Origin: Marivita sp.
GTDB taxonomy: Bacteria; Pseudomonadota; Alphaproteobacteria; Rhodobacterales; Rhodobacteraceae
Assembly (NCBI RefSeq): GCF_017643905.1
Contig: NZ_JAEPMO010000004.1
Span: forward strand, 1-57,536
Direction of reading: 5' to 3'
DNA: 57,536 nt
Below, piece by piece: positions 1 through 57,536 of this stretch (positions within the stretch are counted from its first letter, which is position 1; every line of letters begins with the position of its first letter). The notes under the pieces are model-generated. The model had not been told where the DNA came from, searched no databases, and worked only from the letters and a program-made list of their open reading frames with translations. The translations under genes and the position numbers were made by a program.

Positions 1-151
1 CGTCGTGGGTTTCGCCCCCGATTTCGCCGCCTTCGGGAATGGCCATCAGCACCAGATGCGAGTTGTCGCCGGTCCAGACCACCTCGCGGAACTTGTCATT
101 GCTGCGGGCCATCTTGGCGATGGGCATTACGAGTGTGTCTTTTTCAGCCAT
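1..151 (-). CDS. Cupin-domain protein, N-terminal fragment
   Basis: The first 50 codons of a minus-strand gene are visible; the rest lies beyond the left edge. The ATG is at 149-151. The N-terminus has a short hydrophilic lead, then an alternating strand pattern with the segment GDNSHLVLMAIPEGGEIGGE followed by TH. That resembles the opening of small cupin proteins (mannose-6-phosphate isomerase-like), in which metal-binding histidines follow a Gly-rich turn. The metal-site residues mostly fall outside the window, so the substrate cannot be guessed. It is transcribed in the same direction as the downstream-reading genes at 238-6470 but lies at the far end of that series. Confidence 0.6.
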   Translation of the reverse strand, partial: MAEKDTLVMPIAKMARSNDKFREVVWTGDNSHLVLMAIPEGGEIGGETHD

Positions 152-237
152 ATCGGGTCGCTCATTTGTCGTTACCACAAGGGAACGTGCCGGGGCGTGA
201 ACTGTTCCACAGCTTCGCAGTATCTTTTGTCAGGCGG

Positions 238-1050
238 TTAGCTGCGCAAATCGGGAAGCGAGATATGGGCGACCTGTTCGGCAATCGGATCGGTCGACAT
301 CGGATGAGTGTCTGCCGAATAGCTGTCGGGTTTGCAGAACGGCTCCCACCCGCCGTGACGATACAGCTCCAGCCCCGAGAATGCCGATTTGTACCCCATC
401 TTTGCGCTGCCGGGCACCCAGTAGCCGAGATAGACATAGGGCAACCCGGCCTCTCGGGCGATCTCGACATGGTCGAGGATCATGTAGGTGCCAAGGCTCT
501 GCGCCGGAACGTCGGGCGAATAGAACGAATAGACCATGCTCAACCCGTCATCGAGCACGTCGGTCAGGCACACGGCCTGCAATTTGCGGGTGGCCTCGTC
601 GGAATATTCGATCACACGCGACCGGATCGGCGTTTCTTCGACCATCGCGGCAAAATCGAACACGTCCATATCTGCCATCCCGCCATCGGCGTGCCGCGCA
701 TCCAGATAGATGCGGAACAGCTCGTACTGGTCCTCGGTGGCCCAGGCGCTGGTGGCGTGACGGCGCAGATGCGCGTTGCGCTTGATCGTACGCTTCTGGC
801 TGCGCGAGGGGCGGAATGCCTCGACCGAGATTCGCGCCGACAGGCAGGCCGAACAATCCGAACAAGACGGGCGATACAGCACGTTTTGCGACCGGCGGAA
901 TCCTTGCTTGGACAAGCTGTTGTTCAGCTTGTCTGCGGCTTTGCCCTGCAAAGCCGTGAACAGTTTGCGCTCCATGCGACCGGGGAGATACGGGCACGGT
1001 TGAGGCGCAGTGACATAAAACTGCGGCGCAAGTGGCAGCGAGTGACGCAT
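238..1050 (-). CDS. bpt: Aspartate/glutamate leucyltransferase (ATE/Bpt family)
   Basis: A 270-aa protein of the arginyl/leucyl-tRNA--protein transferase family. Bacterial Bpt enzymes attach Leu from Leu-tRNA to proteins with N-terminal Asp or Glu and so create ClpS/ClpAP degradation signals. Visible marks are the N-terminal motif [13 protein letters not shown], the Cys cluster [15 protein letters not shown] near residues 60-75, and the C-terminal block [20 protein letters not shown] typical of the GNAT-like half. Length matches the bacterial family. The ATG at 1050 gives the usual N-terminus. It lies 74 bp downstream of the aspartic protease gene and may share its transcript. Leucyl rather than arginyl specificity is inferred from the bacterial family type. 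Confidence 0.9.
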
Positions 1051-1124
1051 CGTGGACTCTTACTTCGGTATGACCGAACCGTATCCGAAGGTTTGTTGCC
1101 AGCCAACCCCCCAGAATCGGGGAA

Positions 1125-1706
1125 TCAGCGTTCCAGGATCAGCCGACCATTGTTGATCTCGAGCCGGGCAAACCGGTTGAGATACTCCATGCCAAGAAGG
1201 GATTTGGTCATTTCGCCCTCGTTCACAAAGGCGCGTACGTTCTGGTCGTGAAATGGCCCCAACGCCACATCGGCCAGCCGAACGGGGGCGGTGCGCACCA
1301 GACCATTCGCGGTCATGGCTTCGGAATAGAAGATCACGTCTTCCTCCTTCAACCCAACCCGCGCCGCATCCTCCTGCGTCAGCACCATGCTGGTCGCGCC
1401 GGTATCGACGACAAACCGCACCGGTTCGTTGTTGATGTCGAGCGTCAGGTAGTAATGCCCATCCGGTCCGCGCGGCACTTCGATGCGTCCGGCTTCGGAC
1501 ATGACAAGCTGTTGCGGCTGAACCGTCTGGCGGATGTCGCCCCAAAGCCCGACAGCCGCGATCACACCAAGAAAGATCAGCCCCCAGACCGCGCCCTGCT
1601 GCAGGGTCTTGTTCAGGCTCTGGCGGTTCTGGACAAAGAACCAGAACACGATGACGGCGCCAAGCAGCACCAGATAGGCCAGATTGCCGTATTCCATCGC
1701 GGACAT
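1125..1706 (-). CDS. TIGR02281-type membrane-anchored retropepsin-like aspartic protease
   Basis: A 193-aa protein with two predicted membrane segments (about residues 8-24 and 38-54) followed by a single retropepsin-like domain. The catalytic motif is FVVDTGATSMVLT with Asp101-Thr-Gly-Ala; the C-terminal half carries the conserved SLLGMEYLNRF segment and ends in RLEINNGRLILER. This is the pattern of the alphaproteobacterial clan AA protease family TIGR02281. With one Asp-Thr-Gly per chain it would need to dimerise to be active. Its substrate is unknown to me. The start at 1706 leaves both membrane segments intact. Confidence 0.85.
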   Translation of the reverse strand: MSAMEYGNLAYLVLLGAVIVFWFFVQNRQSLNKTLQQGAVWGLIFLGVIAAVGLWGDIRQTVQPQQLVMSEAGRIEVPRGPDGHYYLTLDINNEPVRFVVDTGATSMVLTQEDAARVGLKEEDVIFYSEAMTANGLVRTAPVRLADVALGPFHDQNVRAFVNEGEMTKSLLGMEYLNRFARLEINNGRLILER

Positions 1707-1772
1707 GCCTGCTCCTCACGTAACTCCAACAAACATGTAGGTCCGCGCAACCGGCTTGTGTAGGGTCGGCGA

Positions 1773-2396
1773 TCAGCCGCCCAAGGCAAGCCCAAAACCC
1801 CGAATGCCGTCCAGCACAAACTGAACCGACAGTGCGGCCAGCAGCATGCCAAGCAACCGCGTCACCACAACGATACCCGTCTTGCCCAAAGCGCGTTCGA
1901 TGAACGGTGCGCTCAGGAAAAGCAGGAAGACAATGATCAGCACCGCCACCATGACCCCAAGGACCGACGCCATGCCGACAGGGCCCTCTGCCTGACCGGC
2001 CAACAGGATGATCGACGCGATGGCCCCCGGCCCGGCAATCAGGGGAATTGCTATCGGGAACACCGACGGGTCGGGCACATCCTCCACATCAGCCTGGTCC
2101 TCGCGGCGTTTCGTGCGCCGTTCGAACAGCATGTCGAGCGCGGTCAGAAACAGCAGGATACCCCCGGCGATGCGAAACGCCGGCATGGAGATGCCGATGA
2201 ACCCCAACACCTGCTCGCCCAGAAAGGCGAACAGGAACAACAGGCCAGCGGCAATCACGGTGGCGCGAATGGCAATGGCCCGACGCTGCTGCGCCGTAAG
2301 GCCCGGTGTGAGGGCAATGAAAACCGGAGTCAGGCCAATCGGGTCAATGACCACAAATAGCGTGACGAAAGCGGAGATAAGAAAAGCGGTGTCCAT
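1773..2396 (-). CDS. MarC family integral membrane protein
   Basis: A 207-aa polytopic protein with six hydrophobic segments. It opens with TAFLISAFVTLFVVIDPIGL and contains the family block FPIAIPLIAGPGAIASIIL at about residues 112-130, both diagnostic of MarC/NAAT (UPF0056) proteins. A charged loop of roughly 25 residues (FERRTKRREDQADVEDVPD) separates the two halves. The biochemical role is unsettled for this family; older links to multiple antibiotic resistance were not upheld. It follows the ABC-F gene by 55 bp on the same strand. Confidence 0.88.
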   Translation of the reverse strand: MDTAFLISAFVTLFVVIDPIGLTPVFIALTPGLTAQQRRAIAIRATVIAAGLLFLFAFLGEQVLGFIGISMPAFRIAGGILLFLTALDMLFERRTKRREDQADVEDVPDPSVFPIAIPLIAGPGAIASIILLAGQAEGPVGMASVLGVMVAVLIIVFLLFLSAPFIERALGKTGIVVVTRLLGMLLAALSVQFVLDGIRGFGLALGG

Positions 2397-2451
2397 GCCG
2401 GACCGCTACAGCGCTCGCTTTCGTGTGGCAACCCGTTTGCGTTGGAAAGGC

Positions 2452-4305
2452 TCAGGCGTTTTCGGCGGCGTCCAGCTTTTCGAGCGCGGCTTCCCAAAGC
2501 GCCTCGGCGCGGCGCAGCCCGTCCATGACCTCGGCATATTTCTTGTTCCAGGTCGCCAGCTCACCTTTGCGGTTTGGCTCGTACAGCGCCGGATCGGCGA
2601 GTTTCTTCGCCAGCGTTTCGCGCATTTCCTCGATCTTCTCGACCCGCGCCTCGCATTTGCGGACCTCGGCCTTCAAAGCCAGCATCGTGTCGCGGTCCGG
2701 CCGGGCAGGGCGCGCGGGTTTCGGCTTTTCCGCCTTCACGGGTTTGTCCGAGGCCAGCAGCATGGCGCGGTAATCGTCGAGATCGTCCTCGTAAGGTGTG
2801 ACATTGCCGTCTTTGACCAGCCAGAGCCGATCCGCCACCATCGACAGCAGGTGCATGTCGTGGCTGACCAGAATGACCGCGCCTGAATAGGCGGTCAACG
2901 CTTCCACGAGCGCCTCGCGGCTTTCGATATCAAGGTGGTTGGTCGGCTCGTCGAGGATCAACAGATGCGGCGCATCGATTGTGGCCAGCAGCAGCGACAA
3001 TCGCGCTTTCTGACCGCCAGACAGCTTGCCCACTACCGTATCTGCCTGCGCGGCCATCAACCCAAAGCCCGCCAGTCGCGCCCGGTGACGCGTTGGCATC
3101 TCGGCAGGTCGCACCCGCCGCAGGTGGTCGAGCGGCGTCTCGTCCACATGCAACTCGTCCACCTGGTGCTGGGCAAAGAACCCGATGCGCAGCTTTGATG
3201 ACCGCGTGATCCGACCGGCCATCAGTGGCAGCCGGTCGGACAACAGCTTCGCAAGTGTCGACTTGCCCTGACCGTTCTTGCCCAAAAGCGCGATCCGGTC
3301 GTCCTGGTCGATCCGCAGGTCGAGCTTTCGCAGCACTTCGGTCTCGCCATAGCCGGTGACACCGTTTTCGACCCTAATGATCGGCGGCGACAGCTCGTCC
3401 GGCTGCGGGAAGGTGAACACCCGCTTGGCAATCTCTTCCGGAGCGGCGACCATATCCATCCGCTCGATCATCTTGAGCCGCGATTGCGCCTGCTTGGCCT
3501 TGCTCGCCTTGGCGCGGAACCGGTCGACAAAGCTCTGCAAATGCGCGACCCGCGCCTGCTGCTTTTTCGCCACCGCCGCTGCCTGCGCCCGCCGTTCGGC
3601 GCGCTGCCGCGCGAACTGGTCATAGGGGCCTTGGTAAAACGTCAGCCGCCTCTCTTCGAGATGCAGGATTGCCCCAACCGCGCGGTTCAACAAACCCCGG
3701 TCGTGGCTGATCACGATCACGGTATAGGGGTACTTTGCCAGATAGCTTTCCAGCCACAACGCCCCTTCAAGATCGAGATAGTTGGTCGGTTCATCAAGCA
3801 GCAGCAGATCAGGCTGGGCAAAAAGCACGCCTGCCAAAGCCACACGCATCCGCCAGCCGCCCGAAAAGGCAGAGCACGGCATGCGCTGTTCGTCGTCGTC
3901 AAAGCCCAATCCCTTGAGAATCGCCGCCGCCCGCGCCTCGGCAGACCACGCGTCGATATCGGCAAGCCGCGTCTGCACCTCGGCAATCCGCGCACCATCG
4001 GTCGCCGTTTCGGCCTCGGCCATCAGCGCGGCGCGCTCAGTATCGGCGGCCAGAACCGTGTCAATCAACGACACTGAAGACCCGGGCACTTCCTGGCTCA
4101 CCCCGCCGACCCGCGCCCCGCGCGGTACGGAAATGGTCCCGCCCTCGAGCGCCAACTCGCCCCGGATCAACCGGAACAGCGTGGTCTTGCCAGCGCCATT
4201 GGGGCCGACGAGGCCCACCTTGTGGCCATCGGGAATGACGGCGCTGGCCCCTTCGAACAAGGGGCGCCCGTCAACTGCGTAGGTGATATCTTCAATCTTC
4301 AACAT
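2452..4305 (-). CDS. ABC-F family ATP-binding protein (Uup/YheS-like)
   Basis: A 617-aa soluble protein with two fused ABC cassettes and no membrane domain, as in ABC-F translation factors that act on the ribosome. Cassette 1 has Walker [10 protein letters not shown] near residue 35, an SGGWRMR signature and [13 protein letters not shown] basic linker rich in Arg, Ala and Lys (about residues 230-290) fits the P-site tRNA interaction arm. Cassette 2 has [18 protein letters not shown] and [12 protein letters not shown]. The C-terminus (about residues 530-617) is Lys/Glu-rich and probably coiled coil. ATG at 4305. Specific assignment to Uup, EttA or YheS types is not made. Confidence 0.92.
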
Positions 4306-4360
4306 GGCACGCCTTTATCAACGCCCAGTCGGACAGGCCAGCGCCCATATCTTCTCTGGT

Positions 4361-4395
4361 TCAAAATACTTCGGGGTTTGGGGCAGAGCCCCAAG
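4361..4395. repeat. Dispersed GC-rich palindromic element, copy 1
   Basis: Between the ABC-F start and ndk lies a TTCGGGGT block followed by the hairpin TTGGGGCAGAGCCCCAAG. A close relative occurs inverted at 25030-25068 (TTCGGGGGTGTG plus GGGGGCAGCGCCCCC on the minus strand). I recall elements of this shape as frequent between genes in Rhodobacterales; within this window only the two copies are shown. Confidence 0.6.
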
Positions 4396-4480
4396 CAAAG
4401 CCCGTCCAAGGGCTTTCCAACGCCAAACCCCCATGCTAACGGGCGCACCAATCGCAAACCAAAACCACGGAGTGACCAAC

Positions 4481-4903
4481 ATGGCCCTCGAACGCACCTT
4501 CTCGATCATCAAACCCGACGCAACCCGCCGCAACCTGACTGGCAAGATCAACGCCAAGTTCGAAGAAGCCGGCCTGCGCATCATCGCACAGAAGCGCATT
4601 CATTTGACCAAGGCACAGGCTGGCCAGTTCTATGCCGTACACGCCGCGCGCCCCTTCTATGACGAGCTGTGCGAATTCATGGCGTCGGCTCCGGTGGTCG
4701 TTCAGGTGCTCGAAGGCGAAGGCGCCATCGCCAAGAACCGCGAAGTCATGGGTGCGACCAACCCTGCCGACGCAGCGCCCGGCACCATCCGCGCCGAATT
4801 CGCCGAATCCGTTGGTGAAAACTCGGTCCACGGCTCCGACGCGCCGGAAACCGCAGCAGAAGAAATCGCCTTCTTCTTCTCGGGTCTCGAACTGGTCGGC
4901 TAA
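4481..4903 (+). CDS. ndk: Nucleoside diphosphate kinase
   Basis: A 140-aa protein that transfers the gamma-phosphate from ATP to nucleoside diphosphates through a phosphohistidine. It starts [18 protein letters not shown], and the catalytic region reads [21 protein letters not shown], where the His of the NxxHGSD motif is the phosphorylated residue. Length is exactly the usual bacterial size. The ATG at 4481 has GGAG nine bases upstream; an in-frame ATG at 4283 is not credible because it would add 66 unrelated residues overlapping the divergent ABC-F gene. A hairpin terminator follows at 4933. Confidence 0.97.
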
Positions 4904-4932
4904 GCCACCGTTTCAGACGGACCTACAGGTAC

Positions 4933-4958
4933 GCCGGGCTTTTGCCCGGCTTACTTTT
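4933..4958 (+). terminator. Terminator hairpin after ndk
   Basis: A seven-base stem GCCGGGC-TTTT-GCCCGGC (4933-4950) is followed by TTACTTTTT. It lies 29 bp after the ndk stop and directly abuts the stop codon of the convergent gene (4951-4953), so it may serve both strands, though only the plus strand has a T-rich tail. Confidence 0.65.
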
Positions 4959-5289
4959 TGGCAACGACGCCAATTTCGTCCAGAAACCGTTCTATCCCCG
5001 AAGGCACTGCATCCGCGCGTTCCGCGACCTCGGCCTTGATCGCATCGAACCTGACCCGCAGGGCTTTCTTTTCGTCCCCCTTGCAGTCATTCCACGGTCG
5101 ACCCTGCAGCCCCATCACCAGCACGTAGTAGCCAATAAAGTGCGGCCGCATGCCCGACAGCAGCAACCGCCGGTAGCCCTCATCCGCCCCAATCTCCCGC
5201 AACTGTTCTGCCGATGTGATCCCTGCCTGCGCGCAAGCGGCATCCATCGCCGGGCCAAGGTTGCGGATCGACGAGACCGGCTCTGCCAT
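4951..5289 (-). CDS. TfoX C-terminal domain protein
   Basis: A 112-aa protein matching the C-terminal half of TfoX/Sxy: the N-terminal segment SSIRNLGPAMDAACAQAGI followed by SAEQLREIGADEGYRRLL is the helix-hairpin-helix-like core of that domain. The N-terminal TfoX domain is absent. Full-length TfoX promotes competence in gammaproteobacteria; that role cannot be assumed for a C-domain-only protein. The preferred start is the ATG at 5287-5289, which overlaps the aminotransferase stop by one base (TGATG), suggesting translational coupling; a GTG three bases upstream is possible. Confidence 0.8.
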   Translation of the reverse strand: MAEPVSSIRNLGPAMDAACAQAGITSAEQLREIGADEGYRRLLLSGMRPHFIGYYVLVMGLQGRPWNDCKGDEKKALRVRFDAIKAEVAERADAVPSGIERFLDEIGVVAKK

Positions 5290-6470
5290 CACGCAGCCTT
5301 CGCCAGACCAGCCGCAAACTCACAAAGAGTGCGTAGCGCCGCCTCGAACCGGCTGTCCTCGAGCGTCATCGCCACGCGGATATGACCCGCTGCCGATTGG
5401 CCAAAGCTTTCCCCAGGCATGACCGCGATGTGATGCGTCTCAAGCAGCGCAAAGGCGAACTCCTCGCCACTCATCCCCGTCGCGCGCACGTCCAGCATCA
5501 CGTACATCGCGCCCTGCGCGGGGATCATGCGCACCGTCTGTTGCCCGGCCAGAACCCGCTCTGCAATGGCTCGCCGCCTGCGGAACGGCGCGGCAACCTG
5601 CGCTTCCAGCGACGCGCCCGCCCGCAAACCGAACAGCGCCGCGTCCTGAATGTAGCCGGGCACGCCATAGGTCGTGTTGGTCGCCAGATCGACCAGACAG
5701 GTGATCGCGTCTTCCGGCCCGACGATCCAGCCGATCCGGCTGCCCGTCATGGCGTGGCTCTTCGACATGGAGCCGATCACCAGCGTGCGCTCGTCCATGC
5801 CGGGCAGGGCGCGGGGGCTCAGATGCACACGGTCCCAGACCTGCGTGTCATAAACCTCGTCCGAGATCAGCCACATGTCCCGTTTGGTCACCACCTCGGC
5901 AATGCCCTCCAGCGTGTTGCGCGGATAGACCGCGCCGGTCGGGTTGTTCGGCGTGTTAATCAGCAGCGAAACAGCCCCTTCGCTTGCCGCCTCAAGCACA
6001 TCGCGCTGCGGAAGGAACCCTTGCGAGGACCGCGTCGGCACGGTCCGTGGCACCGCCCCGACCGAGCGCAGCACGCCGGGATAGGTCGCGTAATAGGGAT
6101 CGACGAACAACGCCACATCGCCCGGCATGCAGACCGCCATATGCGCCGCGAAGAGGCCCGCCTGTCCGCCGGGTGTGATCAGAACGTTTTCGCGTCGGGT
6201 CCGTACGCCGGACTGCGCTTGAACACGTGCAGCAACTTCATCTCGTAACGCACTGATTCCCGGAACAATTGCATAACCGGTGTGGCCGCCCACTGCGCTT
6301 TCATACATGGCCTTCAGAATCGATGGATCGGTGCGGATGTCATGCTCGCCGATGGTCAGTTCGGTCACCGGGATACCTTCGGCAATCATCGCCCGGGCGC
6401 GGTAGAACACGTCCCAGCCGTCTGATCCGTCGCCATTCAGGGTGGTGATACGGTGTGACAAAGGGGGCAT
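5289..6470 (-). CDS. Class I/II PLP-dependent aminotransferase
   Basis: A 393-aa fold-type I aminotransferase. The PLP-binding Schiff-base lysine lies in SMSKSHAMTGSRIGW; upstream features are NTPNNPTGAVYPRN (PLP-ring Asn) and LISDEVYDTQ (Asp pairing with the pyridine nitrogen). The N-terminal segment GWDVFYRARAMIAEG and the overall pattern resemble arginine--pyruvate transaminase (AruH-like) and related aspartate-type enzymes, but substrate cannot be read from sequence. It is translationally coupled to the TfoX-C gene downstream. Upstream lies a 310 bp gap with three hairpins shared with divergent cysS. Confidence 0.88.
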   Translation of the reverse strand: MPPLSHRITTLNGDGSDGWDVFYRARAMIAEGIPVTELTIGEHDIRTDPSILKAMYESAVGGHTGYAIVPGISALRDEVAARVQAQSGVRTRRENVLITPGGQAGLFAAHMAVCMPGDVALFVDPYYATYPGVLRSVGAVPRTVPTRSSQGFLPQRDVLEAASEGAVSLLINTPNNPTGAVYPRNTLEGIAEVVTKRDMWLISDEVYDTQVWDRVHLSPRALPGMDERTLVIGSMSKSHAMTGSRIGWIVGPEDAITCLVDLATNTTYGVPGYIQDAALFGLRAGASLEAQVAAPFRRRRAIAERVLAGQQTVRMIPAQGAMYVMLDVRATGMSGEEFAFALLETHHIAVMPGESFGQSAAGHIRVAMTLEDSRFEAALRTLCEFAAGLAKAA

Positions 6471-6780
6471 GGTGGTCTCCGACTGATGCTCCCCAACTCC
6501 TGCCAGAGCCTAAGGCCCAAAGTCCAGATCGAAGCGCCAACATCCTTCGAAGGATGCTGGCCACGCGGTTTGAAAACCGCGTCACAAAGCCGTTTCGAAA
6601 CGGCTTCCCCGCAAATCCCTTGACCGGACAGCCCGGACGGGTCTAACTGCGCGGCATGACCAATATCGCAACTCTCATTTGCTGCATTATCCGCTAATCC
6701 ATCTGGCGGGCCGGTCTTCTATTCCCATATCGAAGTGAAGTTGCTACTCCCGCCGCGAACCCGGCCCGCGAGGAGCATCC
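6471..6780. other. Intergenic region between aminotransferase and cysS
   Basis: This 310 bp divergent intergenic stretch holds no convincing gene. It contains three consecutive hairpins at 6541-6606 and, on the right, a good cysS ribosome binding site (GAGGAG about seven bases before the ATG at 6781). Promoters for both flanking genes should be here but I cannot place them with confidence. Confidence 0.6.
6541..6606. repeat. Three tandem TTCGAA-type hairpins
   Basis: Three inverted repeats stand in a row: CATCCTTCGAAGGATG (6541-6556), ACGCGGTT-TGAA-AACCGCGT (6563-6582) and AAGCCGTTTCGAAACGGCTT (6587-6606). The first and third are perfect palindromes centred on TTCGAA. None has a clear T-run. 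Confidence 0.8.
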
Positions 6781-8163
6781 ATGACCATCTGGCTGACCAA
6801 CACCGCCACCCGCAAGAAAGAGGAATTCACCCCTCTCGATCCGCAAAACGTGCGGATGTATGTCTGCGGGCCCACCGTTTATGACCGCGCGCATCTTGGC
6901 AACGCGCGCCCGGTGATCGTGTTCGACGTGCTCTACAGGCTGCTGCGCCATGTCTACGGCGCGGATCACGTGACCTATGTGCGGAATTTCACCGACGTGG
7001 ATGACCGGATCAACGAAACGGCGCAGAAGCGCCGTGAGGCCGGGGCTGAAGGAACGCTAGAGGCGCTGATCCGTGAACGCTCGGACGAGACGATCAGTTG
7101 GTATCACGCCGACATGGACGCGCTTGGTGCCTTGCGCCCGGATCATGAACCCCGCGCGACGCAATATATCGACCAGATGATTGCATTCATCGAAGACCTG
7201 ATCGCCAAGGGGCATGCCTATGCCGCCGAAGGTCATGCGCTCTTTGCGGTCGATAGCTGGCCCGAAGGCTATGGCAAACTGTCGGGCCGCTCTGTCGATG
7301 ACATGATCGCCGGAGCACGGGTCGAAGTGGCGCCCTACAAGCGCAACCCGATGGATTTCGTGCTCTGGAAACCATCGACCGATGATCTGCCCGGATGGGA
7401 CAGCCCATGGGGCCGGGGCCGCCCCGGCTGGCACATCGAATGCTCGGCCATGGCGAACGAGTTGCTGGGCGACACGTTCGACATCCACGGCGGCGGCAAC
7501 GACCTGATGTTTCCTCACCACGAGAACGAGATCGCGCAGAGGAAATGCGCGGGCCACGGCTTTGCGCGCTACTGGCTGCACAACGAGATGTTGCAGGTTG
7601 AGGGCAAGAAGATGTCCAAGTCTCTGGGCAATTTCTTCACCGTGCGGGATTTGCTGGATCAGGGCGTACCGGGCGAGGTGATCCGGTTCGTCTTCCTCTC
7701 GACGCATTATCGCAAGCCGATGGATTGGACCGAGAAGAAGCGGGAAGAGGCAGAGGCAACGCTGCGCAAGTGGCGGGCGCTGACGGACGGCGTTGAACCG
7801 GCTGAGGTGCCTTTCGAGGTTGTTGAGGCACTGTCCGATGATCTCAACACGGCTGGTGTGATTTCGGTGTTGCACAAGCTTGCCGGGGAAGGCGATGCAG
7901 CCGGCCTGTTGGCAGGTGCGCAGATGGTCGGGCTTCTGACAGGTGACCTTGGCGGCTGGGACACTGTAAGTGTTGATCTGTCCACTTACGCGGATCGCCT
8001 TGCGTCTCTGCGAGAAACCGCGATGCAAACCAAAGACTTCTCCGCTGTTGATGCGATGAAAACCGCGCTGACCGAGGCCGGTGTCGAAGTGCGCATGTCC
8101 AAGGCTGGTGTCGAATTGGTCCCGGGAACGGGTTTCGACGCGGCAAAGCTGGAGCGCTTGTAA
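6781..8163 (+). CDS. cysS: Cysteinyl-tRNA synthetase
   Basis: A 460-aa class Ia aminoacyl-tRNA synthetase that charges tRNA-Cys. Visible motifs: [15 protein letters not shown] (zinc Cys and the HIGH-type signature), the second zinc Cys in [11 protein letters not shown], the zinc ligand region [16 protein letters not shown], and KKMSKSLGN (KMSKS loop). Length is normal, and the C-terminal helical anticodon-binding part is present. The ATG has a strong GAGGAG ribosome site. It is followed by a hairpin-rich 198 bp spacer before cimA. Confidence 0.97.
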
Positions 8164-8200
8164 TGTCCCTCCGCTCGACCCCCTGCGCCCAGCGGCACGC

Positions 8201-8331
8201 CGGGCAGCCCCCGACCGCCCCGTTTTGCCGAAGGCAAACCTGCGGTTTGACTGGCGGGGGCTTCTCCCCCGCCCGCGGCCGGGGGCTGCCCGTTGCGCTT
8301 AGTACCTCCGTAGGCCGGGCTTCAGCCCGGC
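8201..8331. repeat. Nested inverted repeats between cysS and cimA
   Basis: An 18-base arm at 8201-8218 (CGGGCAGCCCCCGACCGC) pairs with 8275-8292 with one mismatch. Inside it sits GCGGGGG-CTTCT-CCCCCGC (8254-8272), and to the right a separate hairpin GCCGGGC-TTCA-GCCCGGC (8314-8331). The last has the same stem as the ndk terminator. Together they form a strongly folded spacer; no gene is seen in it. Confidence 0.75.
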
Positions 8332-8361
8332 ATTCCCGCCGAAATTCCGCCGGATAATCCC

Positions 8362-9981
8362 ATGACCAAAACCCGCCTGACCCTCTACGACACGACCCTC
8401 CGCGACGGCCAGCAGACGCAGGGTGTGCAGTTCTCGACCCCCGAGAAACACCGCATCGTCGAGGCGCTCGACGCGCTTGGCATCGACTATATCGAAGGCG
8501 GCTGGCCGGGGGCGAACCCCACGGATTCCGCGTTCTTCGAAGAGGTCGGCCACACGAAAGCCACCGTCACCGCTTTTGGGATGACCAAACGCGCGGGCCG
8601 CTCGGCCGAGAATGACGATGTTCTGGCGGCGGTCATGAACGCGGGTACCAAATCCGTCTGCCTTGTGGGTAAAACCCATGACTTCCACGTCACCGCAGCC
8701 CTTGGCATCACGCTTGAGGAAAACGTCGAAAACATCCGCGCCTCGGTTGCGCATATCGTGTCGCAGAAACGCGAGGCGCTGTTCGACGCAGAACATTTCT
8801 TCGACGGCTACAAGGCCAATCCCGATTACGCTCTGACCTGCCTGCACGCCGCATATGACGCGGGCGCGCGCTGGATCGTGCTCTGTGACACAAATGGCGG
8901 CGCGCTGCCCAGCGAAGTGGGCCGGATCACCGAAGCGGTCATCGCCTCCGGCATCCCCGGCTCTCATGTGGGCATCCACACCCACAACGACACAGAAATG
9001 GCCGTGGCCACAACGCTTGCCGCAGTAGACGCAGGTGCGCGGCAGATTCAGGGCACGCTGAACGGTCTTGGCGAACGCTGCGGCAATGCCAACCTCACGT
9101 CGCTGATCCCGACGCTGCTGCTCAAGGAACCCTACGCCAGCACCTTCCAGACAGGTGTTACGTTGGAGGCGCTCGAAGGCATGACGCGGATCAGCCGGAT
9201 GCTGGACGAAATCCTCAACCGCGTGCCGCTCAAGCAATCCGCCTATGTCGGATCGTCCGCTTTTGCCCACAAGGCGGGGCTGCATGCCAGCGCGATCCTC
9301 AAGGACCCGACGACCTACGAACATATTGACCCAGGCTTGGTGGGCAATCGACGGGTGATCCCGATGTCCAATCAGGCGGGTCAGTCGAACCTGCGCCGCC
9401 GCCTCGCGGAAGCCGGGATCGAGGTGCCGGACAAGGACCCGGCCATGGCCCGCATCCTCGACCGGATCAAGATGCGCGAGGCGGAAGGCTACTCCTACGA
9501 CACCGCACAGGCGAGTTTCGAGCTGCTCGCGCGGGATGAATTGGGCATGCTGCCCGAGTTCTTCGAGGTCAAACGCTACCGCGTGACTGTGGAGCGGCGG
9601 AAGAACAAGTACAACAAGATGATCTCGCATTCCGAAGCGGTGGTTGTCGTGAAAGTGGACGGCGAAAAGAAACTGTCGGTCAGCGAGTCGATGGACGAGC
9701 TGGGCAATGACCGTGGTCCGGTGAACGCGCTGTCCAAGGCGCTGGCCAAGGATCTGGGCCCGTATCAGGCGATGATCGACGATATGCGTCTGGTGGATTT
9801 CAAAGTGCGCATCACCCAAGGCGGGACCGAGGCCGTAACCCGCGTCATCATCGACAGCGAAGACGGGCAGGGGCGGCGCTGGTCCACCGTGGGCGTCAGC
9901 GCCAACATTATCGACGCGTCGTTCGAGGCGCTCTTGGATGCCGTGCGCTGGAAACTGGTGCGGGATGTGCGCCCGGCATGA
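8362..9981 (+). CDS. cimA: Citramalate synthase (CimA, TIGR00977 type)
   Basis: A 539-aa protein of the isopropylmalate/citramalate synthase family. It condenses acetyl-CoA with pyruvate to (R)-citramalate, giving a threonine-independent route to 2-oxobutyrate and isoleucine. The N-terminal HMGL-like TIM barrel starts LTLYDTTLRDGQQTQGV (metal-binding Asp and catalytic Arg-Asp), contains HTHNDTEMAVATTLA (His-x-His metal ligands) and GLGERCGNANLTSLIP. The C-terminal LeuA dimer/regulatory domain spans about residues 410-535. The stop overlaps the next gene's start (ATGA). Choice of citramalate over isopropylmalate rests on the distinctive barrel sequence and is likely. Confidence 0.88.
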   Translation: MTKTRLTLYDTTLRDGQQTQGVQFSTPEKHRIVEALDALGIDYIEGGWPGANPTDSAFFEEVGHTKATVTAFGMTKRAGRSAENDDVLAAVMNAGTKSVCLVGKTHDFHVTAALGITLEENVENIRASVAHIVSQKREALFDAEHFFDGYKANPDYALTCLHAAYDAGARWIVLCDTNGGALPSEVGRITEAVIASGIPGSHVGIHTHNDTEMAVATTLAAVDAGARQIQGTLNGLGERCGNANLTSLIPTLLLKEPYASTFQTGVTLEALEGMTRISRMLDEILNRVPLKQSAYVGSSAFAHKAGLHASAILKDPTTYEHIDPGLVGNRRVIPMSNQAGQSNLRRRLAEAGIEVPDKDPAMARILDRIKMREAEGYSYDTAQASFELLARDELGMLPEFFEVKRYRVTVERRKNKYNKMISHSEAVVVVKVDGEKKLSVSESMDELGNDRGPVNALSKALAKDLGPYQAMIDDMRLVDFKVRITQGGTEAVTRVIIDSEDGQGRRWSTVGVSANIIDASFEALLDAVRWKLVRDVRPA

Positions 9982-10754
9982 GCTTTGACGCCGATCTGAT
10001 CGCCTGCGCGCAACTGGTTGAAAAAGGCGATCCGGATCGGTTCGCCGCGACGATGGCTGCACCAGTTGCGGTCCGTAAGGTGTTGTTTCCTATATACGCT
10101 TTCAATGTCGAGGTGTCCCGCGCGCCTTGGGTGACGAAAGAGGCGATCATCGCCGAGATGCGCCTGCAATGGTGGACCGATGCGCTGGAAGAGATCGCCA
10201 GCGGCGGGCTGGTGCGGCGGCATGAGGTGGTGACTTCCCTTGCCCATGTTTTGGATGAACCTGCCTCGCGGGAATTACAGAAGGCGGTTCAGGCGCGGCT
10301 CTGGGACGTTTATCGCGATCCGTTTGAAGATGAGGCGGCATTTTCAAAATATATCGAAGACACCGCAGCCTCCCTCCTGCGCGCCGCGTCGCAAAGCCTG
10401 AGTGGCACCATGCCCGACATGCTGACCGACCTTGGCTATGCCAGCGGTCTTGCGCAATTCCTGCGCGCGGTGCCGGAACTGGAACGGCAGGGGCGCAGGC
10501 CCTTGGTGGATGGGCGACCGGAGGCGGTGCGCGACCTTGCCCAGCAAGGATTTGACCGTTTGGTAAAATCCCGGAAAGCCCGCGTTGGCATAAAAGCAGA
10601 GGCTCGGCCGATCACCTTGGCCGCATGGCAGGCAGGGCCACTCCTCAAACAAGCCAAATCCGATCCCCGCCGGGTGGCGAACGGTACGCTTGGCATGGCC
10701 GAAGCGTACAAGAAACTGCGCTTGGTGTGGTGCGCTGCAACCGGGCGCTGGTAG
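9978..10754 (+). CDS. Squalene/phytoene synthase-like protein (NDUFAF6-like)
   Basis: A 258-aa protein of the squalene/phytoene synthase superfamily, overlapping cimA by four bases. The core helix pattern is kept (PIYAFNVEVSRAPWVTKEA then MRLQWWTDALEEIASGG), but the first Asp-rich metal motif (DDxxD) expected after IYAF is replaced by NVEVS. The LQWWTDAL block and this loss match the NDUFAF6-like branch, whose mitochondrial member is a complex I assembly factor. I therefore read it as a probable non-prenyl-synthase. The neighbouring genes give no functional clue. Confidence 0.75.
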   Translation: MSFDADLIACAQLVEKGDPDRFAATMAAPVAVRKVLFPIYAFNVEVSRAPWVTKEAIIAEMRLQWWTDALEEIASGGLVRRHEVVTSLAHVLDEPASRELQKAVQARLWDVYRDPFEDEAAFSKYIEDTAASLLRAASQSLSGTMPDMLTDLGYASGLAQFLRAVPELERQGRRPLVDGRPEAVRDLAQQGFDRLVKSRKARVGIKAEARPITLAAWQAGPLLKQAKSDPRRVANGTLGMAEAYKKLRLVWCAATGRW

Positions 10755-10755
10755 G

Positions 10756-11007
10756 TCAGAACGCCAAGGTCACGCTGCATCCCAGTCCGGTGGCCAGAAT
10801 ATCGGCAGGCTCCGCCACATCGTCGACCAGTTCCTTGAGAACGCCGATTCCGATTGCGGCCATGCAGCCTGCGGTCGGGTTTCCGGTTTCCTGTGTCACG
10901 ATATGGGACACCGCCGCACCGGCGGCGAAATGCGCGGCTTTGTCGTAGTGCTGACAGGCAGCGAGTAGCGGCAGGGCGAGGATCAAAGATCGAAGCATGG
11001 CAGGCAC
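10756..11007 (-). CDS. Small predicted lipoprotein (YfiM/DUF2279-like)
   Basis: An 83-aa protein with a lipoprotein signal: a short basic start, hydrophobic LILALPLLA, and lipobox LLAAC at Cys18. The mature part contains HYDKAAHFAAGAAVSHIVTQ and KELVDD, a His/Asp pattern and small-residue helices resembling YfiM/DUF2279 proteins. Function is unknown. It is convergent with the previous gene, with one base between stops. The start may be the codon at 11007 or the Met three codons later; both keep the signal. Confidence 0.65.
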   Translation of the reverse strand: MPAMLRSLILALPLLAACQHYDKAAHFAAGAAVSHIVTQETGNPTAGCMAAIGIGVLKELVDDVAEPADILATGLGCSVTLAF

Positions 11008-11076
11008 CGTTCTGGTGGAAGGTGCCGGGCATTCTGACCCTAAATTCTGAAGAACATCTTAAGCCCGACGGGATGC

Positions 11077-12315
11077 TTAGACCGTCCGCTCTTTGGATTG
11101 GAACATCAGCCAGATCAGCGACCCACCCGCGAGCATCAGGAACGGCGCCATCGCCATGTTCACGGCGCTCCAACCTTCGACCGGGGTGCCTCCCGAACAG
11201 TTCAGCAATCCGCCCGACGCGAGCGAGGCCATGGTCACACCGCCGAAGACCAGAACGTCGTTCATACCCTGCACACGACCGCGCTCATGCGGCGCGTGGG
11301 CCGCGGTCAGCATCGCGGTCGCGCCGATGAAGCCGAAGTTCCAGCCAAAGCCCAACAGGATCAATGCGATGTAGAAATTCTCGATTTCGACGCCGTGCAG
11401 CGCGACTGCCCCCGCAGCAGCCAGGATGACCAGCCCCGTGGCGACGATCTTTTCCACGCCGAAGCGCACGATCAGGTGTCCGGTGAAAAACGACGGTATG
11501 AACATCGCCAGAACGTGCGCCGATACGATGTCAGCGGCATTGTTTGCGGTGTAGCCGCACCCGACCACGGCCAGAGGGGTCGAGGTCATGACAAGGTTCA
11601 TCAGCGCATATGTGACCATCGCGCAGATGATGGCGACGGCGATGCGCGGGGTCTTGAGCAGCTCAAGCCGTGTGCGCCCCTTGGGATCGTCGGCATGGGG
11701 GGCTTTCGGCTTGGGAATGTCTAGGAACAGGAACAGGGTCGACCCGATCACGTTCAGCACGATCACCGCGAAATATGTGCCGAGGAAAGGCACGACGTAC
11801 CAATCCGCTGTCGCCTTGACCAATTGTGGCCCAATAATCGCTGCGGCCAAACCACCGGCCATCACGTATGAAATCGCCTTGGGGCGGAACTCATCGGTGG
11901 CGGTGTCGGCAGCAGCAAAGCGATAGAACCCCTGCGCGGACATATAAATACCGGTCAGGAAACTGCCCAAGAGGAACACCGGGAAAGACGCGATATAAAG
12001 CCCGTATGCCCCGATGGCACCGCCCAAGGCACCGCCCAGCGCGCCCACGGCAAACCCGGCGCGGCGGCCATATTTCTGCATGAAAGCGGAAATCGGCGTG
12101 GCAGTCGTCATCGAGCCCAGAACGATGAGCGAAATCGGCAAAGTGGCGAAACAGATGTTCGACGCCAGAGATTGCCCCGCGAGACCGCCCACAGTGAACA
12201 GAATAGGCATCTGCGCGCCGAGTATGGCTTGCGCCAGGACCAGAACAAACACGTTGCGCTTCGCGCGGCGGTTTTCTGTGGTGGTGTCGGGGGAGGCGTG
12301 GTCAACTGTGCTCAT
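11077..12315 (-). CDS. MFS transporter
   Basis: A 412-aa major facilitator superfamily protein with about 12 hydrophobic segments. After a short hydrophilic N-terminus the first helix is NVFVLVLAQAILGAQMPILF; the loop between helices 2 and 3 carries the RFG-like motif in MQKYGRRAGFAVGALGG, and a central loop rich in Pro, Lys and Asp (DIPKPKAPHADDPKG) divides the halves. The start is taken at the ATG at 12313-12315; a longer reading frame upstream lacks any sensible leader. Substrate is unknown. It is divergent from cobK with an 89 bp spacer. Confidence 0.85.
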   Translation of the reverse strand: MSTVDHASPDTTTENRRAKRNVFVLVLAQAILGAQMPILFTVGGLAGQSLASNICFATLPISLIVLGSMTTATPISAFMQKYGRRAGFAVGALGGALGGAIGAYGLYIASFPVFLLGSFLTGIYMSAQGFYRFAAADTATDEFRPKAISYVMAGGLAAAIIGPQLVKATADWYVVPFLGTYFAVIVLNVIGSTLFLFLDIPKPKAPHADDPKGRTRLELLKTPRIAVAIICAMVTYALMNLVMTSTPLAVVGCGYTANNAADIVSAHVLAMFIPSFFTGHLIVRFGVEKIVATGLVILAAAGAVALHGVEIENFYIALILLGFGWNFGFIGATAMLTAAHAPHERGRVQGMNDVLVFGGVTMASLASGGLLNCSGGTPVEGWSAVNMAMAPFLMLAGGSLIWLMFQSKERTV

Positions 12316-12404
12316 GACAGCAGCCGTAGGTCCAAATTCAATTTCCTGCAAGTGTGTGCGTGCAACCGTGGCGCTTTGCCCAGCGGTTTTGTAATCGTTG
12401 GCGG

Positions 12405-13145
12405 ATGAGGGAATTTGACGGCTCCAATTCCGCCCGTCACGGGCAGGTGGTGATCCTTGGCGGATCGGCCGAAGCGCGCGATCTAGCGATGCGCGTGGGC
12501 GAAAGGGCGCGCTTGTGGCTGCCTGCGCGGGATCGTGTGACCGGGCAGGGTGCGTCGGATCATGCGCTGCTGACAGAATTTTCCCGAACAGCCGATGCCT
12601 TGGTTCTTGCCCCGCATCCTTGCGACGTTGCGTCTTTGAAACTTGGCGCACGGGTTGCGGCACAGACAGGTGTGCATAGCCTGACATTGGCCCGGCCCGA
12701 ATGGCGACCGACATCGCGCGACCAGTGGATCATTCTGAGGTCGGCACGCGACGCCGCAAGTCGTATTCCAGCGGGATCGCGGGTTCTTGTGACCCTTGGC
12801 CGACAAGCGCTGCCTGACCTGCGCGCGCTACGTCATGCGTACCTCTATGTCCGCCAATTGACCGATCACGACGACGCGTTTCCCTTGCCTTATGGCCGCT
12901 ACCTGCACGGAACCGCGCCGTTTACAGTGGCTCAGGAAATAGCGCTGATGCGCAGGTTTCGGATCGACGCCGTGCTGACCCGCAATGCAGGAGGGCCGGG
13001 GGGCTGGCCCAAGATCGCGGCGGCGCGGGCACTTGGTGTGCCGGTCTACATGGTGGGGCGGCCTCGGGGGGCTGCGGGGCCGGTGGTTCAGTCGGTCGCT
13101 GAGGCCATGGACTGGTTGGAGACACGGCTGTGTTTGGACGCCTGA
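12405..13145 (+). CDS. cobK: Precorrin-6A reductase (CobK/CbiJ)
   Basis: A 246-aa protein of the CobK/CbiJ family, which reduces precorrin-6A with NADPH in cobalamin corrin-ring synthesis. The N-terminus VVILGGSAEARDLAMRVGER is the characteristic GG-x-x-EA dinucleotide-binding loop; further marks are RVLVTLGRQAL and the C-terminal VLTRNAGGPGGWPKIAAARA, which matches the conserved TKxSGxxGxxxK-type region. No other cobalamin genes are nearby. Its end overlaps the next gene by 16 bp, forming a three-gene operon with alkA and the esterase. Confidence 0.85.
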   Translation: MREFDGSNSARHGQVVILGGSAEARDLAMRVGERARLWLPARDRVTGQGASDHALLTEFSRTADALVLAPHPCDVASLKLGARVAAQTGVHSLTLARPEWRPTSRDQWIILRSARDAASRIPAGSRVLVTLGRQALPDLRALRHAYLYVRQLTDHDDAFPLPYGRYLHGTAPFTVAQEIALMRRFRIDAVLTRNAGGPGGWPKIAAARALGVPVYMVGRPRGAAGPVVQSVAEAMDWLETRLCLDA

Positions 13146-13759
13146 TCGAAACGGAGGCCTGCGTGGCAGAAGGTGCAGACTGGCTGGCCAAGGCTGAGCC
13201 GCGCTTTGCGGCTGCGCTGGAGTTGACTGGGCCGTTGCCCCTGCGCCGCAGGCCGGACGGGTTTGGCCAACTCCTGAGCGCCATTGTCAGCCAACAGGTC
13301 AGCGTCGCGTCTGCCCGAGCGATATGGGCCAAGCTGGAGGAGGCGGGGGCGGTCACGCCCGAGGCGGTGTTGCAGTATGATCAGGACGGTTTGCGTGAGC
13401 TGGGCCTGAGCCGACAGAAGGCGCGCTATGCCTGTGCGCTGGCCGAAGCGGGGATCGACTATGACGCCTTGCGACAGGCCCGGAATGACGAGGTCATCAA
13501 GGCATTGACCGCCGTCACCGGGATCGGTGTCTGGACGGCTGAGATCTATGCGATGTTCTCACTCGGACGGGCTGACGTGTTTGCGCCAGGTGACCTCGCG
13601 CTGCAGGAAAGTGCCCGCGTTTTGTTCGATCTGCCCGAGCGACCCAAGGAAAAACCGCTGCGCCAGATGGCCGAGGCGTGGAGCCAATGGAGATCGGTTG
13701 CGGCGCGGGCGCTCTGGGCCTACTACCATGTGGCAAAAGACCGAGAGGGGATCGCATGA
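13130..13759 (+). CDS. alkA: DNA-3-methyladenine glycosylase II (AlkA-like, HhH-GPD)
   Basis: A 209-aa helix-hairpin-helix glycosylase that removes alkylated purines. Key parts are LSAIVSQQVSVASARAIWAK (N-terminal GPD core), the HhH motif ALTAVTGIGVWTAEIYAMF, and the catalytic Asp in ADVFAPGDLALQE. The N-terminal TATA-box-like domain of E. coli AlkA is missing, so this is the shorter form common in bacteria. The GTG start at 13130 has GGAG about nine bases before it and overlaps cobK by 16 bp; the stop overlaps the next start (ATGA). Confidence 0.88.
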   Translation: MFGRLIETEACVAEGADWLAKAEPRFAAALELTGPLPLRRRPDGFGQLLSAIVSQQVSVASARAIWAKLEEAGAVTPEAVLQYDQDGLRELGLSRQKARYACALAEAGIDYDALRQARNDEVIKALTAVTGIGVWTAEIYAMFSLGRADVFAPGDLALQESARVLFDLPERPKEKPLRQMAEAWSQWRSVAARALWAYYHVAKDREGIA

Positions 13760-14421
13760 CACGGGTGTTGAACGCCGAACGCAAGGAACCGCTATCCGGT
13801 GAAACCCGCTCTGCGGTGGTGTTTCTGCATGGTTACGGGGCCAATGGGGCCGATCTGTTGGGGCTGGCCGATCCGTTGGGCGAACACCTGCCGGACACGC
13901 TGTTTGTGGCGCCCGACGCGCCCGAAGCCTGCGCCGGGGCACCGTTCGGATTTCAGTGGTTCCCGATCCCCTGGATCGATGGCTCTTCTGAGGAAGAATC
14001 GATGGCGGGCATGGCGCGCGCGGTCGATGACCTGAACGCGTTTCTCGATGCGCTGATGGTGGACGAGGATCTGATGCCGGAACAGGTGGTGCTGTTCGGC
14101 TTCAGCCAGGGCACCATGATGTCCCTGCATGTCGCGCCCCGCCGCGAAGACGCGGTGGCAGGTGTGGTCGCGTTTTCGGGACGGTTGCTGGCGCCCGATC
14201 TCTTGGCCGACGAGGTGATCAGCCGCCCGCCGGTGTTGCTGATCCATGGCGATCAGGACGACGTGGTGCCGCCGCAATCCTTGCCGGAAGCGGCCGAAGC
14301 CTTGCAGAACGCCGGTTGGGAAGAGGTCTATGCCCATATCATGAAGGGCACCGCCCATGGCATCGCGCCCGATGGGCTGTCGGTCGCGCTCGCCTTCATG
14401 CGGGACAAGTGCAACCTCTGA
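13756..14421 (+). CDS. Phospholipase/carboxylesterase family alpha/beta hydrolase
   Basis: A 221-aa soluble alpha/beta hydrolase of the carboxylesterase/acyl-protein-thioesterase type. The oxyanion region is VVFLHGYGANGADLLGLA, the nucleophile is Ser117 in LFGFSQGTMMSLH, the acid lies in IHGDQDDVVPPQS, and the His in MKGTAHGIAPDG. Length is usual for the family. Start at the ATG overlapping the alkA stop. No secretion signal is seen. The natural substrate is not predictable. Confidence 0.87.
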   Translation: MTRVLNAERKEPLSGETRSAVVFLHGYGANGADLLGLADPLGEHLPDTLFVAPDAPEACAGAPFGFQWFPIPWIDGSSEEESMAGMARAVDDLNAFLDALMVDEDLMPEQVVLFGFSQGTMMSLHVAPRREDAVAGVVAFSGRLLAPDLLADEVISRPPVLLIHGDQDDVVPPQSLPEAAEALQNAGWEEVYAHIMKGTAHGIAPDGLSVALAFMRDKCNL

Positions 14422-14427
14422 GGCCGC

Positions 14428-16227
14428 TCAGGCCAGACCGTCCACCGCATCCGCCAGTTCCAGGAAATCGGGGTAGCGCGCCACGAAATCCGCGTGCGAG
14501 CCGGGAAAGCGCTGTGCAAACAGCGCCAGATGAGCGCGGCATTCCGTCAAACGGCCCAGCCGGCGGCTGAGCCAGATGCAGCGCACAATGGGGCGTTGGT
14601 CCTTGGGATGAAGGGCGATCTTTTGCTGGAATCCGTCATACATACCACCCAGATCCCGGCTCAGATGGCATTGGTTGATGTAGAGGTCCAGCAACCTGTC
14701 GCGATGTTGCGCGGGCGCTTTTTCAAGCGCGCGCAGCGCCTCTGCCTTGAGATCGCGTGCGGACAGGTCGAAATAGAACCGGTTCGCCACGAGGTCGTCG
14801 ATCAGCCGGTGGTAGCGATCCTTGTAGCGGTCAAAGGAATATTGCTCGACCGAGGCGGCGCAGCCTGCTGCGTAGCGCTCGCGGTCGCCGTGGACCTTCA
14901 GAATGGCCGCTGCGATGGCGTCGATGTCTCCCGGTTGCAGCAGTTCGCCGTTTTCACCCGGATTGATCAACTCCCGTGGCCCGTAATCCACGTCGTAAGT
15001 GATGACGGGACAGTTGCAGGTGAGGGCTTCAAGCAGCGCGAGTCCGAAACCTTCGGTTATTGTCGGTGCAAGGGAAAAGAGGCTTCGGCTGAACACGTCG
15101 GCGGCATTGGCCGTGTGTCCCATCAGGATCACCCGGTCGCCGCACTCGTGGTGATCGATCAACTGCTGCAGCCGCGCCGCGCCCTGACCTGAACCATAAA
15201 TCAGATAATTTGTGCCGGGGATCAGGTGCATCACCCGCACAAAGGCCTCGATACACTGATGGATCGGTTTGCCGGTCAGTTCGAGGCGCGAGACGGTGCA
15301 GATGTCCTTGCGTGTCGTGTTCGGTATTTCGACAACATCCGTGTAGTGCGGGATCACGCGAATGGGCGCTTTGTGGGCAACCTCGGCCTCCAGCCGTTCC
15401 TTGTGTACCCGTGTCGCCGTGATGATCGCATCGCCGTCGAACGCCTCGATCAGCCCGCGTGACCGGGGCACCACCTTGCCCGAACTGCTGCGGTGGTCGG
15501 CGTGAAGGAACAGTACCTTGCGGGCCGGGATCGGGCGCGACAGGTAGGCCGAGGTGATGCCGTCGATAAACACGATGGCGTCTTCCGGGAAATGCCGCAA
15601 CGCAAGCATCCGCTGGTGCGCGACATCATCCTTGAAAACCCGTCCCAACGCATAATCCTCGATCTCGACCAAGGCCCCGCTCTCGCGCCGGGTGCGGCAC
15701 CGTGGATGCCCATCGACAAAAACCACCTTGTCGACCAACCCGTCGCCAAACGCTTCACGGCTTTCGATCAAGCGGTTATCAATGTATTTCAGGCGCAGGT
15801 TGCGACCGGGAGTGTCCAGTAGATGCCGGGTGATCATCACTCCGGCAGGTGTGTGCTCTACGCTGTCCCGCATGACAGGGACTCCATCGCGCAGATAGAC
15901 GGTGCGGTCTTTCGTTCCGTTCGATGTCTTGGCATCGTCCCAGTTGGGAAGGGTCGGGCGTGCTGGTGGTTCGACACCTTTCGGCGCGCAGAGTTCGTAG
16001 ATCGACCGGTGTGCGATCCTTGCGTCCACGATCCCTGCGCGGACCAGCTCGGCGAACGCGATGGCCTGATTGCACCCATGTTGCAGGTTCAAGAGCGTGA
16101 CCTGCGTCGCTTCCCGATCCGCAAGCAGATTCATTCGCGTGAAAACGGCGTTGATCTTTCCACCGCCCACGCTGGCTCCGAGCTTGGGCAGGATACAGAT
16201 GATATGTGTGTCGCCAGAGGTGTTCAC
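14428..16227 (-). CDS. GT4-type glycosyltransferase (TagE-like architecture)
   Basis: A 599-aa protein. It opens with IICILPKLGASVGGGKINAV, a nucleotide-sugar transferase N-domain start. The C-terminal GT-B domain holds ICTVSRLELTGKPIHQCIEA, LIYGSGQGAARLQQLI, and the EGFGLALLEALTCNCPVITY block with the paired Glu of GT4 retaining enzymes. A C-terminal helical region of about 130 residues follows. The arrangement is like poly(glycerol-phosphate) glucosyltransferase TagE and related enzymes, but the acceptor in a Gram-negative is unknown. It is convergent with the esterase, six bases apart. The ATG at 16227 is used. No other polysaccharide genes are adjacent. Confidence 0.8.
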   Translation of the reverse strand: MNTSGDTHIICILPKLGASVGGGKINAVFTRMNLLADREATQVTLLNLQHGCNQAIAFAELVRAGIVDARIAHRSIYELCAPKGVEPPARPTLPNWDDAKTSNGTKDRTVYLRDGVPVMRDSVEHTPAGVMITRHLLDTPGRNLRLKYIDNRLIESREAFGDGLVDKVVFVDGHPRCRTRRESGALVEIEDYALGRVFKDDVAHQRMLALRHFPEDAIVFIDGITSAYLSRPIPARKVLFLHADHRSSSGKVVPRSRGLIEAFDGDAIITATRVHKERLEAEVAHKAPIRVIPHYTDVVEIPNTTRKDICTVSRLELTGKPIHQCIEAFVRVMHLIPGTNYLIYGSGQGAARLQQLIDHHECGDRVILMGHTANAADVFSRSLFSLAPTITEGFGLALLEALTCNCPVITYDVDYGPRELINPGENGELLQPGDIDAIAAAILKVHGDRERYAAGCAASVEQYSFDRYKDRYHRLIDDLVANRFYFDLSARDLKAEALRALEKAPAQHRDRLLDLYINQCHLSRDLGGMYDGFQQKIALHPKDQRPIVRCIWLSRRLGRLTECRAHLALFAQRFPGSHADFVARYPDFLELADAVDGLA

Positions 16228-16331
16228 ATTTGGTCGCCAGACATCTTACGTGCAGCAACTGTTGTTCAATCAACCAAAAGAGGCAACGCCTGCGTTCGAC
16301 TTTTCGGACTCGACCGGCAGTTATTGGATGG

Positions 16332-16347
16332 TTAACGTAAGGTAAAC
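16332..16347 (+). promoter_or_regulatory. Possible CtrA-type site upstream of the 16.4 kb orphan gene
   Basis: TTAA-CGTAAGG-TAAA-C matches the CtrA consensus TTAA-N7-TTAA with one mismatch, 85 bp before the likely start at 16432. A nine-base inverted repeat, ACTTGCCAA (16352-16360) and TTGGCAAGT (16392-16400), lies between it and the gene. Confidence 0.35.
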
Positions 16348-16431
16348 TTCAACTTGCCAAGACGTTGCCGAATGCTTCTTTTCTTACTGCTTTGGCAAGT
16401 CATCACCGGCTCTATGTATCGGAGGTCATTT

Positions 16432-16971
16432 ATGCCCAGCACGCTTGCCACATCGACACAATACAAGGTGTGGCGTGGTTTTCAGCCGGCCGTCGCGCGT
16501 CCGCCCGCTGTCCCATCAACCAAAATCACGGATCAGGTCGGTCTTGGTCTGGTGCGTTGCGCAAAAAGCCGATTAGATCAGGCTTTGGGCCGAGGACAGG
16601 GCAGTGATTACGCACGGATGAATTTCGACAATTCCGACCTGCGTGGCCTTTGCTTCGTAGCAGCCGACGAGGTCACGCAGTACCTCGCGGCTCAAGGAGA
16701 AAACGCGAAGACGATAATGGTCAAACCGGCCGGAGGCAGTGACCACTATTTCACGATTGTGAACAACGGCAACAGTGGCAATTCGGCCATCGTGGACGCC
16801 ACCTGGAAACAGTTTATGGAAGGCGCGGCAGATAAGCCGTTTTGCCTCGCAGGCACGCTTGGCGCTATTCGCTTTGTCTTCGGCCAAAACTCCGAGATCG
16901 TGGACATCTATACCGCTGGCATGACCGCGCTCGGGCAGTGGGGCAGCTACAAGTGCTTCATGGATGACTAG
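16432..16971 (+). CDS. Orphan protein with possible Cys-His-Asp papain-like triad
   Basis: A 179-aa protein I do not recognise as a named family. The ATG at 16432 has a perfect GGAGG six bases upstream, which decides the start over upstream Met codons. The centre reads LRGLCFVAADEVTQYLA (Cys74 at the start of a helix), then SDHYFTIVNN (His105 at a strand start) and SAIVDATWKQF (Asp122). This Cys-helix, His-strand, Asp-strand order, with a D-x-T-x-x-Q-F end, is the layout of papain-like and transglutaminase-like enzymes, including bacterial glutamine deamidases. No signal peptide from this start. It stands alone, 12 bp from the convergent mnmA stop. Enzyme activity is inference only. Confidence 0.75.
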   Translation: MPSTLATSTQYKVWRGFQPAVARPPAVPSTKITDQVGLGLVRCAKSRLDQALGRGQGSDYARMNFDNSDLRGLCFVAADEVTQYLAAQGENAKTIMVKPAGGSDHYFTIVNNGNSGNSAIVDATWKQFMEGAADKPFCLAGTLGAIRFVFGQNSEIVDIYTAGMTALGQWGSYKCFMDD

Positions 16972-16983
16972 GAAAGGCGCCGC

Positions 16984-18123
16984 TTAGCCGCGCCAGATCC
17001 AGCCACCGCCTAGGATGCGGCTGCCTTCGGTTTGGTAGAACACGCAGGCCTGACCCGGAGACACGCCTTCTTCCGGGGTGATCAATTCGACCTCGGCGGT
17101 GGTGTCCGACAACGGGCGGATGATCGCCTCACGCGGGGGGCGGGTGGAGCGGACCTTGACCGAGACATGCCATTCGGTCTGGCTGGTGAGCGGCGCATCG
17201 CCCAGCCAGTTGATCTCGCGCACCGGAATGGTGCGAGTGGACAGCAGTTCTTTTGGGCCGACGATCACCTGCTTGGTGTCCACGTCCAGCTTGACCACAT
17301 AAAGCGGCTCTTCCAGCCCCCCGATGCCGAGACCCCGTCGCTGCCCGATCGTGTAATGGATCACGCCGTTATGCGTGCCCAGAACCCGGCCATCCGCATG
17401 CACGATCTCACCCGGCTCCGCAGCTCCCGGACGCAGTTTTTCGATCACGCTCGCGTAGTTGCCGTTCGGCACGAAGCAGATGTCCTGGCTGTCGGGCTTG
17501 TCCGCCACCTGCAAGCCGTACCGCGCCGCCAGTTCACGGGTCGCGTCCTTGGAGGGCAGGTGGCCCAAAGGAAAGCGCAGGTAATCCAGCTGTTCGGTCG
17601 TGGTCGAGAACAGGAAATAGCTCTGATCCCGGTTCGCATCCGTCGCGCGATGGAGTTCCGGGCCATGCGCGCCGGTCTTGCGTTGGATGTAATGGCCGGT
17701 CGCCATGCAATCCGCGTCAAGGTCCTTGGCGGTTTCAAGCAGGTCCTTGAACTTCACCCGTTCGTTGCAGCGGATGCAGGGCACGGGTGTGGCGCCCGCC
17801 AGGTAGCTGTCGGCGAATTCGTCGATCACCGCATCCTTGAAGATGTTTTCATAGTCCAACACGTAATGTGGAAAGCCCATATCTTCGGCCACGCGACGGG
17901 CATCATGAATATCGAGCCCGGCACAGCACGCGCCCTTCTTGGCCAAAGCCGCGCCGTGATCATAAAGTTGCAGGGTGACGCCAATGACGTCGTAACCTTC
18001 CTCGGCCAGCTGGGCTGCGACGACTGAACTGTCGACACCGCCCGACATCGCGACGACGACACGCGTTTCCGATGGTGGCTTGGCGAATCCAAGCGAATTG
18101 AGCTTTGGCGCATCAAGGGCCAT
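16984..18123 (-). CDS. mnmA: tRNA-specific 2-thiouridylase MnmA
   Basis: A 379-aa enzyme that thiolates U34 of tRNA-Lys, -Glu and -Gln. The PP-loop is [20 protein letters not shown] at about residues 22-41. The two catalytic cysteines are in [14 protein letters not shown] and [11 protein letters not shown]. The C-terminal beta domain ends [11 protein letters not shown]. Length is normal. The ATG is at 18121-18123. It diverges from sciP across a 146 bp spacer. Confidence 0.96.
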
Positions 18124-18269
18124 TGGAAGGTCTCCAGTACGGTCAGGCTGATCCGGCGAAATATAGGTAAATCCAAGATACTCTCAACCCATGGCTTCAC
18201 GTCACATTAAGGCTGCGCGGGCAAAAGTGCCGCCAAAGCAGGAAGAATTGGCTTGGAAAGGGCCGGAAC

Positions 18270-18542
18270 ATGTATCTTAGAAAAGCGAATGGTCCGCGTA
18301 CCGTAACGCGCGCCGACGGCACCATTCTGTCGCGTGCCGATCTGCCACCGCCGAATACTTACCGTTGGGTGGCGTCGCGAAAGGCGATTGTCGTCGATGC
18401 GGTGGTACATCAGCTGATCTCGCGCAACGAATCGCTGTCGCGGTACGACCTCAGCGAAGAAGAACTGGATGCATGGATTGCGGCCGCCCTTCTGCATGGC
18501 CGCGATGCGCTCAAGGCAACGGCCGTTCAACGTTTCAGGTGA
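18270..18542 (+). CDS. sciP: SciP-type CtrA inhibitory protein (DUF1153)
   Basis: A 90-aa protein of the DUF1153 family. Its core, ADLPPPNTYRWVASRKAIVV followed by SRYDLSEEELDAWIAAALLHG, matches SciP, the small DNA-binding/CtrA-binding repressor described in Caulobacter. SciP blocks CtrA activation of its targets in G1. The placement directly before ctrA in the same direction supports the assignment. The 116 bp gap to ctrA carries CtrA boxes, so ctrA has its own promoter as well. Start ATG at 18270; no strong Shine-Dalgarno is obvious. Confidence 0.85.
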   Translation: MYLRKANGPRTVTRADGTILSRADLPPPNTYRWVASRKAIVVDAVVHQLISRNESLSRYDLSEEELDAWIAAALLHGRDALKATAVQRFR

Positions 18543-18552
18543 GTGCGCGAGG

Positions 18553-18567
18553 TTAATTCAATCTTAA
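18553..18567 (+). promoter_or_regulatory. Full CtrA box in the ctrA promoter
   Basis: TTAA-TTCAATC-TTAA is a perfect TTAA-N7-TTAA CtrA site, 92 bp before the ctrA ATG. It suggests autoregulation of ctrA, as in Caulobacter. Confidence 0.75.
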
Positions 18568-18591
18568 GTTGTTTTGAATCATGTCTTCATG

Positions 18592-18607
18592 CTAACCTAA
18601 GGTTAAC
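18592..18607 (+). promoter_or_regulatory. Second, near-consensus CtrA box before ctrA
   Basis: CTAA-CCTAAGG-TTAA-C differs from the consensus at one base and lies 52 bp before the ctrA ATG. Its centre, TAACCTAAGGTTA, is nearly palindromic. Confidence 0.55.
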
Positions 18608-18658
18608 TTTTTCCGGTCAGAGTATGCGTGCCGGACGCTGACATTGCGGAGAAACTCG

Positions 18659-19369
18659 ATGCGCGTACTCTTGGTCGAAGACGACCCAACAACGTCGAAG
18701 AGCATTGAATTGATGCTGGGCAACGCCAATCTGAACGTCTATTCCACCGATCTCGGGGAAGAAGGCATCGATCTGGCCAAGCTCTATGACTATGACTTGA
18801 TCCTGCTCGACCTGAACCTGCCGGACATGAATGGCTTTGATGTGCTGCGCCAGTTGCGGCTCGCGCGGATCGAAACGCCGATCCTGATCCTGTCGGGCAA
18901 CGATGCCGGCGAAGACAAGATCAAGGGTTTTGGCTTTGGCGCCGATGATTACCTGACCAAACCCTTCCACCGCGAGGAACTGGTGGCACGGATTCACGCG
19001 ATCATCCGGCGTTCCAAGGGCCATTCCCAGTCCGTCATCCGCACCGGCAAGGTCGAGGTCAATCTCGACGCAAAAACCGTACAGGTTGAGGGAAATACCG
19101 TGCATCTGACGGGCAAGGAGTATCAGATGCTCGAACTGCTCAGCCTGCGCAAGGGGACGACGCTGACCAAGGAAATGTTCCTGAACCATCTCTATGGCGG
19201 CATGGACGAACCGGAACTCAAGATCATTGATGTGTTCATCTGCAAGCTGCGCAAGAAACTGTCCGAGGCGACGGGCGATGGCAGCCACATCGAAACCGTC
19301 TGGGGCAGGGGCTATGTGCTTCGCGATCCCGAGGTTGAAGCGGATGGGCGTATCGCGATCGGTGCCTGA
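18659..19369 (+). CDS. ctrA: Cell-cycle response regulator CtrA
   Basis: A 236-aa OmpR/PhoB-family response regulator. The receiver domain starts [20 protein letters not shown] and has the phospho-acceptor Asp51 in [14 protein letters not shown], plus the Lys of [13 protein letters not shown]. The winged-helix domain carries [20 protein letters not shown] and [14 protein letters not shown]. The order and near-identity with Caulobacter CtrA make this secure. In Rhodobacterales CtrA is usually not essential and controls motility and gene-transfer-agent genes. The ATG at 18659 has GGAG upstream; five extra codons upstream are disfavoured. Two CtrA boxes precede it and sciP lies upstream. Confidence 0.96.
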
Positions 19370-19380
19370 TGCACATGTGA

Positions 19381-23738
<4,358 letters not shown>

Positions 23739-23756
23739 CCACTTTTGTTCTCAAAT

Positions 23757-23771
23757 GTTCTCATAAAGTTC
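23757..23771 (+). promoter_or_regulatory. LexA box (alphaproteobacterial GTTC-N7-GTTC)
   Basis: GTTC-TCATAAA-GTTC is a perfect match to the alphaproteobacterial SOS operator. It lies 53 bp before the ATG of the 44-aa gene and 18 bp after recG. A further GTTC at 23747 and a matching ATGAGAACA at 23792-23800 add to the repeat structure. Confidence 0.7.
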
Positions 23772-23824
23772 TTTACATGTCGTGAAAGATATGAGAACAA
23801 AGAGGCAACAAGGAGGACTTAACC

Positions 23825-23959
23825 ATGATGCACCGGATCAAAACCTCGCTTCACGTTGTCAAAGGCCACAGCACTGCACCGCTTCTTCAGGATGCGCTTG
23901 GGGCGATGTCTTTGGTTGTGATGCTGGTTGCGGCGTTGCATCTGCCGGTTCTTGTCTGA
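23825..23959 (+). CDS. Small single-pass membrane protein behind a LexA box
   Basis: A 44-codon gene with a textbook AAGGAGG ribosome site nine bases before ATGATG. The product has a basic, polar N-terminus (MMHRIKTSLHVVKGHSTAPL) and a hydrophobic C-terminal stretch (about residues 25-44, ALGAMSLVVMLVAALHLPVL), so it should be a single-span inner membrane protein. The strong translation signal, a perfect LexA operator upstream and a strong terminator downstream (24088-24121) define a compact transcription unit. Caulobacter SidA, a very small LexA-controlled membrane inhibitor of division, is a functional parallel, not a sequence homologue I can demonstrate. I recall similar small proteins in other Rhodobacterales. 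Confidence 0.8.
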   Translation: MMHRIKTSLHVVKGHSTAPLLQDALGAMSLVVMLVAALHLPVLV

Positions 23960-24087
23960 CCTGTTACCTTTTTCTGCCTGCGTGTTTTGCCTGATCGCTC
24001 ATCCGCATCCTGTCCCAAAAGATGCACCTGTCCCAGAAGGTTGCCTGCCTTCAGAGCGATGATGGCCCCCAACGAACACGTCACTGA

Positions 24088-24121
24088 CCGCCGCCTTCTT
24101 TTGAAGTGCGGCGGTTTTTTT
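24088..24121 (+). terminator. Rho-independent terminator
   Basis: CCGCCGC (24088-24094) pairs with GCGGCGG (24108-24114), extended by CTTC/GAAG inside, followed by seven T. It ends the small-gene transcript and sits 22 bp before the stop of the convergent NifU-like gene. Confidence 0.9.
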
Positions 24122-24143
24122 ATCGGTTGGTAAAATTATGGGT

Positions 24144-24596
24144 TCAGGCGGACTGGGTTTCCGCCAGCTGCGTCACCGCATCGGCGGCGGCTTCCAGCGT
24201 CAGAAGGATCGACGCGTGACGGTTCTTGAACGCCACCGCCGGGCGCAGCACCTCGAGCCCGTCGAAAGGGGCAGAGGGCGTGGGGCCATCTTCCTTGAGC
24301 ATGACGCGCAACTCGTCGCGGGCGCGGGTGATCTGCTCGGGCGTTGTGCCGATGATCGCAGCACCCACGACCGAAGCGGCCGCTTGCCCCAGGGCACAGG
24401 CCTTGACGTCTTGACCGTAGGCCGCGACCTTGCCGTTTTCCAGCGTCACGTCCACGGTCACCGTCGACCCGCAAAGCGGGGAGCGCTTCTTGACCGATGC
24501 ATCTGGCCCGTCGAGCCGGGCGTGATGCGGAATATCCGCCGCCAGTTCGAGGATTTTGCCAGAATAAAGCTTGATCAGATCCGTATCGCCGGACAT
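24144..24596 (-). CDS. NifU/SufU-like iron-sulfur cluster scaffold protein
   Basis: A 150-aa protein of the IscU/NifU N-terminal fold. The first cluster-ligand region is KRSPLCGSTVTVDV and the second is VKACALGQAAASVV. At the position where IscU has its third Cys (consensus IHCSIL), this protein reads RHASIL, so Cys is replaced by Ala. It may bind clusters differently or act as an accessory. The ATG at 24594-24596 gives the normal start. It diverges from hisI with a 68 bp spacer; no suf or isc genes are close. Confidence 0.85.
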   Translation of the reverse strand: MSGDTDLIKLYSGKILELAADIPHHARLDGPDASVKKRSPLCGSTVTVDVTLENGKVAAYGQDVKACALGQAAASVVGAAIIGTTPEQITRARDELRVMLKEDGPTPSAPFDGLEVLRPAVAFKNRHASILLTLEAAADAVTQLAETQSA

Positions 24597-24664
24597 GGCT
24601 TTCCCTTTCGCCGTTCCCTCCATAAATAGGGGACCATGCGGCGGATGCAAAAAGGTTTTTACCG

Positions 24665-25027
24665 ATGCGCTTTGATCCTGCGACTTTGGTCTATAACGAT
24701 GCGGGCCTGATCCCGGCGATTGCACAGGATGCGGCGTCGGGCGAGGTGCTGATGATGGCGTGGATGAATGCCGATGCGGTGGCCAAGACGCTGGCAACCG
24801 GGCGCGTCACCTATTGGTCGCGCTCGCGGCAGGCGTTCTGGGTCAAGGGCGAAAGCTCGGGCCATCTGCAGGAGCTGGTGGCGCTGCGCGTGGATTGCGA
24901 CCGGGATTGCCTGTTGGTGACGGTGAACCAGACCGGGCCCGCCTGTCACACCAACCGGCGGTCGTGTTTCTACACCGAAGTCCAGGATGGTGCGGAAGCG
25001 GAGATCATGGCGCCGATCGAGGCGTAG
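24665..25027 (+). CDS. hisI: Phosphoribosyl-AMP cyclohydrolase
   Basis: A 120-aa enzyme for the third step of histidine synthesis, opening the purine ring of PR-AMP. The metal-binding block is LRVDCDRDCLLVTVNQTGPA followed by CHTNRRSCFY, with the conserved Asp-Cys and Cys residues for zinc and magnesium. The WSRSRQAFWVKGESSGH segment is the substrate-binding signature. It lacks a fused HisE domain. Monocistronic here; a dispersed repeat follows. Confidence 0.96.
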   Translation: MRFDPATLVYNDAGLIPAIAQDAASGEVLMMAWMNADAVAKTLATGRVTYWSRSRQAFWVKGESSGHLQELVALRVDCDRDCLLVTVNQTGPACHTNRRSCFYTEVQDGAEAEIMAPIEA

Positions 25028-25029
25028 GA

Positions 25030-25068
25030 GCGGGGGCGCTGCCCCCACACCCCCGAAGTTTATCTGGT
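25030..25068. repeat. Dispersed GC-rich palindromic element, copy 2
   Basis: GCGGGGGCGCTGCCCCCAC plus CCCCGAAGTTTATCTGGT lies between the convergent hisI and gluQ genes. It is the inverted counterpart of the element at 4361-4395 and could act as a terminator for hisI. Confidence 0.6.
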
Positions 25069-25078
25069 AAGATGAAGA

Positions 25079-25933
25079 TCAGGCCGGGGGAAGGCCCACC
25101 ATCTCGCGGATGTCATCCGGCGTTGCCCCTTCAGAGCGGTAGAGCGCGATGGCGCGGGCGTCGTCGCGTTTGGCGAGGCGTTTGCCATGCTCATCTCGGA
25201 TCAGGCGGTGGTGATGGTAGATCGGCGTCGGCAGGCCAAGCAGCGCTTGCAGCAGCACGTGGATCGGTGTGGCGGTTGCGAGGTCTTCGCCGCGGATCAC
25301 GTGGGTGATGCCTTGGGCCGCGTCATCGACCACGACACTCAGGTGATAGGCAGCGGTTTTGGTGTCGCGGCGGGCGAGGACGATGTCGCCGACGACGTCG
25401 GTCAGGTGCGCGCGCGTTAACCGTAGTGCGGGGTGAGTGCCGGTTTCGGAGTATTGGGGTAAGTCGGACAGGCGGTCCGTTGCGCGCGCCATGTTCAGGC
25501 GCATCGCGTCGGTGTCGGTGCGGTCTTCCCATCGACGGTTGCGGCAGGTGCCAGGATAGATCACCCCGCCCGGCCCGTGCATCGGTGCGCCTTCTTGTGG
25601 CGCAGAGGCAGCGCGACGGATGTCAGCCCGTGTACAGCGACAGGGATAGAGCAGGCCCATCTCGTCCAACCTGTCCAGCGCTGCGTCATAAGCGGCCGTG
25701 TTTTCGGATTGGCGCAGGACCGGTGTTTCCCATGTCAGGCCAAGCCAAGCCAGATCATCATAGATTTGCGCCTCGAACGCGGGGGTACACCGCGCAGTAT
25801 CGGTGTCTTCGATCCGCAGCAGGAACCGGCCCTGCGCCGCCCGTGCCATGTCATGGGCCAACAGCGCCGAATAGGCGTGGCCCAGATGGAGCTGGCCTGT
25901 TGGACTTGGGGCGAAGCGCGTCGTGAAGGCCAC
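25079..25933 (-). CDS. gluQ: Glutamyl-Q tRNA(Asp) synthetase
   Basis: A 284-aa GluRS paralogue lacking the anticodon-binding domain; GluQRS attaches Glu to queuosine in the anticodon of tRNA-Asp. Motifs are TRFAPSPTGQLHLGHAYSAL (HIGH type), RIEDTDTARC, the zinc Cys pair in YPCRCTRADIRR with a later YPGTCR, and GKRLAKRD (KMSKS type). The likely start is the GTG at 25931-25933, which overlaps the trmFO stop (TAGTG) and gives the family-typical N-terminus; an upstream ATG would overlap trmFO by 49 bp. Confidence 0.9.
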   Translation of the reverse strand: MAFTTRFAPSPTGQLHLGHAYSALLAHDMARAAQGRFLLRIEDTDTARCTPAFEAQIYDDLAWLGLTWETPVLRQSENTAAYDAALDRLDEMGLLYPCRCTRADIRRAASAPQEGAPMHGPGGVIYPGTCRNRRWEDRTDTDAMRLNMARATDRLSDLPQYSETGTHPALRLTRAHLTDVVGDIVLARRDTKTAAYHLSVVVDDAAQGITHVIRGEDLATATPIHVLLQALLGLPTPIYHHHRLIRDEHGKRLAKRDDARAIALYRSEGATPDDIREMVGLPPA

Positions 25934-27294
25934 TATTCTGCTGCTTTGGCAGGGTCCTGTGCCGCGAGCCAGTCGCTCCAAGCGGCCTTTGCGCGGTCGG
26001 TATAGGCCTTGTACCGGTCAGAGCGTCCGCGCCGCCCACCTTTGAGGCCTTCGACCGGCCGGAAGAGACCAAAATTGACGTTCATCGGTTGGAACGTCTT
26101 GGCCTCGGCCCCGCCGGTGATGTGGTGGATCAGGGCGCCATGGGCGCTGTCCTGTGGGACGGTCGGCATCGATTGCCCAGTGATTTCGGCGGCGGCCATG
26201 CGCCCGGCCAGAAGCCCCATTGCAGCGGATTCGACGTAGCCTTCCACGCCGGTGACCTGACCCGCGAAGCGGATGTTGGGTTTTGACCGCAGACGCATCT
26301 GGTCGTCAAGCAACGTCGGAGAGTTGAGGAAAGTGTTTCGGTGGATGCCGCCCAGACGTGCGAAGCTTGCATTCTCAAGTCCGGGAATCATCCTGAAAAC
26401 ATCAGTTTGCGCGCCATACTTCATCTTGGTCTGGAAGCCGACGATGTTGTAGAGTGTGCCCAGAGCGTTGTCCCGGCGCAGCTGGACCACAGCCCAGGGT
26501 TTAATATTGGGCTGGTGCGGATTGGTCAGGCCCACTGGCTTCATTGGCCCATGGCGCAGGGTTTCGCGACCGCGTTCGGCCATCACTTCGATGGGCAGGC
26601 AGCCGTCGAAATACCCTGCTGTTTCGCCCTCGTGGAATTCGGTCTTGTCGGCGGCCAACAGCGCGTCGATGAAGGCTTCGTACCGGGCCTTGTCCATCGG
26701 GCAGTTGATATAGGCGCGCTGTTCTTCCTCGGTCTCGCCCTTGTCGTAGCGCGACTGGAGCCACGCTTTGCTCATATCGATGCTGTCGAAATAGACGATG
26801 GGCGCGATGGCGTCGAAAAAGGCCAGTCGGTCGGTGCCTGTCTCGGTCTGAATGGCCTGACCTAGCGTGGCACTGGTGAGCGGGCCGGTGGCGAAAATCC
26901 AATGCCCCTCGCCGGGAAGTTCCGTGATTTCCTCGTGGCTCACGCGCACATTTGGATGGGCCTGCAGGCGGCGGGTAATGGCGGCGCTGAAGGCGTCCCG
27001 GTCAACCGCCAGCGCCCCGCCCGCAGGCAGACGGTGCTCATGCGCGGTGCTGATGATCAGGCCACCCGCTTCGCGCATTTCCCAATGCAGAAGACCCACG
27101 GCGTTCTGTTCATGATCGTCCGAGCGGAAGGAGTTGGAGCACACCATCTCACCAAGATCGCCGGTCTTGTGGGCGAAGGTTTCGACCTTGGGGCGCATTT
27201 CGTGGATCACGATGGGCACGCCACGATTTGCGGCCTGCCATGCGGCCTCGGACCCGGCCATGCCGCCGCCGACGATGTGAAGTTCTTGTGTCAT
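25933..27294 (-). CDS. trmFO: Methylenetetrahydrofolate--tRNA-(uracil-5-)-methyltransferase
   Basis: A 453-aa FAD-dependent enzyme that forms m5U54 in the tRNA T-loop using methylene-THF. The N-terminal dinucleotide motif is [20 protein letters not shown]. Other family blocks are [32 protein letters not shown] and [20 protein letters not shown]. Normal length. It is translationally linked to downstream gluQ, a neat pairing of two tRNA-modification genes. Confidence 0.96.
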
Positions 27295-27330
27295 GGGGCG
27301 GATGTAGTCTGTCAGCGCGGGTTTGTCACG

Positions 27331-27948
27331 TCACTGATCGGGCGCGATAAGGCCCAATCCGCGCAGATAGACGCCGATCCCGGTTTCAAGCAATTCTTCG
27401 GGTGGGAAAGGTGACTTTGTCCCGGGTGAGTTGCGGGCAAAGAGTTCGACAACGCCATGGCTGAGCGCCCAGATATGGGCCGAGAACATCGTGGCGGGGG
27501 GGCGTTTCTCGGGCGGAATGTGTTGCGACAGGTCTTCCGCTGCGCGTTCCAGCACAGCCCGCGCGCGGCCCGAGGCTGCGGCAAGGTCGGGTGTGCGGTT
27601 GACCGAGATGCCGCTTTCGAACATCGCAATATAGTGGCCGGGATATTTGCGCGCAAAGGCGAGATAGGCGCGGCCCGTCGCCTCGAACGCGGCAAGCGCC
27701 GAGGGCTGGCCGTTGTCATAGGCATATTGCATCACGTCCGAGAAGATCTCGTATCCCTGAAGCGCTGCCTCCGCGATCAGATCGTCGCGTCCTTCAAAAT
27801 GGCGGTACACGGCAGCCGGGGTCACCCCCGCCTGTTTTGCGGCTTCCGACAGGGTAAACCCGGTCGGACCCTTTTCGGTGATCAGCTCGAGCGCTGTATC
27901 AACGAGGGCTTGCCGCAAATTGCCGTGATGGTAGCCGCGTTTAGCCAT
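27331..27948 (-). CDS. TetR family transcriptional regulator
   Basis: A 205-aa regulator. The N-terminal HTH is [20 protein letters not shown] then [20 protein letters not shown], the standard TetR DNA-binding domain, followed by an all-helical ligand domain of unknown specificity. The start is the ATG at 27946-27948, which overlaps the end of ppk2 by eight bases, so the pair is co-transcribed; a longer frame runs inside ppk2 and is not credible. Targets unknown. Confidence 0.88.
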
Positions 27949-28810
27949 CCCAGATGTCCGGTCCGCCGCAGACTTTCGGATCGACCTGACCCAACGCTTT
28001 GATGTCCTTGCGGGAATAATCAAGCTGCGTCAGGACGTTGCGGATGGCTTCGAGCCGGGCGCGACGTTTGTCATCGGACCGAACAACGGTCCAAGGCGCG
28101 TGATCGGTATGAGTCTTGGTCAGGGTTTCCTTGATGGCGTCGCTGTAGGCCTCCCATTTCTTGAGACCTTCGACGTCAATCCAGCTCAGTTTCCATTGCT
28201 TGAGCGGGTCGCTTTCCCGTTCGAGAAAGCGGCGCAGTTGCTCGGCTCGTCCGACATTCAGCCAGATCTTGAAAAGCTTGATGCCATCATCGACCAACAT
28301 CTTTTCGAAATCAGGCACTTGCCGGAAGAAATGCATCCGTTGTTCGGGCGAGCAAAAGCCAAAGACATGTTCGACCACGGCCCGGTTGTACCAGCTACGG
28401 TCAAAGAACGAGACCTCGCCTGCGGCGGGAAGATGATCGACATAGCGCTGGAAGTACCATTGAGTCGCTTCGGTCTCGGAGGGTTTCGACAGCGCGACGA
28501 CGTGCGCGCCGCGAGGATTAAGATTTTCGCGGAAGCGTTTGATTGTGCCTCCTTTTCCTGCCGCGTCCCGTCCTTCGAACACGATGGCGATTCGGGTGCC
28601 GGATTCCTTGGCCCAAGTCGTCATCTTCACGAGTTCGATCTGCAGCGCGGCCAGATCCTTTTCGTAGGCCTTGCCCGGCATGCGTTCGGAATAGGGGTAA
28701 TCCGGATTGATGATGTCATCCTTGTCAGCCCGTTTGATGGCATTGCGGATGTCGTCCGGCGCGGTTTCGTTGAAAAAGGTGCTGATCGCACCATCAAAGG
28801 GAAGGTCCAT
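27941..28810 (-). CDS. ppk2: Polyphosphate kinase 2
   Basis: A 289-aa class I PPK2, which uses polyphosphate to phosphorylate nucleoside diphosphates (or the reverse). The Walker A loop is [17 protein letters not shown] and Walker B is [16 protein letters not shown], each with the conserved Asp. The lid module contains [16 protein letters not shown]. Length matches single-domain PPK2. It overlaps the TetR gene at its 3' end. Whether it prefers GDP or ADP cannot be read here. Confidence 0.93.
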
Positions 28811-28862
28811 GCGGGCCCCTTTCTATCGTCTGCTCTTCTTTGAATATGGGATGTCAATGCGA

Positions 28863-29816
28863 TTAACGCAAACCCGCACGTTGCGCTGCACGATCAATCG
28901 CGTCGATGACCTCTGGTTCGGCGGCATGGTGCGGCATGTGACCGATGCCCTCCAGCACAGTCAGCGTCGCGCCTTTGATTTGCTGCGACAGAGGGATCGA
29001 GTGGATCGACAGGCCAACTGTGGTGTCTGCATCCCCATGCAGAATCTCGGTCGGAACAGTGATCGTGCCGTAACGGGTGTGCAGGGCGGTGATCTCGTCC
29101 AGCAGGTTGGCGCGTTGCATGGCGTTGGCGCGCATGGTGTCGCGGCGTAGGGTCAGCGGCGCGCCGATATAGTCTGCGTATCCTTCGGGCTCTTTCTGCG
29201 GCGCGAAGACGGATTCGATGGCGCTGTCCACGAGCGCGTTGGGCACAAAGGCCGTCAGGGCCGGCACCACCGTTACGCTGCCAAGATCGCTGGAGGTGAC
29301 CTTATAGAAAAGGCTCAGATCGCTGGTCCACGGGTTGGACGCGGCAGCGAGCAGGATCAAGGCAGACAGGCTGTCCGGCCGCTCCACCGCCCAGGCCAGG
29401 GCCACGGCACCACCATAGCTTTGGCCCAGAACCATCGGTTTTTGCAGACCAAGTTGATCCGACGCGTCGGCTAGAAGGGTCGCTTGTTCGATAAGCGTTG
29501 TGCCCTCGGGATTGACCCGTTCGGTATAGCCCAGTCCCGGTCTGTCAAACGCGGTTACGCGGTAGCGGTCGGCCAGCTTGTCCACCAGCGAAAAGGTGAA
29601 ATCGCGCAGGTTGCCGCTGGCACCGTGGATCAGCACGATATCGGGGCCGCTGCCCTTGGTCACGTAATGCACCTGCGTGCCATTGACGTCGAGGAACCGG
29701 CCGAGCGGAGGAAATTGCTCTTCTGCCTTGGTTTCGCGATAGGTGGCCGTGCAGGCCGTCGTCAGCACCAAAGCGGCGGCACATCCAAGCAGCACGCCCA
29801 TTCCTTTTAACGCCAA
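28863..29816 (-). CDS. Alpha/beta hydrolase lipoprotein
   Basis: A 317-aa alpha/beta hydrolase with a lipoprotein signal (LVLTTAC lipobox, Cys22). The catalytic set is Ser in LGQSYGGAVALAW, Asp in LHGDADTTVGLS, and His in IGHMPHHAAEP; the oxyanion loop is VLIHGASGNLRDF. It should be anchored on the periplasmic face. The TTG start at 29814-29816 is chosen because AGGAGG sits five bases upstream, whereas the later ATG has no properly spaced site. It lies nine bp after metA and probably shares its transcript. Substrate unknown. Confidence 0.83.
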   Translation of the reverse strand: MALKGMGVLLGCAAALVLTTACTATYRETKAEEQFPPLGRFLDVNGTQVHYVTKGSGPDIVLIHGASGNLRDFTFSLVDKLADRYRVTAFDRPGLGYTERVNPEGTTLIEQATLLADASDQLGLQKPMVLGQSYGGAVALAWAVERPDSLSALILLAAASNPWTSDLSLFYKVTSSDLGSVTVVPALTAFVPNALVDSAIESVFAPQKEPEGYADYIGAPLTLRRDTMRANAMQRANLLDEITALHTRYGTITVPTEILHGDADTTVGLSIHSIPLSQQIKGATLTVLEGIGHMPHHAAEPEVIDAIDRAAQRAGLR

Positions 29817-29825
29817 ACCGGCCTC

Positions 29826-30770
29826 CTACCTGTTGCGCAGATCCGTGCTGGATGCGCCGATCTGCTCGATGTCGAACGGAGTCGTCAGGTAGATCTCCGA
29901 CACCCAATTGCCATAGAGAAGATGCGCATGGCTGCGCCAACGGTTCTGCGGCGGTTTGGCAGGGTCGTTGTCGGGGTAGTAATTGGCAGGCACATTGATC
30001 GGAGTGCCAGCGGCCACATCGCGGTCGTATTCATCCTTGAGCGTGTTGCTGTCATACTCGAAATGATTGAACACATAGAGCGCCCGGTGCGACGGGTCCT
30101 CGACAAGGCAGGGACCGGTCTCCATGCTGTCGATCAGGATCGGCAGACCCGCGTCGATTACATCGTCGCGCAGAATCTCGGTCCAGCGGCTGACGGGGAT
30201 CACCATGTCATCCGAAAATCCCCGCAGATAGGGCGATGCCGGGACGAGGTTGCGGTGCCGGATGCAGCCGAATGCTTTTTGTGGCAGGTCGATCTTTGGC
30301 ACGCCATGGAAGTGATTGATCATCGCCATGCCACCCCAGCAGACGCCGAACGTGGAATGCACATTGGTCTGGGTCCAGTCCATTACCTGGATCAACTCAT
30401 CCCAGTAAGTCACTTCTTCAAAGGGCAAATGTTCAATCGGTGCGCCGGTGATGATCAACCCGTCGAACTTTTCGCCGCTGTCCGCCACCTCGGCAAAGGG
30501 GCGGTAGAAACTTTCCATATGCTCGGCGGCTGTGTTCTTTGTCTGATGTTCGGCCCTGCGGATCAGGTTGAATTCGATCTGCAAAGGCGTGGCACCAATC
30601 AGACGTGCAAACTGGTTTTCCGTTTGAATTTTCTTCGGCATCAGGTTCAAGAGTGCGATCCGCAGCGGGCGGATGTCCTGTTGGCTGGCCAGTTCGTCGG
30701 GAATCACCATCACGCCTTCGCGCTTGAGCACGTCGTAGGCGGGCAGGTTGTTGGGCAGTTTTATCGGCAT
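29826..30770 (-). CDS. metAA: Homoserine O-acetyltransferase (MetA family, acetyl type)
   Basis: A 314-aa MetA-family acyltransferase for methionine synthesis. The catalytic Cys144 is in [18 protein letters not shown], and the His/Glu pair is in [10 protein letters not shown]. The residue that sets acyl donor in studied MetA enzymes (Gly for succinyl-CoA, Glu for acetyl-CoA) falls in [13 protein letters not shown] and is Glu113, so acetyl-CoA is expected. It starts three bp after the P-loop gene's stop and ends nine bp before the hydrolase lipoprotein. No room exists for a riboswitch directly upstream. Confidence 0.92.
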
Positions 30771-30773
30771 GTC

Positions 30774-31640
30774 TTACGGTCTTTTCTGGTCAAGTGCGCG
30801 GGCGATCAACGCGTCGAAATTCGCGGGCGATGCGTCGGCCATCAGGTCATGGGCATCAATCGTGAGCCCCCAGCGGTCTGCCATCATCTGGTAGCGCGGT
30901 TGCCTGTGTGCAAGAGCCTGGGCATAGGTCCAGCGGATGAATGCATTCGGATCAACATCGTCTGGTTCAATTTTGTTTTCATTCAGATATTGATCCCAAA
31001 CGCGGCTCAGAAATTCGGGCTGATAGGCCATCGGCTTTGGCGCCTTGTCGAAGCGGCGGATCAATTCCTGAGTATGCGCCGCGTCGCCCTTGATCCAGAC
31101 AAGAAGCGCGTGTTTGGACAGCTCGGCCATGATCGGATCATTGGGGTCCTCGGGATCGACCCATTCACAGATCGAGCCGCCGGTGTCGCAGACGAAATGC
31201 GGGTAGCCATAAAGGTCGATGGCGCGGTCGATGAAATAACCAGTGTCCAGAAGCGCTGCCATCTCGGCGCGGCGGAACTGATCCTGCCGTTTGCGGTATT
31301 CGTCGATGGGCATCCCGCCGCGCGCCGGATCGCCGGGCTTTCCCAGGTAGGCGGACACAGGAGCTAGGTTATGAAAGCTGATATTCGATCCGATATAGAT
31401 CGAGTCCGACATCAGCAGATCGCGGAGAAACGGCACTTTCATCGCCTCGCGCTTGGCGTTGTCGGCGATGTATTCGCCCATGTACCGGGTGCCGATGCGG
31501 TAATCGATCGAGTAATGGAACCAGTCGCCACCATCGCGCAGCAGGTTCGAGATGTGGGTCTTGCCCAAGCCGGACATGGCAAACAGCACGACGCGCTTGT
31601 TCGGCGCGTTCAGCCAATCCTGTGCGGAGGTATAAATCAT
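30774..31640 (-). CDS. P-loop NTPase of unknown function, upstream of metA
   Basis: A 288-aa soluble protein with an N-terminal P-loop VVLFAMSGLGKTHISNLLRD (GxxxxGKT at about residues 24-31). The second half has YGYPHFVCDTGGSICEWVDP, a possible Walker B/Asp region, and a Trp/Tyr-rich C-terminus. I do not recognise a named family; it looks like a small-molecule or protein kinase-like P-loop protein. The direct three-base junction with metA suggests a linked role in methionine or sulfur metabolism, but this is inference. Confidence 0.75.
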   Translation of the reverse strand: MIYTSAQDWLNAPNKRVVLFAMSGLGKTHISNLLRDGGDWFHYSIDYRIGTRYMGEYIADNAKREAMKVPFLRDLLMSDSIYIGSNISFHNLAPVSAYLGKPGDPARGGMPIDEYRKRQDQFRRAEMAALLDTGYFIDRAIDLYGYPHFVCDTGGSICEWVDPEDPNDPIMAELSKHALLVWIKGDAAHTQELIRRFDKAPKPMAYQPEFLSRVWDQYLNENKIEPDDVDPNAFIRWTYAQALAHRQPRYQMMADRWGLTIDAHDLMADASPANFDALIARALDQKRP

Positions 31641-31675
31641 CTGCGCTCGTCCATGTCACACATCCCGTCGCTTGG

Positions 31676-31703
31676 GATTAACGGTGCGACGGGAGGGCGT
31701 CAA
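31676..31703 (-). promoter_or_regulatory. Candidate promoter for the P-loop/metA operon
   Basis: On the minus strand TTGACG (31698-31703) and TTAATC (31676-31681) are separated by 16 bases, a passable sigma70-like pair about 36 bp before the ATG at 31640. The -10 match is weak. Confidence 0.4.
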
Positions 31704-31724
31704 ACGGTTGTGGGTCGGGACAAG

Positions 31725-31756
31725 AAAAACCCCGCCGGACGCCGGTCCGGCAGGGC
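31725..31756 (-). terminator. Rho-independent terminator after the FadL-type gene
   Basis: On the minus strand the arm CCCTGCCGGAC pairs, with one bulge-like mismatch, with GTCCGGCGGGG across a four-base loop and is followed by TTTTTCTT. It lies 40 bp beyond the FadL-type stop. Confidence 0.8.
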
Positions 31757-31796
31757 TACTGTTTACGGCGTTACCGTTTAAATCCGGTGCTGCTCT

Positions 31797-33122
31797 TTAG
31801 AAGTCGACTGTCAGAGACAGACCAACACCCAAGGCGGTGTTGTCTTCGAATTTGACGCCCGACGCATCTTCCGCGTCGCCGAGCCACACGTATTCGATTC
31901 CTCCGCGCAGGGTCATGTTGTCCATCTTGTATTGACCGCCGACACCAAAGCTCGTGAATCCGTCGCGCGGGGACAGGCGGGACGCGGTGTCGCCATTCTG
32001 TGCTTCATAGGTGACCTGTACAAAGCCAGACAGGTCTTCGGTGAAGGCGCGCCCGACGCCGAGTTTCCATGTGACACTGTCACTTTCAAAGCCGGTTACG
32101 TTGCCGCCGGTCACGTTTTCGTATTCCGGCGTGCGGACTTCCCATTTCGACCATTCGACCCATTTGACCTGACCGAACAGCAGGGTGCCAGGCGCGATAC
32201 CGGACTGAAAGTCCAGCGCAACGGACTGCGGCATTGTCACCTTGGTTTCACCACTTGTCGTATTGATGCCAAGACCATCAATGGTTTCCGACGTGCGGAA
32301 ATTGTGAGTGATCTCGCTCTGCCATGACAGGGCGACTCGCAGCGCGATATCCGGGATTTCATAGGCCACACCAAGGATCGCGCCCCAGTCACCGACGCGG
32401 CTGCCGGAGGCATTGTATTCCATCGACGTGCCGAAGTCCTGCGCGGCAGCGCCCAGACCCTGAGCCTGTGCGCCCAATGCCTGAGCCTGTGCACCCAAGG
32501 ACTGCGCCTGTGCGCCGAGTGCCTGAGCGGTTGCCAGATCACCAGCAGCGCCTGCGGCTTGAGCCTGCGCACCAAGCGCCTGTGCCTCTGCACCTAGGGC
32601 CTGCGCCTGTGCGCCGAGGCCTTGAGCATTTCTTCCAACTGCGCTGCGGACAAGCAGGTCAGGAATGGTGATCTCGGCATTGCTGTCGACGTAGCGCGCA
32701 CCGGCAAAGACCGACACGCGATCAGTGACACGGTATTTCCCCACCAGTGCGACCTGGTCGCTGTCCCAATCCGCGGTCAGACCGGCATAGACACCCTGAG
32801 TGTACTCAGACCCGGCGCCGTAAGGATTGTTGACATACATGCCCAAGGTGAACTTCTCGTTCAGGTCGTTCTTATAGGCAAAGCTGTAGTTGCTGTAGTC
32901 GTTCTGCATGTTGCCGGTGCTGCTTTCACCACCGCCAAGCGCGGTCAGATCAGCAGTGTACGTACCGGAAAGTTCCGGCATCACATGCGAAAAGCTCAAC
33001 TGAACCTGATCGTTGCGTGTGAACAGAAACCCGTAATCGTTGTTTGAGCGCTCGATGCCGCCTGCGTGTGCCGCACCGGCGGCTACGGCAAGAGCGATGA
33101 CACTTGTCATGACTGTTTTCAT
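31797..33122 (-). CDS. FadL/OmpP1-type outer membrane transport protein with a heptad insert
   Basis: A 441-aa beta-barrel of the FadL/TodX family, which takes up long-chain fatty acids and other hydrophobic compounds. The signal peptide is TSVIALAVAAGAAHA, and the mature start GGIERSNNDYGFLF resembles the FadL N-terminus. The C-terminal strand ends LGVGLSLTVDF, with the terminal aromatic that outer-membrane proteins use. Residues 165-231 form an Ala/Gly/Gln heptad repeat inside a predicted loop. The start at the ATG 33120-33122 is fixed by the signal peptide. A nested inverted repeat lies upstream and a terminator downstream, so it is monocistronic. Confidence 0.88.
   Translation of the reverse strand: MKTVMTSVIALAVAAGAAHAGGIERSNNDYGFLFTRNDQVQLSFSHVMPELSGTYTADLTALGGGESSTGNMQNDYSNYSFAYKNDLNEKFTLGMYVNNPYGAGSEYTQGVYAGLTADWDSDQVALVGKYRVTDRVSVFAGARYVDSNAEITIPDLLVRSAVGRNAQGLGAQAQALGAEAQALGAQAQAAGAAGDLATAQALGAQAQSLGAQAQALGAQAQGLGAAAQDFGTSMEYNASGSRVGDWGAILGVAYEIPDIALRVALSWQSEITHNFRTSETIDGLGINTTSGETKVTMPQSVALDFQSGIAPGTLLFGQVKWVEWSKWEVRTPEYENVTGGNVTGFESDSVTWKLGVGRAFTEDLSGFVQVTYEAQNGDTASRLSPRDGFTSFGVGGQYKMDNMTLRGGIEYVWLGDAEDASGVKFEDNTALGVGLSLTVDF
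32430..32630 (-). repeat. In-frame heptad repeat coding for ALGAQAQ units
   Basis: The DNA encodes about nine imperfect seven-residue units of the form A-L/Q-G-A-Q-A-Q, broken once by AAGAAGDLAT. Both repeat edges are in frame with the barrel. The 21-base DNA unit (GCCCAGGCGCAG...) is degenerate, implying codon drift since expansion. Confidence 0.85.
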
Positions 33123-33168
33123 TGGACCCTCATCCCTTGAGAATTTTTTCTCCTCTGCAAATTCCGTA

Positions 33169-33217
33169 CCCATTCGCTGAAAGTTTGGTCAATTTTGACC
33201 ATACGTCAGCGAATGGG
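33169..33217. promoter_or_regulatory. Nested inverted repeats upstream of the FadL-type gene
   Basis: CCCATTCGCTGA (33169-33180) pairs perfectly with TCAGCGAATGGG (33206-33217). Inside lies TGGTCAA-TT-TTGACCA (33186-33201). The inner dyad looks like an operator half-site pair; the whole could also fold as a long hairpin ending the EamA transcript. Confidence 0.6.
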
Positions 33218-33241
33218 TTGTGCCGCAGCGTCACATTCCAG

Positions 33242-34105
33242 TTACGCGCGGGTTGAGGACCAGATGTTGTAGTAGTTCGCACCGAAAATGAGCATGGCTC
33301 CGATCAGGACAAATGGGTCTAGAGGTTCGGCATAAAGCAGCACTCCGACCACGGCGATCACGGGCAGGCGGGTGAAGTCAATGGGCATCACGATGGTGGC
33401 CGGGGCCAGCGACAGCGCCGTGGTCAGACAGAAATGCGCGACCAGTCCAGCCAAAGCGATCACAACAACCCAAGGCAGGTTGGCGGCGGTCGGCAGGGCG
33501 ATGTCGCCGTCGAACCCGGCAAAGCCGAGGCCAAGCACCGCCTGCATCATGGTCAGGTAGAACAGAATGCAGGTTATGGTCTCGGTCCGGGTCAGTTTGC
33601 GGGTGAACACCGCTGATCCCGCAAAGCCGATGGCCGCCAGTGCAGCGGTCACCAGACCGATGTGGAACGTGTCAGGGCTGGGACGTGTGACAACCAGGAT
33701 GCCGATGAACCCGATCACGGCCGCGATGGCCTGCGATTTTGTGAGGCGTTCACCCAAGACAAATGGGGCCAGCAGCATCACCCAGAGTGGCGAGGTGAAT
33801 TCCAGTGCAAAGACCTGCGCCAGAGGAATCACGGTGATTGAATAGAACCACAGGTTCTGACCGGCGAAGTGGCTGACATTGCGGATGAAATGCAGGCCCA
33901 GCTTTTGTGCGCGCACCTCGCGAAGGGTGCCTGCGGCGCTGGCGATCGCGATGACGATCACCATGCCGATCAGGCTTCGGTACATCATGATCTCGAACGT
34001 ATCGAGATCGAGACTGACCGCCCGACCCGCAACGGCCATGGATGTAAACGACACAATAGCGCCGATCATCCAGAGACAGGCGCGGATGGTGGGAGACAGC
34101 GTCAT
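33242..34105 (-). CDS. EamA/DMT-superfamily transporter
   Basis: A 287-aa protein with ten hydrophobic segments in two EamA repeats. The first repeat contains FALEFTSPLWVMLLAPFVLGERLTK split by family-typical Pro/Leu and Glu-Arg residues; the second ends IVMPIDFTRLPVIAVVGVLL and YAEPLDPFVLIGAMLIFGAN. Members export or import small metabolites; the substrate is not clear. ATG at 34103-34105. It follows the SH3 gene by 38 bp and may belong to the guaA-SH3 transcript. Confidence 0.87.
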   Translation of the reverse strand: MTLSPTIRACLWMIGAIVSFTSMAVAGRAVSLDLDTFEIMMYRSLIGMVIVIAIASAAGTLREVRAQKLGLHFIRNVSHFAGQNLWFYSITVIPLAQVFALEFTSPLWVMLLAPFVLGERLTKSQAIAAVIGFIGILVVTRPSPDTFHIGLVTAALAAIGFAGSAVFTRKLTRTETITCILFYLTMMQAVLGLGFAGFDGDIALPTAANLPWVVVIALAGLVAHFCLTTALSLAPATIVMPIDFTRLPVIAVVGVLLYAEPLDPFVLIGAMLIFGANYYNIWSSTRA

Positions 34106-34143
34106 TCTTGCCGCTCTGTTGCGATAGGTGCCGATAAGATCAT

Positions 34144-34761
34144 CTAGTCACGCGGCAGGTGGCAGCAGCCCGACAGAAAGCGCCGTTTTCCCGGTGCGAT
34201 CAGCTGCATGGTGATGGTCCACCCGTAAGAGCGGTCGCTCATCCCGTCAAAACAGGTTCCGCCCGAGATCGTGGCTTCGATCACTTGGCTGTCCTCCGTG
34301 GCCAGCGTCACAAGCGCCGGGCTGCCAAGGCGGCCTTCGGCGGTGACGATGTTATCAAACGCGAAATCGGTGTCGCCGTCCACCGGGTGGGAATACCGCG
34401 AGTCCGTGCCGTAAAGACCAAGCGCCCAGAAGGGTTCGGTGCCACCACAGATCAAACCTTGGGGCAGGGTTGTTTCGCCCAAAGTAGGAAACTCGTCGCG
34501 GGTCAGGAACCGGGTAGAGACCCAGCCGTCGCGTTCATTGAGCGCGATGCGGGCCCAATTGCCGGTCGGGTCGAATTCAAACGCTTCGATGCGGCGCGCA
34601 TTATAGGCCAGATCGCCGATATCCGCGCTACTGGCAGACGGCTCAGACCGTACGTTGAGCACATCATCAATCGCAACGCCGATCACGCGGTGATAGGATG
34701 GCTCTGCCATCCCCATCGCAGGCAGACACAGCGCCAGAGCGATCAGACTGGCGCGGATCAC
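34144..34761 (-). CDS. Secreted SH3b-domain protein
   Basis: A 205-aa exported protein. After a signal peptide ending [11 protein letters not shown] comes a bacterial SH3 domain: [20 protein letters not shown] to [12 protein letters not shown]. The C-terminal part ([17 protein letters not shown], then [19 protein letters not shown] and LSGCC) resembles the COG3650-like envelope domain with conserved cysteines. Role unknown; binding to cell wall or protein is typical of SH3b. The start is likely the GTG at 34759-34761 that overlaps the guaA stop; another GTG lies two codons upstream. Confidence 0.8.
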
Positions 34762-36329
34762 TCCCACTCGATTGTTCCCGGTGGTTTCGAGGTGATGTCA
34801 TAGGTCACGCGATTGATGCCCTTGACCTCGTTGATGATCCGCGTGGCGGTCTCGCCAAGGAAATCGTGGCTGAACGGATAGTAATCCGCCGTCATGCCAT
34901 CGACCGAGGTCACGGCGCGCAGGGCGCAGGCGTAATCATAGGTCCGCCCGTCACCCATCACACCTACGGTGCGCACAGGCAGAATGGCGACGAAGGCCTG
35001 CCAGATCTCGTCATACAGGCCATGCTTGCGAATCTGGTCGATATAGACCGCATCTGCTTTACGCAGGATCTCCAGCTTTTCGCGGGTGATCTCGCCGGGG
35101 CAGCGGATAGCGAGGCCGGGGCCGGGGAAGGGATGACGACCGATAAAGCTGTCGGGCAGGCCCAGTTCACGGCCCAATTCGCGCACCTCGTCCTTGAACA
35201 GCTCGCGAAGCGGCTCAACCAGCTTGAGTCCCATCTTTTCCGGCAGGCCACCCACATTGTGGTGGCTCTTGATCGTCACGGAAGGGCCGCCGCTGAAGGA
35301 CACGGATTCGATCACGTCCGGGTAGAGCGTCCCTTGGGCGAGGAATTCTGCGCCTTCGATCTCGTTCGCATATTTCTGGAACACGTCGATAAAGAGGCGG
35401 CCAATGATCTTTCTCTTGGTTTCCGGGTCACTTACGCCATCAAGCTCACCCAAAAACAGCTCCTGTTCCTGTGCGTGGATCACTTGCAGGTTCATGTGAT
35501 CGCGGAACATCGCAACAACCTCTTCGCCCTCGTTCAGACGCAACAGGCCGTGGTCGACGAACACACAAGTGAGCTGGTCGCCAATCGCGTCATGCAGCAG
35601 CGCCGCCGCGACTGAACTGTCGACGCCGCCGGACAGGCCGCAGATCACGCGTTTGTCGCCCACCTGTTCCTTGATTTTGCGGATCGCCTCTTCGCGGTAG
35701 GCTCCCATCGTCCAGTCGCCGGTAAAGCCCGCCATTTGCACGAAATTCTGATAGAGCGTCTTGCCGTTCGGAGTGTGATGCACCTCGGGATGGAACTGCA
35801 CCGCGTAGAACCGGCGCTCGGTGTCGGCGGTGATCGCAAACGGTGCGCCGGGCGAGGTGCCCAGAACGTCGAAACCCGGAGCGATTTCAGACACATGGTC
35901 GCCGTGGCTCATCCATACCTGTTCCCGGCCCGTGCCATCCATGAACCATCCACTCAGCAGGTCGCTGCGGGTCTCGGACGGAGTGACATAGGCGCGGCCA
36001 AACTCTGCGGTCGCGTGTTCGCCCGCTTCGACCTTGCCGCCCAGATCCTGCATCATCACCTGCTGACCATAACAGATGCCAAGGATCGGCACGCCCATCT
36101 CGTAGGCTTTGCGGGGTGGACGGGGCGAGCCTTCGCGCATCACACTGTCCGGACCACCGGAAAAGATGATCGCTTTTGGGGCAAATTCAGTCAGGAAATC
36201 ATCCGTCACGTTCTGGTACGGATGAATTTCGCAATAGACATTCAGCTCGCGCAGGCGACGCGCAATCAGCTGCGTGACCTGGCTGCCGAAGTCGATGATG
36301 AGAAGGCGGTCGTGTTCTGGTGTGTTCAT
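34758..36329 (-). CDS. guaA: GMP synthase (glutamine-hydrolysing)
   Basis: A 523-aa two-domain enzyme converting XMP to GMP with glutamine. The class I amidotransferase domain has the nucleophile in [17 protein letters not shown] and the His-Glu pair in [12 protein letters not shown]. The ATP pyrophosphatase domain has [20 protein letters not shown] and the C-terminal dimerisation region ending KPPGTIEWE. The ATG at 36327-36329 gives the family start; a longer frame has no support. It overlaps the SH3 gene downstream. Confidence 0.97.
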
Positions 36330-36531
36330 GGCTCCTGATAGGCAGACCCATGGAAAATGGCAATATTGCCGATGCACGGCTTTGCGCATGGCTTTGCCCC
36401 GGCGGCACCCCTGCGAATGTCGCTTTCGCAACGGACAGGACGTAATCGGTCCCTGACGCCATTCGGTCTCATATTATGGAGTGTCCACCGGCGGAATGCC
36501 GGACCCAACGGAACCCGCACGGAGTTGAATC

Positions 36532-38076
36532 ATGGCAGAGGCAGAAACACGCAGACGGTCACGCGGTGGCGGCGGTGCGGCACGGCGCGCCGAGCGCACG
36601 GCGGTTTCTGTCGAAACGGCCAAGTACATCCAGCGCAACATCCCGAATTTCGAGATCCTGACAGAAGAAGCGCTTGAGATCATCGAAACCAACGCGGAAA
36701 CCGTGCTGGCCGAGATCGGTGTGAACTTCGTCAATAACCCCGGTGCTCTGGAGTTGTGGCGCAACGCGGGTGCGGAAATCACCGGTGAACGTGTGCGCAT
36801 CCCGCGTGGCCTTGCGCGCAAGCTGTGCAGCACAGCGCCCTCGACCATCACGCAACATGCGCGCAATCCGAACCGCAACGTCGAAATCGGCGGGCGTAAT
36901 CTGGTTCTGGCCCCGGTCTATGGGCCACCCTTCGTGCATGACGCCCAAGGCGGCCGCCGCTATGCGACGATGGCCGATTTCGAGAAATTCGTGAAGCTGG
37001 GCTACATGTCCAAATGGCTGCACCATTCGGGCGGCACGGTCTGCGAGCCTACAGACATTCCGGTGAACAAGCGTCACCTCGATATGCTGTTGGCACATAT
37101 GACCCTATCGGACAAACCGTTCATGGGGTCGGTAACCGAACCCAGCCGCGCACAGGACAGCGTCGAAATGTGCGAGATTTTGTTCGGTAAGGACTTCGTG
37201 CAGGAAAATACGGTGATGACCTCGCTCATCAACATCAACTCACCGATGACCTTCGACGACGTGATGATGGGCGCGCTTGAGGTTTACGCCAAGAACAATC
37301 AGGCCTGTATCATCAGCCCCTTCATCGTCGGCGGTGCCATGGCACCGGTGTCGGTGATGGGAACACTGACGCAGGTTCTGGCCGAAGTTCTCGCGGGTAT
37401 CGCCTACAGTCAGCTCGTGCGCCCCGGTGCGCCGGTGATCTTCGGCGCGTTTGTAACCTCGATCGACATGAACTCGGGCGCGCCGACCTTCGGCACACCG
37501 GAGGCCAGCCAGATCACCTATGGCGCCGGGCAATTGGCCCGCCGTCTGGGTCTGCCGTACCGCTCGGCTGGCAGCTTTACCGGGTCGAAACTGCCCGACG
37601 CGCAGGCCGCATACGAGACCGCGAACAGCCTCAACATGGGCCTGCTGTCAGGCGTCAACTTCATGCTGCACGCCTGCGGATGGCTGGAAGGCGGGCTGGT
37701 GTCGTCCTTCGAGAAATTCGTGATGGATGCCGACCAGCTTGGTGCTCTGCACAAGATGGCGCAGGGTGTCGCCATCGACGAAGACTCGCAGGCCATGGGT
37801 GCGATTGCCGAAGTGGGGCCGGGCGGGCACTATCTGGGCTGCGCCCACACGCAGGCAAATTTCAAGTCCGCGTTCTGGCGGTCCGAGATTTTCGACTTCA
37901 AACCCTATGAGACATGGTCCGAGGAAGGCGCGCGCGACACGATGGCCTTGGCCACCGAACGGGTGAAGCGTCAACTCGACACCTATCAGCAGCCGCCGCT
38001 TGATGCGGGCATCCACGACGCGCTGGTTGAATACGTGGCCAAGAAGAAAGCGTCGATGCCGGACGCCTTTATGTGA
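36532..38076 (+). CDS. Trimethylamine methyltransferase family protein (non-pyrrolysine MttB homologue)
   Basis: A 514-aa COG5598 protein. It shows the MttB pattern: NRNVEIGGRNLVLAPVYGPP, the long barrel segments GSVTEPSRAQDSVEMCEILF and the C-terminal YLGCAHTQANFKSAFWRSEI. Archaeal MttB needs pyrrolysine read from an in-frame UAG; this frame has none, so it is the non-Pyl type, some members of which demethylate glycine betaine or related amines through a corrinoid protein. No corrinoid-protein gene is adjacent. The ATG has GGAG eight bases upstream. The stop overlaps the convergent DUF6477 gene by eight bases. Confidence 0.85.
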   Translation: MAEAETRRRSRGGGGAARRAERTAVSVETAKYIQRNIPNFEILTEEALEIIETNAETVLAEIGVNFVNNPGALELWRNAGAEITGERVRIPRGLARKLCSTAPSTITQHARNPNRNVEIGGRNLVLAPVYGPPFVHDAQGGRRYATMADFEKFVKLGYMSKWLHHSGGTVCEPTDIPVNKRHLDMLLAHMTLSDKPFMGSVTEPSRAQDSVEMCEILFGKDFVQENTVMTSLININSPMTFDDVMMGALEVYAKNNQACIISPFIVGGAMAPVSVMGTLTQVLAEVLAGIAYSQLVRPGAPVIFGAFVTSIDMNSGAPTFGTPEASQITYGAGQLARRLGLPYRSAGSFTGSKLPDAQAAYETANSLNMGLLSGVNFMLHACGWLEGGLVSSFEKFVMDADQLGALHKMAQGVAIDEDSQAMGAIAEVGPGGHYLGCAHTQANFKSAFWRSEIFDFKPYETWSEEGARDTMALATERVKRQLDTYQQPPLDAGIHDALVEYVAKKKASMPDAFM

Positions 38077-38380
38077 TCTGCATGGGATCGGCAGTCTGCG
38101 TCTGAGCACGCAGAAGCTGGGATTCCCCCATGATCGCGGTCAGGAGATCGACATGAGTGGCGATGCTGTACCCGGCATCGCCGCTTTCGCGTTTCTCGTT
38201 CATTTCGGCTTCCAACGCCATCAGCTTAAGAAGCGTCGGACCTAGGCGCATCGTCACCCCATATCCCAATAGCCGGGGCAGCCGCGCGTCACGGCGGTAG
38301 GTCTGTGCACCGATCCGCGCGGCGCGGATCAACAAGCGAGGGCGGCGTAGCGCCGAAATTTGGGACAACAGGTCTAGCAT
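38069..38380 (-). CDS. DUF6477-type small protein
   Basis: A 103-aa, mostly helical, basic protein. The run SALRRPRLLIRAARIGAQTY is followed by RLPRLLGYGVTMRLGPTLLK and AGYSIATHVDLLTAIMGES, which I recall as the Rhodobacterales family DUF6477. No known function. The ATG at 38378-38380 has AAGGA seven bases upstream on the minus strand; extending further upstream would bury the palindrome at 38393. It is divergent from the DUF6456 gene. Confidence 0.75.
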   Translation of the reverse strand: MLDLLSQISALRRPRLLIRAARIGAQTYRRDARLPRLLGYGVTMRLGPTLLKLMALEAEMNEKRESGDAGYSIATHVDLLTAIMGESQLLRAQTQTADPMQIT

Positions 38381-38392
38381 GGTCGGTTCCTT

Positions 38393-38405
38393 TAACTGGC
38401 AGTTA
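38393..38405. promoter_or_regulatory. Palindrome in the DUF6477 leader
   Basis: TAACTG-G-CAGTTA is a perfect 13-base inverted repeat 13 bp before the ATG at 38380, placed where a repressor would block transcription or translation. It also forms an imperfect TTAA-N7-TTAG arrangement. Confidence 0.4.
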
Positions 38406-38570
38406 GAGAGCGGTTTCGCTGGAACCATTTCACAACTTTAGGATGTGTTGCGCGATCAAAAGAACGGCGTACGCCACTCCTTCGATTTGTTTACCATTTG
38501 GAAACAAAAGCTTTAGCAGGCGCAAAAGTTAACAAATCAAAAACAAATGCACGCTTAGATTGATTTTGTT

Positions 38571-38591
38571 TGTGGATAAATCTGTGGATTA
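38571..38591 (+). promoter_or_regulatory. Two DnaA boxes upstream of the DUF6456 gene
   Basis: TGTGGATAA (38571-38579) is the exact reverse complement of the DnaA consensus TTATCCACA, and TGTGGATTA (38583-38591) differs by one base, on the same strand 12 bp apart. The 100 bp to their left is unusually A+T-rich. They lie 32 bp before the likely ATG at 38623. Confidence 0.6.
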
Positions 38592-38622
38592 TTCCAAACG
38601 CATGTCTGAATGGGGGAATTCG

Positions 38623-39663
38623 ATGACTGACTTGCAAACCGTCAAACAAGCAATGGGGCTCACCGCACTGTTTCCCGAGGAAGCGCGCCGTTATCTGGCG
38701 CATACCGTCGATGGGCGGCCTCTGCGAGACATCGCCCGCGAAGCAGGGTGCCACCCGTCCACCATCCTGAGGCAGGTGCGAAAACTCGAATTGCTGCGGG
38801 ACGATCCCTTGGTCGACCGTGCGCTGGCTCGGGAAGGGGCGGAGACCCTTGCGGGCCAGACGACGCCTGCGGGATTGGATGCTGTTACCGAGGCGATGCG
38901 CCTTCTGTGCCATGCCCGTGCGATGATGCTCTACCGCCACGGCGTCCAGCACGCCGCTATCGTGAAGACCGTGGGCGAAGGCGATACGGTCGTTCTTGGG
39001 ACCGTCGATCTGGATGTGGCGGCCGCACTTGTGCTGCGCAGTTGGGTCGCGCAGGACGGGGGATCGGCGCTCAAGCGATACCGGATCACGGATGAGGGGC
39101 GCAGTTATCTGCCACGTCTTGTTGCAGCCCGCGATGCCCGTGCCGCGCGGGCAACAGGCGACCAAGTGGACTTGCTGCCGGTTGCCGAACCGGACCGCCG
39201 GTCTCGGGATCGGTCCCAACCCGGCGGCCCCGGGTCTGAAAGCCCTCTCTCCGTGCTTGCCCGGCGCAGGGGGGCAGACGGAAAACCGTTTCTCACCTCG
39301 GAATTCGTTGCGGCTGGTGACCAACTGCATGAGGACTTTGCCATCGCGGGCTTTGCGAAATCAGACCTGCTGGGATGGGATCGGCCAGAAGCGCTGCAAC
39401 CGCTATACGACAAGGCGCACCAGATGACAGACCGGCGTCGTTCGGAAGCGGTTTGCCGCACGCTCGATGCTGTCAAGGATCTGGGCCCTGGATTAAGCGA
39501 GGTGGTCCTGCGCTGTTGCTGTCTGCGCGAGGGGCTGGAAGCCACGGAAAAACGGCTGGGATGGTCAGCCCGATCTGGCAAAGTGGTGCTGCGCATCGCG
39601 TTGCAACGATTGAGCCTGTTCTATTCCGGCACCCGTGCCAGTCAGCGGATCCTGATTGGCTAA
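38623..39663 (+). CDS. DUF6456-type helix-turn-helix protein
   Basis: A 346-aa protein. The N-terminal part has an HTH-like segment GRPLRDIAREAGCHPSTILR then QVRKLELLRDDPLV, suggesting DNA binding. The C-terminal domain has LSEVVLRCCCLREGLEATEK and SGKVVLRIALQRLSLFYSG, which I recall as DUF6456, a Rhodobacterales family. A Pro/Arg/Gly-rich linker lies between (about residues 180-215). The start at 38623 has GGGGGA upstream; earlier Met codons lack a ribosome site and would overlap the DnaA boxes. Function unknown, plausibly a transcription factor. Confidence 0.75.
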   Translation: MTDLQTVKQAMGLTALFPEEARRYLAHTVDGRPLRDIAREAGCHPSTILRQVRKLELLRDDPLVDRALAREGAETLAGQTTPAGLDAVTEAMRLLCHARAMMLYRHGVQHAAIVKTVGEGDTVVLGTVDLDVAAALVLRSWVAQDGGSALKRYRITDEGRSYLPRLVAARDARAARATGDQVDLLPVAEPDRRSRDRSQPGGPGSESPLSVLARRRGADGKPFLTSEFVAAGDQLHEDFAIAGFAKSDLLGWDRPEALQPLYDKAHQMTDRRRSEAVCRTLDAVKDLGPGLSEVVLRCCCLREGLEATEKRLGWSARSGKVVLRIALQRLSLFYSGTRASQRILIG

Positions 39664-39732
39664 GCCTTGTCTGCATCCCGAAAGCGACATGGAAGGCTAA
39701 AAGCAGCTTCGGGTTGGGCCGTAGTAAAAGGT

Positions 39733-39812
39733 GCAGGAGGTACTCGTTACTTTTGGGAATTTGAAGCTGCAACGCAGCTATGCAACACTGGTACTACCTC
39801 CTGCTTCTTTTT
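39733..39812 (+). ncRNA. Structured element with anti-Shine-Dalgarno arm before lipA
   Basis: GCAGGAGGTA (39733-39742) pairs perfectly with TACCTCCTGC (39795-39804), and TTCTTTTT follows. The loop contains a second perfect hairpin AGCTGC-AAC-GCAGCT (39765-39779). It lies 69 bp after the DUF6456 stop and 42 bp before lipA. It may simply be a long-loop terminator, but the CCTCC arm and T-run also suit a small RNA 3' end. Confidence 0.4.
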
Positions 39813-39853
39813 ATGTTAGAGGATGCGAAACCTGATTTAGCGGGGAAAAACCG

Positions 39854-40804
39854 TTGCGCGACCTCAAGATACCAGAACAGCGCCACCCGGAAAAAGCCCA
39901 TCGTCCGGACAATGCGCAGCCAAAGAAACCCAGCTGGATTCGTGTAAAAGCGCCCGGTGGCGAAGGGTATAACGAAACCCGTCGCATCATGCGCGAGCAC
40001 AAACTGGTCACGGTCTGCGAAGAGGCGGGCTGTCCCAATGCGGGCGAATGCTGGTCGCAGGGGCACGCCACCATGATGATCATGGGCGAGATTTGCACCC
40101 GCGGCTGCACATTCTGCAACATCGCAACAGGGCGCCCCGATACGCTGGATGCGTTCGAGCCGGGCCGTGTGGCGGATGCGGTGCAAAAGCTCGGCCTGAA
40201 CCACGTCGTCATCACCTCGGTGGATCGCGACGATCTTGACGATGGCGGGGCCGAGCATTTTGCCCAGACCATCCGCGCCATCCGTCACCGGTCGCCCAAT
40301 ACGACGATTGAGATTCTGACGCCGGATTTCCTGAAATGTGGACCTGAGGCGCTGGAAACCGTCGTGGCGGCGCGTCCTGACGTGTTCAACCACAACCTTG
40401 AAACCGTGCCGGGCCTTTATCCCGAAGTGCGCCCCGGTGCGCGGTACTTCCACAGCCTGCGTCTCTTGCAGCGGGTGAAAGAGATCGACCCGTCGATCTT
40501 TACCAAGTCGGGCATCATGGTGGGTCTTGGCGAAAACCGTCAGTCCGTGATGCAGGTGATGGATGACATGCGCGCGGCGGACATCGATTTCCTGACCATT
40601 GGCCAATACCTGCAACCGACACCGAAGCACCATGCGGTAGACCGGTTTGTCACCCCTGAGGAATTCGCAGGCTATGAAAAAGCCGCTTACGGCAAAGGCT
40701 TCTTGATGGTGTCGGCAACCCCGCTCACAAGGTCGTCGTATCACGCCGGGGATGATTTCGCGCGCCTGCGCGCCAATCGCGAAGCAAAGCTGGCCAAGGT
40801 CTGA
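39854..40804 (+). CDS. lipA: Lipoyl synthase
   Basis: A 316-aa radical SAM enzyme that inserts two sulfurs into octanoyl groups on E2 and H proteins. The auxiliary cluster cysteines are in [15 protein letters not shown] (Cys55, 60, 66), the SAM cluster in [16 protein letters not shown] (Cys81, 85, 88), and the C-terminal [10 protein letters not shown] carries the conserved Ser ligand. Starts at TTG 39854 with GGGGAAAA about six bases upstream; no nearby in-frame ATG exists. Convergent with the cytochrome gene. Confidence 0.96.
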
Positions 40805-40827
40805 TCGATCTTGGTCGCTGACTTAGG

Positions 40828-41709
40828 TCAGGGCAGGGCTTTCAGATAAGCCGCAACTGCCTGGCGGTCGCTGGCGGGCAGTTTGGCGAAATTCTCGATC
40901 ACCGCCACCATGTGACCACCTGCGCTGTCGAAATCGGGCGTAAACCCGGTTTCCAGATAATAGGCGATTTCGGTCGGCTCCCACGTCAGATCAGCGGGCC
41001 GCAGCGATGGGATCGTCCCACGCCCGGTCGGGTTCGGCGCACCACCCAGCCAATTTGCCCGGTTCATGCCGCCCAGAGCATCGCGCGGGGTGTGGCATTC
41101 GCCGCAATGGGCCAACGCCTCGACCAGGTAGCGCCCACGCTCCAGTTCCGGCGTGTCCGCTGTCTGCACCACCCACGTGTCATCCAGATAAAGCAGTTTC
41201 CACACGCCAACCGACCGGCGGATGTTGAACGGAAAGCCCACTTCATGCGGTTGGCTTGGCGTTGCATCAGCCGGAAGCGTTTGCCAATAGGCCCAAAGAT
41301 CGACCACATCCTGATCGTCCATGTGCAGATACGATCCGTACGGGAAAGCCGGGTAATAATGCTGCCCCTCGGGTGAAACGCCCTTTTTCACGGCACTGGC
41401 AAATTCACCCAGCGTCCAGCTTCCGATCCCGGCGTCTGGATGGGGTGAAATGTTGGGTGCGATGAACGTGCCGAAATCGGACTCGAATCTCTGTCCGCCA
41501 GCTAGGATCAGCTTGGCGTCGTCTTTCGCATCGGGCGCCGCGTGGCAGGACGCGCAGCCGGAGGCGATGAAAATGGTTTCACCTTTGGCCGGATCGCTGG
41601 CGCGTCCGGCCAAAGGGCTGTCGTCGATGGGCGTGGCACCCGTTACAAAAAACGCTGCTGCCGCAAGGGCAGCGAGCCCCAAAGCTCCTAGACCCAAACC
41701 ACGCCGCAT
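40828..41709 (-). CDS. Di-heme c-type cytochrome
   Basis: A 293-aa exported cytochrome c with two heme sites, ASGCASCHAAPDA in the N-terminal domain and LAHCGECHTPRDAL in the C-terminal one. The N-terminal GLGALGLAALAAAAFFVTGA is a signal or anchor. Two tandem cytochrome c domains of this type often accept electrons from periplasmic dehydrogenases, but none lies nearby. The ATG at 41707-41709 is used; a GTG two codons upstream is possible. It follows the cytochrome c556-like gene by nine bp. Confidence 0.88.
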   Translation of the reverse strand: MRRGLGLGALGLAALAAAAFFVTGATPIDDSPLAGRASDPAKGETIFIASGCASCHAAPDAKDDAKLILAGGQRFESDFGTFIAPNISPHPDAGIGSWTLGEFASAVKKGVSPEGQHYYPAFPYGSYLHMDDQDVVDLWAYWQTLPADATPSQPHEVGFPFNIRRSVGVWKLLYLDDTWVVQTADTPELERGRYLVEALAHCGECHTPRDALGGMNRANWLGGAPNPTGRGTIPSLRPADLTWEPTEIAYYLETGFTPDFDSAGGHMVAVIENFAKLPASDRQAVAAYLKALP

Positions 41710-41718
41710 CGCCACAGA

Positions 41719-42183
41719 TCAGTTCGCCGGAGCGCGGTACGTGTCGTGACAGGCTTTGCAAGCGCCCCCGACTTGCCCCATCACAGGACCAAGCCCTTCA
41801 ACACCACCCGCTGCGGCGGCCTGAATGGCTTTCGCGGCGGTTCCGAAATCGCCCCATTTGGCGAGGAAGTCATCGTTCTGCTCCCAGATGTTCGGCTGCG
41901 CGCGGGTGCCTTCGATGGCCATGTTGTCCGACCCGGCCGGCCACATTGGCGCTTGCTGGATCATCGACACGGCGACAAGCGTGTCGGCAGCGGCCTGTGC
42001 GGCTTCTGCGTTGTACTCGCTCTTGCCCTGCGCCATGTCGCCAATGATGCCAAGGTTGATCGCCATGATCCGGAACTGTCCTTGGCGTGCTTTCAGCTGA
42101 GCTGAAAAGTCGCTTTGTGCATAAGCGGCGGTTCCGCATGCCAATGCAGCGAATGCAACAGCAAAAGTGAGGTGTTTCTTCAT
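41719..42183 (-). CDS. Cytochrome c556/c'-type protein
   Basis: A 154-aa exported four-helix cytochrome. The signal peptide is KKHLTFAVAFAALACGTAAY before AQSDF; heme attaches at the C-terminus in GGACKACHDTYRAPAN, as in class II cytochromes c' and c556. The ATG at 42181-42183 has AGGGAG upstream. It forms a two-gene operon with the di-heme cytochrome and is divergent from a LysR gene, which may regulate it. Confidence 0.9.
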   Translation of the reverse strand: MKKHLTFAVAFAALACGTAAYAQSDFSAQLKARQGQFRIMAINLGIIGDMAQGKSEYNAEAAQAAADTLVAVSMIQQAPMWPAGSDNMAIEGTRAQPNIWEQNDDFLAKWGDFGTAAKAIQAAAAGGVEGLGPVMGQVGGACKACHDTYRAPAN

Positions 42184-42280
42184 CAATTCATACTCCCTGA
42201 AATTTGAATGATCTTAGACGTAGTATGCCTCGCCCAAGTCACAAATTAATTGTTAGAAATTGCAAAAGGGGTCGGCATAC

Positions 42281-43177
42281 ATGCACAAGCTGAACTGGGA
42301 TGATCTGAGGTACGTTCTGGCTGTCGCTGACACAGGGTCAGTGAACGCAGCGGCCAAAGTCCTTGGCGTAAATCACGCCACCGTTCTGCGCCGCATCGCT
42401 TCTTTCGAAGAGACCTGTGGAGGGCCGGTGTTCGAACGGGACCGCAGTGGTTATCGGTTGCGCCCGAACCGCGCCCCGGTGATCGAGGCGGCGCGTCTTG
42501 CGGCCCAGCATGTCAGCAAGGCCGAAGCCCTGATGCACGGCAATACCAGTCAGGTCGGCAAGATGCTGCGCATCACCTCGACGGACACGTTCTGTCAGAC
42601 CGTACTGGCGTGGATCTATCCGGCGCTGGCCCGCCGGATGCTGCCGGATCGCCTTGGCTACCTGTGCTCGAATGCGCATCTCGACATGGCGCGGCTGCAT
42701 GCGGATGTAGCCTTGCGGCCGGCGATGGTGTTGCCTGACGATCTGATCGGCCGCAAACTGACCGAGATGCGCTTCAGCGTCTATGCCAAGGCCAACCGGC
42801 GCGAGGCGCAGGGATGGCTGGGCATGTCCGGAGCCTTGGAGCGATCCGGCCCGGCGCAATGGCTGACCCGCGAAATAAATCCGTCCGAGATTGTCGGAAA
42901 TGCCGACAGTTTTTGCCTGCTGGCGCAGATGACCGCTAAAAGCAATGCGCAGACAATCCTGCCTTGTCTGCTTGGTGACGCCGCGCCTGACCTTGTCCGT
43001 GTAGAGAACGTGGCTCCGGATTTCCATGTTCCGGTCTGGGTCGCATGCCACCGCGATCTGGCGGGCAGCGAACGCCTTCAAAGGTTGATGGACGCGATGG
43101 AGAAACTGCTCCAGCCTCACATCCCGGCGATTGCGGGCGAAGCTCTCTGTGTCCCAAAGGCCTCGGGTGGGCGCTAG
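42281..43177 (+). CDS. LysR family transcriptional regulator
   Basis: A 298-aa LysR-type regulator. The winged HTH is DDLRYVLAVADTGSVNAAAK then VLGVNHATVLRRIASFEE, and the rest is a substrate-binding-like effector domain with a Cys-rich stretch (SFCLLAQMTAKSNAQTILPC). The ATG at 42281 is preceded by AAAAGGGG; upstream Met codons are less likely. Its divergent position suggests control of the cytochrome pair. The stop overlaps the convergent small gene by four bases. Confidence 0.9.
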   Translation: MHKLNWDDLRYVLAVADTGSVNAAAKVLGVNHATVLRRIASFEETCGGPVFERDRSGYRLRPNRAPVIEAARLAAQHVSKAEALMHGNTSQVGKMLRITSTDTFCQTVLAWIYPALARRMLPDRLGYLCSNAHLDMARLHADVALRPAMVLPDDLIGRKLTEMRFSVYAKANRREAQGWLGMSGALERSGPAQWLTREINPSEIVGNADSFCLLAQMTAKSNAQTILPCLLGDAAPDLVRVENVAPDFHVPVWVACHRDLAGSERLQRLMDAMEKLLQPHIPAIAGEALCVPKASGGR

Positions 43178-43360
43178 CGCAGAACCCGGTTCGGCACGCG
43201 TTCGGCCTCTAGCGACATCCAGTCTGGCCAGCCGACCCATGTTTTTTATGGCAAACAGCACAAGACAAACGGCAATCACCGCGCACACAAGCTTCACGCG
43301 CGCCGGGTTGGGCGGGTTGCGCGCCCAGTGTGCCATCCGCAAAAGATGTTGCCAGTTCAC
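43174..43360 (-). pseudogene. Frameshifted small membrane protein downstream of hpt
   Basis: The GTG at 43358-43360 overlaps the hpt stop. Reading gives [20 protein letters not shown] then RVKLVCAVIAVCLVLFAI, a single membrane span. Past an A6 run (T6 at 43242-43247 on the plus strand) the original frame continues aimlessly, but the frame shifted by one base reads VGWPDWMSLEAERVPNRVLR and a TAG at 43174-43176. Removing one A gives a 61-aa protein, and I recall this NPP...GWPDW layout as a conserved Rhodobacterales small protein. It is either a real frameshift or a homopolymer error in the assembly. Confidence 0.7.
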
Positions 43361-43899
43361 GCCTCGGGAAACCGAACCTTCCCGATATATGGCAGGTTAC
43401 GATTGCGCTGTGCGTAATCGATGCCATAGCCGACCACGAATTCATCCGGGATCGAAAACCCGATCCAATCGGCCGCCACATCAGCTTCGCGTCGAGACGG
43501 CTTGTCGAGCAGAGCAATCGTCCGCAACCGCCCCGGATTGCGCGATTCGAGCAGCCCCACCACGTGTTTTAGCGTATGTCCGGTGTCGACGATGTCTTCG
43601 ACCACCAGCACATCCCGCCCTTCGATCTGGCCGCGCAGGTCTTTGAGAATCCGCACCTCGCGGCTTGATTCCATCGCATCGCCATACGACGACGCCTCAA
43701 GAAAATCGACCTCGACCGGCAGGTCCAGTTCGCGCACCAGATCAGCGATGAACACGAAGCTGCCGCGCAGCAGACCGACGACCACCAGCTTGTTGGTGTC
43801 GCGGAATTCTTCCTTGATGGCGTGTGACAATTCCTCGATCCGGGCGGCAATGGCCTTGGCCGAGATCATTTCGTCGATGACATATGGACGCTTTGACAT
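43357..43899 (-). CDS. hpt: Hypoxanthine phosphoribosyltransferase
   Basis: A 180-aa purine salvage enzyme that makes IMP (and GMP) from base and PRPP. The PRPP-binding motif is [18 protein letters not shown] at about residues 95-112; [20 protein letters not shown] is the first conserved strand-loop, and [18 protein letters not shown] the flexible C-terminal part. Start ATG 43897-43899; a longer frame overlaps the divergent ratA-type gene. Its stop overlaps the small gene downstream. Confidence 0.95.
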
Positions 43900-43971
43900 A
43901 GGTTTCCCTTGATTTTTCGCGCGCACAATACGACATCCCCCGCCACTGTCACGGTCAAAACAAAAAAGCAG

Positions 43972-44415
43972 ATGCCCACACATTCCGAAACCCGCACCCT
44001 GCCGTACACGGCGCAACAGATGTACGATCTGGTCGCGGACGTGGCGAATTACCCGAGGTTTCTGCCTTGGACCGCCGCCGCGCGAATCCGCTCGCGCGAG
44101 GATCGGGGCGATCACGAGGAAATGCTGGCGGATCTGGTGATCAGCTTCAAAGTGTTCCGCGAACGGTTCGGCAGCCGGGTGGTGCTGTGGCCGGAGCAAC
44201 AGAAGATCGACACCGAATATCTGGATGGCCCGTTCCGTCACATGCATTCGAACTGGGCGTTCAAGGATGTGGATGGGGGTGTCGAGGTGACGTTCTTCGT
44301 CGATTTCGAATTCAAGAACCGCATCCTGCAGGGCGCGGCAGGCATGTTCTTTTACGAAGCCATGCAACGCATCGTCCGTGCTTTTGAGCGTCGCGCAGCA
44401 GAGCTTTACAGCTGA
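43972..44415 (+). CDS. COQ10/RatA family START-like protein
   Basis: A 147-aa protein of the SRPBCC/START fold. [20 protein letters not shown] is the signature helix-loop of COQ10/RatA proteins, and the C-terminal amphipathic helix is [20 protein letters not shown]. Coq10 binds ubiquinone and aids its function; RatA in E. coli is described as blocking 70S assembly. For an alphaproteobacterium the quinone role is likelier. ATG at 43972. The gene diverges from hpt and ends at a bidirectional terminator. Confidence 0.88.
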
Positions 44416-44422
44416 AACGCAA

Positions 44423-44446
44423 AAAGCGGGCTGTGACGCCCGCTTT
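44423..44446. terminator. Bidirectional terminator between COQ10-type gene and amtB
   Basis: AAAGCGGGC (44423-44431) pairs perfectly with GCCCGCTTT (44438-44446) around TGTGAC. On the plus strand CCGTTTTG follows; on the minus strand a run of five T follows. It lies between two convergent genes. Confidence 0.88.
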
Positions 44447-44469
44447 CCGTTTTGATGTTCATGCTGAAA

Positions 44470-45648
44470 TCAGGAGGCGTGGTCGTAGGCCCGTTCGCCG
44501 TGCACCATGATGTCGAGCCCCGAATTCTCGGTCTCCGCATCGACCCGCAGCGGCGTGATGGCTTTGACCACCAGCACGAGAACCACCGTCACCACCACGG
44601 AGAACACCCCGACAATCGCCAATGATCCCAACTGCGCGGCAAAGCTGCCTGCTCCGAAGGCGGCGATCATGATCGTGCCGAAGATGCCGCCCACGCCGTG
44701 GACTGCGAACACGTCCAGCGTGTCGTCGATCTTGAGCATGTTGCGGATCAGGTTCACGGCTTCCTGACACAGCACACCCGCGATGGCCCCGATGATCAGC
44801 GCCTCAATCGGGCCGACAAAGCCCGAAGCCGGGGTGATCGACGCCAGACCCGCAATCGTACCGGTGACCATGCCCACAAGCGACGCCTTGCCGAACTTCA
44901 CCTTTTCCCAAAGCGCCCATGTCAGCGACGCAGTCGCGGCCGAGATATGCGTGACCGTCAGCGCCATCGCGGCACCGCCATCTGCAGCCAATTGCGACCC
45001 GCCATTGAAGCCAAACCAGCCAACCCAGAGCATTGCTGCACCCAGCATCACATAGCCGGGATTGTGGGGCGGGGTGACGCGATTCTTGCGCGGCCCAAGG
45101 AACACCGCGATGATCAGCGCGGCGATGCCCGCAGTTTCGTGAACCACGATGCCGCCCGCAAAGTCGCGCACACCGGTTTCGCCGAAGCTTCCGCCGTCAG
45201 CAAGAAACCCGCCGCCCCAGACCCAATGCACCACCGGCGCGTAGCACAGCAGCATCCACAGCGCCGAGAAAAGCAGGACAAAGCCAAAACCCACCCGTTC
45301 GACATAGGCACCAACGATCAGCGCCGGGGTGATGATGGCGAAGGTCATCTGGAAGGCGAAGAACAGAACCTCGGGCAACGTGCCTGACAGATCGTCAGTT
45401 CCGACGCCCATCAGGAACATCTTGCCCAAGCCGCCCCAGTAGGCGTTGCCATCACCAAACGCGATGGAATAGCCGAGGCCGAGCCACAGAACGCTCATCA
45501 AACAGGCAATTGCATAACAGTGCATGAACACGCTCAGCACATTTCGTGCCCGCACCAGTCCCCCGTAAAACAGGGCAAGCCCCGGTAGCGTCATGAAGAG
45601 AACAAGCGCTGTTGCCACGATTATCCAGGCCGTATCGGCTCCGTTCAT
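44470..45648 (-). CDS. amtB: Ammonium transporter AmtB
   Basis: A 392-aa polytopic ammonium channel with about 11 membrane segments. The pore histidines are in GGIVVHETAGIAALI and DVFAVHGVGGIFGTI; GYVMLGAAMLWVGWFGFNGG is the family block. The ATG at 45646-45648 is preferred because AAAGG then lies eleven bases upstream; the ATG three codons earlier sits too close to it. It has no adjacent glnK, the usual PII partner, which must be elsewhere. Nitrogen control is likely given ntrBC 3 kb away. Confidence 0.94.
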   Translation of the reverse strand: MNGADTAWIIVATALVLFMTLPGLALFYGGLVRARNVLSVFMHCYAIACLMSVLWLGLGYSIAFGDGNAYWGGLGKMFLMGVGTDDLSGTLPEVLFFAFQMTFAIITPALIVGAYVERVGFGFVLLFSALWMLLCYAPVVHWVWGGGFLADGGSFGETGVRDFAGGIVVHETAGIAALIIAVFLGPRKNRVTPPHNPGYVMLGAAMLWVGWFGFNGGSQLAADGGAAMALTVTHISAATASLTWALWEKVKFGKASLVGMVTGTIAGLASITPASGFVGPIEALIIGAIAGVLCQEAVNLIRNMLKIDDTLDVFAVHGVGGIFGTIMIAAFGAGSFAAQLGSLAIVGVFSVVVTVVLVLVVKAITPLRVDAETENSGLDIMVHGERAYDHAS

Positions 45649-45743
45649 CTGTCCCATCCTTTGATTTGGCGTTGTTGCGCGAGGTCAAAGCGGATCAGGT
45701 TCGCGGAAAAAAGAGGCAAAACTGCAAACAGACTGCCCGAAAT

Positions 45744-45757
45744 TCATGCAGACATGA
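45744..45757. promoter_or_regulatory. Dyad in the amtB upstream region
   Basis: TCATG-CAGA-CATGA is a perfect inverted repeat about 96 bp before the amtB start, in an A+T-rich stretch. It could be an operator; I cannot link it to NtrC. Confidence 0.3.
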
Positions 45758-45805
45758 TTTTGTTTAAATATTGTGCAAAAAGCAGCGCGTTTGCGCAATA
45801 AAGCG

Positions 45806-46285
45806 TCACAACTTGCGCAGCGCTGCGGCCAACAAAGACAGTGCCTCGTCCCTTGCAGCCGCCCGGACATTGGCCCGGCCAAGCGCGCCGAAGTCGATGG
45901 TTTTCGTCTGGACGCCCTGCGTCGTCGCCAGCCCGAAACAGACGCGCCCCTCGGGTTTGAACTCCGACCCGCCGGGTCCTGCGATTCCGCTGATCGACAC
46001 CGCCACATCGGCCTGCGCCGCAGCCAACGCCCCCAGCGCCATTTCCCGGGCAACCTCTTCCGACACCGCGCCATGGGCCTCCAGCGTGGCAGTCGACACG
46101 CCCAGTATCTCGACTTTCGCTTGGTTCGAGTAGGTCACGAATCCCCGCTCGAACACCGCCGACGATCCGGCCACATCGGTGATCGCGGCTGCGACCATGC
46201 CGCCTGTGCAGCTTTCGGCGGTCGTCACCGTCGCGCCCGCCGCATCGGCCAGCTGCAACAGCTCTTCCGCCAAAGCCAAGGTCAC
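45806..46285 (-). CDS. CinA-family nicotinamide-nucleotide amidohydrolase (PncC type)
   Basis: A 159-aa single-domain CinA C-terminal protein. TVTTAESCTGGMVAAAITDV carries the catalytic Ser and neighbouring residues of PncC, and VSISGIAGPGGSEFKPEGRV the phosphate-binding segment. PncC converts NMN to nicotinate mononucleotide in NAD recycling. The N-terminal domain of full CinA is absent. It starts at GTG 46283-46285, overlapping the pgpA stop. Third gene of the ispF-pgpA-cinA operon. Confidence 0.88.
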   Translation of the reverse strand: MTLALAEELLQLADAAGATVTTAESCTGGMVAAAITDVAGSSAVFERGFVTYSNQAKVEILGVSTATLEAHGAVSEEVAREMALGALAAAQADVAVSISGIAGPGGSEFKPEGRVCFGLATTQGVQTKTIDFGALGRANVRAAARDEALSLLAAALRKL

Positions 46286-46770
46286 ATCAGCACCAGATGG
46301 AACAGCGCCGCCAAGGCCGCCACACCGATGGCTGCGAACACACCCGCGATCACGTCGTCCAGCATCACACCCAACGCGTCGCCGCGGGCATCGGCCCGTC
46401 CCACCAGCCAAGGCTTCCAGATGTCGAACAGCCGGAACAGCACAAAGGCCGCGATCCAGCCGGGATACAGCGCGAGCAGGTCCGCCGACATGCGCGACGC
46501 CCCGTAAGCCACTGGAAACAGAGCGATCCACTGGCCCACCACTTCGTCCACGACGATGTAGGACGGGTCGTGATCCTCTTGCTCTTTGGTGATCTCGCGC
46601 GTCGCGATCCAGCCGGACATGAAGACAAAGAAGGTCAGGTTCACCAAAAGCCAGAACCCGCCGATCGACAGAACCGCGTAAGCGACGGGCAGGGCCGCCA
46701 AGGACCCCCACGTGCCGGGGGCGGGCTTGAGATACCCAACACCAAAAAAGGTTGCGATCAGCTTGTTCAT
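46282..46770 (-). CDS. pgpA: Phosphatidylglycerophosphatase A
   Basis: A 162-aa membrane phosphatase that makes phosphatidylglycerol. Features: [40 protein letters not shown] and [20 protein letters not shown] followed by [13 protein letters not shown], the Asp/Lys-rich family motifs. About four membrane segments. The ATG at 46768-46770 overlaps the ispF stop (ATGA), which settles the start. Operon with ispF and cinA. Confidence 0.93.
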
Positions 46771-47246
46771 GCCGACACCAGTGCGGCCGTTGCCAGCGCC
46801 GCGATCCCTTCGCCGCGCCCGGTGAAGCCCAGTTTCTCGGATGTGGTCGCCTTGACCGAAATATCCGCGACCGGCAGATCCATGATGTCGGCCAACGCCG
46901 CTCGCATCGCGTCGGCATGGGGGCCGATCTTGGGGAATTCGCAGACCAGCGTGCAATCCACGTTGCTGATCACGAATCCTGCATCCCGCGCCATTTGAAC
47001 CGCGTGTCTGAGGAAAATCTCGCTCGCGGCCCCCTTCCACTGCGGGTCCGAGGGCGGGAAGTGGCGGCCAATATCGCCCGCCGCCAGCGCGCCATAGATC
47101 GCATCGGTGATCGCGTGCATCCCGACATCGGCATCGGAATGCCCGACAAGCCCTTGATCATGGGGAACTTTTGCACCGCACAGAACGACATGATCGCCCG
47201 GCCCGAACTTGTGAACATCATAGCCATTGCCAAGCCGAACTTTCAT
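46767..47246 (-). CDS. ispF: 2-C-methyl-D-erythritol 2,4-cyclodiphosphate synthase
   Basis: A 159-aa MEP-pathway enzyme. The zinc site is formed by [12 protein letters not shown] and the His of [39 protein letters not shown] is the C-terminal signature. The ATG at 47244-47246 has AAGGG eight bases upstream; a GTG two codons earlier is the alternative. IspF stands alone: no IspD domain or gene precedes it, although the two are often fused or adjacent in alphaproteobacteria. Confidence 0.95.
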
Positions 47247-47317
47247 CTGCACATCCCTTGAAATCGTAGCGCCTGTCTAAGGTCTGTCCGGTGGCTGTGC
47301 AATCTCCCCCGGCTGCT

Positions 47318-47334
47318 TGCCTAATAATTAGGCA
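47318..47334. promoter_or_regulatory. 17-base palindrome between ispF and dusB
   Basis: TGCCTAAT-A-ATTAGGCA is a perfect inverted repeat in the divergent spacer, 71 bp before ispF and 92 bp before dusB. It has the form of a repressor operator for either direction. Confidence 0.5.
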
Positions 47335-47426
47335 TGTGCGTTTTGTTGGTCTGTTTTTCAGGCTATTATCATTGAATGGCATGCGACCACAGCGTAGCTC
47401 AAATTCATCAATCAAGGATTGCAGCG

Positions 47427-48410
47427 GTGACACCGTCGGTTCCACTAAACCTGATTTCGCCTCCCGTGATGCTGGCACCGCTTGCCGGCATCACCGATCT
47501 GCCGTTCCGCACGCTGGTGTCGGGCTTCGGGGCTGGCCGCGTCGTGTCCGAAATGATCGCGAGCGGGGAATTCCTGACCGCGCGCCCGGGTACACGCGAA
47601 AAGGCGGAATTGGGGGCAGGGATCGCCAACACCTCTGTTCAACTGGCAGGCCGCACCCCCGAGGCGATGGCCGAAGCGGCGCGGATGGTCGAGGGCATGG
47701 GCGCGCAGGTGATCGACATCAACATGGGCTGCCCCGCAAAAAAGGTCGTGGGTGGCTATTCCGGCTCGGCGCTCCTGCGCGATCTCGACCACGCCTGTCG
47801 ACTGATCGAGGCAGTGGTGGGCGCTGTGAATGTTCCTGTCACTCTCAAAACGCGGCTGGGATGGGACGACGCAACGCACAACGCCGCCGAACTGGCGCAG
47901 CGCGCCGAAGCGCTGGGAATCGCGATGATCGTCATTCACGGCCGCACCCGTTGTCAGTTCTACAAGGGTCACGCAGACTGGGCCGCCATTCTGCAGATCA
48001 AGGACGCGGTGTCGATCCCGGTCATCGCCAATGGCGATATCGTGGACACCGCCACGGCGCGCAAAGCGCTTGCGCAAAGCGGTGCGGACGGCGTGATGGT
48101 GGGTCGCGGGTCGCAGGGCAAACCTTGGGTTTTGGCGCAGATCGCGGCGGACATCTTTGGCACGCCCAAGCCGGACATCCCCAAAGGCCGCGCGCTCGTG
48201 GACATGGTGGCCGGTCACTACGAAGCGATGCTTGATTTCTACGGCGCTGATCTTGGCAACCGCGTCGCGCGCAAACATCTGGGCTGGTACATGGACGACG
48301 CGGGAACCGCGCCGACCCTGCGCAAGTCGATCCTGACCGCCGAAGCCGCGAAAGACGTCCTCTCTGCCTTGCCGGACGCGCTTTTGACAGATGTGAGGCA
48401 AGCTGCATGA
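47427..48410 (+). CDS. dusB: tRNA dihydrouridine synthase DusB (NifR3)
   Basis: A 327-aa flavoenzyme that reduces uridines in the tRNA D-loop. The FMN barrel starts LISPPVMLAPLAGITDLPFR; the catalytic Cys lies in VIDINMGCPAKKVVGGYSG, and IHGRTRCQFYKGHADWAAI and DGVMVGRGSQGKPW bind FMN and RNA. The GTG at 47427 is preceded by AAGGA eight bases upstream, which is better than the ATG at 47376. As in other alphaproteobacteria it leads the ntrBC operon, with an ATGA overlap to ntrB. Confidence 0.94.
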   Translation: MTPSVPLNLISPPVMLAPLAGITDLPFRTLVSGFGAGRVVSEMIASGEFLTARPGTREKAELGAGIANTSVQLAGRTPEAMAEAARMVEGMGAQVIDINMGCPAKKVVGGYSGSALLRDLDHACRLIEAVVGAVNVPVTLKTRLGWDDATHNAAELAQRAEALGIAMIVIHGRTRCQFYKGHADWAAILQIKDAVSIPVIANGDIVDTATARKALAQSGADGVMVGRGSQGKPWVLAQIAADIFGTPKPDIPKGRALVDMVAGHYEAMLDFYGADLGNRVARKHLGWYMDDAGTAPTLRKSILTAEAAKDVLSALPDALLTDVRQAA

Positions 48411-49516
48411 GCGAGCACGGGTCCGATGAAGTTGAAATGGTGGATGAACGGCTGATCTGGTCGTCTCTGCCTGTTCCCGCGATCATCATCGACAGCGATG
48501 AAAACATCTTTGACATGAACCCCGCGGCTGAAGGGTTCATGAACAACTCGGCCAAATGGTTGAAGGGCCAGCCCATCTGGGACCGCCTGACCGTCGATGC
48601 GCCGATGGAAAACAGTCTGGTCCGTGCCCGCGCCAACGGAACGCCGCTGTTCGTCAATGACGTGGATGTTGGCACGGGCAACCGTCCGCCATTGGTCTGC
48701 AATCTGCAATTCGCGCCGGTGCAAGGCATGGAAGGCTGCATGATCCTGCTCATCAGCCCGCGCGAATTGGCGGGTCGCGTGAACCAGAGCCAGTCCGTCA
48801 AATCCGCTGCCAAATCCGCCATCGGCATGGCCGAGATGCTGGCACATGAAATCAAGAACCCGCTGGCTGGCATCACCGGGGCGGCGCAGCTTCTGAGCAT
48901 GAACCTCAGTAATGGGGATTTGGAGCTGACCGATCTCATCGTGGCCGAAACCCGCCGGATCGTGAAGCTGCTGGAACAGGTCGAGCAATTCGGCAACCTG
49001 TCGGCACCCGAAAGTAAGCCGGTGAACCTGCACGATGTTTTGGACCGCGCCCGTCGCTCTGCTTTGCTGGGCTTTGGCGCTCATATGAAGATCATAGAGG
49101 ATTACGACCCCTCGCTGCCGCTGGCCTTGGGGGATGCGGACCAATTGCTTCAGGTGGTCCTGAACCTCATCAAGAACGCGTCCGAGGCAGCAGACCCAAA
49201 AACAGGCGGCACCATTCGCCTGCACACCTATTACGAACACAGCTACAGCCTGCGTCGTGCCGATGGCACCGGCCAGTCCCTGCCGCTTCAGGTCGAGGTG
49301 ATCGACGATGGCCCCGGCCTGCCGCCTGATATCAGGGGTGACGTGTTCGATCCCTTCGTCTCGGGGCGTGAGAACGGCACCGGCCTTGGCCTCGCTCTGG
49401 TGAGCAAGATCATCTCGGATCACGACGGATGGGTCGCTGTTGACAGCGTTCCCGGAAAAACCCGCTTTCGCATTTCGCTGCCGCAGGCACCGCGAAAACA
49501 AAAGGAGTCTAACTGA
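48407..49516 (+). CDS. ntrB: Nitrogen regulation sensor kinase NtrB
   Basis: A 369-aa cytoplasmic histidine kinase that phosphorylates NtrC when nitrogen is short, under PII control. A PAS domain ([20 protein letters not shown]) is followed by the H-box with His147 in [20 protein letters not shown], then N-box [15 protein letters not shown] and G-boxes [20 protein letters not shown] and [13 protein letters not shown]. No membrane segments. It overlaps dusB by four bases and ntrC by one. Confidence 0.95.
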
Positions 49517-50886
49517 TGGATGGTACGGTACTTGTCGCGGATGATGATCGCACGATCCGCACGGTTCTGACACAGGCCCTGACGCGGGCCGGGTGCAAGG
49601 TGCATGCGACCTCGTCGCTGACCACGCTGATGCGCTGGGTGGCCGAAGGCAAAGGCGATGTGGTGATTTCGGACGTGATCATGCCCGACGGCAATGGGCT
49701 CGAGATGCTGCCCAAGATCAGCCAGGACCGCCCCGATCTGCCGGTCATCGTGATTTCGGCGCAGAACACGATCATGACCGCTATTCAGGCCGCCGAGGCC
49801 GAGGCCTATGACTATCTTCCCAAACCGTTCGACCTGCCGGATCTGATGAAGCGCACGGCCAAGGCGCTCGATTCCCGCAGTCGCGTATCGCGCCCGTCGC
49901 CCGACCGGGTGATCGACGACGCGCCCGACGATCTGCCACTGATCGGCAAGACACCCGCGATGCAGGCGCTCTACCGTCTGGTCGCCAAGGTGATGAACAC
50001 CGATCTGCCTGTGCTGATCTGCGGCGAATCCGGCACCGGCAAATCGCTGATCGCCCGTGCGCTGCACGACTTTTCCGACCGCCGATCCTTGCCGTTCATC
50101 ACGGTCACGGCCAGTGACCTTTCCGATATCGAAGGCCCGGCGCGCATCCTTGCCCGGGTGCGCGGCGGTACGCTTCTGATCGACGAACTGGCCGATGTCC
50201 CGGACGAGGTGCAGGCCCGCATCGTACGCATGATGGACGGACCCGGCGAACATGTGCCCCGCTTCATCGCCACCAGCCAGTCCGATCCGGGACAGGGCAT
50301 CGCGGACAGCGGTGTGCGCGAAGACCTGTATTACCGCATCAGCGGGGCCACAATCTCGGTGCCGTCCTTGCGCGAACGGGTCGATGACATCGCGCTTTTG
50401 TGCGAACATTTCCTTGCTCGTGCCGAACGCGATGGCGGAGCCAAGCGGTTTCTGTCCGAAGACGCCGCCGACCTGTTCCGCGCCTACAGTTGGCCCGGTA
50501 ACGTGCGACAGTTGGAAAACGTGGTCCGCCGCCTGAGCCTGACCTCGCGCGCTGACGAAATCACGCGCGCAGAAGTCGAGAACGTTCTGGGCAACCAGCC
50601 GGAAACCGGCCCCGTCCTGCGCGGTGGCGACAGCGAAAAACTCAGCACGTCGGTCGCCCGACACCTGCGCCGGTATTTCGATTTGCACGGCACGATGCTG
50701 CCGCCACCGGGCCTCTATCCGCGAATCTTGCGCGAGATCGAGGCTCCGATGATCGAAATCGCGTTGGAAGCGACCGGTGGAAATCAGGCCAAGTGCGCGG
50801 ATTTGCTGGGCATTAACCGAAATACGCTCAGAAAGAAGATCACCGACCTCGATATTCAGGTGACACGCCGCCGCAAGTTGATGTAA
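49516..50886 (+). CDS. ntrC: Nitrogen response regulator NtrC, GAFTGA-less
   Basis: A 456-aa response regulator. The receiver has Asp53 in [13 protein letters not shown]; the AAA+ domain has Walker A GESGTGKS (residues 170-177) and Walker [15 protein letters not shown]; the Fis-type HTH is [20 protein letters not shown]. The stretch between the two Walker motifs is shortened and the sigma54-contact loop GAFTGA is missing. Rhodobacter capsulatus NtrC has the same loss and activates sigma70 promoters, so this one should too. Operon with ntrB. Confidence 0.96.
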
Positions 50887-50940
50887 AACTGCCACATAAT
50901 AGTGTTCTGGCGGTGACGCAGTAGGCCTGAAACACAACAT

Positions 50941-53280
50941 ATGGCGGTAGCCGGGCTGCGCGGCACATCTAGGCGGGGGTTGGCTGTGGCCACCTGGGCG
51001 CGCTCGTGGAATTGGACCCGGTTGAACCGGATGCGTCGGCAACGGCGCTATCAGAACGCCATGACCCTTGGTCTGGTGCTTCTGGGACCTGTTCTTGCCA
51101 TTGCGACGATTCTCGTTCTTGGGCCGCTCGACACCAGGACCGGGGCGCAATTCAACCTGCGTTTGGTGCTTCTGGCCGACCTCATCTACGTGCTGTTGCT
51201 GGCCGCTCTGGTCCTCAGTCGTGTGGTCAACCTAATCGCCGCCCGGCGCGCCAAATCCGCCGGGTCACGGCTGCATCTTCGGCTGACGGGGGCCTTTGCG
51301 CTGATGGCGCTGTTGCCAACGATCACCGTCGCCGTCTTTGCCGTTCTTACCATCAATATCGGTCTTGAGACATGGTTTTCCGAGCGAGTGCGCAACGTTG
51401 TCGGTGCCTCGCTGTCTGCTGCCGAAGCCTATGAGCAGGAACATCGCGATGGCCTGACACAGGATGCGCAGGCTTTGGCCGCATTCCTCGATGCCAACCG
51501 CCGCGCCACCTTCATCATGGATGACGGCGAATTGCGCCAGGCGCTCAGCCAGGGTCAGGCGCAGATCCAGCGCGGGTTGCGCGAGGCTTATGTCATCGAC
51601 GGTGCGGGCGAAATCCGAGCGCGGGGCGAAGGATCCTATCTCTTCGACTTTGAACGCCCGTCTGCAGATGTTTTTGCCGAAGCAATGGCAATCGGGTTTG
51701 CTCTTGTTCAGGATTGGGACAACAACGAGTTGCGTGCGCTGATCCCGTTGCGGGCTTTTACCGACCGGTATCTTTACATCACGCGCGAAGTGGATGGCCA
51801 AATCCTCAATCTGCTCGACGACACGCAGGAAACGGCCCGCTTCTACCAGCAGCAGGAAAACGACCGCGGCCGCGTTCTGTTTGATTTTGCGCTGCTCTAC
51901 CTTGGCTTTGCCTTCCTGTTGATCCTCGCCGCCGTCTGGCTGGGCCTGTGGTTTGCAGAGCGTCTCAGCCGCCCTGTGGGCCGGTTGACTGGGGCGGCGC
52001 AGCGGGTCGGGGCGGGTGATCTGGATGTGAAGGTGCAGGAAGAGGACGGCGACGATGAAATCGCCATGCTGGGCCGCTACTTCAACCAGATGACACGCCA
52101 GCTCAAAGGGCAGCGTGAGACGTTGCTCGACAACACGCGCCAGATCGAACGACGGCAGCGCCTGTTCGATTCCGTTCTGACCTCTGTGACCTCGGGCGTT
52201 GTCGGGCTTGACGCGGGTGGTCGCGTGACCTTCGTCAACCGCTCTGCCGAGCGGCTGCTGGCGTGGCAGGAAAACCAGCGCAGCGTTGAAATCACCGTCG
52301 CCGTCCCCGAGTTCGGACCTTTGTTCGAACGGCTGCGGGAACAGGGCATCGAAACCGCGCAGGAGGAAATCAAGGTCAGCCGGGCGGGTCGGCTGGAAAA
52401 TCTGCTGGTGCGGCTGTCTACGCGGCGGCGCGAGGATGGTGGGCTTGAAGGCTACGTGATCGCCTTTGATGATGTGACCGATCTGGTCAGCGCGCAGCGG
52501 ATGGCCGCATGGGGCGATGTGGCCCGGCGCATCGCGCATGAAATCAAGAACCCACTGACGCCCATCCAGCTTTCCGCCGAACGCATCCGCCGCAAGTTTC
52601 GCCGTGTGCTTGGGACCGAGGATGCCGAAAGTCTCGAGCAGCTGACAGAAGTTATTGTTCGCCAAACCAATGACTTGCGGCGCATCGTTGATGAGTTCTC
52701 CAAGTTCGCGCGCATGCCGGAACCGGAACGCAAACCCGAAGACATCGTTGATATCCTGCGCAGCGTTGTTCTTTTGCAGGAAGCCGGGCAGCCCAGTGTG
52801 TCTTTCGTGACAGACATGCCGGAAGACGGTATCCCGGCCGAAATCGACGCGACGATGATCGGTCAGGCCTTTACGAATCTTATCAAGAACGCAGGGGAAG
52901 CGATTGAAAGTTATATCGAAACAGGTCCCGAGGGAGCGGTGTCCCCACAGATCCGCGTGTCCTGTGTGACGATGGAAGACGCGGCCGAGATCCGCATTTC
53001 CGACAACGGCATTGGTCTGCCCGAAGATCCGTCACGGCTGTTCGAGCCTTATGTGACCACACGTGAAAAAGGCACGGGTTTGGGTTTGCCGATCGTCAAG
53101 AAGATTATCGAAGAACACGGCGGGACACTCACGCTCGAACCGGCAGAGCCATTTGACGACAGCGGCCGACGTGGGGCGATGGCAGTGATCCGCCTGCCTA
53201 TTCTGGTGTCTCCAAAAATAGAGAACGAAATCAACGTTCTGGAACTGGATGCGGGCTCCGAAGACGCCCGCAAGACGTGA
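50941..53280 (+). CDS. ntrY: Nitrogen regulation sensor kinase NtrY
   Basis: A 779-aa membrane histidine kinase. Three N-terminal membrane spans (about residues 40-60, 75-95, 115-140), a periplasmic sensor region and a fourth span (FALLYLGFAFLLILAAVWLG) are followed by HAMP (RPVGRLTGAAQRVGAGDLDV), PAS (VVGLDAGGRVTFVNRSAERL) and the kinase core with [20 protein letters not shown], an N-box NLIKNAGEAIE and GTGLGLPIVKKI. Partner of NtrX. 54 bp after ntrC; start ATG 50941 assumed. Confidence 0.94.
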   Translation: MAVAGLRGTSRRGLAVATWARSWNWTRLNRMRRQRRYQNAMTLGLVLLGPVLAIATILVLGPLDTRTGAQFNLRLVLLADLIYVLLLAALVLSRVVNLIAARRAKSAGSRLHLRLTGAFALMALLPTITVAVFAVLTINIGLETWFSERVRNVVGASLSAAEAYEQEHRDGLTQDAQALAAFLDANRRATFIMDDGELRQALSQGQAQIQRGLREAYVIDGAGEIRARGEGSYLFDFERPSADVFAEAMAIGFALVQDWDNNELRALIPLRAFTDRYLYITREVDGQILNLLDDTQETARFYQQQENDRGRVLFDFALLYLGFAFLLILAAVWLGLWFAERLSRPVGRLTGAAQRVGAGDLDVKVQEEDGDDEIAMLGRYFNQMTRQLKGQRETLLDNTRQIERRQRLFDSVLTSVTSGVVGLDAGGRVTFVNRSAERLLAWQENQRSVEITVAVPEFGPLFERLREQGIETAQEEIKVSRAGRLENLLVRLSTRRREDGGLEGYVIAFDDVTDLVSAQRMAAWGDVARRIAHEIKNPLTPIQLSAERIRRKFRRVLGTEDAESLEQLTEVIVRQTNDLRRIVDEFSKFARMPEPERKPEDIVDILRSVVLLQEAGQPSVSFVTDMPEDGIPAEIDATMIGQAFTNLIKNAGEAIESYIETGPEGAVSPQIRVSCVTMEDAAEIRISDNGIGLPEDPSRLFEPYVTTREKGTGLGLPIVKKIIEEHGGTLTLEPAEPFDDSGRRGAMAVIRLPILVSPKIENEINVLELDAGSEDARKT

Positions 53281-53305
53281 TGTAGAGAAAAACAAGGGTG
53301 AGGTT

Positions 53306-54721
53306 ATGAGCGATATACTGATTGTAGACGACGAACGCGACATCCGCGAACTGATCGGTGACATCCTTGAAGACGAAGGATACACAACCCGGCTTGCCGG
53401 AAACTCGTCCGAGGCCATGGCCGAGATCAATGCAGAGGAACCTTCTCTGCTGATCCTCGATATCTGGCTCAAAGACAGCAAGATGGACGGGATCGACATC
53501 CTCAAGACCGTCAAACGTGATAACCCGGATGTGCCGGTGGTGATCATTTCGGGTCACGGCAACATTGAAATCGCGGTCGCCGCGATCAAGCAGGGCGCGT
53601 ATGATTTCATCGAAAAACCGTTCAATATCGACCAGCTGCTGGTGGTCATTCGCCGCGCGATGGAAACCAGCCGCTTGCGCCGCGAAAACCACAAGCTCAA
53701 GCGCCGCGAAACCGATGTGGCGCAGATGGTCGGTGAATGTGCAGCCTATCGTGGGCTGTTGTCCAACCTCGACAAGGTGACGAAATCCAACGGGCGCGTC
53801 TTGCTGTCGGGTCCTGCAGGCAGCGGCAAGGAAGTCGCGGCGCGCTACATCCACGCGCATTCGAACCGGGCGAGCGCGCCGTTCATTACGGTAAACTGCG
53901 CCGGCGTGGCGCCCGAGACCATGGAAGCGGTGCTCTTTGGCCGCGAAACCCCCGAACGTGGGGTCGAGCCGGGGTTGCTGGAACAGGCGCATGGCGGGGT
54001 GATCTATTTCGATGAAGTGGCCGACATGCCCATTGGCACACAGTCCAAGATTCTGCGCGTGCTGGTGGATCAGCAATTCCAGCGCGTCGGCGGGGCGGAC
54101 AAGGTGCGGGTGGATCTGCGGGTGATCTCGTCCACCAACCGCGATCTGCAGGCGGAAATCGCGGCGGGCACGTTCCGTGAGGAACTGTATCACCGTCTGA
54201 ACGTCGTGCCGATCTCCGTGCCCAGCCTTGAGGACCGGCGCGAGGACATTCCGATGCTCGCGGCGCATTTCATCGACCTGTTCAACCAAACGCAGGGCCT
54301 TCCGAAGCGCGGCCTCAGCCCGGATGCGGTGGCGCTGTTGCAGACGATGGTCTGGCCCGGCAACGTGCGGCAGCTCAAGAACCTGATCGAGCGGGTCCTT
54401 ATCCTTGGTGACGGCACCGGCGACATCGCGGCGCGGGAATTGCCGCAGGACACGGCCACGGCCGACGACGAAGAGGGGCGCGTGGTCCTGTCGGGCACGC
54501 TCGCCACGATGCCGCTGCGCGAGGCGCGCGAGGCGTTCGAGCGGGAATACCTGCTCACCCAGATCAACCGGTTTGGGGGCAATATCAGCCGCACCGCGAG
54601 CTTTGTCGGGATGGAGCGCAGCGCGCTGCATCGGAAGCTGAAGTCTCTTGGCGTGGTCACTGGCTCCAAATCCGGCGGGCGCGTGGCCTATCTCGAGGAT
54701 GAGGTGGAAGAGGCGTCGTAA
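53306..54721 (+). CDS. ntrX: Nitrogen response regulator NtrX
   Basis: A 471-aa response regulator. The receiver begins SDILIVDDERDIRELIGDIL with Asp52 in LLILDIWLKDSK; the AAA+ domain has Walker A LLSGPAGSGKEVAARYIHAH and Walker B GVIYFDEVADMP; the C-terminal HTH is NISRTASFVGMERSALHRKL. At the GAFTGA position it reads LFGRETPERGVEPGLLEQ, so the sigma54-contact loop is absent, as in other alphaproteobacterial NtrX. The ATG at 53306 follows GGGTGAGG. The downstream gene is not trkA, the common neighbour. Confidence 0.95.
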   Translation: MSDILIVDDERDIRELIGDILEDEGYTTRLAGNSSEAMAEINAEEPSLLILDIWLKDSKMDGIDILKTVKRDNPDVPVVIISGHGNIEIAVAAIKQGAYDFIEKPFNIDQLLVVIRRAMETSRLRRENHKLKRRETDVAQMVGECAAYRGLLSNLDKVTKSNGRVLLSGPAGSGKEVAARYIHAHSNRASAPFITVNCAGVAPETMEAVLFGRETPERGVEPGLLEQAHGGVIYFDEVADMPIGTQSKILRVLVDQQFQRVGGADKVRVDLRVISSTNRDLQAEIAAGTFREELYHRLNVVPISVPSLEDRREDIPMLAAHFIDLFNQTQGLPKRGLSPDAVALLQTMVWPGNVRQLKNLIERVLILGDGTGDIAARELPQDTATADDEEGRVVLSGTLATMPLREAREAFEREYLLTQINRFGGNISRTASFVGMERSALHRKLKSLGVVTGSKSGGRVAYLEDEVEEAS

Positions 54722-54763
54722 GGGATTATCTGTCCGGATGTCGAAACGAACCGGGTTTTCACC

Positions 54764-55870
54764 ATGCGACATCTGATTTTGGCCTCTGCCTTGGCCCTGA
54801 TGACGACCGCCGGGATGGCGGGGGCGCAGGGCACGCGGCAGATCGACCGCTCGGGCGTGGACCGGGCGGCGTGGGCGTTTGCGCAGGAGCTGAACACCGC
54901 CGATGCGTTTCAGGCCTATCTGGAGGCGTTTCCGGAAGGCCTGTTTCGCAGCGAGGCAGAGGCGCAGCTCTTTGCGCTCCGTCCTGACTTGGCGCCGCAG
55001 CCGGAGCCAGAGCCGCAACCCGAACCGCCGCGCACATCGTTGGTGCTGGTGAACCCGCCGCAGGAGACCTGTACGGTCTGTCCGCGCGTGGTGCGGGTGC
55101 CCGGGGGCGACACGGTGATGGGGTCAGAGCAGGGCGGGGCCGAGGGGCCGAGGATCAGCCAGACCATCGCGGCGTTCGAGATTGCGGCGACCGAGATCAC
55201 CGTGGGCGACATGCGCGCCTTCGAGGCGGCGACGGGGACGCGGACGGGGCGGTCCTGTTTTGTCTGGACGCCCGAGGGGCGGATGCGGTCGCGGGACGGG
55301 GCCTATTGGGGCGCGCCGGGGTTTGATGTGACCGATGATCATCCGGCGGCCTGCCTCAACTGGGACGACGCGATGGCCTATGTGGACTGGCTCAACGACG
55401 AGGACCCGCGCGGCGGGTGGCGGCTGCCATCTGAGGCGGAGTTCGAATACGCGGCCCGTGGCACGCTGGATCAGCAGTACCCGTGGCCCGGCGGGCTGTC
55501 GGCGATCTGTCAGCGGGTGAACGGGGCGGGGGCGGAGAGCCGGTTCCGGCACCGCAACACCGCCTGCAACGACGGGACCGAGGCACCGGTGCCGGCCGGG
55601 GTGTTCCCGGTCAACCCGTTCGGGCTGTCGCACATGATCGGGAACCTGTGGGAATGGACGGCGGATTGCTGGAACGGATCGCATCGCGGCGCGCCTTCGG
55701 ACGGGGCGGCGCGGACGGGAGGGACGTGCAGCAGCCGGGTGCTGCGGGGCGGGTCCTGGGACGATCCGCCGGAGAACCTTAGGGTGAGCTACCGGGTGGG
55801 CATCCCCAAGACCCGCCGCCAGGCCAATGTCGGCTTCCGCGTGGCGCGGGACCTCGCTCCGGGCGGATAG
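54764..55870 (+). CDS. Exported formylglycine-generating enzyme (SUMF1)-like protein
   Basis: A 368-aa protein with a signal peptide (LILASALALMTTAGMAGAQG), a helical region, a Pro/Glu spacer near residues 76-90, and an FGE/SUMF1 C-type-lectin-like fold from about residue 105: GGDTVMGSEQGGAEGPRIS, GGWRLPSEAEFEYAARGTLD, GNLWEWTADCWNG and CSSRVLRGGSWDDPPE. True FGEs use two cysteines to oxidise a sulfatase Cys; many SUMF1-like proteins do not, and no sulfatase is nearby. The DNA here is especially G-rich. Transcribed after ntrX, 42 bp away. Confidence 0.85.
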   Translation: MRHLILASALALMTTAGMAGAQGTRQIDRSGVDRAAWAFAQELNTADAFQAYLEAFPEGLFRSEAEAQLFALRPDLAPQPEPEPQPEPPRTSLVLVNPPQETCTVCPRVVRVPGGDTVMGSEQGGAEGPRISQTIAAFEIAATEITVGDMRAFEAATGTRTGRSCFVWTPEGRMRSRDGAYWGAPGFDVTDDHPAACLNWDDAMAYVDWLNDEDPRGGWRLPSEAEFEYAARGTLDQQYPWPGGLSAICQRVNGAGAESRFRHRNTACNDGTEAPVPAGVFPVNPFGLSHMIGNLWEWTADCWNGSHRGAPSDGAARTGGTCSSRVLRGGSWDDPPENLRVSYRVGIPKTRRQANVGFRVARDLAPGG

Positions 55871-55927
55871 GTCCGTTCTGGCCCTATTGTTTCGCGCGCG
55901 AAACATTGGGTCCGATCTGGACCTATT
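55871..55927. repeat. Direct repeats flanking an 18-base palindrome
   Basis: GTCCGTTCTGGCCCTATT (55871-55888) recurs as GTCCGATCTGGACCTATT (55910-55927), 16 of 18 identical. Between and overlapping them is the perfect palindrome TGTTTCGCGCGCGAAACA (55888-55905). The cluster starts at the base after the FGE-like stop and marks the change to A+T-rich DNA. The remaining 149 bp to the patatin start carries nothing else I recognise. Confidence 0.8.
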
Positions 55928-56076
55928 AAGGGTTTGGTAAGGTTGGGGGCCGATAATACCATGCAGAAAAAGTATCAGGTTACCACATCGGCGGCACGGT
56001 CAACAGATTTCATGTTGACGACAAGTTTTTTTAACGACTAGCTTCCAACGATGCAATCCGAATTTGAGAGTTTGTT

Positions 56077-57534
56077 TTGACTGTCGATGTACAGATAGCG
56101 TTTCAAGGTGGCGGTGCGCGGTTGGCCTTGTTTTTTGGTGTCATCAAAGCGCTACAAAAGCTTGAGCGTGATAAAATAATTCGAGTGACCCGTGTGTCTG
56201 GAGCCTCGGCAGGAGCTATCGCTGCTGCTCTGTTTGCGGGAAGAGCAAATATTGATGCTTTGGTTCAGTACCATTGCCGCTTGAAAGGTGGTGAGGATAT
56301 ATTGCAAGATTTTCCAGATATTTCTGAGCCGACTTTACTGGAAAAGTTGTTTAACCTTGGGAAAGTTGCTGCAGCAAATCGTGCGCTTGGTGATGAAGGT
56401 AAATTTGCTGCAATTGTGGAGAAATCACTTACAACTGCTGGTGTGAACGCTCAAACCATTGGAGACTTGAGTATACCGTGTTTTATTAATTCAACGGACG
56501 TCGTGGAGCATAAGATCGTAACAGCTTCTCGAGATCAGTCATTGGTACAGGCTATCGTCGATTCTGCTGCACTTCCGTTTCTGTTTCGGGTCGGTGGGCA
56601 AAAGATTGACGGTGGTATTCTTGATAATTTACCTGTCGAGTTGCTCGGAACCCCTTTGTCAATTAAATCTGAGTACGGAGTTCCGATAGGCGTTTCTTTC
56701 AAACCTGATCGGCATTCCGCGCCAGTTGTCAGAGCTACTGATCTCGCAAAGCGGCTTCTGGAAACTGTGATCAATGAACGCGTTGCCCAGTCTAAGAAAG
56801 TCCTCGGAGTTAATAATTTTTTGGAACTTGAAACGGCCTATGATGGCGTTGAACTATCAACTTTCAGCGTCAACAACTATTTTGACGTGCTTGAAAGAAG
56901 TTCGATACTTGAACTCGTTGAGGTGAAGACTGTTGAATGGTTCAAGGGTCTTTCTGATCGTATCAAGTCACTAGAGAGTAATGTAGTAGCGCCAAAAGAC
57001 TTTGATGATAATTCGATTAGTATAGAAGATGGCTTAAGGGAGTTTGCCTATCGAACTCATTCAAATATGAATTGTGATCTTATCTCAACTACTTTCGAGG
57101 TTACCGCACGGTGCTTGGAAGGTGTCGGGGAAACTCTGGATGAAGTCAGGTTCATTGATGTTTTTCAGGTCAGGGATCAGCCAATTCATGCATATGTATC
57201 TCGTTTGTCCCTTGCTAATGGCGTATTTCCGTCGGAAGCTGAGGTTCGAGTGTATGATGGTGACGGTGTTTTTCTGGAAGTTAATCAGTTTTTGATACCA
57301 GATCGCGTGAGTAATACGTGTTGGGTCTTGGTGCTATTTTCTAAGCCGATTGTGCCAAGTGAAGGCGGTTCGAGATATAGTGTTCACTTGAAACAGGGCG
57401 GTGTCAGCAAATCGTGTTGGTTCGCTCTTTGTTCTTACGTGCCAGTGAGGTATGCTGAGGCTTCCGAGGCCCGAGGAGACCCGCCATGCCCCGCTTCGAT
57501 CCGACCGAATTCGGCCGCCTGCTTGCCCGCCTGA
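56077..57534 (+). CDS. Patatin-like phospholipase with a novel C-terminal half
   Basis: A 485-aa protein. The patatin domain (about residues 5-220) has the oxyanion motif AFQGGGARLALFFGVIKALQ, nucleophile Ser44 in VSGASAGAIAAALF and catalytic Asp178 in KIDGGILDNLP. The second half contains a helical part, then a beta-rich region of about residues 340-465 that I do not recognise. It starts at TTG 56077 with GAGAG six bases before; no ATG in frame nearby. Base and codon use are strikingly A+T-rich compared with all neighbours, a sign of transfer. The last about 25 codons run through GC-rich DNA and overlap the next gene. Stand-alone patatins can be lipases or phage-defence effectors. Confidence 0.85.
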   Translation: MTVDVQIAFQGGGARLALFFGVIKALQKLERDKIIRVTRVSGASAGAIAAALFAGRANIDALVQYHCRLKGGEDILQDFPDISEPTLLEKLFNLGKVAAANRALGDEGKFAAIVEKSLTTAGVNAQTIGDLSIPCFINSTDVVEHKIVTASRDQSLVQAIVDSAALPFLFRVGGQKIDGGILDNLPVELLGTPLSIKSEYGVPIGVSFKPDRHSAPVVRATDLAKRLLETVINERVAQSKKVLGVNNFLELETAYDGVELSTFSVNNYFDVLERSSILELVEVKTVEWFKGLSDRIKSLESNVVAPKDFDDNSISIEDGLREFAYRTHSNMNCDLISTTFEVTARCLEGVGETLDEVRFIDVFQVRDQPIHAYVSRLSLANGVFPSEAEVRVYDGDGVFLEVNQFLIPDRVSNTCWVLVLFSKPIVPSEGGSRYSVHLKQGGVSKSCWFALCSYVPVRYAEASEARGDPPCPASIRPNSAACLPA

Positions 57535-57536
57535 GC
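57486..57536 (+). CDS. Start of a GC-rich gene, cut by the window edge
   Basis: Seventeen codons (MPRFDPTEFGRLLARLS) begin at ATG 57486 with AGGAG eight bases upstream. Base composition returns to that of the host chromosome. The N-terminus does not look like TrkA. It overlaps the patatin end by 49 bases. Identity unknown. Confidence 0.55.
   Translation, partial: MPRFDPTEFGRLLARLS

What the first reader, a model, noticed from the sequence alone, without database searches (positions are those of the whole stretch)
23739..24121. SOS-type unit: perfect LexA box driving a 44-aa single-span membrane protein
GTTC-N7-GTTC at 23757-23771 is the alphaproteobacterial LexA operator. It is followed by an AAGGAGG ribosome site, a 44-codon gene with one C-terminal membrane span, and a strong terminator. 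In Caulobacter the LexA-controlled SidA is an even smaller membrane protein that blocks division. This could be the Rhodobacterales counterpart, unannotated because of its size, downstream of recG.
Basis: partly seen in the sequence, partly recalled or inferred. Interest (0 to 1): 0.75.

Follow-up and report, generated by a model that had tools for sequence, protein, structure and literature searches.

The report
LexA-controlled mini membrane protein with RNA
Just after recG, most sampled genera of the bacterial family Rhodobacteraceae carry a DNA-damage-type switch in front of a gene for a roughly 40-residue membrane protein whose message ends in a conserved folded RNA; it may halt cell division during DNA repair, which no experiment has yet tested.

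Summary
GTTC-N7-GTTC stands at 23757-23771; alone it is at chance level. The 44-codon ORF is a real gene: median dN/dS 0.13 within the genus, family found in 256 of 295 sampled Rhodobacteraceae genera. 153 of 155 homologous loci carry the exact box upstream and 152 of 155 follow recG. The composite promoter, scanned over GTDB genomes, leads into this ORF in 79 of the 80 listed hits. In 28 other families, 0 of 28 recG genes have the box downstream. Most likely it is an SOS checkpoint peptide working like Caulobacter SidA, on a message whose 3' UTR has its own RNA role. Conservation, box and RNA fold are shown; LexA binding, induction and division arrest are inferred.

The parts
21648..23738 (+). 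recG, upstream neighbour (conserved synteny, not part of the transcript)
   Evidence: ORF; TIGR00643 match at G000:C103:21744-23624; upstream on the same strand in 152 of 155 homologous loci
23747..23771 (+). Distal operator: three GTTC half-sites at 23747, 23757, 23768 (N6 then N7); the exact LexA-type box is 23757-23771
   Evidence: N7 box in 153 of 155 loci, N6 pair in 139 of 155
23772..23777 (+). TTTACA, probable -35 element abutting the box
   Evidence: TTTAC follows the box in 136 of 153 loci; promoter role inferred
23791..23798 (+). ATGAGAAC: probable -10 region, containing an inverted LexA half-site
   Evidence: columns 77-99% conserved in 147 promoters; GAAC exactly 23 nt after the box in 131 of 153; -10 role inferred from the recalled Caulobacter consensus
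23795..23809 (-). Imperfect proximal operator GAAC-N7-CAAC in inverted orientation
   Evidence: CAAC at N7 in 124 of 151 loci that have a GAAC after the box; operator role inferred
23810..23816 (+). Shine-Dalgarno AAGGAGG
23825..23959 (+). 44-codon ORF, small membrane protein with C-terminal span (from about residue 28)
23960..24121 (+). Structured 3' UTR (covariance model R1 matches 23968-24121, E 2.3e-10)
23974..23982 (+). CTGCCTGCG motif just after the stop codon
   Evidence: CTGCCTG in 120 of 151 UTRs against 2.5 expected from shuffles
23980..24080 (+). Closing stem, arms 23980-23987 and 24073-24080 in the MFE fold
   Evidence: folds; own arms -24.9 against -16.8 kcal/mol for arms of other genomes, 0 of 10000 permutations
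24005..24025 (+). Hairpin GCATC/GATGC with CTGTCCC in its loop
   Evidence: folds; CTGTCCC in 109 of 151 UTRs against 4.7 expected
24028..24034 (+). second CTGTCCC, unpaired in the MFE fold
   Evidence: fold; invariant in the 17-sequence genus alignment A3
24036..24052 (+). Hairpin GAAGGT-TGCCT-GCCTTC
   Evidence: folds
24088..24121 (+). intrinsic terminator CCGCCGCCTTC..GAAGTGCGGCGG + T7
   Evidence: folds; a terminator found in 151 of 155 loci

Best explanation
It is a LexA-repressed single-gene SOS unit of the Rhodobacteraceae. LexA sits on operators flanking and overlapping the promoter and keeps it tightly off. When RecA triggers LexA cleavage, one short terminated transcript is made. It encodes a roughly 40-residue inner-membrane protein which, most likely, works like Caulobacter SidA or Bacillus YneA: its span docks onto late divisome membrane proteins (FtsW/FtsI/FtsN class) and delays septation until the damage is repaired. 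The 3' UTR is a conserved folded RNA with repeated CUGCCUG/CUGUCCC motifs; most likely it is a regulatory element or a 3'-UTR-derived small RNA made together with the protein. Shown by sequence: coding selection, wide conservation in the family, conservation of the LexA-type box, specificity of the promoter, recG synteny, RNA structure. Inferred: LexA binding and damage induction (strongly), inner-membrane topology, division inhibition (moderately), the RNA's role (weakly).
For: Family in 256 of 295 genera sampled and 143 of 149 genomes of a second sample, all of this family. Exact N7 box in 153 of 155 loci; other spacings 0-7 of 155 except N6 (139, the third half-site); controls 0. The two misses, L052 and L157, have N6-spaced half-sites. 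lexA has the same kind of box in 9 of 9 same-genus genomes and 2 of 3 others. The composite promoter leads into this ORF in 79 of the 80 listed GTDB hits. Of 20 family genomes without a profile hit, 14 gave a usable recG locus and 8 of these have a box plus a diverged small hydrophobic ORF. Genus dN/dS median 0.13 over 120 pairs; 155 of 155 proteins have a 17-residue stretch with KD >= 1.6. SOS division inhibitors elsewhere are mutually dissimilar small membrane proteins (passages of PMC6851548; of PMC4211646); in Caulobacter a lexA deletion filaments because sidA is derepressed (passages of PMC12700426). RNA: covariation; R1 matches 38 of 61 genomes, once each, all beside such a gene.
Against: No expression, binding or phenotype data. 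Division inhibition rests on analogy: any SOS-induced membrane peptide would look like this. Net charge before the span is +1 or more in only 81 of 155 proteins, so topology is not firm. 5 of the 14 usable recG loci in genomes without a profile hit have no box, so the unit is absent or moved in some lineages. The CTGYCY motifs are only modestly more unpaired than average (263 of 473 copies with at least 5 of 6 bases unpaired; 145 of 473 largely in hairpin loops; overall unpaired fraction 0.45), and no target was identified. The genus alignment gives almost no covariation (1 of 33 pairs).
Confidence: 0.55

Rival explanations
1. SOS-induced membrane-depolarising peptide (TisB-like): LexA derepression makes a hydrophobic peptide that lowers membrane potential and puts damaged cells into dormancy, with RNA structure controlling its translation.
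For: LexA-type control, tiny hydrophobic protein, structured mRNA. TisB is a small hydrophobic inner-membrane protein under LexA with RNA-level control (passages of PMC11575346).
Against: Near-fixed length with invariant D, G, L and P in 32 aligned members and presence in most genera fit a specific partner better than a pore-like toxin. No room for a divergent antitoxin RNA gene between recG (stop at 23738) and the first half-site (23747). Pairing of 5' UTR with 3' UTR is not supported, and leader end plus ORF is not unusually structured (7 of 51 with z<-2).
Confidence: 0.2
2. The RNA is the main product: a LexA-controlled 3'-UTR-derived small RNA with repeated CUGYCY motifs that acts on other mRNAs or titrates an RNA-binding protein; the peptide is an accessory, as in the ccaF1/CcsR1-4 transcript of Rhodobacter sphaeroides.
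For: Closing stem under covariation, motif repetition (473 CTGYCY copies in 151 UTRs), terminator in 151 of 155. [quoted passage not shown]
Against: The protein is under clear purifying selection and is found more often than the RNA model (256 of 295, against 38 of 61; the model was built from 20 sequences and searched with strict filters). No target known.
Confidence: 0.2
3. The peptide is a membrane regulator of another SOS process (gene transfer agent release, competence, envelope stress or recovery), not of division.
For: In R. capsulatus and D. shibae LexA is tied to gene transfer agents, CckA or competence (PMC6473078 passages and section 29; PMC9638019 passages).
Against: No linkage to GTA or competence genes seen; the neighbours are recG and, on the other strand, a gene that I recognise by recall as iron-sulfur-scaffold-like.
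Confidence: 0.12
4. Chance: an ORF and a box that happen to lie side by side.
For: The box pattern alone is at chance level in this genome.
Against: The comparative results.
Confidence: 0.01

Closest known systems
SidA of Caulobacter crescentus (29 aa, SOS-induced, interacts with FtsW and FtsN; passages of PMC4211646)
   Same: Alphaproteobacterial, LexA-type promoter, tiny membrane protein
   Different: No clear relative outside Rhodobacteraceae in the class sample; ~40 aa, downstream of recG, with a long structured 3' UTR; division inhibition untested
YneA / SosA / DivS / ChiZ SOS division inhibitors of Gram-positives (passages of PMC6851548)
   Same: Single-span SOS proteins that mostly show little homology to each other
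   Different: Those genes lie beside lexA and the proteins carry an extracellular C-terminal part, often with LysM; here almost nothing follows the span and the neighbour is recG
TisB/IstR-1 of E. coli (passages of PMC11575346)
   Same: LexA-controlled small hydrophobic protein; RNA structure in the message
   Different: TisB has an RNA antitoxin and an inhibitory 5' structure; here the conserved structure is in the 3' UTR
ccaF1/CcsR1-4 of Rhodobacter sphaeroides (passages of PMC8625941)
   Same: Small ORF followed by a 3' UTR that yields RNAs, same family of bacteria
   Different: CcaF1 is an RNA-binding protein and CcsR RNAs are induced by oxidative stress; motifs differ (CcsR motif recalled as CCUCCUCCC)

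Membership tests
LexA/SOS regulon | LexA operator at the promoter, of the type used by lexA itself | tested here: met
   Exact GTTC-N7-GTTC ending 53 nt before the ATG; lexA of this genome has GAAC-N7-GAAC at -48
LexA/SOS regulon | Operator conserved before orthologues | tested here: met
   153 of 155 loci; 3 chance or non-homologous loci of 158 dropped first
LexA/SOS regulon | LexA binding and RecA-dependent induction by DNA damage | not testable with these tools
   needs wet laboratory
SidA-type SOS division inhibitor | Small single-span membrane protein | tested here: met
   155 of 155 with a 17-residue stretch of KD >= 1.6; prediction only
SidA-type SOS division inhibitor | Sequence relative of SidA | not tested
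   No SidA sequence was in hand; only indirect: A1 matched 5 of 289 class genomes, 4 of them Rhodobacteraceae, the fifth a stretch inside a longer frame
SidA-type SOS division inhibitor | Blocks division through FtsW/FtsI/FtsN | not testable with these tools
   needs expression and two-hybrid tests
TisB-type type I toxin | RNA antitoxin gene next to it | tested here: inconclusive
   Only 8 nt between the recG stop and the first half-site, so no gene fits upstream; sigma70-like scan found 0 promoters in 23700-24700, but it also missed the ORF's own promoter
TisB-type type I toxin | mRNA structure that blocks the ribosome site | tested here: inconclusive
   5'UTR-3'UTR pairing not supported; 20 nt of leader plus ORF not more structured than shuffles, median z -0.15, 51 loci
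Known RNA family (Rfam 15) | Match to a covariance model | tested here: not met
   Window 23000-25000: one chance-level match (E 0.52), in recG; none in the UTR
Known protein family (Pfam-A, NCBIfam, PHROGs) | Profile match | tested here: not met
   0 families for P0001 in Pfam and NCBIfam at E<=10; 0 for the 32 members of A1 in PHROGs and Pfam at E<=0.01

The most novel reading that the evidence does not exclude
A dual-function SOS transcript ancestral to the Rhodobacteraceae: one LexA-controlled RNA delivers both a membrane checkpoint peptide and a new class of structured regulatory RNA whose repeated CUGCCUG/CUGUCCC motifs act in trans, so that division arrest and post-transcriptional control are coupled to DNA damage in one gene.
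Probability: 0.3. Interest if true: 0.88.

Novelty: new variant of a known kind. Interest (0 to 1): 0.74.

Why it matters
None of the listings of the ten paper searches made here showed an SOS division inhibitor for the Rhodobacteraceae (roseobacters, Paracoccus, Rhodobacter). This family is a strong candidate, found in 256 of 295 genera sampled and not matched by the profile libraries searched. It makes directly testable how these bacteria stop dividing after DNA damage. If the 3' UTR works as an RNA, it would be a conserved structured RNA made from a LexA-type promoter, and it matches no Rfam family.

Tried and rejected
Box alone as evidence: rejected, at chance level. Chance ORF: rejected. 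Paralogues in the own genome: one 35%-identity hit inside a 436-codon frame, E 0.19, taken as chance. 5' UTR-3' UTR pairing (hok- or TisB-like): own pairs no better than those of other genomes (1943 and 1736 of 2000 permutations as good). Alifold on a naive MAFFT alignment of 43 UTRs found only a short outer stem and the terminator, so subsets were aligned. Within the genus (A3) the stems hardly vary and give almost no covariation (1 of 33 pairs); the covariation evidence comes from A2 and the cross-genome arm test. R1 in other families: 2 of 39 non-family genomes with weak, short matches (E 0.003 and 0.007), taken as chance. Plasmid collection, searched with one homologue: no match. Phage records and viral contigs were not searched (one search failed). 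Literature: ten searches; no listing names this gene. Kuchinski 2016 (R. capsulatus lexA) is not held, so nothing is claimed on the phenotype of that mutant. Passages of PMC6473078 (with section 29), PMC8625941 and PMC5107571 show no occurrence of recG in the main text; supplements were not readable. PMC13384398 was seen only as a search listing.

Full report
Observation. The sequence is as described: GTTCTCATAAAGTTC at 23757-23771, AAGGAGG at 23810-23816, ATG at 23825 and stop at 23957-23959. The terminator at 24088-24121 is seen in folds; the simple scanner did not list it. Alone the box is not remarkable: 4 in the window against 1.87 expected, with 12 of 100 shuffles reaching 4, and 167 in the genome against 146 for the reversed pattern.

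Is it a gene? A search with the single protein found it in 46 of 101 genomes, among them G000-G016, the 17 same-genus genomes listed. A 32-sequence profile (A1) found it in 256 of 295 family genomes, one per genus (a few matches are weak, E up to 0.005), and in 143 of 149 of a second sample, all of the same family. In a class-wide sample it was found in 5 of 289, four of them Rhodobacteraceae, the fifth a short stretch inside a long frame. In 16 same-genus sequences (L026, two codons shorter, left out) variable sites by codon position are 19/11/37 and the median dN/dS is 0.13 over 120 pairs. Homologues are mostly 40 aa; M1, D23, G26, L38 and P41 (window numbering) are invariant in A1; 155 of 155 have a membrane-span-like stretch. 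No Pfam, NCBIfam or PHROGs family matches. The window's genus is close to Marivita: the ORF region of same-genus genome G004 is contained in L267, titled uncultured Marivita sp..

Is it LexA-controlled? I examined 158 distinct loci taken from the hits (the best ones plus 20 chosen from weak or low-listed hits), not all hits; three (L055, L059, L176) are chance or non-homologous and were dropped. Of the remaining 155, 153 have an exact GTTC-N7-GTTC within 150 nt upstream. The same pattern occurs in 0 of 155 in the 150 nt from the start codon, in 0 in a 150-nt stretch further upstream, and in 0 of 155 for reversed CTTG; other spacings give 0-7 of 155, except N6, which is the third half-site (139 of 155). 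The two misses, L052 and L157, have N6-spaced half-sites. Aligning 147 promoters gives a strongly conserved module TTTGTTCnCAAATGTTCTCAAAAAGTTCTTTACA-(about 11 nt)-AnATGAGAACAAAGnGGCAACAA, with the half-sites at 91-100% and linker positions lower. GAAC stands exactly 23 nt after the box in 131 of 153, and CAAC at N7 from the first GAAC in 124 of 151. I read this as distal and proximal operators around a promoter (TTTACA as -35; ATGAGAAC as -10 by the recalled Caulobacter consensus); that reading is inferred. lexA itself has GAAC-N7-GAAC at -48 in 9 of 9 same-genus genomes and a box in 2 of 3 others.

Specificity. 79 of these 80 run into this ORF; the eightieth slice ends 32 nt after the promoter. 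recG lies upstream in 152 of 155 loci, mostly 85-175 nt away. Of 53 class-sample genomes with recG, 30 loci were fetched: the two Rhodobacteraceae have a box within 300 nt downstream and 0 of 28 others, each from a different family, do (one of the 28 offered only 261 nt). I also looked at 20 of the 39 family genomes without a profile hit: 15 gave a recG locus, 14 of them usable by the script (L326 not). 8 of the 14 have a box and a diverged small hydrophobic ORF (L316, L318, L322, L323, L325, L327, L328, L329); L330 has GAACAAAACAAGAAC and a short hydrophobic ORF by eye; five have no box.

The 3' UTR. 151 of 155 loci have a terminator within 320 nt, median UTR 169 nt; CTGCCTG occurs in 120 of 151 (2.5 expected from mononucleotide shuffles) and CTGTCCC in 109 of 151 (4.7 expected), the first CTGCC usually within 20 nt of the stop. 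Without the terminator the UTR body folds better than dinucleotide shuffles (133 bodies of at least 80 nt: median z -2.27, 84 below -2) while 20 nt of leader plus ORF does not (median -0.15, 7 of 51 below -2). For the closing stem, 116 of 151 UTRs met the criteria of the test and 108 remained after thinning: the two arms pair at -24.9 kcal/mol with their own partner and -16.8 with those of others, 0 of 10,000 permutations as good, the own partner in the best 5% in 64 of 108. Thinning was light (80% identity of both arms), so relatedness may inflate this. On the 20-sequence alignment A2, 13 of 29 pairs change on both sides against 4.6 in shuffles (0 of 500), 6 of 7 in helix 2 of the closing stem, and slid versions score far lower (the structure came from the same alignment, which favours it). 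Within the genus (A3) covariation is almost nil because the stems do not vary. A covariance model finds the RNA in 38 of 61 family genomes, once each: 29 adjoin an ORF position listed, one (G017) lies downstream of recG and a diverged ORF, and 8 were checked by fetching them. No Rfam match in this region.

How it works. The regulation is as well supported as sequence alone can make it. For the product, the precedent is that SOS division inhibitors are small membrane proteins mostly dissimilar between groups (passages of PMC6851548), SidA being the alphaproteobacterial case (passages of PMC4211646, and PMC12700426). Multi-site operators, near-fixed length, conserved residues in and next to the span and presence in most genera of one family fit that role, so I commit to an SOS division checkpoint with the RNA as a second functional part, at 0.55. 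A TisB-like depolarising peptide and an RNA-first reading are the main rivals; pairing of 5' and 3' UTR was tested and not supported.

Membership. It belongs to the LexA-type regulon by sequence. It may work like SidA; it is not filed as a SidA, since homology was not tested directly and no activity is known. It is not filed as a TisB-type toxin. Novelty: a new protein family of a known kind, in a new arrangement with a conserved structured 3' UTR.

Noticed in passing
window 23960-24121: Conserved structured 3' UTR with repeated CUGCCUG/CUGUCCC motifs and a covarying closing stem; no Rfam match. It became part of the finding.
   Followed up: yes
window 57420-57434: GTTCGCTCTTTGTTC, an exact LexA-type pattern about 50 nt before an ATG near the contig end; the identical 15-mer also occurs at G000 C131:5046 and C149:69, so it may belong to a repeated element.
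   Followed up: no
L052, L157: In these two genomes the GTTC half-sites upstream of the ORF are N6-spaced, and in L052 the GAAC pair is too, suggesting lineages in which LexA operator spacing shifted by one base.
   Followed up: partly
L165, L166, L167, L328: Strongly diverged versions of the protein ending in LWLPAIL or LWLPALA with the box retained; the family may be more variable than the profile shows.
   Followed up: no
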